A stretch of 64,000 nt of DNA. Origin: Mesaphorura yosii. Taxonomy: Eukaryota > Arthropoda > Collembola > Poduromorpha > Tullbergiidae. The position numbers were made by a program, and so were the translations under genes. The stretch spans positions 95,156-159,155 of the forward strand of contig WIXG01000179.1 in the NCBI GenBank assembly GCA_009869945.1, written 5' to 3'. Below are positions 1 to 64,000 of this stretch, one piece after another. The notes under the pieces are model-generated. The model saw only the letters and a program-made list of their open reading frames with translations, did not search any database and was not told where the DNA came from. How positions within the stretch are numbered: the stretch's first letter is position 1; each line of letters begins with the position of its first letter.

Positions 1-2172
1 ACTCCAACAACAGCCGATACTTCTTTCCGCCCCCGATACTTCCGTTCACAAATGGGGTTTGTGACTTGCTTTCTTCTTGGCAAGCTCCTTTGACAGTTAA
101 GTTTAATATTGAAGTAATTGTGTCTTTGTCCAGAGCGATTTGAACCGGCGAACCCATTTCTGTGGGTCCTCCAGTCACGTTGGTCATTCCCACTGCACTG
201 GAGATAAATCCTGCGCCAGTAACCAGGGCCCAGCTCACACATTAAGGGAGCATTCTCTGAAGAAAATTCTTCCTTGGCGCAGTGAACCTGAGTTGGTCAA
301 GGACGCAAGTGGACGACCGCCAAAAAAATCGCAATAGTAAGAATTGTAAAGTCGTACCCATCAAATTACTACAGTGTCCACGCAAAATATTCTGCTGATA
401 GCACGGGACGCGATGTCGGCTACGCCGGGACGGGAACTGAAAACACTACCGCAATTTTCGAACCTCCAGTTCCAGAGAGATTCCCCAACTTGGTCACAGA
501 ATCAAATTTGTACGCTGCCAATGGAACACATAGTTGCACGGTGGCTGGGGCAAAGTGAGTAAATACCCGCATTGCACGATTAGTCGAAAATTAGGAAGTG
601 CTCTGCTCTGTTCAGGTACTCCCCGAAAGAATGGGTCATCAACAATCGTCAACTCTACACTGGGGCCGAATGCATTCACAACAACGTGACAGCAGTTCAG
701 TCCGATGTCAAGCAGTGCATTGCTGAAAACAGCAAGGTGCAGATTCGAAGTCACCTTGACACAGAGCAAGATTTGGAGAAACGAATCAGCGAGGTCGAAG
801 AGTGGACCAGCAAACTGAGGGCTGAACTTGGGCACAGCGTCGACATGTTTCAGCGAGTTGTGGAATTGAAAGGAAAAATTGACATAGTTGTACAGGTATT
901 CAACTGAGGCTTACGCAAGATTTCTACTAACTAATCCCCACTTATTTCAGAATCTGGAGAAGCCGCTTGACATTTCCAGGGAGAATTTGTACCAGCGAGA
1001 GTCCAGGCAAGGTGTAGAGTTGGTTCATGACGACGTAGAAGATTCTCTCTTTCGGGAGGTGCGATTTTTAAGTTCCTTAAACCGTCGAACAAGACAATGC
1101 GTACAATACCAAGTTTGTTACCTGATTTATTTGTCGTTTGTATTTTACACGAATTGCAAAATACGAAAAGACGTCGAATATTAACTCGTATTCTTTGCTA
1201 AATGATAGATTCCATCAATGGTTTCTTTCTTACAAGGTCGAAGAGTTTCGCCATGCCAAGGAGGAACTGCAGGAGTTCTCCGTCCAATTGAGCTTCTCAC
1301 AAAATAAGCTCCGTGCGGCACGGCACGAGCTCGAGATGGACATCTCCAACAAACAATACGCTCATGGCACCGATACTTGTGTTCGCTCCTTGAATGAGAG
1401 GTCGAAAGTAATCTTGAGCACCTGCACGAGCGCACGGCATGGAGGCTGCACGGGAAAGTGCACGGCTCCGACTGGCAAAGGTCGCAGTGGAGGTTTGGAA
1501 GCGTCCATCCTTCACAGTCACAGTTCGCCCGCATCGTGGCTCGCGAATACTCAGGCGATTATTCAGAAATCGGCCGAAGAGCGTTCGCTCGCGTACGCAC
1601 TTTGCGAGGAGGTGCTGCAGGCGTTGGGAAAGAGGAATTCCGAGTGCGTGAAGCATTGGGCGCAGACGAGCACCGCATTTTGCACGCGGATACTTGAGAT
1701 TGACCAGGCGATTAAGATGATGGGAGCACATTTGCAGAAAATCGACTTTGACATCGGCCAAGTGCACTCGCAACGCATGAAAGTGCGGCAGATCATCGAC
1801 GAGAAGAAGCCTGCACTTCAGGTGAACAAATGCAATCCTTTTTGTTATCAAATATCAAGTTCGTGTTTCCAATTCTTGTAAATCTTTCAGCTGGCCGAAA
1901 CTCGTCTCGAAAAGCGAAAGGAGCGCACTGGTCTCGAATTATGCAGGGACAAAGCGACAATATCTTTGATGCAAGAAATCCACGTGCTGAAGAACGCGAT
2001 TCAGGAACTGAACATCCAGTACTCGAATATGAACCAGCTCCACGAGCAGTTGGTCACCACAAAGGCGAAACTGGAGCACGACCTCAAACTGAAGAAAATG
2101 GCCCGCATAATTGATGCTGATAGGTGCTTGGGTGCTCGGCGGGCTCTTTGCATGAATAAAGTGTTCGCTTAA
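1..2172 (+). CDS. TEKT3: Tektin-3-like protein (5' end outside window)
   Basis: Tektins are coiled-coil filament proteins inside ciliary and flagellar doublet microtubules. Exons that fit in phase are 134-336, 375-554, 616-895, 951-1058, 1237-1821 and 1891-2172 (545 codons plus stop), probably preceded by an exon ending near 60. Family marks are HSLKKILPW near the N terminus (tektin-3 has HSLSLPW), YSPKEW, a segment reading ENLYQRESRQGVELVHDDVE (tektin: [20 protein letters not shown]), NKQYAHGTDTC, and the C-terminal signature RTGLELCRD (consensus RPNVELCRD), then IIDADRCLGARRAL. Introns are 38-178 bp. The tektin-3 assignment rests on the N-terminal motif; tektin-5 or another paralogue is possible. 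The gene converges on a possible minus-strand poly(A) signal at 2201-2206. The family call is firm; the first exon and start are not. Confidence 0.9.
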
Positions 2173-2189
2173 GACAGTCGATTCACATA

Positions 2190-5100
2190 TTTTGTACATT
2201 TTTATTTGGTTTTGTCATTTCTCGCACAGCACAATAAGAGCACTACAACAGCACATTTTGATATTGAAACCAACACCAATTTACTGGTAATCTGTAAGTA
2301 TTTAATGTATACACACAAACGGCAGGTGCCGTGCCAGCTTCAGCTGCAAGTAACTCCGAACCCTGCCTCCACTGATTAAGGCTGCGCTGCCTCTACACTG
2401 ATGTAAGTGAGCGAACGGTTGATTCTTCGGTGGTACGATGGTGGCTCACTGCCTGAATGAAGGTGATGGCGGCCAGGCAAGCGCACGCGTGACGACGGTG
2501 GACGGTGTCAGACGTGAGAGGAGGAATCGGGAGTCATTGCGCCCTTATTTACAAGTCCATACTTAAGTACATTAGATCTAGAACCATAGACCATCATGTA
2601 GTAGTAATAAGGAAATGCAACTAGCCTACACACTCCACGAATTACAAATTACGAATGTCTAAAATCCCAAGAGTTGAATCAAGCTTAGTATGTAAATGCA
2701 AATGTAAAATGTAAGTTCAATAAAACTTTAAAACTGTACAACAATTTTACAAGACAAGATCTTCAAAGATCGAGGTAAGAGAAATCAAAAACTTAAGTTA
2801 ACTATTTACAGTTCATTGCACACAGCAGTTCTGAGACTGGACTGTGGCACGTTTCTTCTCCGTCGGATGTAGTCATAGTGCTTACAGCAGGGATACTTTC
2901 GTAGACCTGAGCTTAACCCTACTGTATAAGTGGTAAGTGCAATGCAGTTAATAAAGTAGAAAATGCACTTCCAAGACTTCAGTCAAAGCGTTCAGGAAAA
3001 AGCGAAATGTAAATTGAAAATTTTACACAACTAGTTGAAGAAGTCGTTAAACGTTACGCGTTGAAATGTGAAAAAGACGTTAAAAAGTGGAAAATGCAAG
3101 CACGTTGATAAAACCTCAGATTTACATTTTGCTTTCGCTGATCTTAATGCTAGTAATACTCTTAATACAAAGGCCTTTGTATTAACTAACTTAGCCGAGC
3201 CTTATCTTAGTGTTAATCATGGTAGGGAATGATCTGCCTTAACTAGTCAGAGCTTTGACAAGCTGTATGTACAACTCTACTTTACAACGGGATACAGTAG
3301 TATACCTTCTGCTTCAACATTTTCTCCGTAGAGAAATGCCTGCCTGTTAGCACAGAACCTTATTCACAATAAAGGAAGCGATATGATTGATATCTTAACT
3401 ACGGACTTAGCACATTAGCATCTTACAATGTTAATCAGTTGATTTGAAATCAGTACGGGATTTGAGAGGATATTTGGACATATTTGCCCTGAATTAAGGT
3501 GATTAATTAATCATTGGGTCATAAGCTTATCATAAAACAGTCTTAAAACGCGCGCTATGGGGAGTCTTAACCTATTTAAGGTATTTGTGCATTGTATTTT
3601 GAAGTACCAGTCTCGTGCCCCGCCCAAAAGAAGTGGAAGTCACGGCGTCTGAGTCTTGTCAAGTTGTAATTCGGAAACTTAGACTTATATCACGGTGTGA
3701 TGGATTTAATACTCAGAAAGGGTCGTAGGAAAGTGCTGAGGCTGAAGGACTGGTGGCAGACCCGGCTTACACTTCTTTTGGGCGGTGGTCACGCCCTCGA
3801 CACTAACGCTAAAAAGCTACGCTATTCTTGCACCAATTTTGAACGCAATCTCGGAGGAAAAAAGGTGGACGAAACCTGCTTAACTAACTGACAACAAGGT
3901 ACAAATGTGTTTAAGACGTACAGTGGGTGAGCTGAGTTTTGGCTACGGAATTAGTGTCAAATATGAAAAAAGAAACTAGCCTAATTTAGCACAACGAAGA
4001 TTGAGGCAAAATGAAACCTTATGAGAAATGAATCACTACAATGACCGCCTAAACTAAAACCCGAATGAACAGAAGCAGGTACTAGCGGTACTCTTATTGC
4101 CTACTTTGAATACCCTTAACCCTAACCTTAGCCTAGTCTAGCCTAACCTCAGCTCTAGCTCGTTAAACTTTGCTGTCCTTACTCTAATTGTCCGTTTGTC
4201 AGACCGACTGGCCTTGAGTAAAATTAACCCTTAACTCCTAAGCGCCCTAACAAATGATAAGGTCCAATTATCACCGACTCCCTGAGCTAATTATTAATTT
4301 TGTGCTTGAAGCTGGAGATTATTAACCCGTATGTATGATATTAAGCTTAATACGACTTCACAATGCAAGTTACCTATCAACCAGCTACGAGATAGTATCA
4401 CAATTCAAAGTCCTGACTACCTGATGGGAACTTACAACCTTTTGCGAGCTGAGATGCTTTGCCTTTCGCAAACTGAGAATCAAACTCTAACCTATCCTTA
4501 GCCTAATTATGTATTATGGCTGAACCTGGCCAACCAACGCCTGAATTGCTGAAAGCAGTAAAGAAAGCCCAAACCTTAACCGTTAACCATGAACGAATTT
4601 CAGTTCCCAATCCCTAACGCTATGATTTATCCTAATTTGTCTATTTGTGCTTTTTCGACTCCTTACGCTAGTTATTCTTACACGCTAATTTGTACACTTG
4701 GTTTGACTTAACTTGACCCCTAAACCTCCACCTGAACCACTACGCCTATTACTGACCTTTTGTTATTCGTTATGCAAGTCCTAATTATTAGCTGTCTGTC
4801 AAGTGCAAGTCTAGAAATTGTCTCACTGTCCTCAGGTTAGTTTTTAAATGCTAATAGTACGATGTGAAGGTGTGAAGCTGAAATGGTAAACAAGTTCAAG
4901 CTCAAATGTAAAGAATTTAATCCAATTTAACGCTAGTAACTTCTGACCTTATGGAAAAAGCCTTAACCTCGCAGCAATTAGTAATGATAAAAATTTTGTA
5001 CTGATGCAAAGTTAAAGGTTGTTAATTTTGTGCAAGTCCTGTCAAGCCTTATTTCGTTATTGCATAGACTCAAAAGATGCTTAACCTACTCTACATCTAA

Positions 5101-5940
5101 TTGTGCCTTTTACTTACACTAAGGGGTCGAAGCGTTTTCGTTGGTCTCAATCCAATTCAAATACAGTAGAATGCAGAATCACGAATTACAAAATATTCGC
5201 AAAATTAAGAATCACATGGAATCGCGGCCTAACCTTAAACGCTAACCTTAATCTCTTACTCTAAACTCTTAAAAGAGTCTGGTGCGTTTGCAAAAATGAA
5301 TAATCTGGTACGTTCTTTGGTGGTTGACCTTACTTATATTGTCCCTAATTATTACAATGACTGCTAGACCGATGTACTGGCCGTTGCGGACTCAAACTTA
5401 CATGTACGCAATGATGACCGATTGGTACTGTCTAATTGCTGAGTCGCAGTCGTTCCTAACTTCCCTGTGAGCACTTTCCTGATTGGGTGATTGTCAATCA
5501 CTTCTTACAAACTAAGCCTTAACCTACGCTTGCTTATAATGTAAGGGAAAAGTGACTTTGGTACAGAAACTTATTAACGACTAGCCTTCCCAAAAATATA
5601 TTTAGCAAAATATATACACTTTGCGACGACAAGAATATTTACATCACCCAAGAAAATAGAATTTGCAAATTATTTGCATAGAACTCAGAAATACTACTAC
5701 GACACAATACGACGGATGTTGACAATACGATGATGACAATGACAACGATGATCTGTGCGTTGTTGGAAATCCAAGACGTAATCGTGCGTGTTTTGTATCA
5801 CGGTGACCTACTGTCAAGTCGAGTGTGCGTTGATGTCCACTGCTGCTTCGAAGGTTGTGCTGCGTTAATACGTATGAAAGGTTGAAAGTGTCTTCGTATA
5901 CTGCATTATAGGATGAAAGATGAATGCCGGTCGTCTGGAC
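2190..5940 (-). other. Possible minus-strand terminal exon / long noncoding RNA
   Basis: Read on the minus strand, a good acceptor (TTGTTTTCAG, exon start 5940) is followed by about 3.7 kb with no internal poly(A) signal that I noticed, ending at AATAAA (plus-strand TTTATT, 2201-2206). A minus-strand donor, CTATTACAG/GTACGT, lies at 6500. Joining the two leaves roughly 155 codons open without a usable initiator, and the translation resembles no family I know. This could be a long 3' UTR, a noncoding RNA, or chance. Confidence 0.2.
4085..5530. repeat. Degenerate CCTAACC/TTAACC-rich tract
   Basis: Short words based on CCTAA, TTAACC and TTAGCC recur irregularly, for example ACCCTTAACCCTAACCTTAG near 4110 and CCTAACCTTAAACGCTAACC near 5228. 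They recall the arthropod telomere unit TTAGG/CCTAA but are not in perfect tandem register. They may be a decayed interstitial telomeric array or low-complexity DNA. Confidence 0.3.
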
Positions 5941-8900
5941 CTGAAAACAAACAAGCCAAGGCGAAATTGTAAATCAATCTCCAATTGATTGTTGACAATG
6001 GACAAAATTTAAGCACAAGTGTCTGACCTTTTCGGAGCAGACTACATTTTTGGTTGATGATGGTTGGTTTAGTTGATTGTGCGTTGATGCCTTGGATTCG
6101 CTTACATACGTTAGTAGTACTTGTTTATGTGCTTTGTATCAGTGTGCCCCACGAATAAAGACTCCTTAATTAGTTGTGCGGACAAGTTTTAGTTTTGTGA
6201 CAACGAAAGATGAGATACGTCAAGATGGTGTGGTGGACGATCTCTTTCACGAGTCGAATTGCAATGGCGGAGGCGGTGGTGTTCCGTTCCAGCTCCGGGC
6301 AGCCCGTGCTTCGTTGTTCTTATTCGTTTGTGAAATGCAAAGCTGGTAATTAATCCCAACAACCAATTGGGTATGGCTTCGGCTCCTGAGAACGAAACAG
6401 AAACAAAGGAGTCGAGTGATTAATTACAAGCTGGCGCAAATCGTGACGGTGACAAAGGAAACAGGCTAAACTCAATCAGCGAACGAATTAATTACGTACC
6501 TGTAATAGGCAGCCAGTGAGTTGTTCAATTAAGCAGTGGTATTTGCAATTGGTTGCCCTTTGCTTCTTAGATGTTGATGCTTAGCTAATTGTGCTTTGTA
6601 GAAATGTGCGCTTACAAAAAGAGAATAGAATTCTTCACCAAATCGATGTCAGATTTAGCTTCGCCGTAGTCGTATCGATCTGCCCCGGTGTCTCAATGTC
6701 TCAAAAGCTCAGTCGCGTTGTTGCCAATTTCGGATTGCCCCAAGTTGCAAATTCTCACGGCTGCAGCTGGTCTTCAATGCAAGTTGTTTCACTTTACCCC
6801 AAGCTGCTGCTCTTTTTGAATCGATTCTCGTCTCTTTGGACAATAGTTTTTTTCGTTTTTTCACAAAAATAGGAATTTGAAAATATTTCTTCGCTTTGTT
6901 AGTTGATGCTTGCATAGATTGCGAGTTTGTACGTATTGACTTGTGCGTGCAGCACTTCACGATGTAGTAAATCTCGGTTATTGTGCAAATTGCAATAGAT
7001 ATTCACCTGACAGACGCTGTTTCGATTTTTCGGACGATGGTTTGACCCGTGTGTCTTCTGCTAGCTGTTGCCCATTTTCACTAACCAACTCCTTCGCTTC
7101 GCCGAGCGATGCTATCTGCCGGTGTGGTCGTAGTAAATGTCTATAAAATTGTTCCAGTCGGTCGCTGATGAAAACTCAGCGTGTAACGTCCGATGTGTAT
7201 ACTTTTGCTTGGTGGTTAAGTCAGTCGTCGACGACGCATTCACTTTCACTGTTCTTGACAAACCGTTTACTGGCTTCACCATTGAAATGTATCTATGTTT
7301 TCTCTCGGCTCAAGTCTGTTTATCAGTATCTAATTTGTACGCTTGATTATTGAAGAAGCTTACGGCTAATAATGCCACTGAAATCGATTGTTTTTGGAAA
7401 ACACTGATTATCTCTTAACTATGGCACTTTTACACAAGTGTTCCGGGACAACTGTCTGATCAGAGTTCGGTGGGATGCTGATTCTTAACCTAACTGTGCG
7501 TGTCCCTAACCTAGGCCTTAACTAACTTAGCCTATGGAAAAGGGAAAATCTCACTGATTTCTCACTTCTCGACTGAGCTACAACTTCTTGCAAATTTTCT
7601 GTACCAAAAATCTTCAAAGAAGTTCCGGACTGACTTTCTCGCAGATGCGACGTCGCCTTCCACAAAGAATCTTCTGGAAAATATCGATCGAGTTTGGGAA
7701 ACTTGAGACTCGGCTTTCTGCTTCTCACTGGCTTACAAATGTAATTGTGCGATATAGCTCTCTGGGTAAATGTAATTGTTGCGTTTGATTATTAGTGGAG
7801 CATTTGTGCTATCAGAATTGTGCAAACGACCCAGACTGTGCTTAGAATTTAATTGTGCTGTTAATATTTAGCCTAGTATTGCCTGTTGGGTGGGGGAAAC
7901 AAAGAAGACTCTACTCTCGAAAGATGTTGACGTTCCTTTCTCCGAGTCTCTCTGGAAGGGAATGAAGCTTCGAGTTCCATCACTACGTCTTTATAACAAG
8001 ACTCACAAGAGCAACTGCGTCTCAGCAAAATATACAGAGTGAGTTCTAGATATCGACCGGTGTTCTGGCAATTTCCATTCATTCGCAGTGCTTTACCCAA
8101 GCAAAGACTGACGCGGAGAAAAAACTGCGCCTCGCTCCTGAGCTTTTGTGCATTGTATGCGCTGAGTTCGTGATATTCGGCACGTACGCATGGGCCAACC
8201 TCGCGCTATTCTTGGTTGAGCTGCATCGACCATCCATGCAATTCACGTTGTCGCAAATTCGCGAATTTTCAAGGTTAACGTCGATACAAATGTTGTTCCC
8301 TGTGTACTTCACAGCAGTCGTAAACAAGGGAGAGGCAGGAGCGATAAGAGGGTCCAATTTTTTGCATGCCTACTGGATTTCACATGCTTGCTTTGCTTTA
8401 ATCTAATGAATAATGCTCATTGCTTTAAGCTATGCGTGCTTATTAGTTTGTTGTCAAGTAATTGGCAGCATTAGTGAGTGCATTGCATATAAAATGTGTG
8501 CCACTTGCATCGTAATCATAATATTATGGTCTCGCATGGGCTTATGTCGTCCAGCTCCGTATCAGCATCCTTTTGTGATTGCGCATTTAGCATAAAAAAT
8601 GAGAGATGCTAACTAAAGGATGTTTTCCAGTCGAGCACCAATCAGTGCTCTGCATTGCTAATAATATGAATAGAACTCAGACCGGCTCGTTTCCAAGATA
8701 CGGATCCCGTCCAGTCCCTTTTCCAGCTCATTCGTGTGTCAAAAGAAGCTTACCAGTTGCCCTCAAATCACTTCCTGGAAAAATGCTTCCCCATGTCCAT
8801 TAAAAAGGAGACAGGTACAAAGTTTAGGCAAGCAGTTAGCGTGAAATGATCTTTGGAAGGTTGTCGGTGATAATTTTAGCTCAATCAATGATGAAGAATG

Positions 8901-10400
8901 ACAATTCTCGTTCCCGATGCCGGGCGTTGCATGAAGGAAATTGCAACATATGGACGTGCGATGGATGGGCACACAATGCAATGGAAGAGTTTCCTTTTCA
9001 TTTGACTTTGACGATGTTCTAGAAGGTGAAAGACGCTCATTGGCTGCTCTGCTTGAGCAGCAACAGCAACAAGTCGTAAAATGCATTGCGAAAACATATT
9101 CTGGTTCCCTTCTTTCTGGAGTGGAACGATGCCGGTATCAAACGTCCTATTTGACTTTGGGAACATACACGAACCGAGTCCCGACTATACGCCTATACTG
9201 CCTAGCGCGCCTACTACTGCGTCGTTCTCGAACCCGTGCAGATGTACTCTGCCTTTGCCATTTCACGATTCGCGATCGCCAGCAGCAACAGCAACCGGCA
9301 CGGACCAGCGAGAAAAGCCAGCGATGGAGAAGCACAGTCTTTCTATTTTTGCACAGTTTATTTATATTTTCCTGATCCCTCATCCATCCCCCGTACCTGG
9401 AAAGATGAAATGAAATGGGTGCCTGGCTGGAGTGGAGAGAATGTTGCAAAAAAAGACGGTCCAGACGCGCGTGAGCGCGATGAGAGAAACTACGCCGTAG
9501 TTTCATTTATATAGCATCTCGTTTTGCAACGAAACTGGCATAGTGGCATATAAAAAGTAGGATTACTGGAATTTTCCAACTCGCTCAATATTTTACACCA
9601 TACCACACCGATAATGAAAGAATCAAGTTCTTTGTTTGCGACTGGACTTGCTCAACAAAGCTCGCATGTTGTCTTTATGCTAAAACTGAGCCGAGTCTTA
9701 ACTCATCTCATCCTCCCCTGCCTTGGCTTGGCAAAGGGCATTTCAAAGACATTTTGCGCCGTAAGTAAGACAAGACCAGTTTTTTGTTGATGGCAATAAA
9801 AATCGCAATTCACGTTCTTCGCGATCGCAATGTTGATGTTGTTGACGATGACGGTGACGTTGTCAGATTCAGAAGAGCGAGGCAAGTTTATTATTATTTA
9901 TTATTAGGCAAGAGACAAGAGATGAGAAACAGAAACGGAATGGATCAAGATTACGACGCGAGCTCCAATTCAAGCTGCATTTTGCGTTGCATGTTGCGTG
10001 ATTCGCGAACGTATGGAACGGATGGGTGAGTTTGTCCTTTGCACAACAGGAAAGGTTAAAACGCGATAATAAACATGAAAATCTGAAAATGAAAGCTGAG
10101 ATGAACATGAGAACACAAATGCAGTGGAATTAAGTCTTGGTAGTTTATTTATAGCATTTCGTCAACTTATAATAATCTATGAAGTGATGAAGAAAATAGT
10201 CATCTTGAACGGCTTGTGCCTGCCATTTTCCTAACCTTAAATTTTACAATGCTGAGTAATTCTATGAGTATTCCGCTCTCGAGTCAAAGTATGGGTTTTC
10301 TTGAACTTCAAATACTAAATACGACGAAGGCACTTTTAATTTCCCGTTGAAAATGAATATATTCTGGCTCCACCAATCCAACCAGCACGGCCAATCCACT

Positions 10401-12744
10401 TCATCGTGGTACGGACCCGCGACCACGGCCATGACCGTAACCTGTATTTACAGATTTATTGTCAGATTTCGATCTCAGATGGCTAGGCGAGAACAGAATA
10501 ACAGAATCTGTGCTGTGAATCTACCTGGTGGCGGTTCTTGATAACGATTGGGATCGCCTGGTGGTGGAATTTGAGTGTGTGGCATACCGCGTCCACGACC
10601 ACGACCAGGCGTAGTCTCCTGAGGGATTTCTGGTGGTGGTCTGGAAGTACTTGGTGCAGACGGTGCAGGAACACGAATCTGTGAAATGAAATTCAAATGG
10701 TTTATCATGCCATACTTTACATTCTCAATCATTTAATTAAGAACTATTGGAACAAGATGCATAAACAGCACTCTCAATGCAGTATTTAGCACCAGAAAAT
10801 GCATGACTTACAACAAACCCAGAAGACGGTGTGTAGTCATCACCTTCGACAAGTGGTGATGGAAATACCGTCGGACCATGGGTCCCGGCAGTCCCGGGAG
10901 AACAAGTGCGATCGGTAGACAAAGAAAGTCTTGATTTAGCTGCCGTCCATACACGGTCGAGTTCTGAATCCTGAGAAGCCAAAATACATTCTTTTTGAAA
11001 CTCAAACACAAACAACAGAGGCAATAACCGAATATTTTACTTACACCAGCAGCATCTGCGTCTGCTTTTGCCTCTTTGCTGCGCGAACTTCCAGGAGTAG
11101 AAGTTGCAACCGCGAGTCTTCCCGCTGTTCTTGCTGAAGATGATCTTTGGGCGAATTTTTCAATGTTATGGCCATCAAGTTGATCCAACTTTAAATGTTT
11201 CACGAAGTGATCCAGTATCAAGTAAACACTTCGCAAAACAACGTTTTTGCAGCAATGGTCAATTTTGTGGCGATATTGTTCCTGTTTCAGAATGTGTTAA
11301 ATGATTAGAAGATATTCTTCTAATACAATATACAACATATATATTCTTACAATATTATTGTAGAATTTGTGTTACACATGAATGATTCACTCCACTTACC
11401 AGTGTGTGATGATTGCAAGAAATGTCTGATCGATAACTGAAAATAGCCTTATTGAGAAGCGCCTCGGCAGCTTGCTGCAAGTCAGGATACCTCGACATTA
11501 CATTTTCGTATTCAGGAGTGATGGATTTAGCAATCAGAGCGAATCTCAGCACCAATTTTGGCAACGGGTAGAATCGGAGATGATCAAAAAAGTACTCCCA
11601 GCCTGGGAATTCGTCTTCACTAACTGTAAGAGAAAAAGAAAATGTTTTCATAGCGGAATTACGGACACACTTGTAAATTGTAAGATCGACACTCACTCGA
11701 ATGCTTCGCATTTTCGTAGAGCCACTGCAGGCAGCCTTGGGCTGATTTCGCCTCCTTGTCCGACATCGCGAAGAGAACAAAATCACGTGGATACGTTTCG
11801 AGATACTAACCAACAAAGGGAAATATTTTATTACATGTATGCGATTAATGGCGATGTTAACTGCAAACGCTTAGTGCTATTGAATCAACCAACCGTTTCC
11901 GTAAATTTTTTAATGTTGGTAATGATTTTCTTGTAGTCACTATGTCCAGGTTGGAAGTCTTGAGCTGGTTCGAAAGCAGAAGGACGAGGTAGACCAGTCT
12001 CTTTACAAGTTTCCATCACATCAATTGCGTAGCCTGGTGGACTTTGCTCTAAATACCGGGAGCAAAAGAAAATCTTGATCATTTTGATGTACCATTCACC
12101 CTTCAATTTTGATTACTTGTATTGACAAGAGTCCAGTATTGACATTTTAGTCCTTCTTTCAAGTTAAACGCAGACACGGCCAATTCCAATGGCCAATAAG
12201 ACTGGTTATTGTGGTCAATGCAAGAGTGAATTGTTTTAATTATGATAAAATTCCTTTCAGTCTGAGGAGTGCTGCTGTTGATAGTCAAGTTGTCGACAAG
12301 TCTTTCACAATCCTCTCGAGATTTTCGTTCTTCTTCTTGTCTTCGCTGAAGTTCGGCAAAACTGACAACATATGTTTCAATGTTATGGCTTTCGCCCATA
12401 TCTTGCATTGTTAGGTTCTTGAATAGTAAGGAATGTAACCTTTCACCAGTTGAAGTAAATTTTTGAGTCAGATCATGTTTACGTTCTTCTTTCTCTTCTT
12501 TCGCCTTATGCTTATAAACTTCTTGCTGCTCCTTTGTCAAATTCTAGAAAGCATACGACGCACAGTCTTATCACTTTTGTTATTTTCTCAGGCTATCGAA
12601 ACTTACCTTCCATTCTTGATGGCACACCTCCAGAATATCTTTATCACCGCTTGGGAACACATATCGTTGTCTTTCCAATTCCCTCCGCCGCTCTCTCAGG
12701 TACATGCCGAAAGGAGTCGGCGGATTCTTCTTTAACTTGGGCAT
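10401..12744 (-). CDS. mael: Maelstrom, HMG-box piRNA-pathway protein
   Basis: Maelstrom acts in germline piRNA-guided transposon silencing, in nuage and nucleus. Nine exons fit exactly (547 aa): 12607-12744, 12117-12543, 11894-12048, 11697-11805, 11400-11623, 11045-11281, 10812-10970, 10525-10678 and 10401-10441. The N terminus is a degenerate HMG box (NPPTPFGMYLRERRREL, then EVCHQEWK and LTKEQQEVYKHKAKEEKEER). The Maelstrom domain follows at about 165-375: ELAVSAFNLKEGL, QSPPGYAIDV, YKKIITNIKKF, then Cys/His-rich ISCNHHTL and EQYRHKIDHCCKNV. The tail is Ser/Pro-rich and ends in GRGRGRG and GYGHGRGRG motifs. The exon 3 donor (GTTGGT) is weak but needed for frame. A minus-strand AATAAA lies at 10144-10149. 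Confidence 0.93.
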
Positions 12745-13532
12745 CTTGTGCTGTTAGATCAGTCTTTACGCAGCGTCTAAACAAGCACCATTCGCCCTTT
12801 AAAAAAATTAAAGATTGTCGAGTAAGCGTTGATACAATAAAAGTTTCCCAGGACGGAGGATCTGGAGGTAGGAACTGATTACGAACAGCTGTATAATTAC
12901 CACTCGAAGTTTATAACTTACCCATTGTAATGTTCCTAATCGTTGCGTTTGGTTTGGTGTTCCGCCAGCTGAGGAAACTTAATTATTAAATTATACGAAC
13001 CAGGATATTTGTTCGAGCTTGATGTGTAGTCAGTCAGTCGTTTACTTACAAATCGCCAAATAAATCGACGTTGAAGTAAAATTAAGTTCCAACTTGAAAG
13101 AAGTATAAAAAGGTTGCGGTGCTTGCACTCATACAGGCGACCCACATTCGTATTGGTTCAATTGCCTCCGCGTTCACTAATTGATTCGCAACTAAAACAA
13201 CGGCTCAAAAACGTGCCGGATCGTTGCAGCGTGTACTTTGTTCAGTTAAAAGCACAAAACTCATGAAGGATATTCTATTAACTTCTGCCGCCTGCCGTGT
13301 TTAAATTATTGGCCGGTCAAATGCTTGAGCGTACAACGTGAACAATGGGAGTAGTAATTTGGGTCAGAACTAGTCAGGGATTCGGTATCTTGATTAGCAG
13401 TTCAACAAAAACAGAAGAACAAAAATTGTCAACGCCGAAGTCAAATAAGGAGTTCAAATAAATAACTTTGTGCATATTTTTATTATTCCTGACCTGAATA
13501 AATGTCCGATACAGAATTATTCGGTCTTACTA
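12745..13532. other. Intergenic: Maelstrom 5' side and TOG-gene 3' side
   Basis: The neighbouring genes both run on the minus strand, so this interval should hold the Maelstrom promoter and the 3' UTR of the TOG gene. A minus-strand AATAAA is present near 13480. No coding exon is convincing. Confidence 0.5.
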
Positions 13533-15098
13533 CTACATTCGCCCATCAAATTGTATCTCATTCTTAATCGAAGCGATTGATTTGGCTACATTTCGCAAAT
13601 CTTTTTCTGAAACAAGACGTTTTAATTGAGACTGGAACCTTGCGTGCACAACCAGCGCAGACACGGCTGTCTTCGCGTGGGTTCTTGCCTCCAAGCCTCC
13701 TTCTTGCAAAAGTTTGATCAGCATTGGCAGCAGTTTATAGGCCAGTTCACCCACCACGCAGCGATCTATACTCGTCTTCTGCACGATCAGCGAAATCATT
13801 TTGGCCGTTGTGGCACGCGCAATCCCGTTTTTGTGTTTCAAGCCAATTTCCAAGGCTGGCAGCGTTTTCGTTGCTGACAAATTGCGGATCATTGCCTCGA
13901 GAGCTGCACCAGCGTCCTCCCGTATAAACTTGGTTGTATCGGCCGATTTGTCCAATAGCTTTTCGCAGATCTTATCAACGTCGTATTCCATGGACTTTCC
14001 AAGGTGTGTAAACATTTCGGTGAAGAATTGGCAGGCAGCTCGTGTAATTTGCGATCGAAGGTTGGCAAACTGCTTGAGGGCAGTCATGTTCACACGGTGC
14101 AAATGAGAACGAACTGTTTCAGTGTGGTGCCGCACTAGGCGGACGAGCAGACCAAATCCGTCGTTATTTGCTTCCCAGTCGCCGGATCGTAATTTCTCCA
14201 GCGCATGGTTAAGTGTCGTTTTAGGGGAAGAAACTGGCGCCAGGTCCGTAGGAAAGACGATTGATGGGCCCACAGGAGTCAGACTTGCGAGGTATGATCC
14301 TTTGTATACCCTCGCTGGAGTTACCATCTTGCTGCTGCTACAGGGCGATAAACGGCTTGTCAGCGAGGGTCTTTGTCCAGGAGTAAGGGTGGCTTCAATC
14401 GGTCTCTCACCCGCAATGCCGAAGGGAGATGCTTCGAGTGTGCCACCTAATGCTCGATCACGGCTTGACACCACGCGACGCGGACGAGGGTCCCTTACAT
14501 CAGCTTTAAGGTAAGGATACGGTTTGGGTGAGGTCGCTGGAGAGTCTTGGGCCGCTCTCGCTCCGACGAAGGCACTGGCCTTGAAATTCCGCCGAACGCT
14601 AAGTTCGTCATACTCATACTGCTCCTGCTGTTGGTGGAAGAGGTTAGCTCGACTCGAAGGTCTGGCCGAAACGCGACCCAGGACAGGTTTGTGTACAAAT
14701 GCAGGCGTGGAAGGCAAAGGCGTGTAGGTTGCAGTTGCAGTGGCAGTGTGTACGCTGATGCTGGTGGAAGAATTCGAGCGCTTTACTTGAGGTGTACAGT
14801 TTCGAGTTTCTTCACTCTTCATCGGCTTCACTGCTAACATTTGCGTGTAGCCTTTTGCTTGGTCTTGAGGAGGTGACTGGCCCTGGCACTGGTGGCATGA
14901 TTTCGAGCGTTGAGGTCGTAGCTTGTGCGCGGTACAAGATTCCAAGAGTTTTTCTTCCGTCGCCAGGCGTTGATTCGCCAGCGCATAGTACGCGTCGAAC
15001 TCGTCTATACAAACTTGAGTCTGTCTGGAAATGTGAACAGGGACGCTGTCTAATTCTTTTGTGTTGTAGCTGTAGGTTTGACTAAATTTCTTCGACAT
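13533..15098 (-). CDS. TOG-domain protein, crescerin/TOGARAM-like
   Basis: Single-exon ORF of 521 aa. About 290 N-terminal residues are low-complexity (Ser/Thr/Pro/Arg-rich, with CHQCQG). The last 230 form an alpha-helical HEAT/TOG array: RSGDWEANNDGFGLLVRLV, LRSQITRAACQFFTEMF, LGKSMEYDVDKICEKLLDKS, TKFIREDAGAALEAMI, ARATTAKMISLI. The TKFIRED helix and the SQITRAA helix are typical of TOG domains in TOGARAM (crescerin) and CLASP proteins, which bind tubulin; TOGARAM proteins act on ciliary axonemes. Having only one C-terminal TOG makes this shorter than vertebrate TOGARAM1 or CLASP. The lack of introns stands out among intron-rich neighbours, so it may be a retrocopy or simply intronless. The orthologue assignment is uncertain; the domain call is good. 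Confidence 0.75.
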   Translation of the reverse strand: MSKKFSQTYSYNTKELDSVPVHISRQTQVCIDEFDAYYALANQRLATEEKLLESCTAHKLRPQRSKSCHQCQGQSPPQDQAKGYTQMLAVKPMKSEETRNCTPQVKRSNSSTSISVHTATATATYTPLPSTPAFVHKPVLGRVSARPSSRANLFHQQQEQYEYDELSVRRNFKASAFVGARAAQDSPATSPKPYPYLKADVRDPRPRRVVSSRDRALGGTLEASPFGIAGERPIEATLTPGQRPSLTSRLSPCSSSKMVTPARVYKGSYLASLTPVGPSIVFPTDLAPVSSPKTTLNHALEKLRSGDWEANNDGFGLLVRLVRHHTETVRSHLHRVNMTALKQFANLRSQITRAACQFFTEMFTHLGKSMEYDVDKICEKLLDKSADTTKFIREDAGAALEAMIRNLSATKTLPALEIGLKHKNGIARATTAKMISLIVQKTSIDRCVVGELAYKLLPMLIKLLQEGGLEARTHAKTAVSALVVHARFQSQLKRLVSEKDLRNVAKSIASIKNEIQFDGRM

Positions 15099-16263
15099 TG
15101 TACCTGCAGCAGGAGCCGGGTTGCAAATGTTGCGAAGTTAAATTAATCAAGCATGAGTATACTTACTGGTCGGACACCGTCTGGGCAAAATTCAAGTGAC
15201 CAGGAGGTCAATTTCTTTCAACTTGACCTGCTTTGCTGGGTTGAGATTTTGGATATTAAAAAACCTGACAAAGTGTGACTCGAAAGTTCGTCGATACAGT
15301 ATTGAGAAATTCCCAACTTTGACATGAACATACTATACCCAGTTTGTGACTGTTGATATGTCGTGTCGCTGCTTTGAGAAATCCGAAAATCATAGGAACA
15401 ACTGAAAATTGTGACTGTAAAGTGAGTGCGTGTGATGGGAACCGACAGGTCAATTCGCGACCATCGGAATTTTCATGCTCTATTTTCTTGGCTGAGGTAG
15501 GGAAGAAATCTGGGATCACCTCGACTCAATTATAACAATACAACAAGCATTTCATTTGGCCCAAGGCTTATGACTGATTATGCAAGTTTCCAACAAATAC
15601 CCTAAAACTCCATGTATGTTTCAAAATAAGTCGGTGTCTTTTTACGTATCAGCTACCAAAAATGTCATAATTTAATCTAAAATCAACTTTTGTTCATCTG
15701 CCTTGGCCCGTATTTTCGTGGTGGTTCGTTTGTTGGAATTTTAAGCGTGCATTTAAATCGTTCTCAAAACCAACAATACCAAAATATTCATACTGTACGC
15801 ATACTTCTTTAAGTGACATGTATTCCCAAACGTAAACACACTGCCTCATCCTCATGCTTTCTTGGATTGTATGTAGAGTTTAAAAGTAACCAACATGAGA
15901 ACCACATGGAATTTTCGCGAAGAGAGTAGATCCTCTTCTCGACTGTCCTTGAGCATTCGTGTTCAGTTGTTCAGTGCATTGGCTGCCTAGAAACTTCGTA
16001 ATGTTATGTTGTCAGTAAGCTGCGTGGTGTTATTAACACACTTGTGATTGCAAACGAGATTCATTGCGGTTGCGACATTCGACGGCTGAATAAGTGTCAA
16101 GTTAACTGCAGTTAGTCTTTCCATTCCATATCCGGTTTTGTCGAGTTCCAAGCTAAACTGACCAGTGTCAGTGGCAAAGAATTGCCAAGTCAAGCTTAAA
16201 TTCAACCGTTTCTGACTTCTGAACGTTGTGAAGTTGAGTGTGTAAATACCAAACACGTGTGAA
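15099..16263. other. Divergent promoter region, TOG gene / sHSP-A
   Basis: The space between two divergently transcribed genes. It holds a three-unit heat-shock element at 15908-15922, listed separately, and initiator-like TTCAGT sequences at about 15962-15975. I see no coding sequence. Confidence 0.5.
15908..15922 (+). promoter_or_regulatory. Heat-shock element (three units)
   Basis: GGAATTTTCGCGAAG contains GAA, TTC and GAA in perfect 5-bp register (nGAAnnTTCnnGAAn), the HSF trimer consensus. It lies about 340 bp upstream of the sHSP-A ATG. Confidence 0.7.
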
Positions 16264-17185
16264 ATGGTCTTCTTGCCGATTGTACCTGCTCGAACTGACA
16301 CTCCGCCAGTTTACGCACACTTGCCTGTCCAGATGGATACAAGCGAGCAGGAAGTGAGCAATGACGACTGGATCCTCGCACCAATTCGCTTAATCAATAC
16401 GTTGTCGATTGGAGGTGAGAAACGCGGCATGAAAAGATCACGCGAGAAGAAATCTGAAACGGAATCTTCTGACTCGGATCAAGTGGACGAAGAAGCGCCC
16501 AATGGGCCCAAGAAGAAGCTGTTTGATGTAACGACGGAGATTAAGCTAAAAGACCTGGGAATGGTGTGATAAGTCTGGGTTTGTTTTGTCAATGTTGCAG
16601 AAACCTTATGCCATGCTGCAAAATGTGCTGACATTTGCAAACGAAGAACTGGAAGGCCCCGGCTGGATTTTACGCCCATTCAGGCTGTTGACAAGAACGC
16701 TAATGGACAAAACTCAAATACCACGCAAACGAGGCTCTTTGATGCTGGAGGCGCCGAAGTCTGCTCAAGAAGTTGTTCCGAAAAAACATCTGTTTGAGGT
16801 AAGTCGGAAGTCGGCGTCGGTCTTTCAAATCATGCCGTACCATACATAATATAAGATATATCACAAATTCTATCTTGACATTTTCTGATCGATTTAGGTT
16901 GAGCTGGACGTAACTGGCTACAAGCCTCAGGGCCTGAATGTAAAAATATCCGCCGGTTCTGTTGTCGTTGAAGGAAAACATGAAGAAATGCAGATGCATG
17001 CAGCAACTCAAGGAAACTCAATCAAACAATTTACAACCACCGTTCAACTTCCATCCAACGTTATCAGAGAACAACTTGAATGTAAATTGACCTCAAATGG
17101 GACCAAGCTGCATATAACTGCCCCACTCAAACCTGTTGAGCCGCCCAAGGAGCCTGACAGAACAATTCCAATCAGTACCTCGTAA
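16264..17185 (+). CDS. Small heat-shock protein A with duplicated N-terminal exon
   Basis: ATP-independent holdase chaperone of the alpha-crystallin/HSP20 family. Exons are 16264-16527 (A), 16601-16798 (B) and 16898-17185 (C), all phase 0. A+B+C gives 249 aa; A+C alone gives 183 aa. Exon C encodes the alpha-crystallin domain (VELDVTGYKPQGLNVKIS, then LTSNGTKLHITAPL) and the C-terminal IPI anchoring motif (RTIPIS). Exons A and B are homologous: both carry a YA-x-L start, WIL-x-P-x-RL, and end in PKK-x-LF(D/E) just before the splice. The ACD arginine position (human CRYAB R120) is threonine here (QFTTTVQLP). A poly(A) signal lies at 17335-17340 and a heat-shock element upstream at 15908. Which exon combination is used cannot be told from sequence. 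Confidence 0.85.
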
Positions 17186-17334
17186 TGTCATTAACTTGAT
17201 TGCAATATTGTAATTGCAGAAGTACTGAGGTTAAATTAAATCAACTGTCCTAATAACTAATCAGTTTATAACTGAATGTTCATTATCGTGTACATTAATA
17301 GAGTGATATTTCAATATTTGTCGTACCGTTTTAT

Positions 17335-17340
17335 AATAAA
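17335..17340 (+). terminator. Poly(A) signal of sHSP-A
   Basis: AATAAA about 150 bp after the sHSP-A stop codon. The gene converges on SLC38A9, whose stop is at 17595. Confidence 0.55.
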
Positions 17341-17594
17341 AACATGGAGGTTTCTTATTTCACTAGTTCAAATGAATTGAAAGATTATGTTCTTTAATAT
17401 TCTTGCTGAGATATCTTGATTTGCTTAACAAAACTCTCATTTATAAAAATCGCTTAGCAATTAAGGCATATCAGAGCTGTACATTGGAGCAGCATTGGAC
17501 TTCATAGCAGAACAAGTTTCTTAGATCTCTACAGCCATATCTCATAGTAATCAGTCAACTCAATAGTCTACTACATATTAGTGTAAGGCTTGGG

Positions 17595-19844
17595 CTAAAC
17601 TTTCACTATAAACTGCATTACAACAATCGCAAACCCGATTCCAAGTAGTCCTAAATGAATCAGCAATTTCGTCCAGCTCAATTGGCGCCTATTGCTCATC
17701 CACTTCAAGTAAAGGCCGATGGGAATACAAAACACATACACAAGGCCACATATTGCTCCCGTAAAGCGGATGATGGTTCCGATTTTAGGTAGAAAAATTG
17801 CAAACATGACACAAATGCTGATCACGAAGAAGGTTATCGAATATGTTGCAGTCAATGTTGGTTCTTGCTTGGTGAGCGCGTAGCAGATCTGAACTCTTAG
17901 AATATACATGAGCAATGGAAAGACTGTGAGCATTTGGAAGAACAAAAAGATCCGGGCAGTGAATGTCCAAAGGTCCGACGAGCGGAAATTATTCAGGAAA
18001 TTCTGAAAGGAAATATTAACATGTAATCCACCTCCAACTGTGATGTTTCTTGTTCGTAATGCCTCAACTAGAACATACGTCCTCGATACAGAATTTGTCC
18101 AGAGGAAAGATTATGTAGAAAATTCCTCCAATGAGAAAATAGGTCAGAACGACAAAGAAGAAAGCCAGTCCAAGATCCCGTTTCTGCAATGCAACCATTA
18201 TTTCCGACAATCCGCATCGGCAACGCCCGAAACAACGCTGCAAGCAGCTTATCACTTACATTATTTGTCTGATTCCTGTTGTTTTTCATAATCGTCACAA
18301 TACAGTTATGAATGAAAAATGCCAAGCTCAACATTCCAGCCAACGCAGGGCAGCTGGCTTTGAACAGAGGCACATACGACGGATTGGAAGGGTCCACAAA
18401 ATTCAAGTTGACACCAAAGTCGCACCACTTGACAATAACAAATACCAAAAGGTACACCACTGACACAGTTCCTGTTAAATATTATTGCTAAGGCTAAAAG
18501 GCACGAATGGACACAATACTTCAAACGCAATTTACGACATACCCAACGAGTTGAACTTCATGAAAAACGTCGGAGAGCGGATACATGCAATGGGCCCCAA
18601 TATCGCGATCAAAAACAATGGCACTGTTCGGTGAAGACTCCAAATTTTATGAAATAAGTCTGTATCATCGTCGTCAGCGTCTGAGGATGTAGCATTGTCA
18701 TTTGCAGGGCAATACACTGGAACACACAGGCGAGTGAATACACCAAGCTTAATTTCTTCTATGATAAGTTTGAACCACGTGAATATTACCGGTATCGTTG
18801 TTCCCATTCTTCAAGACGGCAACCGAGTCTGGGTTGGCTCTTGAATAAAAGAAGTCAATGGTGTGAAATAAAAAGTTGCTCATAAGAACCCAGTACACTA
18901 CCAACGCGCCCAGTATTGTCAACGCAGAAAAGATCACTGAAATATTTCAAGAAAAATTCAAACTTAAGCTGCTCCAAAGAACTAATTTCACCAGCTGTAA
19001 GCCCGCTCTTTACCAGCAGTAATTTGAGCGAATCTTCCCAAGAGCTTCTTGCAGAGGACGGCTAAATCCTCCACAGCGTCTTCTGAAAGACACAAGAATT
19101 GAAAGCTAATATTAGCTTAGCTGGGACATTGATTGAGTTGCAACCGGGAGATAATTTCTTACTATGAGCTTCGAATACTTCCAGGATTCGATATGCTGTA
19201 TAGAATGAAATGAACGCCATCACCAGCAGAAGAGCGATGCCGGGCACGACCCCGGCCCTTTCCATTGCCCACGGCATGTTTAATATTGACGTTCCCATCA
19301 TGGTATTCCAAATAGCGAATCTGATGCCAAAGTAGGAGTAAGTAAACAGCCAAGCTAAAACGAAATGAGCCACCGAGTACAGACCATCGATTGTTTAGAA
19401 CTTACATTGTTACGACGCTGCCTTGCTTTCCGTCGGAAGATCGCGTATATTGAGGATAAAAGAATTCGGTTGGAATCACATGCGGTGGTATCAAAAGAAT
19501 GTCATCCGATTCCGGAATCACCCGCCTGCGCAATTGATTGTAGTACATATATCTGGAATACAGCGCGCGATTCGACCAGACGTAATCTTCATTCGGAGCA
19601 GGGTCTTCGTGGTCATTGCTACTGGAGCTACTGCTGCAGAGCGTGACTGTGACTTCGGTCGGGGCCCCTTGCGACCCATTCTGAATTGTACTGTTTTCCG
19701 CCCAATTGGACGTGGAGTTGTAATGATAAGGTTTCCTGTTCCACACAATACACGTATTGCAATTTTCCGAAATCTACTTTTCAATTAATTCTCTTACCGT
19801 TTCACACTCTTCAAACTAGTTGTTACAGACGCGTCGTTGTCCAT
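17595..19844 (-). CDS. SLC38A9: SLC38A9-like lysosomal amino-acid transporter/sensor
   Basis: SLC38A9 is the lysosomal arginine-sensing transporter that signals to Rag GTPases and mTORC1. Nine exons give 563 aa, close to the human length: 19798-19844, 19406-19735, 19163-19320, 19014-19082, 18790-18936, 18543-18758, 18260-18471, 18079-18183 and 17595-18002. The soluble N terminus contains YSRYMYYNQLRRRV (human YYSRLRYYSRL) and IPPHVIPTEFF. The first membrane helix begins FAIWNTMMGTSILNMPW, nearly identical to the human protein, and GKQGSVVT precedes it. Further hydrophobic segments follow to the C terminus. The first exon is small (ATG at 19844) and was chosen because its CG/G junction fits. 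The gene lies inside the sHSP neighbourhood with no evident functional link. Confidence 0.93.
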
Positions 19845-21702
19845 GTCTCACGTGCTAGTGATTCAGCCCAAATAAGAAAGTACCGTTTCGCTTACATATC
19901 AACCACCCAGACCGTGCCTTCGCTAATCAGTCAGTCAGTGCACTTTGTACCAAACCACAATCATTTACGAAGCATGCTTGACTCTCCGACACAAGCACTG
20001 AAATTCGACTTCTATATTGTCTAACTGAATTTCATCCTATTCCAGGCTTATGATGAGAAGGCAAAGGCGAGTTTGTTTTAACTATTATGTATACAATACA
20101 ACATTGTTAATAAATTCTGAATTCTACCACTTTCTTAATCTTACTTAGCTAGAGTGATGACTACACACAGTTTGACAATCTTATCTCAACTTGCCTCATT
20201 TGTTAGCTGTTTATAGAGCCGTGTATAAGGCGTGATTATCAAGAAAACAGTTCCTAAATTACGTAAGACCGTAATAAACGTTATACGCTATTAATACGAT
20301 TGAGAAATACAGTTCAGTTAGTATCAGTAACACACACCTCCTCGCCGATGATCATATTAATCACTGGCTGTAGATATTTCTTGTTTAACGTAGCTTCACT
20401 GCACCTGTCTTCAAAACACACACGCACAACGCACGAGGACTGATGCATCACGCCTGCAGTGATCTCCGTGCACTCCTACACCCAACGACACAACTAAGCT
20501 GAGCACTTCTTGGCCACTGAAATTGAAATTTTGAAGATACAAGTTTATGCATCGACGGTGTTTCAAGACCTTTTCTACACGTACCGACTGGCAACGTCAG
20601 CACTGAGGATATGACGAATGGATTAATGCTGCACCTCCTGAGCTTGGAATTTGGAGTCCTTTTAAGACCATACGAATGGAATGTGGATGTAATCCTGTGA
20701 CATAATTTAGAATGAGGAAGTCTAATCATGACACGTGAAGGAGAACATCGTAAACACATAAAATATGAGCATTGCGTCAATTGCACTTACATCTGACTCC
20801 ACTAAATGTATAAAGTTCAACAGGTCAGCCGATGGCGATGGGATTAGGGGATCAAGAAAGCTGAGAGCTCACCATGAACTCAGATGTTCAGCTGATTTCC
20901 ATTTGATTTATTGGATTTCAGAGTTGACAGCTTGCGCACACGAAGGGCAGGCTGACTGACTTTGGTCTGGCTGAGATGTATCCAAATTCTGGAACTACGA
21001 CAATTCTAATTCTACTGACTTGACCTAATGAACTGATGAATCAAAGTCGAGTCGAAATCTTGAGGCTGCATTCTTGTCAGCTGTGTAAGTGTATTCTCTT
21101 GCAAAACAACAGGAAATCAAGTCGCAATTTAAAAGTACATTCCTCCCCCTTTTTGAGCTCGTCGCGGTCGTGATGAGTTGAGCTTTTTATGAACGTTACT
21201 TTCGAGTTCGACTAACTACCATAACATGTCTAAGTGATGTCTGCGAACTGCAACTACAAACTGGTTAACCAATTAACCCCTAAAATAGCTTCGTCCATTC
21301 ACTGGACACGCTTCATATGCAGAATGAAAAGATCAACTTTCCAGTCGCCCGTGAATTTTTTGTTTTGAGAGAGACTGACCAATGGATCCCATCTTACTCC
21401 ACATTGTGCAAATCAAATGACAGGATAGAAACCAAAGGCATTCACATTTTTAAGCCTTTTGCTATTTTATTAGACCAACAACCAGTACAAAGTTTTGAGA
21501 CGAAACAAGCGCATTTAATCTAACGATACAATGTGCTCTAGTACAGAAGTTGACGACTTTACCTATTAATAGGTCAACATTAAAGTTAATGTGAAAGAAA
21601 GAAAAGAAAAGAAAAGAAACTGTGTGGAAATCTTACACTAGTCGAAGTCATAAATTAAGTTTGCGGTGGCTCTTATTGAAGTCCAAAGTTACGACGAGTT
21701 GT
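19845..21702. other. Intergenic, SLC38A9 upstream / sHSP-B downstream
   Basis: About 1.86 kb with no convincing ORF. It should carry the SLC38A9 promoter at its left side and the sHSP-B 3' UTR at its right. A short AAAAG purine run lies at 21593-21619. Confidence 0.5.
21593..21619 (+). repeat. (GAAAA)n-type simple repeat
   Basis: An uninterrupted purine run of GAAA/GAAAA units just downstream of the sHSP-B stop codon. Confidence 0.7.
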
Positions 21703-22467
21703 TTATTGCCCTTTCTGACGAGCGTCTCCTTCGTTTGTCTCCTTGTTCTCCAATTGCTTCTCTCCTCCAACAGTTGTAATTGGAATGCTTCTAATTGGTG
21801 GTTCAGATGGCGGCTCAATCGCACAAACCGGAGCCGACATAACCAGTTGTCCATCTTCAGTCAATTTGCATTCCAGTTTCTCCTCGATGACGTTCCTCGG
21901 AATGGTGAATGTCCTCTTGAAGTGTGTGTAAACATGCTCCTCAGGACCAGTCGGCTTTCCATCTTTATCCTTCTCAGGAACAGTTGACTGTTCATGCTTG
22001 CCCTCAATCGTGACCAGTCCATTTGAAATTTTGACGTTCAATTCTTCTGGCTTGTAGTCCTTCACGTTCAATTTGACCTGCACGAAGGCACAAACGTTAA
22101 GTTTATACAGTTTCGAGATCGATGGTTGAATCGTATTCGACAGCTCAATTCGATAAACTTGAATAAAATGATTTACCTCAAACACGTTCTTGTCGCTGGC
22201 CAAAACCAACCCTCCAGACTTGGTCGGAGCTCGATCCTCCTCGGAGAAAAGTACCCCAATCATCTCACCTGGTGAAATCCAGTCATCAAGGTGCATGTCG
22301 CCGAATCCAAGCTGCACAGAACGTGGAATCAAAGATCGAACAGGGTTGACTGGATGCAGGTCAACTCCACAACGACTCCAGAGATCCAGTGGATGGAGTC
22401 TTCCACGGCAGCGTTCCCACGGACCAAAGCCCCCAAGGCTGTTTGAGAATGTGATCGGTAGAAACAT
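21703..22467 (-). CDS. Small heat-shock protein B (long type)
   Basis: HSP20-family chaperone, exons 22177-22467 and 21703-22077, 221 aa. The N-terminal region has GGFGPWERCRGRLHPLD and MHLDDWISPGEMIGVLF. The alpha-crystallin domain starts NVFE/VKLNVKDYKPEELNVKIS and includes FKRTFTIP with the conserved arginine, LTEDGQLVMSAP, and the C-terminal motif RSIPIT. The start is the ATG of MFLPITF; the longer frame upstream lacks an ATG. The 99-bp intron (22078-22176) is a multiple of three and open in frame, so retention would add 33 residues. It is closest to sHSP-E (shared FGPW, M-x-LDDW-S-x-x-x-IG, KNVFEVKLNV) and is transcribed head-to-head with sHSP-C. Confidence 0.92.
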   Translation of the reverse strand: MFLPITFSNSLGGFGPWERCRGRLHPLDLWSRCGVDLHPVNPVRSLIPRSVQLGFGDMHLDDWISPGEMIGVLFSEEDRAPTKSGGLVLASDKNVFEVNHFIQVYRIELSNTIQPSISKLYKLNVCAFVQVKLNVKDYKPEELNVKISNGLVTIEGKHEQSTVPEKDKDGKPTGPEEHVYTHFKRTFTIPRNVIEEKLECKLTEDGQLVMSAPVCAIEPPSEPPIRSIPITTVGGEKQLENKETNEGDARQKGQ

Positions 22468-22665
22468 TTTGGCGTCTTGAGGTTTTGCCTCTGTGTGATT
22501 TCGTTGCAAAATCTAAATTTTGCTTTGTTGACACTTGAACTGTCTTGTGGATTGCAAGAATTGCGAAATTAAGACACTTGAGACTTGACCGACTTGTCAA
22601 CTATTCTTCACTTCTAGCTTCGTAACACTGAACTTGACAATAAGGCTCTCTAGTGCAGTGCGTCG

Positions 22666-22673
22666 TATTTATA
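22666..22673 (-). promoter_or_regulatory. TATA box of sHSP-B
   Basis: TATAAATA on the minus strand, about 200 bp upstream of the sHSP-B ATG, in the divergent B/C promoter. Confidence 0.6.
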
Positions 22674-22844
22674 CCGCATACACGAGATGAACTCAAACGT
22701 CGAAGTACGTGCGAGAACGCACGAGAACGGTGAAGAAAATGTGAGCAAATGTGTAATAAGGCACGTACGTATGTATATAAACTCGATACACACTTGCGAC
22801 GTGCCGAGGTTGCCGTGCTGCGGCTGGAGCGCAGCCCAACGAGC

Positions 22845-22854
22845 TTTCGAGAAC
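22845..22854. promoter_or_regulatory. Heat-shock-element-like inverted repeat
   Basis: TTTCGAGAAC is a tail-to-tail TTCnnGAA pair between the divergent TATA boxes of sHSP-B and sHSP-C. GAG at 22841, one unit upstream, is a one-mismatch extension. Confidence 0.5.
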
Positions 22855-22918
22855 TCTGTGGACTCTTCCCGTTGTTTAGACATTCTGTCTCGCACGTTCG
22901 CATACATACTTCAGCATG

Positions 22919-22926
22919 TATAAAAA
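22919..22926 (+). promoter_or_regulatory. TATA box of sHSP-C
   Basis: TATAAAAA on the plus strand, about 190 bp upstream of the sHSP-C ATG. Confidence 0.6.
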
Positions 22927-23112
22927 GAGAAACACCGGCGAATGAATGCATTAGTCTAATTGCGATCATTAAGCAGAATTAACCCTGTAAAACAAGCAAA
23001 CGGGAAACGACACAACCTCCCTAGTATTTTGCATCACTACGCTTCATTTTGATCCGTATCCATCTAACAGTCTCAGTCTTCTGATTACAAAAGCTACTGA
23101 ATTAACTCCACA

Positions 23113-23818
23113 ATGGTTTACCTTTCACTAATTCCTGCTCCGTCGAAATACATTTCTCCTTTCGACATTCTGGAGCATGTGGTCGGCTTGACGAAGACAC
23201 AACTGGAGAACGAGAAACTGGCCAATCGTATTACTCAAGCCTTGCTGAATGGAGGAAGATCTCGCAAACGCTCTTGCCATCATTTGGACGCTGGGAAAGA
23301 TGAGACTTCGGGAAAGAAGAAGCTCTTTCAGGTAAAGACTCAAACGGTGGAGTTCTCATAGTTCTCCAATGCCAATTGTTAATTTCGCCCACTGTTCTGT
23401 ATTGCAGGTTCAACTGAACGTCAATGGCTACAAACCAGAAGAACTAAGCGTCAAAGTCTTGGATGGCCGACTTCTGGTTGAAGGCAGACACGAAGAATCA
23501 GAGAAAGACGGGGATTCGGAGGGATTCGCATTGAGACAATTCAGGAAAGCATTCACATTGCCAGCAAACATCATTGAAGATCGTCTTGAGTGCAAGTTGT
23601 CACCGAATGGCAAATCGCTTGATGTAACAGCTCCACTGAAATGCGTTGAACCTGCGCCGGAGCAGGCCGTCAGAACAATTCCAATCAGCATCGAGCAACC
23701 TGAAGCAGCAGTAAAAGAAGCTCCGACAACGACTGCTATGGAAAATGAGAACACCGGGAAGGACCAAGAGCAGAAGGACAAGGACAACGGGACAAACTCG
23801 GCTGACAGCACAAAGTAA
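23113..23818 (+). CDS. Small heat-shock protein C (short type)
   Basis: HSP20-family chaperone, exons 23113-23331 and 23408-23818, 209 aa. It starts MVYLSLIPAPSKYISPFDIL, and exon 1 ends KKKLFQ. The alpha-crystallin domain starts VQLNVNGYKPEELSVKV and has FALRQFRKAFTLP (the CRYAB R120 position is Lys by simple alignment), LSPNGKSLDVTAP and the RTIPIS C-terminal motif, followed by an acidic and Asn/Thr-rich tail. The intron sits immediately before the first domain strand, as in sHSP-A, B and D. It is closest to sHSP-D (MVYLS-x-IPAP, then ENEK). A poly(A) signal follows at 23914-23919. Confidence 0.93.
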
Positions 23819-23913
23819 GCCTTGATCATTATTCAAGTCGCTCCTTATCATATTATAGTATTATCTATTATGGTGTCATCTTTTTCTCATACATTGTCTC
23901 TGCTGACGTATTT

Positions 23914-23919
23914 AATAAA
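23914..23919 (+). terminator. Poly(A) signal of sHSP-C
   Basis: AATAAA about 95 bp after the sHSP-C stop codon. Confidence 0.6.
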
Positions 23920-24241
23920 GACCTTTTGTTTCAATATTTAATGACCATCTGTGTTGAGTGTCTGTGATGCAGATTAATTTACAAGCAATTTGCTCGGGCC
24001 TTGGGAAGTGAACCGTATTCGGTACACATGCACTGGTTGTTGGGTTAAATACGAAAACCGCAAGTAGGACACTGAAACACAGTAGCAGCCAAATCTTACT
24101 CCGGCTTGCTCGCGTTCCAGCTCGACATAACCCGGAATGTCGAGCATACGTCTAGTCTAGGCGGCTTAGAACCACAGTTTGCAGTTGTACTAGAAGCCAA
24201 CAGGTTGGTTTGGTTCTTGTCTAGTTAGGCACTGGAGTTTC

Positions 24242-24260
24242 CAGCAGCAGCAGCAGCAGC
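24242..24260 (+). repeat. (CAG)n microsatellite
   Basis: A run of six CAG units in presumed promoter or 5' UTR sequence upstream of SGSM. Confidence 0.8.
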
Positions 24261-24636
24261 TGTTCACTCTGTGTGTGTCCAGACGAGCCTTTCTTTTTCT
24301 CCACACGTTACGCCGTCGCAGATCTCTGGCCTGGTTTCTACTCTTCCTCTTACCACTTGAACTTGAAAATATTGGAAACGGAAGGCTTTAACCTTGAAAT
24401 GCAATTTTACATATCACAAAGTGTTCATTAAAGCAATTACCGGGACTGGTAAACAATTACATGGTGAATTGGAAGAAACCAAGCGACGTAGAGTAGAAAT
24501 AGTGAAATTCAAGTATCAGAGTCGGACCAGAGAGGCCCCAGCCCGGTTGCAATGGAGCCAACAATATCCAATACCACAGGAGAAAGTTCCGTAATATATT
24601 GATCTCGCCTATCATCCCACTCCAAAAACAACCATC

Positions 24637-27600
24637 ATGTTCTCCGGGGATGAAGGAAAAGGTAAGGCAGTAGAGGTGAGCAAGTGAGCTCAAAACTGCT
24701 TCTGTACTTAAATGCATGTTGTCGGATTCTCGCTCGGTAGAAAAACTGCACAAGGAGAAGGTGATGAAATGCCTGAAAAAGGAAGTGAAAATGATAATGG
24801 AGGAATCTGTGACCAAGAGAATCATTCACGAGGACAGTGCCTCAATCACGTCGTTGTGTGGTACGTACATTAGAAAATTCCAGCAACTACTAAAGCGATA
24901 AACATCCTAACTATAACATGACTATTGTGCGGTAAATAGCGGCCATCGAGCTATGCTTATCTCATGGCCTCAAACGACGCGCACTTGGCTTATTCAAGAA
25001 CAGTTCCACGACTGCCCTCTTGCACAAGGTTGCCAAGAGCTGTCAGGCGGCAGCCATTGTTGTGGATATGCTCTTGGAGATTGAGAACCGGGATTTGAAC
25101 AAGTAAGAACATAACGAGAACTCGTTCGCTGAATTCTAATTTGGCCTTCCACTTCACTTCAGAGGCAAGTCCTCGTTCGGAAGTGAAGGCAGCACACGAG
25201 GGAGCAGATTCCAGCTTCGGGGCCGAAGTGAGTCGTTTGTGGCCGGTACCAAGTACTTGTGGATTCGCCTTGCATTAATTGAAAAGCAACTTGTGAATAT
25301 TCTGGAGTACATCGTCTCGACGAGCAGGTATAAGACTGCCTTTAGGTCGACTACTCTGGAACCAAACTTAAAGCATAATCGAGCATGGCTACTTGATTCA
25401 TTTCAGCAAGTACTACGAGAGGAACGCCTTAATTTGTGACCCTGATTATGGTGGCTCGATATTAAGTTCGCTGCTTGGTGAGTCTCGAATCCTCTTGACA
25501 AATTGAACGAACCTGCTTGGCCTCGTAAAATTATAGTTTGATTGGCTTTTTAATTTTAGTTGGGCCATGCGCGCTGGAATATTCAAGGCACAGAAACTCG
25601 GAAAATATTTGGAGCGATCCACCTGCCAATGAATTAATTCAGAGACACCGCATTTCATCGGCGCAGTCACAGGCAGATGGGCCCTCACCTTTACGGCCTG
25701 CATTAAGTGTAAGTGTTCTAAATTGAATCCAATTGAAGATCAGCCTGCGATACCTATAATTCTGTAATACGCATTGTGTGACAAAAGTACAAAAGAAGCA
25801 GCGGCTTGGACAGTCGGCACATTTCGAAGGACTACGTGGAGTCTCTTCATCAGACCAATAAGTCAACTCTGCTTTATGGCAAGAATAATGTCATCCTGTA
25901 CCTGGTACGATTTTAACTGCGCATAGCCCAGATAGAATTATCTTGAAAATTTGACCTTTTGACCTTCATGTCCTCCTACTTGCTTGATTTCACAGAAGGG
26001 AACCGAGCATCCCGTCGCGGGTTACCTGAGCCTCCACCAGCAGGGGACTTTACTTAATCTGAAATGGACACCGAATAACTTAATGAATGCATCAGCCACC
26101 GAAACCAATGGAAATGGGACGGACGGAGAACAGAGGTAATCGTGAGATGAGGGACTTGTGTTTGCGGGTAAGTTTGTGAATACTGAGTTGAGTCATTTTG
26201 GTTGGTTTTTCAGCATGTACTGGAATCATGCGTTGAACGTGTACGTCCATGAGGTCGTGTACGTGCACTGCCATCGCGATCAGGAGAGTGACTGGATTGT
26301 TCTGGTCGCCCAAGACGGAGTTCAAAGCTCGCCAATTCATTTTCCACGAGGAGGTCATTTGTTAGCTTTCCTCTCCTGTCTGGAGAATGGCTTACTTCCT
26401 TATGGAATGCTGGATCCACCGCTTTGGTCTCAAAATGGAGAAGGTAAGGCTGTACACTTTAATTTTTATTGCTTCGGTTTAGCATTTGGTTTCGCTTGTC
26501 TGCTTTGGTTAACCATGCAATTATCCAACAGATTGCTTTCCCCTGCTAGATAAGGACTTTCCAAAGCTACGGAAAAAAGAAGTCCACGGGCGAATCAGCG
26601 TCTCTCCAATTGGAAATGGGAATGATCCTCCAAACAATCAGAGCACGACGGACTTTGTTTTCAGGATATCTTACGGGAATTTCGAGAAAATGCATCCTCA
26701 ACAAGGTAGTTCAATCAAATTGGGTCGTATCCTGAATTTCCTGAAGAATTCGTGAATATTCCTTTTGAGCAGAGGAAATTTTCGACAGTCCTATATGGTC
26801 TCGGTCGCCTTTTCCAAAGCACGCTATCCAGCCACAGCCGGTGACGCCGCATTCCACGCCAATCCACTCCGTGTCCACAACTTCGTCCACATCCTCCTCT
26901 CGGAGCCTTGAACAACAGTATATTGTCACAGAATCCGGGTATGTCAACCAGTTTTTGCCAACTCCACGATTACGTTCAGAATTTCACAATGATTATTCTT
27001 TCTTTTCTCATTCAGCGAGCCAATCTATGGAGTTTGCAGAAAAATGAAGCAACAAATTATTTCACGAGCGTTTTACGGATGGCTGGCTCATGTCAGACAT
27101 CTGAAAACCATTCGAACTCATTTGACAGGAATTGTGTTCCCGAATCCACCGCAGCCAGGTAAGGCAAACTTCCTTTCCATGCAAGCTTGAGCCAAACAAC
27201 TCGTTAATATAAACTTCTCCCTTACGCAGAGGGCTCAGAAGGGCTTTCGGAAGCGGTTTGGGACAGGATGAGTAAGTGTGGAAATATTGACATGACCGAA
27301 CTTTGCAGAATTGTGTACCTTGGTGGAATCCAGCATTCTTTGCGGCCTGTGGTTTGGCCGATCCTATTGAGAGTGAGTGGTCCGAAGTTTCTTTAAATTA
27401 ATGTAGCAAAAATGTGGCTTTCAAAGTATTGATTCTTGGCAGGGTGATATGAAGCGGATCTTTAAGCCCTCTGAGTACGAAGATTTAATGTCACAATGGT
27501 TGGAGGTCGAAAAATTAGTCAAAGATCGTGAGAAGGGAAGTTCGGGGTCGGGTCACGCTAATCTAGTCAAGCTGTCGTCTGGAGGCACATTCGAGACGCA

Positions 27601-28836
27601 GCAATTCAGCGCTTTTCCTCAAATTCATGAAAGCAACGATGTACGTGACTTGAAGCCAATTTGCTTTCACGCTAGTTTGTAATTTTCTAATCTTCTTTGT
27701 AGGTTTTCGAAGATTCTGTACTGGTGGATCCGAAAGTGGTAGCCACAGTCCAAGCCAAACTGGATCAAATCAATGGCAGCACACCAACACCACAAACCAC
27801 GTCAGCAGCGTTTTGCGTTAGTGCAACTTACAATCAAGTCCAAGAAGATGCGGTGCCATGTTACGAGACAGGAAAGCCACGTTGCTGCAAGATTCCCGAA
27901 GAAAGCATGCAGCAATCCTGGAATTATTCAAACGAAACTGTGTACTCCAACGAGATCCTCGAGTGCTTCAGCTTGAATTTACATCGCATTGACAAGGACG
28001 TGAAGCGTTGCGACAGATCATACGCGTACTTCACAGAAAAGAACCTGGACAAACTTAGGAATATAATGTGCACGTAAGTTAAAGTACCAGAAAGAACAAC
28101 AATGACCTGTAGGATGAATTTTAATTTGGCTTGGTTGTTCCTGTCTAGATTTGTGTGGGAGCACATGGACTTAGGCTACATTCAGGGCATGTGCGATCTC
28201 TGTGCACCAATTCTGGTCATACTCGATGACGAGATTGCAGTATATGAGTGCTTTCGCTATCTCATGGTGCGAATGTCCTCAAACTTCCCCAGCGGAGGTG
28301 GTACCATGGACGTCCAGTTCACAAACATGAGGTCGCTTCTCCAAGTGCTGGATCACGACCTGTTCACGTTGATCAAACAAAATGGAGACTACAGTCACTT
28401 TTACTTCTGCTACCGGTGGTTTCTCTTGGACTTTAAAAGAGGTACAGCTGAATCCGCATTTGTTGTACTGTTGCAGTTTAAGGAATGCTATTGCAATGCA
28501 CTGGATTTCAGAATTCTGCTACAATGACGTGTTTCTGGTGTGGGAAACGATTTGGGCAGCAAGATTCGTCGCGTCGGCAGATTTTGTGCTGTTTATAGCT
28601 CTCGCCCTCTTGGACTATTACAGAGATATTATTCTTTCCAATTGCATGGATTTTACTGACACGATCAAGTTTTTCAACGGTAAGTCAAATTATACTTGAA
28701 CTTAGGATCAGAGAACCAGCTCATTGATCTTGCGCAATGTTTTTTAGAAATGGCCGAACGACACGACGGAAAAGTCATATTGCAGATGGCCAGGAACCTC
28801 GTCGCGAAACTTCAGTTATTGGTCGAGAACAAGTGA
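24637..28836 (+). CDS. SGSM: Small G-protein signalling modulator, RUN-TBC Rab regulator
   Basis: SGSM proteins bind Rap/Rab GTPases through a RUN domain and stimulate Rab GTP hydrolysis through a TBC domain. Eighteen exons fit (968 aa), starting 24637-24661, 24741-24860, 24940-25102 and ending 28512-28679, 28748-28836. RUN segment: [60 protein letters not shown]. Middle segment: [96 protein letters not shown], the arginine finger in [11 protein letters not shown], the glutamine finger in [38 protein letters not shown]. All close matches to vertebrate SGSM1. The linker before the TBC core is shorter than in vertebrates. It lies between the two sHSP pairs. Confidence 0.95.
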
Positions 28837-29111
28837 ATTTCTTGTCAGTATGTGATGCAGTATATGCCAATTTTAAGAAACGGACTACCTGAAATAAATC
28901 GAATCTATATTGATGTTGTAAATTACAAGAACATAAAAATTTCTTTATTAAACCACTCAACCAAACTCATGCGTTCAATTTACATTCTGATTCTGTTTAG
29001 TGTTACAACTGTGCGAAAAAGAAATCAATTAGTTGATAAAATGTTGCTTGAACTATCTACAAGATTTACAAGGAGGGCGGCTGAGCGAATATTGCTTGAA
29101 GTCCCAAAGAT

Positions 29112-29770
29112 TTAATTATTTCCGCTGGTTGCACCGTTCTCGATGGGTGTATCGTTTTCAGTGGTTGAAGCAACTGTAGCTTCGGTGGCGCCATTGCCAT
29201 TGTACTCCTGTGTGAGTTTTGGAGCAGCGGCTTCGAACTGGATTGGAATTGTTCTTGCCTTTTGTTCCAATGGTGGTTCAACTTTCAGTGGGGCAGTGAC
29301 CAGCAACTTCTTTCCATCGGCTGTCAGTTTGCATTGGAGTCCCTCCTCGATGATGTTCTCCGGCAGGGCAATTTTCCTCTTGAATTGTCTCAGCAGATAG
29401 TCCTCAGAATTTTCGTCGCTGTGTTTGACCTCACACTTCCCCTCGACGTGTACGTGTCCTTCGGCGACTTTTACGTTCAGATCCTGAGGTTGGTAGCCGC
29501 TGACATCCAATTCAAACTGTAACAGCAAAGTAAAAAGCAGATTAGCACCCACCAATTTTAAGAATGAGAGAAAGCACGTTGATAGAATGGTGCTTCAATT
29601 AATCCTACCTGAAATTGCTTGGCTGGTGCTTGTCTGCCAAAGGCGTCTGTGACCAGCTTGATCCACTTCTCATTCTCGGGACGCGTGTCCGACAGATTGA
29701 TAACTTCCTCCAGAACACCAAATGGAGTGAGGAAGTTGCGTGGTGCAGGAATCACTGACAAGTACACCAT
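29112..29770 (-). CDS. Small heat-shock protein D (short type)
   Basis: HSP20-family chaperone, exons 29609-29770 and 29112-29516, 188 aa. It starts MVYLSVIPAPRNFLTPFGVL; exon 1 ends KQFQ. The alpha-crystallin domain starts FELDVSGYQPQDLNVKVAEG and includes LRQFKRKIALP with the conserved arginine, LTADGKKLLVTAP and RTIPIQ, then an Ala/Thr/Asn-rich tail. The N terminus and intron position match sHSP-C. It is convergent with SGSM (275 bp between stop codons) and divergent from sHSP-E. Confidence 0.93.
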
Positions 29771-29979
29771 GACGCTTGCTTTACGGTTAATGTAGTAATG
29801 GAAATTCAATTTCAAAGAGAAAAGGAACGAGTTTCAATAATGCTTTAGTTGCTATTAATTCACAGATTACAGTAGAGCAGAGAATGAAATTGAGATTTGT
29901 AAGTCGAGTTGACTAACTCTTGTTCGTTAGCTTGAGACTTCGCAGTTCTGTACTGAAGAGATACTGGGAAGCCGTCGCG

Positions 29980-29987
29980 TTTTTATA
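29980..29987 (-). promoter_or_regulatory. TATA box of sHSP-D
   Basis: TATAAAAA on the minus strand, about 210 bp upstream of the sHSP-D ATG, followed upstream by the heat-shock element at 30047. Confidence 0.6.
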
Positions 29988-30046
29988 GTGAGAAGAGCAG
30001 CAAGCCGCCGTGAGACGGAACGAGACAGAGGCTTCACACCAGTTGT

Positions 30047-30066
30047 AGAAAATTCTACACGGTTCC
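30047..30066. promoter_or_regulatory. Heat-shock element, gapped
   Basis: AGAAAATTCT gives GAA and TTC 5 bp apart, and a second TTC follows 10 bp later (30063), in the same 5-bp register. This matches a gapped HSF site, about 60 bp upstream of the sHSP-D TATA box. Confidence 0.65.
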
Positions 30067-30738
30067 CGACCAAGTCTCAACCACTTCAATAAAGTTTACT
30101 GTAAGCGCTTTGCTTGAGTGTTTCATACCATAGAAAAATCTCGTATTTCCCGTCTATATGGCTGAACGCTCTGGATTTTTCGTACGAACCTCGTGTCAAT
30201 CATCGCATATCGGAAGTATTGTTGAGTTCAGACAATAGGATTCTTAAAGCAATTACAATTAAGAATGTTTAAGAATAATGCAATTTATTTAAGCTTTTTT
30301 AACAAATAGAAAATAATTTCTGCAATTTATGCTGCTTTTCGCAATTTACATCGGAGCTGATTGATTCTTTAAAATCGTTCATGTTCACACCGCTCACCCA
30401 TATTACAGTTTACCTGCATCATGTTTCCTTGTGCTAAACGAGCTCGAATTATATCAACTTATTTTACACCCATACCCATAATTCATTGAAAGCCATCATT
30501 TCAAGAATTTCAACAATTAAAAATCAATCACTTCATTTTTCATCGACGTTCAAAATCAAGCTGATGACATGACGGTTAGAACATCCGCTTGACAAAAGTT
30601 ATGGAAAGTCCGGCACGAAAAATCTAAAACGATTTGAACCAAATTCATGTATAATGACCATTACAAAACCATGCAATTGTATGACTCAACACTGCATTGA
30701 ATGGTTTGCGAATAGTGCACTGAATATACGTGTGCAAT

Positions 30739-30748
30739 ATTCGCGAAG
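30739..30748. promoter_or_regulatory. Heat-shock-element-like inverted repeat
   Basis: ATTCGCGAAG contains TTCnnGAA with the same core (TTCGCGAA) as the element upstream of sHSP-A. It is on the sHSP-E side of the divergent D/E promoter. Confidence 0.6.
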
Positions 30749-30808
30749 AGTCGCGTGCCCATGCTGCAAGTACTGCAAGACGAGCTTAGGCTTTTGTAGT
30801 AAACGTTG

Positions 30809-30840
30809 GAAGGAATGTACCAGAAAAGTTGAGACTCTTC
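30809..30840 (+). promoter_or_regulatory. Clustered GAA/TTC heat-shock units
   Basis: GAA at 30813 and 30823 and TTC at 30838 share a 5-bp register. With the TTCGCGAA site about 70 bp upstream this suggests a multi-site HSF array in front of the sHSP-E TATA box. Confidence 0.45.
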
Positions 30841-30964
30841 TACCACTGCAAAAATCGTGCAGTAACAACGCTTTAAAGCTGCCCAGTACGTTCTACGCTA
30901 TTCTCGTGGTTTCTGTCATCTGCTACACAATTCCTGTAGAATCGTTTTGCTCTATCAGTCTACG

Positions 30965-30971
30965 TATAAAA
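30965..30971 (+). promoter_or_regulatory. TATA box of sHSP-E
   Basis: TATAAAA about 185 bp upstream of the sHSP-E ATG. Confidence 0.6.
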
Positions 30972-31151
30972 CCGGCTGCCTGCTCGGTGCTGTTCATCAT
31001 TCAACTCTTCAACTGCAAACCAGTCAAGCAAAGCAAACACAAGTCTCAAGTCTCCAACTTTATACTTCACGAACGCAATTAGCAAAGTGTCTCACCGAAA
31101 AGTAACTGCTTCTTAAAGTTTTCAATTTTTCAACACAATCAACGCTCAACA

Positions 31152-32021
31152 ATGGAAGTCTACATCCCGACGTCTCCAGCTTACGCTTTTGAGAGAGGAT
31201 TTGGTCCGTGGAGTCGCCGAGGTCACCACTTCGGCGGTGTCACAACGCCAATAGATTTCTTCGGACATCGTCATCGTGGCCATAGTGGGTTTGACCATCC
31301 GTTCAGTCGTGTTGGACTGGATCATCACTCATTTGCTCGTCGTGGTGGATGCGGTGGACGCCGAGGTGGCCTGCGATCAATGATGCCAGAACGCGTCCGC
31401 ATTGAATTTGACAACATGGACTTGGACGACTGGGTTTCGCCTGCGGACATCATCGGAGCAATTTTTGCAAGGCCAGGAGAACCACAACAGAAGGACTCAA
31501 CTTCAGCAGCATCGGCAAACGTAAGTGCGACAGCAGCAGTCCCTTCAACTTCAACTGCAGTCCCAAACAGCAACAAGAACGTTTTCGAAGTCAAGCTGAA
31601 CGTGACTGACTACAATCCAGAGACGCTCAAAGTGACTGTCGCAAATGGCTTCATCACAGTCGAAGCCAACCACGAGGAAACGAAAACCGAGAAAGACGAG
31701 CAAGACAATGAAGTCATCAGCGAGGAATTCGTGTCAATGCACTTCAAGCGCAGCTTCGCTATCCCACCGAATGCAATTGAGGACAAGCTGGAGTGCAAAA
31801 TGACGGCTGATGGACATCTGATTTTGTCTGCGCCATTGAAATGCATTGAACCGGCACCAAAACAACCTGCAGTCAGATCAATTCCAATTAACGTAGCACC
31901 ACCAGCAGCAGCTGTAGAGAATCAACCGGCAATTACAACTCCAGAAGTAAACAACACCGCTGTGGAGCTTGAATCAGCGTCGAAGGAGTCGGAGGCCGCC
32001 CCAAACGATAAAACCAACTAA
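31152..32021 (+). CDS. Small heat-shock protein E (long type, intronless)
   Basis: HSP20-family chaperone of 289 aa in one exon. The N terminus has FERGFGPWSRRGHH, a His/Gly/Arg-rich stretch (residues about 30-75), and MDLDDWVSPADIIGAIF; a Ser/Ala/Thr linker leads into NKNVFEVKLNVTDYNPETLK. The domain has MHFKRSFAIP with the conserved arginine and MTADGHLILSAPL, and the C-terminal motif is RSIPIN. It is the paralogue of sHSP-B but lacks the intron that B has between NVFE and VKLNV. Two nearby poly(A) signals include 32167-32172. Confidence 0.94.
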   Translation: MEVYIPTSPAYAFERGFGPWSRRGHHFGGVTTPIDFFGHRHRGHSGFDHPFSRVGLDHHSFARRGGCGGRRGGLRSMMPERVRIEFDNMDLDDWVSPADIIGAIFARPGEPQQKDSTSAASANVSATAAVPSTSTAVPNSNKNVFEVKLNVTDYNPETLKVTVANGFITVEANHEETKTEKDEQDNEVISEEFVSMHFKRSFAIPPNAIEDKLECKMTADGHLILSAPLKCIEPAPKQPAVRSIPINVAPPAAAVENQPAITTPEVNNTAVELESASKESEAAPNDKTN

Positions 32022-32166
32022 ACCGGGAGCCACAACTTACGACACCCAGTCGTCAACTTCTTCATTAGTCACAATTATCAGCCTGATCATTTGTATTATT
32101 TTTATGAGTAATTGATTGTTAGTTATTGTTTATATTTATATGTATTGTTTATTGATTGTTTATTGT

Positions 32167-32172
32167 AATAAA
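32167..32172 (+). terminator. Poly(A) signal of sHSP-E
   Basis: AATAAA in an A-rich stretch about 145 bp after the sHSP-E stop codon; a second AATAAA follows immediately. Confidence 0.6.
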
Positions 32173-32253
32173 AAATAAAAATTAAAAAAAGTAGTCAATC
32201 TGTTCGCGAATTTCTTTTCTGCATCTTGGTATTTGGCTTATAGTAAACAAGAA

Positions 32254-33565
32254 TTATTCTTGTTTCTTGCGTTTCTTCAATTTCACCTGTTGCGCCGAGG
32301 CTACGATCGGCTTTAACCTGGCCATCGTTATTAAGATGGCTTCCTCGGTTCTGATTGTTCTTGAGCCTTGCCCTGGGCAAGTGTTCAGGTAATGATGAAA
32401 ATGCGCCGACACATCGTTCCCAGTCATGCTCTCATCATTTTCCAGCGCAAATTCCAGACCGTTCAAACCACCAAATACGACGAGCATATGTTGAAAGGCT
32501 GGCTTCAGTTCGAAACTGGAGTCTTCAATTGAGGTTCCCTTGTCTGAAGTTCCGATTTTCACGTCGTACCCAGGACCATCGTATGGACACTGCGTAAACA
32601 CCTCATTAAAACAGCTGGCAGTTCGTACATTGTAGCCCCAGTACAAATTGCTTTCCACTTTAGGCACACTTGGGTCCACTAATGTGCCCGTCAATTTCTT
32701 TTTCTTGCTGTTGATAGCATCTTCTTCCAGTCTCACTGTTACACGAAGTCCTTCCGGTAATTTCGTGTCAACGTGCACATCCTTCTCGAGGCCAACATGC
32801 ACAAAACAGCCACGGTCGCGTTCGCGCAGGGGTTTGGTGACAACGATTCCTTCCCTAGCACAAGCATAGGATTAAGTTAAATATAGTCAAACTGAAACCT
32901 GCAATTACTATCAGTTTGTCAGTCCAACTACCTGAATGGAAGCATTTCGTTCTTCCTTAAGTGATGAGGCGCGTCGAGTGGATTCATGACACCGGCGAAT
33001 TGGAAATCACTATGCATAGGAAACACAAATTTTCTTAAGTATTGCGGACATTCCAAGTATTGCAAAATACGAGCCATTTGAGTGCAATCCTCTTTATGCT
33101 GCCCATTGTAGTCGTCGAATACAATCACTTCGTCAATATTGAATACGGCTAGGGCACGAGCAATTTGTCCTACTAAATACGATTTCAGGAGTGCGTTCTG
33201 GGCGTTGCTTAGAATAGAACCAGGTAAAGCGACGCTAATGGTGTAATTGGTATTCAGATGCAATCGTTTCTTCTTTTTCTTTACAATTGATCCTTCGGTG
33301 TCTTCGACTGCTGGTGTTTCAGGAACTGCATCCTCATCTTTCACTGTCACGTTGGCCTCAGGCTGATTGTTGTCGCCTTCAGCCGAAGTCCGTCTCTTCT
33401 TTTTCTTTTTGGATTTCTTCGTGGGCTGTGAATCTGATTCATGCGCTATGACTTGCTCCACAAACCCTTGACAAACAAATACGGTTAATAGTTTCTTTAT
33501 CTGAAAGCATACTGTACAACAGGCAGGCACAACCGTGTTTAGGTCTTACCGTTCGCTTCAGACAT
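32254..33565 (-). CDS. SPOUT1: SPOUT1-like putative RNA methyltransferase
   Basis: Exons 33550-33565, 32932-33466 and 32254-32854 give 383 aa. It resembles SPOUT1 (C9orf114/CENP-32), a SPOUT-fold putative methyltransferase linked to spindle and centrosome function. The start is the short exon MSEANG; then a Lys-rich basic region (KKSKKKKKRR and KKKKKR); then the SPOUT-type core: NTNYTISVALPGSILSNAQN, IARALAVFNIDEVIVFDD, LQYLECPQYLRKFVFP, LRERDRGCFVHVGL, VRTASCFNEVF, DVKIGTSDKGTS, MLVVFGGLNGLEFAL, TCPGQGSRTIRTEEAILITM. The C terminus is basic (KLKKRKK). Confidence 0.92.
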
Positions 33566-33634
33566 TTCAGTCAGTGATTTCGACCCAGAACTTGCTCAAC
33601 TCCAAGATTACTGATCAAGTATACAAGTGTAACT

Positions 33635-33796
33635 ATGCTCCAAGTTCCAGTTTTAGTCCTTCCAGTGATTCTAGTCGGTCCAATCGTGAAATTCGTCGAC
33701 AGGGATGCGGAGAAATTGCAAAAACCAATGTGCTACAATTTGAATATTCATTTGCACCGCTCCAGTTTGAGAGATTTTGAACAAAGTCTTTCTTGA
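33635..33796 (+). CDS. Possible small membrane protein
   Basis: A 53-codon ATG-initiated frame starting MLQVPVLVLPVILVGPIV, hydrophobic, then KFVDRDAEKLQKPMCYN and a polar tail. It lies about 70 bp from the SPOUT1 start, head-to-head. I recognise no family. The hydrophobic N terminus followed by charged residues looks like a short single-pass protein, but a frame of this size can occur by chance. Confidence 0.3.
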   Translation: MLQVPVLVLPVILVGPIVKFVDRDAEKLQKPMCYNLNIHLHRSSLRDFEQSLS

Positions 33797-33964
33797 GACC
33801 AACGGAGTGAGAAGTTTAATAATAATCAATGATCTGAACATTTTATTGATCTTTCACAAATTGTGAAACACGACATTAATATGCAATGTATGCAACGCTT
33901 GAAATTAGGACATCATCACTTAAGATTTGTAGTTAATTCGATTCTATTGCGTTTCGACTTGCCT

Positions 33965-34786
33965 CTATTTTCTTGTACTGCTTCTTGTATTGAAGACAAA
34001 AGCAGCAACGACAAAGAACAAAACCGATTGAATCAATCCAATCGCCTGCAATAAATGAAAAGAACAACTTATAGCTTTGTTGACTTCGGCGTAGAATTGG
34101 TACTGGAAACTTACACCAGCAGCCACGGTCAAATCGAACTTTAAAGTGTGCCTCAACCAGCACTGCACGGCTGCACAAAGGTCAGTTCGGTGCTCCTCTC
34201 CGCACCGTCCGGGAACACGACCATTCTCCAGGGCCAATGCTGCTTCGGTTGGACTGTGTGGATAACGATTCCAATAGATCATAAGCTTTAAATTCGAATT
34301 TGTATATAAATTCGATCCACCTGCAATCTTTGCTGAGGCCATATCTGTAGTTGACAGATTGGAGCACCAGAATTGACCCAATCAGCAAAAGTAACCCGAT
34401 TAGAACGTGCAGGCAGGTATCTAATATTCGGAATTCGGGCTTCCAAGCCAAGGTCAGCACAAATGATGCAAGCACCCAAATCAGAGAAATGATGGTCATT
34501 GTAAAAAACATGTACTCCTTATGCAGGCCAGAGGTTGCGTCGCACCGTGGAACGGTGATTTTGACATGGCTGCATTGTTTGAGGAATCGTCGGTAGCGGT
34601 CATTGGGAAACGAGCCAGCGCTGAGACCCAGAAGGACGACGCCCAAGGCCTATGTGAATGTAATAAGGCCGAAAATCAACCAATTCGGATTCAATTGAGT
34701 TGCAGTCCAGACTTTCAAATTGAACTTACGATAAGAATAAGTTTGCAAGCTCCGGACGAAGTTTTCACGTTTTTGGTGCAGCCCAT
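33965..34786 (-). CDS. Four-TM MARVEL-like membrane protein
   Basis: A minus-strand protein with four hydrophobic helices: LILIALGVVLLGLSAGS (across the first intron), FFTMTIISLIWVLASFVLTL, TCLHVLIGLLLLIGSILVLQ and GLIQSVLFFVVAAFVF. The topology and spacing resemble MARVEL or tetraspan-type proteins; the family is not certain. Exons I can place are 34730-34786, a start at 34649, an end at 34115, and 33965-34045. Between about 34300 and 34370 the frame shifts from the one encoding helix 3 to the one encoding the extracellular-loop-like segment YWNRYPHSPTEAALAL. I found no donor that joins them in phase, so either an unusual intron lies here or there is a frameshift. Confidence 0.6.
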
Positions 34787-35354
34787 TCTGACTTCCACAT
34801 TGACTCTGGACTACTTACGAAATGATACTGCCCGAAATATCGAAGAGAGATCCTGTTATCCATTCTATGATTTGTAATCCAGCCTCTCCCTGATTCACAC
34901 GTTATTGAGATAATGGAGCAACGAGCAAAGTGATTCAAACGCAGAGCATGTGCCCAAACGGAAATGCGTCCACAGCTCATCTTCATTCATGCGTTCGATT
35001 AAAATGCAGCACGCATAATAAATTCCGAATCGCAGAGGAATTCTAAACAGACCTCATTTCGACCACACCTGTTTAAATAAGAAGGTATTTAGTATGATAA
35101 TTACGAATAAAATTAAACTCATTAGCTTATTCATGCGTCATTTCCATTTAGAAATACTGCATCACTCATACAAAAATAATCGCGTCTCTTTATTGCAGCA
35201 TTTGGATTCATATTGGTGCGGAGCATCTGGAATGGGATAATGGAAATTAATAAGTGCACGTGAACAAGAGGGTCTCCCATTTGTATGAAAATAGAGTTGG
35301 CTGAATCTTCGTTACAACACGTGCAACTAAGAATAACAGAATGCAGATGGAAAT
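34787..35354. other. Intergenic, 4-TM gene promoter and seipin 3' side
   Basis: Between two minus-strand genes; no convincing exon. It should hold the 4-TM gene promoter (left) and the seipin 3' UTR (right). Confidence 0.45.
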
Positions 35355-36604
35355 TTAATCTTCTGATTTTAGCACATCTTCAAAATCTTGGTCTTGTAAT
35401 TCGCCGAGATCTTCTTTTGATGGTTCATGGTCGTAATCGTCTTGATCGATTCCAGCTGATTTGCCAAACTTCGATACTTTGACTTCTGCAAATTGTGTAG
35501 TCAGTAAATGATCCATGGAAAATCTATCTTCGTATGCAGACAATGCAGACAATTATACTTACTCTCAAAGCTTTTACGGTTTCCTTGGTCGTCTGATCGA
35601 CTTGTGTCATCATCAAATACAGAGTCTGTCTCAGTCTTGTCATAGCCCACGTGCAGCGTTAGTTGAGCTGGAGAGTAGAATTTGTACCAAGACAAGAATC
35701 CAATCACGCTCAGGAAGAACAAATTCGTCACAAAGCCAAATGCGGCCGAAAGGTACGGGTAATTGAACATGATGTAACGGATTCCAGTGAAATGCGCGTT
35801 GATCTGCAACTTTGCCGAATATACGTCAATCTCTCGACTCTGAATTTGAATGTATGCTTTTGTTGTTCTGTAATTCTACAAAAGCAAGAAAAATCCAATT
35901 AAAATCACCATTTGGCCAAATAAATGCCTTTGCTCAATTCAGATCGAGATTTACCTGGTCATCTAAGTAATTGGAGAACAATTCGATGGTGAGTTGCTGC
36001 CTCTCTTCTGAGTAACCGAACAGTAGGAAAGGAGCGTTGAACAGAGTTTGGAGTACGGTAACCAAATAAGATTTGTACTTGAGTATCGTTGGACGACAGG
36101 ATTTGCCCACTATGAAGTTTTCTCGACTCTTCAGATTAACACATATCATGAACATACCGACGTCGCGATTTCTTTGCGAGTCGGGCACATCAAGGTCCAC
36201 AAAGATTTTATATGGTTGACCAAACATTAGGAAAGATTCCTTGTTTGTGAGAGTTATGTTCGCAGATGGATAATTGCATCTTGCGCTTCGACTAGGACAG
36301 CCTCTGCAAAATCATCACAGCAAACATTAGTTCCTTGTGATGCAGAAACCCCAATGACAAAATTAAACTATGAGCGAACAGCTTACTTGAACTGGAAGAA
36401 TATCGGTTTGGTATGTGAGATTGGTGGCATGTAAGTGTGGTAGAAAAAGGCGTATAAAAATATTGATGTCCAAACTAATGTTGTACCAGTCAATGCAATA
36501 AGGCCTCCTCGGTAAATTGTGCCTTGCGCCTTGACAATCCATGTTGGACCTCTGTGCTCGGTATTAGACGGACCCACAAATTGTCTCAGGAGGAACCCAG
36601 CCAT
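35355..36604 (-). CDS. BSCL2: Seipin, ER lipid-droplet assembly protein
   Basis: Seipin is an oligomeric ER protein at lipid-droplet contact sites. Exons 36387-36604, 35955-36303, 35563-35875 and 35355-35485 give 336 aa. A first membrane helix follows a short cytosolic N terminus (GLIALTGTTLVWTSIFLYAF). The luminal domain has NYPSANITLTN, FGQPYKIFVDLDVPDSQRN, DVGMFMICVNLKSR and LLFGYSEERQQLTIELFSNY, matching the vertebrate MYGQPYRV, DLGMFLVTISCYTR and LLLFGFAEQKQLLEVELY segments. HFTGIRYIMFNYPYLSAAFG leads into the second helix FVTNLFFLSVIGFLSWY. The C-terminal tail is acidic. The ATG lies inside the last exon of the small gene at 36564-36930. Confidence 0.94.
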
Positions 36605-36930
36605 TGCGAATTTTGGAAATGTCAGAAGCTATTTCTTCACAACCACACCGATAAATGTATTCGATCTCATCGTCTTTTACATGTCTTCGAATAATCACTG
36701 AAATCACATGGACACGCTGAATTAAATTCCACTTTTAGATCACATCATCGAAAGTTTGACACACAAACTACAATTGAGCATGTACTTACTTTGGAATTTG
36801 ATCTTGTGCATGTGATACGATATGCTTCACCGATGTACGAGGCACCAATGAATACCGGTACGGTACTGATCTTGACCTTTGACACCTTGGGCTGACCTAA
36901 TGTGGAGTTTGGACGTCCAGCAGTTCGCAT
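36564..36930 (-). CDS. Unknown 97-aa protein overlapping seipin start
   Basis: A two-exon gene, exons 36790-36930 and 36564-36716, both whole codons, 97 aa. It begins MRTAGRPNSTLGQPKVSKVK, continues ISTVPVFIGASYIGEAYRI, then HVISVIIRRHVKDDEIEYIY, and ends GWVPPETICGSV. Codon use looks coding and the donor is good (GTAAGT); the acceptor AATTCAG/C is acceptable, and a later in-frame acceptor would hit a stop. The last 41 bp overlap the seipin ATG region in another frame, same strand. I do not recognise the family; it has five Cys in exon 2 and the exon 1 end and no obvious membrane helix. It could be a conserved small protein translated from the seipin transcript. Confidence 0.55.
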
Positions 36931-37547
36931 GAGTCACCGTCACAATGAATTATTTAATCACATTTGTCACACTTGGAACCTTTAAACTGCGGAGCTTCAG
37001 AATCGTATCTATCGATAGAGCTGAAGGAAAGTAATAAACCTGAGGTTCCTAAAAATGACTTACATTTAGCTATTACCCCAAAAAGATTAATGTGTTGTTA
37101 CTTGAATGAATTGGAATCGAGTTTTACGCTTTCAAATAACATTAAACCTTGAGACAAGAACACTTTTCTCCCTTGTATGGTTGAATTACCAATTTGTCTC
37201 AACTTCACGATCTCACAATGCAATGCGATATACGACTTGTGCGAGTATACGCATGTTCCTAAGATTAACTTAAATTTTGGTACTTCGGTTATCAAAATCA
37301 AAATAAGGCCGGACTCTCAATCAACTCAATTGTCAATCAACAGAATTCAACAGCAAAAGTTCATTTGATAGCGATAACCCACACACTTCAAATGTGCCCG
37401 AATATGCTGAGGGTTGCGTTGAAATTGCTGAGTTTCAGCACCCAGCAGTGTACGAATCTGGACAGATGACAAACTAACCAGTTGCTTATCGTCAAAGCGT
37501 TAGACAGTTAATCAAGCTTGCAGGTCGCACTCATTTCCAATTCCAAA
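36931..37547. other. Divergent promoter, small gene/seipin and esterase
   Basis: About 600 bp between divergently transcribed genes. Short frames are present but none is convincing. Confidence 0.4.
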
Positions 37548-38874
37548 ATGAGCCTGTTGTGGCGTCTGCTGGTAATGGCGTTCGGTTTGGCATTACATTT
37601 GATTCAATGCCAAACAGGTAAGCCACACTGATTCACAAGTACACGTTTTAATGTAATCAACAAATTCATCTAAAAGAAACCTGCAGCTCATATTAAGGTG
37701 GACCCAAGCAGTGTCACTGTGTCTGGGTTTTCCTCGGGTGGTGCAATGGCCATGCAGTTCCATCTAGCTCATTCTAACATTGTCCATGGAGTAGGAATTG
37801 TTGGTGGTTGTAAGAGCGAATTATGCCTTCATACGCGTGAATCCTCGTGGCTCTGATTTTAATTGCGTTTTCCTTGAAATAAGTGCCTTACGGCTGCGGT
37901 TACTTCTCAAACTCGTCACTCTGTCACCAAACTTCCGACCAGGACTATGTTGATTTCATTAAGACACACGCGTGGCTCGGAAACATTGACCCTGTCACGA
38001 ATATTGTGCAGGACAATGCCTTTGTATTTCACGGGGCCATGGATACTGGAGTCAATCCAGGTTTCACATCCTCCAAGTAGCCTGTCTATTGACCATTTGC
38101 ACTTATTATCCTCTTGTCTTGCATATTCCGCAGCGTTGGGCGCGAAAATTGCAAATATTTACAGCAAGCTTGAAGCAATGGTGACCACTGAGTTTACTCT
38201 GCAGGCCGCACATGGATTTGTAAGTTCACAAACTTAAATTCTCAGACTTCCACGCACAAAGGAGACTGACTGTCTAATGTCAAATTAGCCGACAGAATCC
38301 TACGGTACCCCGTGCGACCAGGATTCCGCTTTAACTGGATACTTGAGCAATTGCAGCTACTTCGGTGCCTTTGAGGTACTCAACACTCTTTATGATGGAG
38401 ACCTCCAACGACCTTCGTCAGGAGACGTGTGGAGAGGAACACTAACTGAATTTGGTCAAACTCTGTTCATTCCTCCTGCCTATGACTCTCCAGCCTCAAT
38501 TAGTCTAGACTCTGTGGGGTTCATGTACATCCCATCTCAGTGCGAACCTGGAGTGGTTTGCCGACTACACGTCGCACTGCACGGGTGCCTTCAAAGTCGA
38601 GGGCTAATCAACGACCTGTTTGTTAGAAATGCGGGTTATCTCGAGGTTGGTGAGGCGAATAATATCATCATCATCTTCCCACAAGCTGCGCCAACCACAG
38701 CCACTCCAAACGGTTGCTGGAATTGGTGGGGCTACCTGGAAGGATCGGACTACCGTAAGTAGGAATGAATCACTAAAATAATTGCACCAATTTTATTTCT
38801 TCTCGTTATTTCCAGTGACCAACAAGGCTCCGCAAATTCAAACTCTGTACAACATCGTTAATGCCTTTTTGTGA
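37548..38874 (+). CDS. Secreted PHB-depolymerase-like esterase
   Basis: Alpha/beta-hydrolase esterase related to extracellular poly(3-hydroxybutyrate) depolymerases. Exons 37548-37617, 37687-37809, 37884-38060, 38134-38219, 38289-38754 and 38816-38874 give 326 aa. A signal peptide is evident (LLVMAFGLALHLIQC). The lipase box is SGFSSGGAMAM (Ser39 as nucleophile), the likely acid is Asp118 in FHGAMDTG and the base His150 in AAHGFPT. The oxyanion-hole motif LHVALHGCLQ and CWNWWGYLEGSDY come last, after the triad, so the fold has the circularly permuted type-2 order known from fungal PhaZ. Even-spaced cysteines suggest disulfides. It ends 24 bp from the convergent gene at 38899. Bacterial or fungal ancestry is possible but the introns show it is a nuclear animal gene. 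Confidence 0.9.
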
Positions 38875-38898
38875 CAAGAACGCTTTTAGTTACGTCAG

Positions 38899-39718
38899 TT
38901 ACGTGGCACTAGCACTATCCGTATTTGTGATAGTTGTGCTTGGACTCGAATTATTTGAATTACTACCACCATCACCTCGAATCAATGCCCTTAAATCAAT
39001 TGCTAGGAAAACAATCAAATGAACCAGAATAAACGCATTGAGACCAGCAATTGTCGCCACTATCTTCAGCTCGAGAAATCCTCGTAGTCCAAGTGCCAAC
39101 GGCACGATGGCTGCAATCATTGAACACAGTGCTGCCAAGACCAGAGAAGTGATCCAGCATATCAGCATGTCGCGTGTTTTTGCCCACTAGAAAACATGGC
39201 AAACAATAAGCAACAAAGCAATTGCGATATTGACATTGTTGTTTACCAGAAATTTACGAGCAAGGTACCTACCTTATTAGCGATCAGCGCTCCGAGAATC
39301 TGCATCAACCCCACGAGCATAGAAATTGAGAAACATGCCTTCAGAATCTCAATGTACGGAGAAAGCGAGCGATTGAGTTCGTCCAGAAGCACTTGGGCCG
39401 GGTATCGTTTTGTGCCGCTCATGTATCCGATGATGAAGTAAACCCTGGACTCAGAGTCCAGTGTCTCGTGCAGAGCCCACGAGCCGCTCACCAGCAACGC
39501 GATCCCAAGAGTCTGTGGAGGGAATGAGGCTGTAAAAGGGAGGACCGTTTAATTAACCAATACTGTGAAAAATGTGAACTTACAAATGCTACAATGGCTG
39601 CCAGTTGTTTCGCATTATCTTGCACACGGCCAAAGAGGTCCTTCATAATTGCGGAGAGCAAATTATCGCAATGGAACTTGAAATACGATGTTCTTAGCTG
39701 AATAATTTCTTCATTCAT
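38899..39718 (-). CDS. Four-TM protein, family unknown
   Basis: Exons 39584-39718, 39273-39512 and 38899-39186 give 220 aa. Four hydrophobic segments: QLAAIVAF/TLGIALLVSGSW (across intron 1), ACFSISMLVGLMQILGALI, MLICWITSLVLAALCSMIAA and GLNAFILVHLIVFLAIDLRAL. A polar loop between the first two contains YMSGTKRYPAQVLLDELNRSL. The C terminus is Ser/Asn/Thr-rich and cytosolic-looking. The topology suggests a tetraspan-like protein, but the CCG motif of tetraspanins is absent, and I do not recognise an orthologue. Confidence 0.7.
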
Positions 39719-39887
39719 TTATTGGCGTCTAACCACTTTTGCCCTAATTTTGGTCCTGAAAATCCAAGTAGTACCTTCGTAAAAAGCAAACCATCACATT
39801 TGACTCGTCACGGAATTTATTGATTGCAACACTTCCTTAACAAGTAACTCGTGTACGAAATTAAACATTGATGCACAAAAATTAGAG

Positions 39888-41431
39888 TTACATGCGATTT
39901 TTCCTGCCAAACATGAGTAACACTTTCATCGTATGCAGAATCAGGAAAAGTACCATCTTATACGTCGTGCTTTTCTTAACATAGAAAAATATTCCGACGT
40001 GTTGCTTGAGTGGTGGGCATGACATAAGAAATGAGAGGTTGTAGTCCTTCCCGAGCGCCGTGACTGTGTTGGTCCAGCTTAGACGACCCTCTACAGTCCG
40101 GAGCTGTGCGACGGCTGCCTGTGTGACCCCGTGCACATGCCGGGTCCAGCGTTTCACAAATCCTATTGATTTTGAATGGATACTCGCGACTGATGGCACG
40201 GCGATAAAGATTATTAGTATGCAGCCTATCGAAGCGTTCAGCCATATAAACAGGATGAAGGCAGGGATTTGGCCGTGGTGAATAATGCAGATGTAGTTGG
40301 ACATGATACCAACGCCGAAGATTATGAAGATGAAGAATGGAGTGATCAGCGCTCGTGTCAGAGACGTGAAGTGCTGACACTGAATTTGCAGGCATCGGTA
40401 CGAGTGAAATGCTTCGTGAATGCTTTTGGCGGGGTCAGAAACGTTACTTCTTGACCTGAGTTTGGACTTGACCAACAGAATCTGCGAACTCGTTCGACCC
40501 TGACTTTGATTGTGTGTGAAAGGAGGGTGCCCCAGCTTTGGCGCGTCATGTGGCGAGATCCGAATGATCCAGTGCAGGAGAAGATAACCACAGTACATGA
40601 TGTAGATTAAATAGGTGAAAAGAACGTCCAAAAGCAGAAGCACTTGCCACAATAAAATAACTCCAAACAAAAAAATGATTGCAAGAGAAGTCGGCTCAAG
40701 CAGGCTGCCGGTTCCGATAAGTAACCAGATTGGGTAGCGTTTGTTGAGCGGGTCAGACAAGTAGAACAGAATGGTGAGGGCCGGGTGGGGAATTGTGATT
40801 GAGACCAGTGTAATTTGGAGAATAGTTTCCCATAATGGAATCTTTTTACGCTTTGAGGGTTCAGCCTTCGACTCAACTTCAGACCGCTTGTATTTCTCTG
40901 CACGAAAGTGAAGCATTGCAAAGTCACAAGCCACAAGAGTGGACAATCTCATTATTGACCGATCGACTTACCACGCAGGTACATGAAAAGTTGTTGGGTT
41001 GAATTGACAAAGGCACAGATCTCATTTCGGTAGAGGATGAAGTGCGGCTGGACAACGAGGCACAACGGCCATGAGACCGCAAATGTGAAGTGAATTTCAG
41101 TGCTTACGAATGAGGACGGGAGCCGGCCCATCAGGATCAAGGCTAAGGAAGCCCAAAGGTAGAGACAGTACGCCAAGAACAGGCTCGCATTGAGGTACAC
41201 GGCCCACAAACCTTGCCGTGGGATAGGCTCGCATCGCCCCTTCTCCCGATTCCAGAGGACGGGGTATAACCTCAGAGCGATCACGAACCGTCGAAAGAAC
41301 TCCATAGAATTGAGTGTTGACTTTGCGAGAGTCATTTTCGGACTGTACTTGACGCCGAGCTGGCTCGAATTTGTATGCGTACAATAGCTTATATTCCCCA
41401 CTGTAATCAAATAATTTGGGCTTGACAGCAT
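39888..41431 (-). CDS. Gustatory-receptor-like seven-TM chemoreceptor 1
   Basis: Exons 40972-41431 and 39888-40897 give 489 aa; the ATG at 41335 is an alternative start. Multiple hydrophobic helices (about seven): VYLNASLFLAYCLYLWASLALI, FAVSWPLCLVVQPHFILY, ILQITLVSITIPHPALTILFY, LAIIFLFGVILLWQVLLLLD, ALITPFFIFIIFGVGIMSNY, FILFIWLNASIGCILIIFIAV. A large basic loop between helices 4 and 5 and a short C-terminal region match insect-type gustatory/odorant receptors, but no diagnostic motif is strong. Next to another receptor of the same strand (42498), about 1 kb apart. Confidence 0.7.
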
Positions 41432-42497
41432 TAATTAGTATAATGGCCAGCTAGCACTCAACGAAATGAAGTGTGTTTGTTCTAAATAACACATGGAGCT
41501 GGACCGTCGATTTGATTACTTACAAGAACTTAAAAACAATGCAGATAAGAAAATTTGGGGGAACAAAAGGTAAAAAAGTAACTAACGATGTAATATTCAG
41601 TAATTTCACACACTCTGCATGACGAATAAAGCCATATGACCCGAGAAAACAGGATGCCAACTTTAATATCTTTTTCCAGCTTTCTGCTACCTTTCTTTCA
41701 ATATTCCTCATAAATTCATTTAATTTTAAAATGTAATTGTCTGATGGCTTCCTAGAGCAAGACAAGGTTGGACACGAGAAAGGAGGTTGTTGCTTAGAAT
41801 TTGTCCTAATGGGTCGATAGCATTAAATATACAACAAAAGTTGACATTTCCAATTTCTATCAGGGTGTTGAATGACGAATGGCTAAATAAAAACAAAGAT
41901 TTCAATTGATTGTATGGTGTGCAGAATTTATAATGAGACTCGAGCCACGGCGCGAGCCTGCAAACCAAGTGTGGGAGGCAACAACTCTGCGCCATTCAAT
42001 CTCAATCCTATGATATGGCTACGGTTTATACAAATGCGTGCCCCCACGTAATGTCCATACGTTCTTTTGGAGGTCGCGATCACATTCTATTGGCAAAAAT
42101 TCTTGTGAATTCTTGATCTCCAGGAATTGATGCAATAGCAATTCATTTTACATTCACGCTGCGGAACACGAGTATCTTGCACAAAAAATGGCATCTGACA
42201 CTGGTTTCTGAAATGGCGAAGCAATTCCTTCAATTCATCTTATATTAATCATAAGGCCATGATCTTATCGAGAAACAATTATAAAAATGACAAGTGAATT
42301 AAATTGCCTCGATGTAAGGGTTCAGTTTTGCACTGTATTGAGGCCGGTTTCATTTAACTTTGCTGTCAACAAAATTGAGGTACCAATCGAGCTTCTACTA
42401 TTAGAATTATTGAGTCAAAGCACTCTATTTTATTAACATGTTTGCTTTATCGTTTCGCCTGGCTGACCAACAGACGTCATAGAATTTTGTACCAATT
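41432..42497. other. Intergenic between two chemoreceptor genes
   Basis: About 1 kb, AT-rich, with no convincing exon; promoter of receptor 1 and 3' UTR of receptor 2. Confidence 0.5.
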
Positions 42498-43817
42498 TTA
42501 AATATTTTTAACAGTGACAAAATACGAGAAGACTGCCACCATGTAGTCGAAGAATGACGACGGCGCAATTCGATGGAAATCCCATGCTCGAAATTCGATC
42601 GTTTTGAGGGCGCGGTGGTACGTTAGCAGATAGCGCCCGCTGTTGTCCCCTCCCAACACTGACATTCGCCTGTTCTTGAAACGGCTGAAATCATACCCTG
42701 ATCGTCCGGATGAATGAGCCAAAAGTTGTTCGTTGCGCTCCAATGTTTTGGTCTTTAGGAGTTTCTTGAACTTGATTGATTTCGTGTACACGCTGGCCAT
42801 CGGCTGGTACAGAAAAAAGAGACGAGCCGTTTCCCCCACAACGTTGGAAATGAAAAATTGTGTGAGCAGGCTCGAGTCGTTGGCATTGAGCATTCCGTAC
42901 GCGCACTGAACGTGGACTGCCATATGAAACAGCTCGTGGATGAAGAGAACTTGGCCGTACGACCGGTTCATGTTCGTCACGATTATACGGAGGGCATGAT
43001 AAAAGGAGAGGACTCGAGTCCTCGGGCAGTCGCCTCTCTCAAACGCTTGGATCACGTTTTCCTGAAGCTTGTCCAGGCCATGGGCGATGGTGCGCCCAAT
43101 CATGCAGATCAGTATGTCGAAGCTCGCCAGACATGTCCAGATTAGGAATCCCGTGTAGCCCTCAACCAGACTTAACCCATACGTTCGAACTCGAATCCAA
43201 GTCCAAGTCAGAGGTCCCAAGTCGTATGTCTTTCCGAGTATGATTGAGTTGGCGAACGGTGGGAAATTGGGCAGCAGGATCGCGATCGTGGGAAGTGCGA
43301 AGCAGGAGAAAACAATATTCTGCCCATAAATGCCCAAGTGCATCTTCAGGCCTTTGAACCGTCTCATCTGCTTGTGAGGCGGGTCCGGCGGAAAATTGTC
43401 TTTGATGTTATCCTCAAGCCTCAGCCACATCGTAATCGTTCTGGAGATCGTCCCGACCCTGATCACCTGATTGTAGAACGTGAGTGACATTTGCGTGTAG
43501 CCAAAGCACCAGAGCAGTTGAAACATGTAGCCTTTGGAGATGGTGTCGTACTGGAAATGCGTGGTGTAATTGTACAGAAGTATGATGGGTTGCTTAATCA
43601 TGTATGCACTGATGTAGACGAAGTTAAACACACACAACGCGTATGGAAGTCCACGAGTACATTTCCGCACTGTTTTTCTGTCCTCGTACTCGATTGGAAT
43701 CATCCCGAACCAGCGCACGGCCTTGAAGAAAATTTTGTAGAGATTCAGCATATTGCTAGCAGCTGTGTCGTAGATCGGAAAGGCGTCCTGACCAGATCGT
43801 TTGTAAAAGTCCTTCAT
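42498..43817 (-). CDS. Gustatory-receptor-like seven-TM chemoreceptor 2
   Basis: Intronless frame of 439 aa. It starts MKDFYKRSGQDAFPIYDT, then FFKAVRWFGMIPI (typical of the GR N terminus before TM1), helices GLPYALCVFNFVYISAYMI, MFQLLWCFGYTQMSLTFYNQ, QNIVFSCFALPTIAILL, GFLIWTCLASFDILICMIG, the loop-type segment around LFIHELFHMAVHVQCAYGML, and a C-terminal helix FFDYMVAVFSYFVTV where GRs carry the TY-x5-QF-like motif. Length and motif layout fit insect gustatory receptors; ligand unknown. Confidence 0.78.
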   Translation of the reverse strand: MKDFYKRSGQDAFPIYDTAASNMLNLYKIFFKAVRWFGMIPIEYEDRKTVRKCTRGLPYALCVFNFVYISAYMIKQPIILLYNYTTHFQYDTISKGYMFQLLWCFGYTQMSLTFYNQVIRVGTISRTITMWLRLEDNIKDNFPPDPPHKQMRRFKGLKMHLGIYGQNIVFSCFALPTIAILLPNFPPFANSIILGKTYDLGPLTWTWIRVRTYGLSLVEGYTGFLIWTCLASFDILICMIGRTIAHGLDKLQENVIQAFERGDCPRTRVLSFYHALRIIVTNMNRSYGQVLFIHELFHMAVHVQCAYGMLNANDSSLLTQFFISNVVGETARLFFLYQPMASVYTKSIKFKKLLKTKTLERNEQLLAHSSGRSGYDFSRFKNRRMSVLGGDNSGRYLLTYHRALKTIEFRAWDFHRIAPSSFFDYMVAVFSYFVTVKNI

Positions 43818-45384
43818 TTTGTCTTTGACTTTAATTTTGAAAGAAGAATTTTGAATTTTGTGCTATTTGTTAGATTGAGGCCTGGGGGCTTCTCACTTTA
43901 CGCAGACGCAATTTATATAAATTGTGTTGTTTACCTGTAACAATTAACCACTTACCCTTTGATCATGTTCAGGTGAGACGGACATGACATGAATGCGTCA
44001 GTTGTAAGTTGTAACCCATTAGTTGCTAAATCATAACAAAGCCAATTGTCAAAAACAATGGCAAGGCTGCATAATTGGGAAGAATAGTTCATTGAAAGCA
44101 TGTTTCGTTGACTTTTTGAGTCAACAGATCAATGTGTTTTACAGGTCCAGTTCCAACAGTATTAGCAAGCAAAGTGGAAGTATAAAATTTGACAACAGAA
44201 TCAGATGCAACCGAAAAGGTGGAAGTCCAAAACATGTACAAATGCGTGTAGCAGATTATCCATAATCATTAAAAATTGCTAGATTGGATTTTCCAACAAC
44301 GAATTGTGCCAATTATAGTCTTAATTAAATTGTCTGTGGGGTCCGTCCATGTCCCGTGTTCTGTAAACGATCTTACTTCGTGCAGACTGCCTACACGAGA
44401 ACCACCCATACAAGGTGGACCGTACAAACAAACAAATGATTAAAAGGCTTGCTGAAGTTCATAAATGACAATGCCATCAGACAATTGAAGGAATAACATT
44501 CAGTTGTCTGGAATGAATTGCGTCGACTGTCTTTTGTGTACTATTTCTAGCCCAATGAATGGTTATGAGTGTCCTGAATTCGGTGAAGCAATAGGTCAGT
44601 TCCAGTTTTAAACCTTGACTTTCCATCGTCCACACATAATCAATATTGCAAAAAATGCTACGCTTTACTTAAAATGTCAAGACCCAAGTGTTTTTTCACG
44701 AAATGAATGCGATTCTCGATTTATTTCCGGGTTGTTCGTGTTGTGACGGTTGAACAATAAAATGTTATAATTTAACCTTAAAATCCTACAAAATATAAAG
44801 TGTTTTGATTCACACTTTAGCAAAACATTTGTCGCGTAAGACATTACCAAGTTTTTGCAATTTGGGACTGGACAAACGTCACCGACGTCGCATAGTATGA
44901 TGTGAAGAACACAATTACGCAATAATACACTATTCTGCATACAATTTACTTAATGAGAATCAAAGAAAAATTAAGAATCAGTCAAATTACGATAATAGCA
45001 AGGTTCTCTGCTCTCAGGTCTCTGCTCTCTTTGTCGTTCACCGAAACCTTCAGCTATATGATTTCGGAGTTTATACTTAATTTCATCACTTTGCGTAGTT
45101 TGTAGTACAACAGTCCGTTGTTATAGTCGTAATCATTAAGTATTAAAATTCGACGTTAAATAAAGAGTTAAAACATCTTTTACAGTTGTGACTGACTAGA
45201 AACAAAAGTGTATGCAGATTCAAACCAACTAAATTGTAACTACTTTACATAACTCCTCATACTTGGCATGGTGCATGTCACATTGAACCGCGAACTTACT
45301 CCGTGTTGAATACACTACAAGTCGAATCCGAGAATCTTGCGTACAGACACTGAATACATGACAGAAGTGTTAAGTAATACGCCT
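43818..45384. other. Intergenic region
   Basis: About 1.57 kb between the receptor 2 start and the TTC17-like stop codon. It is AT-rich with scattered plus-strand AATAAA words and no convincing exon. Confidence 0.5.
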
Positions 45385-46806
45385 CTAGTTGACAATCCGC
45401 TTTGCCCGAAGAGCTCTTGGCGAAATTCCCAGCTTCAATGACCTCATGGCTAAAGCTCGACTGAAGTGTCTGTGCGGAGGTCTCGAATTAGAGTCAGAGG
45501 AGTCATCTGAGTCCAGCGATGATAACATGACGAGCAGAACACCAATTACGAGGAATATGATTATGATCAACGTCACGGCGTGAAGTCCTGTTCCAGAAAG
45601 TAGCGTTTCCAGTTCATTAAGTGCTTCTTGAGCGCCCACGTGATCTGGTCGCAATTCAAGCGTGTGCTTGAAATGCAACAGAGCTTCTTGGTGATGACCA
45701 TAAGCTTTAAGTATTTCTCCAAGTGTGAAGTGCTGTTGCCAGGCTCCACGATCGTTTTGCAGTTCGAGAGATCGTCGCGCTAAGAATAGCGAGTCATCTA
45801 GATAACCGATGTACCTGGAGGAGAATAATACACAAATGAATTCTGAGCACAAGCGAATAAGACATTTAATTTAAAAAGTTCAGTTGACGTACAGCAAAAG
45901 TCGAGCCAAATTGTGCAGGACTTCCGGATTATTAGGCGCCACAGCCAGAGCTCGCCTGAAACATTCGATTGCTCGGACTGTATTTCCTTTTATTCTCCAG
46001 AAGTTTCCAATCTGGTTGTACAGCTGCACAGAACCAGGTTTCTGTAGAGTTAATAAACGAATCGTTAGTTAGCACAGTTCGTGAGAGCATTCAAACTATG
46101 AAGAATGAAGTGTGTATCAACAAACCTCTTTTTTAGCTTTTCTCAGCTTTCGTTCCAACACACTCAAATCCACTGATTCCTTCTTGCTGTTCTTCTTTTT
46201 GAACAGTAGCGCAACTTGAGGTTCAGGTATTTGAGGATGATTTTGTCGATTAGCTATACCAATTAGTTGGTCGTAGTACGTAAAGTTAGCATGGCGTCCA
46301 CAATCAAGGACGTCCTTGCTTTCCGCGGACGACTCGTCCGACGAATATGACGTAGATGATGTATCACCATCATCGCACTGACTACCCTTTCGCCTTAGGA
46401 ATTCATGGTGCCCGTTCTTGAGCCAAGACCCTTTCGAAGTAACTATTGTAGTAGTTAGAATTTGTAGCACAAGTTCGTCTTCTGCTTCGTTGAAGTATCT
46501 TCTCGGGTTAGGTCTATTATCTTGCGTCGAATCACTAGAAGTGAGATTTCTTCTGAGATAGCTTGATCCCACCCAACCTCCGCTACTGCTGTCCGTTTCT
46601 GAGTTCGGCCTTCGATTATAATTTTGTTGTGGCGGTGGCAGCGGAGTTACAACGCTCTTTCCATCAGGAGTGGTCACCAGCTTCCAGTGCGATGATGACG
46701 ACTTTGTGTTTGAGTTGATGAATTGTAGCGACAGAATATGCAAAATCAGCAGAAAATGAAATAGCATCGGGGACGCTGATGACAGCGGTGAAGAAGCTGA
46801 AGGCAT
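45385..46806 (-). CDS. TTC17: TTC17-like tetratricopeptide protein
   Basis: Exons 46126-46806, 45893-46041 and 45385-45814 give 419 aa. The N terminus has a hydrophobic signal (MLFHFLLILHILSL) followed by SHWKLVTTPDGKSVV, the TTC17 start motif (SHWVVTEDGKIQQQ in vertebrates). A Ser/Asp-rich middle includes DCGRHANFTYYDQLIGIA. The C-terminal half carries TPR motifs ending LYNQIGNFWRIKGNTVRAIE, CFRRALAVAPNNPEVLHNLA, LARRSLELQND and HFTLGEILKAYGHHQEALLH, like the C-terminal TPRs of TTC17. A hydrophobic stretch LIIIIFLVIGVLLVML near the end could be a membrane segment, not expected in TTC17. Much shorter than vertebrate TTC17, so perhaps a divergent or reduced paralogue. The exon 1 donor GTTTGT is weak. 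Confidence 0.72.
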
Positions 46807-47814
46807 TGTGAGCCGTGTCCGTTCCCAGACTAATTTTTGCTTTTGTGATAAACCGTTGTACATTAAATGTTTCGAACAATTGACCCAGCTGGAATTTGTG
46901 ACATTAATACGATCCTGCAAAACATAATATGTTTAATGTTCAGAATTAAGTCCACAGGCTTTAGAACGCAGATTAAATATTACGCAATCAGTCGTCAACA
47001 TGTGACATCAAAGATCAAGTTCAGGTAAGATGAATGATCCAGGAAGTGACTGTAACTGGATATCAACTTACTAGTAATAAAATTCCGTAGCCAGGTATCC
47101 ACTGAAGAGGTTCTTGCGTCAATTAACGAGTCAACTTAAATAATTAACTTAAACCTAATCTTCGTATTCCCTTTTGTTATTAACTTGTATGTGAAATTAG
47201 TAGATCATATGCGTTGAATTCTCCCTCTTCCTTCTTTTGTGTTATAAAAAGTGACAGCCTATCGGCTAGTGCTGTGTACGCAATGAAGATCATGAGGTGC
47301 GTTTCTGAGATGGTGTTCGTATTTACTTCGTATGTGCACTTCCCTTTGTGTCGAGTCGGCAATCGGCAACATAGAAGTATGTGTTTCAGTTCAGAGTTTC
47401 CGGTCGCCAAAACCTATGCGGTTGCCTGGAACAAAACAAGTCTGTCGTCTTGAGCTGTGCCACATCATTCTCGCGACAATGCCTGGAATTCCAGGTGCCA
47501 AGTGATTAAGATTTCTTGGAGGACCCCAAGAAAAGAACCCAGGGACATGGTTTGCGTTCTTTTCTCAATGAGGAACAAAATTCATGGCACAAGGATCAGA
47601 AACGATTCATATTTTCAAGAGAATCAAGACGGCTTTGGAAAAGCGATGCAAGATGCGAATACAAGATGGGAATAAATCTATTAATAGCCATGATGAAGTT
47701 ATTAGTTTCACAGAACATTATGGTATGTCCTACTCTGCCATTACCACTTAGAGTCGAATTCTTCTTCCTTCTTGAGTTTTTGAATTTTTTAAAAGCCCGA
47801 GAAAATCCAACAAA
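46807..47814. other. Divergent promoter region
   Basis: About 1 kb between the TTC17-like gene and the secreted protein at 47815. Short frames only. Confidence 0.4.
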
Positions 47815-48446
47815 ATGAAACTTTATTGCACTGAGTTTTTGCTTGTACTGCTTTTGGCAATTACGATTGATTCCTCAGTCGCTGAAATCCAGCGAGGAGA
47901 TATCACAGTGGTGTCAAGTCGCTCGCTCGAAGTCGATGTAGTAAAATCGAGAACATCTCGTCAAGCCCAGTTCCAACCTCAGTTCATGCCACATGCTCCC
48001 CAGTGCCTGCCACCACCAGCCCCATTTGAAGGTACGCGTTTTTCATGTTCTTTGATTGGACGATTAAAGAAGACAATTTTACTATGGCAGGCAAGGCATG
48101 TACCGCCAGTTCGGAGTGTGACGGGTCGAACACCGTCCTGTCTTGCGAAAGAGGAGCCTGCACTTGCCCCAATCGACCAGCACTCAAGTGGAAGCGTGGC
48201 CCGTACGACTTGAATACTGCATGGGATTCGGAGCTGAAGAAGTGCGTCAGTCTCAAGGACTCTGCTTGTGATATCTACAAACCAAAAACTGTCCACTGCC
48301 AGAAAGGTCTGGTTTGCCACGAGAAGACCAAGAATTACGGATTTGGGCTGTGCAGCACAAGCGGTGCAGTTTCAAATCCTCTGGCGATCACAACGAAGAT
48401 ATTAGTAGCATTAAGTTTTAGCATTCTGTCATCCAGCTTTATTTAA
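47815..48446 (+). CDS. Secreted Cys-rich protein, likely GPI- or membrane-anchored
   Basis: Exons 47815-48031 and 48091-48446, phases matched, 190 aa. A clear signal peptide (LYCTEFLLVLLLAITIDSSV) is followed by a basic/Gln-rich stretch, then a Cys-rich region: ACTASSECDGSNTVLSC, GACTCP, CVSLKDSACDIY, VHCQKGLVCHEK, FGLCS. The CxC-type EB/EGF-like spacing (C-x5-C-x8-C-x4-C-x-C) resembles arthropod EB-module proteins. The extreme C terminus is hydrophobic (ITTKILVALSFSILSS), like a GPI signal or a tail anchor. Function unknown. A plus-strand AATAAA at 48537-48542 serves it; the convergent HSPA12-like gene stops at 48591. Confidence 0.75.
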
Positions 48447-48536
48447 CTGTCCTAATATGCATAAGTTGCGTTGGATTATAAGACAGAAATAGTAAAACAG
48501 CATAAGAGGTCACAAAAATTGAAGTACGAGTTAACA

Positions 48537-48542
48537 AATAAA
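48537..48542 (+). terminator. Poly(A) signal of the Cys-rich gene
   Basis: AATAAA about 90 bp after the stop codon, less than 50 bp from the stop of the convergent HSPA12-like gene. Confidence 0.55.
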
Positions 48543-48590
48543 GTTAGTAACAACAGATAGCCAAGTACACGTAACATGAAGTTATTTCTT

Positions 48591-51500
48591 TTAAAAGTCG
48601 ATTGGCATTTGATTAATTATTCCGTCTTTGCCGCATGCAATCACTGACAGTCCACTTTCAAGGCATTTAATAATCAATTGCACCTCCCTCCAGGACTTTT
48701 CCTTTCCGATCTCGAACCGAAGTTCGCAACACTTTTCGACGGATGGTGAAGTGACCAGCTAAAAGGAAAATGCGAAATTTTAAGTACTTAAACAATTACT
48801 TTAATTGAACAATGCTGTCATATATATAATTAGTGTCTCACCTTTGGTTCATCTGCATAGCTCTTGAAGAGAGGCAACACCAGCACATTTTGGCCGGGTT
48901 GAGCTCCGACGTACGTGCGTTTCAGAATAATTTCGCCAACCGTCAGTATTTGTCCCTTTCGAATGAGATTGTCCCATACGTCAGAGCACCATTCTTTGCC
49001 ACTTCGAGTTACACGTTTTTCTAGAGCGAGAAAAAACCCACAATCGATTGAGCTATTTAATGAAGGCTGGCGAAAACTATTATTTGTACCTTGCGGGTGT
49101 ATCTTCGCATCAAAAGGCGTCATCACTCCGACTCCGATACTAAACGGCGACTTGAAGGTAATTTTAAGCTGGTCCATGTTGACTAGTCCGTAGACGACAG
49201 CATTTTCTGCATTCTAAGAAAAGAAACAAGTCCACCATTCCATGATTCTCAGGCTTAAAGCAAAACGACGCAGAATTATGCACGTTTGCATGTTTGGTCT
49301 TACCGGAACTTTGTAGACGTTCACATGTGGCAACTCTTTCTCGAAAATTTTAACGACGTAATCATAGGCTCCATTTCCACCACTCAACACGACATTATCG
49401 TAGTCTCTGCCAATGTGCGTCTTGATAAAGTTCAGGATGGGTGAACTCAGCCATTCATTTAGTAGTTCCCTGTTGAAGTGGAATGCGCCATTGTTGTCCC
49501 AAAAGAGACCTTCTTCGATATTCTCCTCCAGACATTCTGGGATCTGAAACACATCCACCATGAGCGTTGGCCAGTATGCGCATTGTTCTTAAGTACTTAC
49601 TTGCATTCCGGTAAACTTATAAAATTCCATGTAAAAACTCGTTGGTATGAAAAGAAACGGTTTCGCGTCATACTTAAAGTAAGCGTTCTTCATTTCGTCG
49701 AATCGCACGAGTAATTCGATCCAGCCTGGTGTAAATCTTGACTCGTACTTGAGAATAAACTCAGGTGAGAAGAGGCGTGATAAAAGTTCAATGAATTGAG
49801 CTTCAGGTGCTATAAATAAACACAAATGGTATGAGGCATTGGAATCCGATTGCGTCTCTTCTTGACGCAAGTACAGGTATTCGATTGCAATCTTGCCATA
49901 TTGCAATGACTCACGCATTCTTTTCTAGTTATTAATCCGAATTGAACTTACATTGATATGCGTGACTCTGCGCAGGTGAAATCACATGGATTTTGTGATC
50001 TTCCTTCATGATAATCTCATGACCCGAAGAGTGGATAAAGGCTGAACCAATATTCACGCTCATGAATGTTCTTCCTGCAAAAAATAATAATTCGGAATTG
50101 GCAAGAGTCATGGCACTGATATTTAAGCATGAATCATGGTCGCAGTACCGATTTTCTTCTTCCGGTGGTAGTGACTAGTCTTATTGACAGCCTTGAGGTG
50201 TTCGTAAGCCATGACTGCCGCTGCAGTTGCTTCGTTCACAAGACGCAGTTCATCGTGGAGTTGAGCAAGTCCACTCTATTATTAGGAAATTGCAAATTAC
50301 ATCACACGGACACGGCACACAAAAGTAGTAATTAATTTGAGTTATTCCGAGTCATGTCTTTGTTTCACGGACCAATTTTTGGGCTGTTCATGCTTATTCT
50401 GTAATTACAGCATGTATGAAATTCGACTTACATTATATGCAGCCTCACGAATAAGTTTCTTGTCCATTCCAGAAACTACGCTGATGCTCCATTGTGTAAT
50501 GGCTTTAGAGCCTCCGGAAGCCGTCATGCTAGGCACAGGCGTTGGCGAGATGGAAATCGTGGAAACTGTTGACGACGAAGACGAGGACGAATGCCCTGGT
50601 TGCTTGTGTACCACTTCTATTGTTCCATGCCCGTTTGTGATTCCTTTGCCACCGTCGCGATCTATTGTGACATTGCATGCAAAAAAGGAAGGCCGTCGAT
50701 TACATAATTCATTCGTCATACATCACGAAATTTGCAATTACCGAAGCAAAATTGTTTCCTGTAGCTTTTGAAAAGAGTCGCCAACGTGTCGCAAAATTCT
50801 TCCTCATTGAAGTCCCCGCCGTACAAGTCCTCATACAAGAGAGACGACGACGTTGATTGGTTGTTGGCGGGTCTCCACTTGTAAATCAACTTAGATTTTG
50901 TTCCCATTGAATGTGAAAGTGATTTATAACCGTGTGATTGCCCATCCGATGTTACAATAGAACGGCAGGTGTCTACATGCAAATAATAATTAAAAGACAT
51001 GATTAATTTATGGTGCTAGTACTTTAGAACACACAAATAGTTTAGCTTAGTGCAACGCTATACCTTGAATTTGGGCTGGGCTGCTGAAGGAAGGATCCGT
51101 AGTTGAAAATCTCGAAAATGTACTTCCTATGTCGAGTCCGACCCGCTTCTGGATTTCGGGTAGCCCAATTGATGAGGATCCTGATTTGGTCAGAGTTGGA
51201 GAATTTGCTTGGATACTCGGGTCGGGCGAATAAGCCTGAAAAAAGAAAGCGCGTGTAGCAGGAGAAAATTCCATGTTATGTCAATAGTTCAAGCTGACGA
51301 TATCAAGAAATCAAAATACCTTCACATTGTTATGAGACACCGACATGTACTCGAAACTATTTTCTTTCTCTGACATCGCGACGCTGATTTTCTCGTCCAC
51401 TTCCGTGTCTTCATCAAGCTCAGAGTCTTCCTGTACTGAACTTTTGTAGTCGAATTCTTCTTCCTCGTCGAAGAAAATGATTCCATCGTGATTTGGACCA

Positions 51501-54500
51501 GAATTCAGTTCCTGCTGTTGCTGCTCCTGTGACATGGTTTCCGGTCGGATTGTGATTGGAGAAGTGGACCGCTGCTGATGCTGATATGGCGGTGGTAATA
51601 CTGAGGGCGGCACAGGTGGTGGAGTCATCGAGGGAGCGCTTGGCCTCTCATGCATGTTCAAGGGCGAGGGTGACCTGGGCACAAGAGGAACCTTCAACAC
51701 GATGGTGTCATTCAGGAGCTCATCGCAGAAATTCTTTCTCGACTGCTCGCTCTTCTTCTGCAGCAAACTGTTTTGGATTTGGTGATGACGTAGCTCGTGA
51801 GGGATTCCACGATCCTGCTGTTGGGCCAGTTGCGCTTGCGCCTGCTGCTGCGCCTTTCGCTCTCTCCTGAAGGATTCTGGGACAGCCACATGTTGATTCA
51901 CACATTGAATCGGAACTTGGGCGTACGCAGTCGTACCTGGGCACACGAATACGATGAAATTGAAATTAATTGCATTCAAGTGTGCAGCGTAAATTTTTAA
52001 TAGGCTTAATGAAGAATCTGCGAGACTCGAGCATCTGCACGTTTGCGAACTGAAATTTGCAAATTAGACACATTTACTAACACGCATCCAAGCCCAAACT
52101 CAAGTTTGAGGATAATTTGAAGCCTTTTGTTGGCAAATGGCAAATGCAAAATTCATTAAACCACATTCATTATTGTGTCAAAATAGGAGGCAAGTGCAAA
52201 AAATAATCTCCTCAAGCAAATATGATTTCACATTTCTTTTCTGTGGCTACGGCGATTGTCGATTGCCATTGTGTAGAAGATGCAGAATAAATTATGATCT
52301 TGCGAGAAAGACCAGTGCCTTGGCCATGCCTGCGATGCGTTTGATTGACTGAGAAAAATTAATGAAAAGCTGAGCATCATCGCTTTTGACGAGTGGAAGC
52401 CACTGACAGTACGCGACGAATTTTCAATGCAGTGGGTTTTGGGGTTTTTATGTTATTATCACGCTGTAATTCAAAACTTGTTGAAAAAGGCAACGAGCAA
52501 GGCTTGATAATGGCCCGTTCGAGTTATTTAGAGAATAAAAGCACCGTAACTCATAATTTTTGCGGAGTTTCTTCTCTCAAGCCCAAAAGCGCTTGCTTTG
52601 CGCGCCTGAAGATGATTATCATAAATCATCATTACGTGTACACAAAGTGATCAAGTTAATAACATAATGAATGTAAATTATGTGCGAGATTGTGGCTAAA
52701 ATAGGGAAATCCTTCCGCGTGCTATGCCTTGCCAATTCTCCCAGCCTGTCTTAATGTGGCACAAGTTGCGTACTGTACTGCGTGCTAAATTCGGGGATTT
52801 AATTACGAAGCCGAAGCCCATTTCACAGTCTTACGGTGACAAAAGGGCAAAAAATGCAGGTCCCAGTTTAATTAAGATGGCAATTATGCACATAAGCCAA
52901 GTGTGAAATGCCGTGCGAAATGCAGACTGCAGGCAAATAATAATTTCGCATTGTCGCAAGCAAGTGTCAAGACTCAAAATATAAGACGCGGACGCGGATG
53001 AAGACTTCGGTATTTAAAAGTCTCAAGTTCATTATTCCTTCGCCTTACCGTTATTTCTTCGTCCATGGTGCTGATCTCTGTCGTCGTCATCCTCTTTATC
53101 TTCATCATGGGAATATGACTTTGAATTATTCGTCGTCGTCGTCGGCGAGAACTTGTTAAGATTGTTCGGTGGTTGTTGTCTAGCGTGTTGCGGAAACATT
53201 ACCGCCATGGATGAAAGATCATCTGATGAAAGTGGATTCTTCTTGTTCCCAAGCAATTTACTATACGAGCTCAACCCACCGCCGCCAATAAGCCTCTCTT
53301 TATTGCCGTACTGTAGGTTCATGGCCAAACTGTTCACAGCGGTGGCTTTGGGTTTGGGGTCCTCTTCAGCGGGATCATCGGTAATTGCTTTCAACTCGGC
53401 TTCATCCTCAATTTCTTCATCATCTTCCTTGTCACTGGTCCAATGATCCTCTTCTTCGGGTAGGCTCTGCCTCGTGCGTTTGCTCACACGTGGACTCCCA
53501 CTGTGAACTACACTGTGAACCGTAAAGTCATCTGCGTCAAGATCAAGATCGAGATCTTGCTTCCGCTCCTCGTTTTGCGGTGGGTTTTCCTCCTGCCCAA
53601 CTTCACTCACTTCAATTTGTGGTTTCGGCGATTGCCTGGGAAGGATCTGAGGTCGTTTGCTGGACTCGTCAATTGCAACTTTTTCATATGTGGTCACAAT
53701 TCGCTCAATTTTCTCCGCAAAGTACTGCTGATCACGAGTCGTCTGAGGCGGTGGCGGAGACTGCAACGATGCCGGGGTTTCCAGAGGACTTTTTACACCA
53801 CTCTTGCTGTTGTCAGCTGAATTCTTTTTGATGACACCCACAACACTCGCTGGCACGTCGCCGAAGGTCGGCTCACGGAGTTCGGTGTCGACAAAGAGAC
53901 TGTCGGCGTAACTCAACGGTCGTTTCTTTCGTGGTCCAGGCTGCGGTCCAGGCGTCTGATCGAAATTTTCTACGGATTGAATTGGCGGTGGCGGTGGCAC
54001 ACTCACGCTTGTGGCCGCGGCCGTACTCGAAATTGGTGTAGATGTGGACTTCTTCAACAATAACCCAGCTCGATCAATTGCAATGCTGGCACTACCAGCT
54101 CCGGTTTCCGCGTCGGCTTCGACTTGGACAACAATCGAGTTTTTACCACTGTAATTGTTGACTGTTGACTCTTCGTCTTCCACAACGCAACTTAACTCTT
54201 TGCTCTCTTCGGTCTCAAGTGTGGGCGAAGACGCAACGAGGTTATGGTTATTATTAGACTTGCGGGGTTGATGCTGTGGCTGCTGCTGTCGCGGTAGTTG
54301 TTGCTGTTGTTGATGAAACGAGGATGATGAATAAAAACCAACAATGCTGTTCAGAGCCGGGGTGGATTTTGACATTTCCTTTTTCCTACATCAAATAAGA
54401 ATGAGAAGATGAAATGGGTTTACTTTAAATAGCACTAAAGCACGAAGCACTGCACCTTTTCTCATCGTTAACGTGCGTATTTGGGTTGGCAATTTAATTC

Positions 54501-57500
54501 TGTACGCGTTGCGGGTGACGGAGAAACATGGCGTTGATTGTATCGCACTCGTACGTCATACTCATTGTTAACCATTCCCGTCTTCATCTACGTTATTGTT
54601 GTACACGCTATAAATCTCGAGATTCAAGTACACCAGTTTAATACACCGCACCCTTTCTACCGCTGCGTCTTAATTTCTTCTCACTTCCTTTCCGCTCTTA
54701 ATTAGCATTTGCTTGACTCGACTTGGTCCATTTTTAATAACCAAGAGTCATTCACAAGCCTTATGCAAGAATTTCGACAATGTAAATGTAACAAGATTTG
54801 TTTTGCATATTACAATATTAAGGCAATATTAAGGCAAGAGAAGTCAGTCGAGCTTCACGGTTTATTAAAGAGAAAACTGTACTGCCCAAAACAATGGAGT
54901 ACCGTACCGAAAAAGAGGCAGCCTCCGCGCTTTCCTTCCCTTAATTTAATATCGTAATCCAATTACAGCATTTGTGTTCAAGACGAGACAAACCAGCCGC
55001 AGCCGTGAGTTAAATATTTTAACTTAACGCATGATTGATTTCATAATTTGAAAATTACACGGCACAGTAGAGAGTTAGGCAGCTTTTTAAACTTGAATTT
55101 CAAATCTTCAGCCTGCATAATTAAAATGCTACAAATTGGTTAAGAATGCTAGCAGAATACAGAGCGAACAGAATAGGAACGAAGTCACAGGAGTAAAAGA
55201 CGAGGCACACGTAAAAAGATTCGAAACGCCATAAATTTTTAATTCAGGTTTACGAGCAACGTCGTAAGACAGAACAAAAGATCTTGAAATTCGTACAAAG
55301 CTGCAAGTCAGCGAGTGGCAAGTGGACATTGAGTGATCACGAGTCATTAACTCTCAACATCTGCACTCTCTTCTCATCCTTCATTCCGCATGTTGCCTGC
55401 GAACAATTTGCAGATGGATGAAATGCATCTCACATTAGCGTGATGCATGACTTGACTTCTGACTCGGACTCGATTTCAAGATAGACTGAGGCGGTCTGAT
55501 CTTAACTTCTTTTTGATTGTCCAAGAAAGCGCTCAAGAACTGAAACTCTGTTGTATTTAAATTAGGCTTGCACAGAGTGAAGTCCGTAACAAAGGAAAGT
55601 GAGAGGGCAGAGAGATCAGAATAAGATCAAGGCGATGTTGACTTGGCTTCTCTGCATCGACCCTGCCTGAAGTGACGTTTAATTGACTTGACTCGGTCGC
55701 CAGAAAAGTGGTTTTAGGTAAAAAAGAGTAGAGTAAATAGTAAATACGACTAATAAAGAGAAAAAGAAAAGTGCATTAAAATAATTGTGGCTTGTGTCAT
55801 TACAAAGTGCATGGGCAGAATTAAGCTGTCAATTCCTTGCTTGACCTGCCCGGCGAGGAAATCCTCATAAATTTGCAGCTTTTAATTTCTGTCAAATGTC
55901 AAATAAATCCAAAAATGCGCTCGCAGTCTCAGAGCGAGCACACGAGAGATTTCAACTCAATTTCACCAACACGCTTAATCAGGAACGAAGAAGGAATGAA
56001 CATGTTACACGCTCAACCTCCCACGCAGACTCAGACGCTGTAATCTCTGCACAATGCAACGCAACAATGGACAGATCGCAAAATTCAAAACGATGTCAGT
56101 CAAGTGTTTGTGTCGTGGTCGCCGTTCCATTCTTGGGCCTGCATTTCATGTCAGTCTCAAATGATCATCATTAAATTGCTTTTTAATTCAAATCGTACGT
56201 ACGCCTTTCTCGTACAGATTGTTTACTCTGTGCTGCCTGATTTATGGCTTGTGCATTGAATTCCTTCGTTTCTTGTGCTTTTCTCCCGTGAACGATCATA
56301 AATGGTATGAAAGTCTCTGAAATGCGAGTGCTTGACTTGACACACAGCCGACAAGGCAGCCGATGAGAAGAGGTCGTGTAACTTTTGTCATTCCAAATCC
56401 AAAAATTGTACAAGGCGCGGATCGTTAATGTGAAGAAGGTGTGGACGTGATTGCAGAAGACAAATTCATCTGCGCATTCCACATCTTCACACGCATGTCG
56501 CCGTCGCCCTGCGCCTGCGTGTAATGGGATAATTATGGGTTTTCTTTCATTAGGGCTTAACGATGACAAGCCAAAGTGGGTTTATCGCAGGTTATTGTTA
56601 TTCTGTTTAGGAAAAAGCAAATATTTACGCATACAGCACATAGCATTACGGTGATCGCAATTGTGAAAGGAAGACGACGAGACGCCTCATTCGTGCAGGC
56701 GATGCTTGCGAGACAATGCGTTATTAAATCATAGTGCATGGAAATCTTTAATTACACGCTGCTGCAGTAAATGTCAGACGCACATTCGCGATTCGCAATT
56801 TTACGGCAATAGAAAGTTGACGGCGGTGGCGTTGACTGTGGCCTGGCAAACTCTTCGTCTCTCCTAAAAATAAATTTATTGCGACAAGTCAAGCAGCGCG
56901 ACTAAATGGTGTTAAACACGCATTGTCATTCCTTCCGTGCTCCACTGCGTCAAATTTATTACGGGAGACGCAGCCACCTGAGAAATTGAGAATTTGGAAG
57001 AGTCAATTGGGTCTCATTACTGTCATTACCTAGCTCTCACTGCATTGTGTGACTTTGGTGGTGTCCTGACACACTAATTTGATGCCACTTTCAAAGTCAA
57101 GTCAAGGTGTGATTTGCAGTCGTATTTAACGAAGGAAGCAAAATATGAGTGTAATTCTGGCACGTGTGACACATTTGAGGTATTCACCAGGCTTTGGAGC
57201 TTGACCTTAATTAGTGCGATGGTGTGCTTAGACAAAAATGTTGCGAAACATCGTATCGCGTGTCTGGTGATATTTTTTCCAGTACAAGATTTGAAAATTC
57301 ATTAAATATAGAACGTTGACTTCTAAGACACTTCACAGCCATTGAACGATAAGCTCACACTTTAATGAATGAATTGGCAATCATAATATTGACTCAGTGC
57401 TTAATGTGACAACGTAACCTGAAGTCTGAAGTAGTCATCGTCATCCATTATCAGTGAGTAAACAGAGATTAGTAAATAATCTGGAATTTGGCGTATGAAA

Positions 57501-59076
57501 TACGGCACGGCGCACATTGGCCCAATACTCGTTGTCGTTATCAATTATTGGCATTCGTGGCACAAATATACAGGAAGCACGGTGCTGTTGCTATTTATAG
57601 CATTCTCTATGTTTAATATTTGACATGCTTACCTGAGCAAATTGCTACTGTTGCTGTCCTGTCGGTCATCTTCGCTATCGCCGTCACGAATCCATGACTT
57701 CCGGATAATCTGGCGTTTAGGAATGGTCGCGGCAAGTTCTGGCCCCAGATTCTTGTATCTGCTGATTGAGGGTGATGGCGGCGGCGAGCCAGTGCTCTCG
57801 ATCGGCGAATGGGAGTTGGTCAGCGATGGTACGGATGATTCTACGAAATACAAAACAAATGCGTCAAGTACTGCTGTGTGAGGAAGTGACAAGAATTTAA
57901 TTACGCTGCCTGCCAATTACAAATTGTCGAATGCTAATTGCAGGTGACGAATGAGTCAGCATGTTTATGAAATTATTTCAGTGTCTGACGTTGACACTTT
58001 CGAAAGTGTTTCTGTTTTCATCTCTTAATAGGATCAACTGATTAAAGCACAGCGTTCCGATTCATTAACGGCTCTCAGCATCTCTTCGCTTCATCTCGTA
58101 CTTCATTTATCGACTTACCGACGAGAAGAATAGCAAAAGCAGAAGTGAGTCAAGTCAAGATTCGACAACAATGGGACAACAATGCAATTCCGCACTTGCG
58201 TATTGTTTTTGCCGTCTTTGTCTTACCACGACTGGTGATCAAGATCGCAATCAGCCGCAGCAACAGCCACAAATTTTATAGGTTAAATTGGTCGTCGCTT
58301 TGAAGTTTGACCTTAAATGCGTACTCAAAAAGACGCGAAAGCGACAGTGTTTGTCAATCAATTGCGTGCGTGATTGCGGTCGAGCGTTTGGAATTCAGAA
58401 AGGATTGGCGAGTTGCGATTCGCGTGTTCTCGTATTTCGTGGTGGAATCATACCCCTTTTATTACCGCCTTTTACCTTGCCTGTCCATCGTAATTAAAAT
58501 TGACTTGATTGCATAAACTATAAACTTGAACCATTAACTGCATTCACGCATTGGTGTAACGGAGAACTCTAAATTGGCGCCGAGAGAATGGGAATATATC
58601 AGCAATTAATTGACGCTCTTACCTCGACTCAGGCTGACTTTTTCGAAATGGTTTCGTACCAGCATATTATTCTCGTCAAAGTAGTACGGACCCATCGTGG
58701 CCGCGTCGATGCTTCCCGTCCGACCGAGCACGGGTCTCGTGAAAGGTGGGGATGGCGAGCCGGAATGCGATCCGTTCGAATTCGTAGACGTAGAGCTGCC
58801 GCCGGAGTTGATGTGATGCTTGTCCTTCTTTTGCCAGAATTTAAACTGCGCCAACCCAAATTTGTTGTAATTGTTCTTGATTGCTGAGGCACTGGGCGGC
58901 TGCGGCAGTCCGGGTGGCCCGGCACGCGGTTCTTTCTTTGGCACTTCTTCAGTCACAAATTGTCCTTTGCGATCCGGCTTGACAATGATTTCATTCTTAT
59001 CCGAGTCACCTGCAATTTCACGCACCACGGGCGGCTTGCCGTCGGACCAACTGCGAAGGACGACCAGCGAAGTCAT
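48591..59076 (-). CDS. HSPA12: HSPA12-like HSP70-type protein with long N-terminal extension
   Basis: Fourteen exons joining in phase, 1472 aa: 58623-59076, 57633-57840, 53049-54385, 51320-51936, 51064-51235, 50742-50972, 50432-50661, 50149-50275, 49952-50074, 49601-49809, 49304-49543, 49090-49213, 48842-49020, 48591-48758. The first 870 residues are low-complexity: Gly/Ser/Pro, a poly-Gln stretch (QQQQQLPRQQQPQHQ), acidic runs. The HSP70-like domain begins at about 896: VGLDIGSTFSRFS (phosphate-1), AQLHDELRLVNEATAAAVMAY, FMSVNIGSAFIHSSG (phosphate-2), DYDNVVLSGGNGAYDYVVKI (adenosine), NAENAVVYGLV. It resembles HSPA12A/B, usually about 675 aa with no large extension. The phosphate-2 loop lacks the usual Asp and GGGT, so ATPase activity is doubtful. 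Large introns at 51937-53048 and 54386-57632. Confidence 0.85.
51937..53048 (-). other. HSPA12-like intron 3
   Basis: 1.1-kb intron with no convincing nested gene. Confidence 0.6.
54386..57632 (-). other. HSPA12-like intron 2
   Basis: 3.2-kb intron. It has short AT-rich frames but no gene I can support; possible enhancers. Confidence 0.6.
57841..58622 (-). other. HSPA12-like intron 1
   Basis: About 780 bp with no coding feature seen. Confidence 0.6.
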
Positions 59077-62000
59077 TGTAGAACTTAAATCTTGGCGTTC
59101 TAGGCACAGAAATGTCAGAGACAAGATTGATACACTTTCTGGCGATGCATTTGCCTGGTTAGCGTCGGTCCCTGGTTCAGCTGTCAGGTAATAAATGACA
59201 AAGTCTCAATGCAGTAAATCAAGCCATAAGACACTGGCATTGTCACTCCACAGCAAACTAGCAGATGAAGATGCAAAATGAGACTGGATGCGTTGAAATG
59301 AAAATGAGCGTATGAGCGAGGAAGCGCAAGCGACGAGACGCAATAATACGTATTGTATTTTTCACACCTCAACGGTTCGCGTTCTTCACATTCACAATTC
59401 ACATGTGGATAAATGAAGGCAAGCACACGCAGCGTAGCAAAATGCAACTCGAATGGCATGCTTGTGTCGTTAGTTAAAAGTTGATTCTGAATCAGCGTAT
59501 CATCGTATCATCTACACAAGCACTAGCATAGTACAGCCACAGCTAGTACAATCACATCGTACCTGTCCTGGTGCTGAGCATTCATTAATAAATAACCTCA
59601 TTGTATCCCGTGTATTGCGTTACGAGTTGAAGAGTGAGTCTCGAATTCAATTTTGCATTTGGCAACCTGAGACTCATCAACCAGCATGGAGCCAGACCAT
59701 TTGGCTTACGTCAAAATATGAACTCTGGATCCAGCGGGTCTGCTCCGGCATTAATTAGGCGTCGGATTCATGAAATCCACCTTGCATATGTTGACGATAC
59801 GAAGTACTCTCGCAAATTTTCTAACTGATTCAAACAATGAAAAAAATTGTACAAAATTTACAATGTATTCAATTATCATGATAGTTCATGCGACTGTTCT
59901 GTGCCCTGCTGACTGCTGATGTTGATACATGATTTTGCATAATAATTCACTTTTAACATACACAAGCATCCTGTACTCGTGTACAGTGCACAACATTTGA
60001 GATTTGACTTGACGGCGATATTTTATCGTAACAGTAATTTCCCAATTGTATTTGTATTGTACAATATATTTCATTAAAGTTAAGAAACTCCGCCAATTAT
60101 TGTTCCATACATGCCATGCCATGCCATGCCATCATTGTTGATGTAATTGCTGTCGGTGGGTGAATGGGTTTGATTCTGATCGGTATTATGCATTCAAATG
60201 CAAAATACAAAACATTGGATTATTCAATCGTGATGCATAAGCATTAACCATGCGCAGTTGACGAATACTCCCTCAAAGTCTCGCCTTATGAGTTCTTTAA
60301 ATGGGATTATGTTGATTGCATTATTTAATGGAAAACCACGAAGGCAAATCTGATTGAATTAAATTAAGTTTCACTTTTAAGATCTGAACGAGTGATACAA
60401 GATGACGGTGACGGGATGGGAAGGATGGCGGCGGCAATGACAAAGACTTTATGCTCGGGAAGAGCGAAACTCAACCAAAACCAAACTCAAGCCCGTGCGC
60501 ATAATTCATGGTGCCAGTAATTGTCTCGATTATTGCTATATTTGTTACAGTGACACAGTGCCCATGCTGAGGCTATTTTCAATGCTGAAGGCAGAATACA
60601 CGCTGTAGATTCGACTAAACAAATTATAAATGGCTCGGATTAGTTGGTGCCTCCCTCGCAGCATTCAAAGAAATTGTAGCTAATAAAAATCAACTTCAGC
60701 GGAATTCACTGTCTGTCTCACACGCGATGACCTCACCTTTGCTATGCTTGGCTCGGCTTAATTAAATTAATATTTCGACATAATGCAAATTACTCTCGAA
60801 TCCTGCTGGCTGCCGGTCTCATAATTATTCATGCTGCGCTTTATCATGTTTAGGCTTCAGCATCGTGAGAAATTCGAGTAATTTTAGGAGCACAAAAACA
60901 TGCGAATTGGGAATGGCGAATCGCTGCCTTAGCCTTGATTATCTCGTTTTGTGAATTAAAGCAACAATGAAAGTAAAACAGGAGTCCGTGCTTATCGTGA
61001 ACTTTATATACTTGTCCAATACAAAAAAATCAGACTCATAATTTTTACGCAAATACCCTTGAAAGTAAAATGTCATGTCAAGTAACGCGAATGTAAACAT
61101 TCCTTGGAGAATGCACATGAAATTGGGTATTTGCAAGCTGCGAAACGAGCTTAGCGAAGTTAGGGATAGTGTTCTTAGTCACCTCAATAGAGAATGCGTT
61201 CTCCTTCCGCTCCCGAATCAAAGCTTCTTTTCAACAGTCATACTCCTAATTCTGCCACTCTGCCATTTCAACCTTTCCATGACTCGACCTGGCTATTTTG
61301 ACCCAACCCGACCATTTCGGACCTTACTTAGTGTGAAATCTTTGTTAATCTCTGATGCAATTCGTATAATTAATTATATTATGTATTGCATCTTATTGTA
61401 TATGCGAAATAAAACGTGAGTGCAAATTAAATGCAAAATTTACGTAATTTTCAGGACAGTTGTATGCAAACCTGGCGAGCATTCGAGGAAACATTTACAT
61501 AAAACACACGACCATGATGTATAAAGTGCATAAAATTTACATGCATTTTATGTCACGTGAATGTTACAGCCGGTGACCAAATGCACGTATTCTTTACGTA
61601 AATACTGCGTAAGTGTTTCAAGTCAGAATTGCGTACAAAAAACGGGCATTTTGCGTAACATTTGCTTTAGCCAGGAAGTGTTATTTTTGCACAATCTGGT
61701 TTATTGTTGTTATTCATTCGTAGCAGTATTGCTACGATTCACCTTGACGTGACCAAATCTTTGTTCTGCGAATTATCCCTGTTTCTACTGTCAGACCTTT
61801 CCCATTCGTTTATGTTAAGTAGAGAAATGATTACATAATTCTAACTGGGCAAAAGGGCGGATATATTTTAAGGCAATTAAGGTATCACGCCATGCAGATG
61901 TCAAATGTAGCTTGGCTCTTGGTTTGGCATAGACTTCAAATTCCGTGCTAATTCACGATATAGACAATTCATTCGACGAACTTATGCGGATCTCAGTTTT

Positions 62001-63112
62001 CTCGGCTGTACAAAACAAAAGGCGAATGTTGGCATAATTTCAAAACATGGTAGATGCTTCACCTAACTTCCTTGCAAGCCGAAAATCGAACCGCTTTCCT
62101 CCGGACTCCTTGGTCATACTGGGAATAGTATTTCAGCATGGAATTGCAAACGATGAAGGGGTTGAGGCTTTCAATCTTATCAAAATTCAATATGGACACG
62201 TCGGCATTAAATCTCTTCATGCATTATCTATTGGCGCTCACGATACTGCAAATACGAAATGCCGGTAGTTTTACTTTCTACCAATTTTTGTCTTACGAGC
62301 ATTTATATTACATGACGCATTAAAAGCAGGAGAAATTTACGAAATAAGTGTTTTAATAGCTTTCGTTAAACACTGCCAAGTCGGAGGATATTTTAACAGC
62401 GCATTAAGCTCCATTAGAACGCTCTCCGGCTCTATTCGTGACTTAATTATTAATGGACTTCGTTGCATATGGAACCTCTGACAATTTTAAGTTGACCTTC
62501 ATGTAGATGTAAGGAGTATGCAGAATACCCAATTTTACGAGCGAATACTTGGGACATTTGGCGACGATGGTATGAAGTATGAAGCAAGTATGAAGCATCA
62601 GCTTTCAGATCTTGTGGAAATGGAAGAAAATTCTGTTAATGCAGTCTTCGCAGCAGTAATAGACCGAACTGGCATTAGTTTTATGTCAATTTAAAAGTCA
62701 TCTGATATACATCACATTAGAGAGATGTTTGAAGAAGTCAATTTGCAAAACACTCAAGACTAAATAAAACAGAAATGCTTCGATTAGGGTTTACATCACT
62801 CGAGACTAGACGAGTCAAGCAGTCAACGAAGGCTTTTACTTTTTAAGTGTCATTCTTTGTTAAACGTAATAATATTTACTACGGTGAACTACTGTTCGAA
62901 CTTTTATCATGATCTTGGAAAATTTCGGTTAAGGGTCAGTTTCATTCAAACTGAATGTGTCTTTACATGTTAAATGTGTTTATGTTTATATCAACGGAGC
63001 GAACCGTGACCAGTGTCTTAAAAAAATTAGTCAAAGATTAAAAACGCAGAGGTCGGCTGCACGTCGAAAGAAATTGAATTTTTACTTCATAGAATTCGTT
63101 TCAAGATCCACG
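59077..63112. other. Intergenic region, HSPA12 upstream / chemoreceptor 3 upstream
   Basis: 4 kb with no convincing gene. It includes an ATGCC pentamer repeat at 60111-60130. Confidence 0.5.
60111..60130 (+). repeat. (ATGCC)4 microsatellite
   Basis: Four perfect ATGCC units. Confidence 0.85.
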
Positions 63113-64000
63113 ATGTCTTCACCTTCTCACGGGAATGAAGCTATACAAGTATTGAGGACATCTGTCCATAAAGGTCATTGGGGCGCTCAGTCATACTCTG
63201 CTGGTCGATTAATGGTAAATCTAGCATACTATTCCGGCATTATTCCATTGTATTGGGACAAGGTGAACATCAAGTATGAAATCGCCAGATCCAAGCCGGT
63301 GCTTCTCAGATGGATAGTGACAGTTCTGTTCACTTTGGCCGTTGATCTAATGATACTGCTAGGATACTTGAGAAACGCGGAGAGACTCGGCTTCAATTTC
63401 CATGAAGGCTATAACATTTTAGCCATCCAAGCCTCAGCATCATGTATGATTGTGAACAGCATCATCATGCATCTAAACACACTATTCAAGGCGAGAGACA
63501 TCAAAACATTCTTCAATACGTGGGTGTGCTTCTACGAAACCTTCCGTGGTAAGTCTCCACAATTTCTACTTCTTATCATACGACTAAAGGGCTCTGTCTG
63601 AACTCTAGACAAATCAATCGTCAAGAACTCTGCTAAAAGATACGAAAAGTACGACCTCCTGTGTGCGAGAGTTCTGCTGATATTTTTCACGCAGTTTCAC
63701 GGGGCATCTTCGATGGTCACCCTCATGTATCTGGCTCGTTGCGATGTCAATCCGTTTCATCCTTGGGCTCCAGCAATGTGTCAAGAGCAAGATGCACGCG
63801 TCCATGTGGTCGAATTCATTCCAGTAATGTCAATACTTCTGATGTCGGTGTCGTTCATGCTGATAAACTCATGCATGGTATACCTGCACTTCCTGCCCAT
63901 ATTCACGACACAAGGATTGATCGTGCACAAGGAAATGAGGTGAAATTTCCATTTTATGAAGTAATGGTCACTTGCCTAATTAATTATTTGCACAGATCAC
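63113..64000 (+). CDS. Gustatory-receptor-like chemoreceptor 3 (3' end outside window)
   Basis: Exon 1, 63113-63548 (ATG of MSSPSHGNEAIQVL) and exon 2, 63609-63939, then a donor with the rest beyond the window. Hydrophobic helices include WIVTVLFTLAVDLMILLGYL, YNILAIQASASCMIVNSIIM, VLLIFFTQFHGASSMVTLMY and FIPVMSILLMSVSFMLI. The start SGIIPLYWD resembles the receptor N-terminal segment WFGMIPI of the 42498 gene. The layout matches gustatory-type receptors. Truncated by the window edge. Confidence 0.7.

Follow-up and report, generated by a model that had tools for sequence, protein, structure and literature searches.

Two head-to-head pairs of small heat shock protein genes in mirror order around an SGSM-type Rab-GAP gene of Mesaphorura yosii: a likely case of old inverted duplication

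How do two head-to-head pairs of small heat shock protein (sHSP) genes come to face each other, as mirror images, across an unrelated gene, and do the two arms of such an arrangement still exchange sequence? The question is raised by a 64,000-nucleotide stretch of a contig of Mesaphorura yosii, here called the window, in which a long-type gene (B) and a short-type gene (C) are transcribed away from one another, a second short-type and long-type pair (D and E) does the same, and an SGSM-type Rab-GAP gene separates the two. The order B(-) C(+) SGSM(+) D(-) E(+), together with the coordinates given by a first-pass annotation of the window, proved exact, and reading frames and splice sites are intact throughout. 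A further sHSP gene, A, which belongs to the same clade as B-E, was not part of the mirror arrangement described there. The features, in window coordinates, are as follows.

16264-17185, + strand: sHSP gene A, exons 16264-16527, 16601-16798 and 16898-17185, with two similar first exons
22467-21703, - strand: coding sequence of sHSP gene B, long type, 2 exons, 221 aa, with a GT-AG intron of 99 nt at 22078-22176
22468-23112: B/C divergent intergenic region, 645 bp
23113-23818, + strand: sHSP gene C, short type, 2 exons, 209 aa, with an intron of 76 nt at 23332-23407
24637-28836, + strand: the SGSM-type Rab-GAP gene that separates the pairs, with 18 exons and a product of 974 aa
29770-29112, - strand: sHSP gene D, short type, 2 exons, 188 aa, with an intron of 92 nt at 29517-29608
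29771-31151: D/E divergent intergenic region, 1381 bp
31152-32021, + strand: sHSP gene E, long type, a single exon, 289 aa, without the family intron

All five sHSP products contain the alpha-crystallin domain (Pfam HSP20, PF00011), scoring 53.4 (A), 56.5 (B), 57.5 (C), 52.9 (D) and 55.7 (E) bits against a cut-off of 20.8, and the product of C matches alpha-B crystallin (2klr) at 1.6e-12. The pattern R[TS]IPI occurs in each of the five translations, and we take its IPI to be the C-terminal I-x-I motif of sHSPs. A Pfam profile search of the whole genome, a draft assembly of 93.0 Mb in 1127 contigs, returned at least 22 exon-level HSP20 matches on 10 contigs. Five of the 22 listed matches lie on the window's contig, all of them inside the window as A-E, and in protein searches the closest places in the genome to E and C were genes of the cluster, with no other place as close. 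Trees of the domain place A-E in one local clade against the other sHSPs of the genome (support 98/96 with 12 rows and 94/91 with 22). Searches of the whole window with Rfam at gathering scores and for tRNA genes returned no match and no tRNA. A search for COX1 likewise gave no match, and of seven matches to the lipocalin family the one compared proved to be an ordinary fatty-acid-binding protein.

The SGSM label given to the intervening gene is upheld, because splicing by hand yields 18 exons and an intact frame of 974 aa with one stop, at its end, and the product carries RUN (81.1 bits), Rab-binding (146.8 bits) and TBC (100.1 bits) domains in that order, all over the Pfam cut-offs. Inspection of the translation by eye found IDKDVKR and YIQ, presumably the catalytic TBC motifs I-x-x-D-x-x-R and Y-x-Q. 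We regard SGSM as a probable bystander between the sHSP pairs.

It is likely, in our view, that A-E form a five-gene local sHSP family produced by old local duplication, in the course of which a head-to-head pair was copied in inverted orientation and came to flank SGSM. The pairing of like with like across the SGSM gene is apparent in the first exons. The motifs FGPW, M-x-LDDW-x-S and KNVFEVKLNV, noticed at first pass as common to B and E, are present in both translations, as are MVYLS-x-IPAP and ENEK in those of C and D. This sharing exceeds chance, since the first exons resemble each other at z 20.1 for B-E and z 24.9 for C-D (0 of 500 shuffles in each case) and the cross-type comparisons B-C, B-D, C-E and D-E remain at background in the same kind of test. 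The split into long and short types is not perfectly clean, because the first exon of A, nearest to that of D (z 6.2, 0 of 500), also shows a weaker resemblance to that of B (z 3.8, 3 of 500) and to that of C (z 3.3, 5 of 500). When the family was compared with five outgroup first exons, the sole comparison among 25 to reach 0 of 500 was E against the outgroup gene C517a (z 6.7); B gave z 2.3 (19 of 500) with the same exon, and C and D were at background. Because the first exon of C517a resembles E, weakly B, and neither C nor D, the comparison suggests, without proof, that the short-type first exon is a derived trait uniting A, C and D and that the long type is older.

Gene trees bear on the pairing directly. 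The first domain tree held 22 rows from this genome; the second held 12 of those 22, with ten fast or odd rows omitted (C517b, C157b, C56, four C164 and three C1069). For the full-length trees, A was entered without its second first-exon copy, columns filled to less than 50% were dropped and no more than one outgroup (C517a) was used. B and E are sisters in every tree built, at 99/97 in both domain trees. The five-gene full-length tree divides B and E from A, C and D at 100/99, and with C517a as outgroup the full-length support is 86/89 for B+E and 86/92 for A+C+D. The groupings that would contradict a mirror copy, B with C and D with E, are both rejected by the AU test, on the domain only (p 0.029 and 0.043) and more sharply at full length (p 1.4e-5 and 2.7e-4).

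Two sister pairs, B+E and C+D, had been expected from the shared motifs. The first is confirmed by these trees; the second, as a pair exclusive of A, is not, and C+D is neither demonstrated nor refuted, since A is a rival to C for the position next to D. A stands next to D in the 22-row domain tree (82/71), and C+D is recovered in 12 of 1000 bootstraps of the 12-row tree. At full length the bootstraps are divided, per 1000, among AD (502), CD (293) and AC (196) with the outgroup and among CD (389), AD (365) and AC (246) without it; a program warning pointed to long branches in these trees, A foremost. The AU test, though, does not reject C+D, either on the domain (p 0.29) or at full length (p 0.535).

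A different placement of C deserves weighing here. If C were nearer to B and E than to D, the first exon common to C and D would be an old retained feature and the two pairs would not be copies of one pair. The 12-row domain bootstraps lean this way, with B, C and E together in 736 of 1000 and A, C and D in 64, whereas full-length sequences with the outgroup reverse the proportions (A, C and D 857, B, C and E 57) and leave B, C and E at an AU p of 0.0975, not firmly rejected. The long-type character of the C517a first exon, which is like that of E and unlike the short type, also counts against an old short-type exon, and we consider such a placement of C very unlikely.

The divided branching order of A, C and D speaks for a gene-by-gene build, in which single-gene local duplications (of C, D and A, and of B and E) and small inversions would have produced the layout without a block copy; gene A, moreover, shows that single members of this family do spread locally. 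Such a history needs more events and has to arrive twice at the same head-to-head long/short result, and we hold it to be rather unlikely. Copying a head-to-head pair in inverted orientation takes the fewest steps and is the simplest account.

The intron contributes nothing to this choice. The first-pass annotation had counted it as common to C and D, which is correct, but an intron lies directly before the alpha-crystallin domain at the same place and in the same phase in A, B, C and D, and the outgroup gene C517a has a donor and an acceptor at that place. Since A, B and C517a also possess it, the intron is ancestral to this gene set, and we discarded it as support for C+D. E, the sole gene of the five without it, has lost the intron and has kept its TATA box.

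If a pair was copied, the copy would be an old one, for synonymous differences have approached or passed saturation. Across the ten pairs among A-E, pS ranges from 0.66 to 0.83, and dS is undefined in six pairs, B-E and C-D included, and 1.59-3.21 in the other four. The core domains are 57% identical between B and E and 54% between C and D. Age of this order also weighs on a more mundane explanation, that the mirror is an assembly artefact made of duplicated or flipped haplotype copies. The draft state of the assembly, in its 1127 contigs, gives that explanation some footing; however, duplicated haplotypes are unlikely because the core domains differ at 43% (B-E) and 46% (C-D) of sites, with dS saturated, and because the B-C block, used as a query against the genome, matches one place. 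Frames and splice sites are, in addition, intact in all five sHSPs and in SGSM, and we find an artefact scarcely credible.

The same divergence answers the question of whether the arms still interact. At first pass they had been described as palindromic arms that may undergo gene conversion or an inversion of the gene between them. An inverted DNA comparison reveals no visible palindrome, the matches amounting to stretches of coding DNA of 154 nt at 69% (B-E) and 159 nt at 68% (C-D); these do not stand out against the direct matches between unlike types, of 76 nt at 76% (B-D) and 87 nt at 72% (C-E). Of the inverted repeats detected within 15-33 kb, the two longest link B with C (98 nt at 70%) and B with E (95 nt at 73%). 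Exact matches are shorter still: the arms agree without a break for no more than 15 nt in inverted and 11 nt in direct orientation, and pairwise comparison of the five coding sequences raises this figure to 18 nt. The arms have eight exact 12-mers in common in inverted orientation and none in direct orientation. In 100 shuffles the number was 0.68 on average and never above 6, so that the inverted 12-mers are in slight excess, which is consistent with an old mirror copy. No extended non-coding homology was found between the two arms, whose non-coding parts gave seven matches of 11-17 nt, six of them with E-values of 0.056 or more; the best is an exact inverted match of 14 nt that joins the 3' flank of B to that of E (E-value 0.008). 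Present-day conversion or inversion between the arms is not supported, because divergence is near saturation and exact matches are short, and on these grounds we rejected both a palindrome and active gene conversion.

The divergent intergenic regions speak for both sides of the argument about how the copy was made. They differ in length (645 against 1381 bp) and have no extended sequence in common, as a gene-by-gene build would have it. Because they share only one 15-nt stretch (93%, E-value 0.15), the case for a block copy is built on gene order and the protein trees. On the other hand, the layout from TATA box to ATG is alike in both pairs, which tells against a gene-by-gene build. The promoter elements are these.

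22673, - strand: TATAAA for B, 206 nt from the B ATG
22841: HSE-like site with one mismatch in the B/C intergenic region, a single site common to B and C
22919, + strand: TATAAA for C, 194 nt from the C ATG
29987, - strand: TATAAA for D, 217 nt from the D ATG
30965, + strand: TATAAA for E, 187 nt from the E ATG
31064, - strand: additional TATAAA in the D/E intergenic region

TATAAA thus stands 187-217 nt before the ATG in all four paired genes, and is found in about that band, which was picked after seeing the sites, for 1.75% of random positions; no TATA[AT]A occurs within 400 nt upstream of A. The D/E intergenic region has five HSE-like matches, each a three-unit site with one mismatch; two of the five overlap. 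Each of the four paired genes has an HSE-like site at most 250 bp upstream of its TATA box, compared with 14% of random 250-bp windows. Neither intergenic region holds a perfect three-unit HSE; the whole window has four, one of them upstream of A. Modules of the hsp-16 kind have heat-shock promoter elements between the paired genes; the candidates for such elements here are these similarly placed TATA boxes and the HSE-like sites with a mismatch. The matching placement of TATA boxes and the HSE-like sites near them make stress induction of the paired genes by HSF plausible, though unproven, and the two members of each pair would be induced jointly.

We suggest the following history, as read from sequence. 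An ancestral long-type gene and a short-type gene would have stood head to head, transcribed outwards from one intergenic region, and this pair would have been duplicated once in inverted orientation, probably with its two genes together and not one after the other. Both copies of the pair would now lie on either side of the unrelated SGSM-type Rab-GAP gene, gene A being another family member, closest to the short type. Of the first-pass proposal that a head-to-head pair was copied inverted around SGSM, gene order and the sisterhood of B and E hold; the pairing of C with D to the exclusion of A is not shown. Each pair would be transcribed outwards from its own intergenic region and induced by stress through HSF, and the long and short proteins may be expressed together and work as holdase chaperones, perhaps assembled into mixed oligomers.

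Parts of this arrangement have counterparts in other animals. Mammalian CRYAB and HSPB2, two sHSP genes of different type, lie head to head with a conserved region between them, and resemble the springtail pairs in orientation and in the presence of two types; to our knowledge they form a single pair without an inverted second copy. The likeness is closest, when compared by layout, to C. elegans hsp16-1/hsp16-48, where, in the available part of one account, a head-to-head sHSP pair in 1.9-kb modules is accompanied by a second, inverted pair 416 bp away, the modules being identical (PMC3966223). Gene conversion is favoured there as the cause of this identity (Russnak and Candido 1985, as told in PMC3966223). 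By contrast, the core domains are 54-57% identical here, with no sign of recent conversion, and SGSM lies in the 5.3 kb that separate the pairs, measured between the stop codons of C and D. The C. elegans modules are a direct published precedent and show that the route is real. In the tardigrade Hypsibius exemplaris, three adjacent sHSP genes, HSP17, HSP19 and HSP20, are thought to be duplicates and have coding sequences more than 90% identical (PMC9887055); this too is a case of sHSP genes side by side in a small animal, but the available portion of that paper describes no mirrored head-to-head pairs. The Drosophila 67B cluster, with eight genes in 12 kb (PMC6274884), is likewise a local sHSP family, for which the available passages describe no mirrored long/short pairs. 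Among the matches listed from the open-licence literature, titles and abstract openings name no such locus, and it may have been published elsewhere.

The arrangement is of a known kind, a tidy case of ordinary local gene duplication, and what it adds is an old, diverged example of a layout otherwise familiar to us from the identical copies of C. elegans. It also carries a caution for clusters of this sort, in which common introns and short motifs alone are not proof of sister pairs. Finally, the locus allows one to ask whether paired long and short sHSPs are kept together by co-regulation or by descent alone. A bolder idea, which we judge improbable, is that the layout arose independently of nematode hsp-16 and has long been kept because one bidirectional promoter would co-induce the two proteins in fixed proportion for mixed oligomers; if that were true, the layout itself, beyond gene number, would be what selection preserves.

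Gene E, the small heat-shock protein (sHSP) gene at 31152-32021 of the window, lacks the intron of its five-gene local family exactly, and its KNVFEVKLNV motif runs uninterrupted. Because the absence is exact and a TATA box is retained, 187 nt upstream, the gene looks like a case of in-place intron loss and not like a retrocopy.

In gene A, another sHSP gene of the same family, the gene model contains a pair of tandem first exons:

16264-16527, + strand, one first-exon copy
16601-16798, + strand, the other first-exon copy

The copies resemble each other as protein (z 7.7, 0 of 500 shuffles), a likeness that is not visible in a DNA-level comparison. Each comprises a whole number of codons, and the translated gene model stays open whether the second copy is included or skipped. 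Alternative N-termini are a possible outcome of this arrangement.

Two further features concern proteins of other kinds, one in the window and one elsewhere in the genome:

37674-37856 of the window, alpha/beta-hydrolase-like frame containing GFSSGGAMA
contig C506, fatty-acid-binding protein and second lipocalin-family match (L018, L019)

The first matches Abhydrolase_2 weakly (16.6 bits, under the cut-off of 23) and, by eye, looks like a PHB-depolymerase-type esterase. On C506 the fatty-acid-binding protein occupies a single open frame (top PDB match 8.6e-31); the second lipocalin-family match shares its strand, at a distance of about 1.1 kb.

The remaining loci carry consecutive alpha-crystallin domains:

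C175:102000-108500, two, same strand (L010)
C157:102500-109000, two, same strand (L011)
C164:3000-10500, several, in long open frame(s) (L014)
C1069:1-7000, several, in long open frame(s) (L017)

L010 and L011 look like two-domain sHSP genes, and the domains C175a and C157a, from their respective contigs, are sisters in the 22-row domain tree (support 98/95). In this they bring to mind tapeworm Tsp36, although PDB 2bol was matched only weakly (2.9e-5). In L014, Q-rich linkers join successive domains; L014 and L017 may encode multi-domain sHSP proteins.
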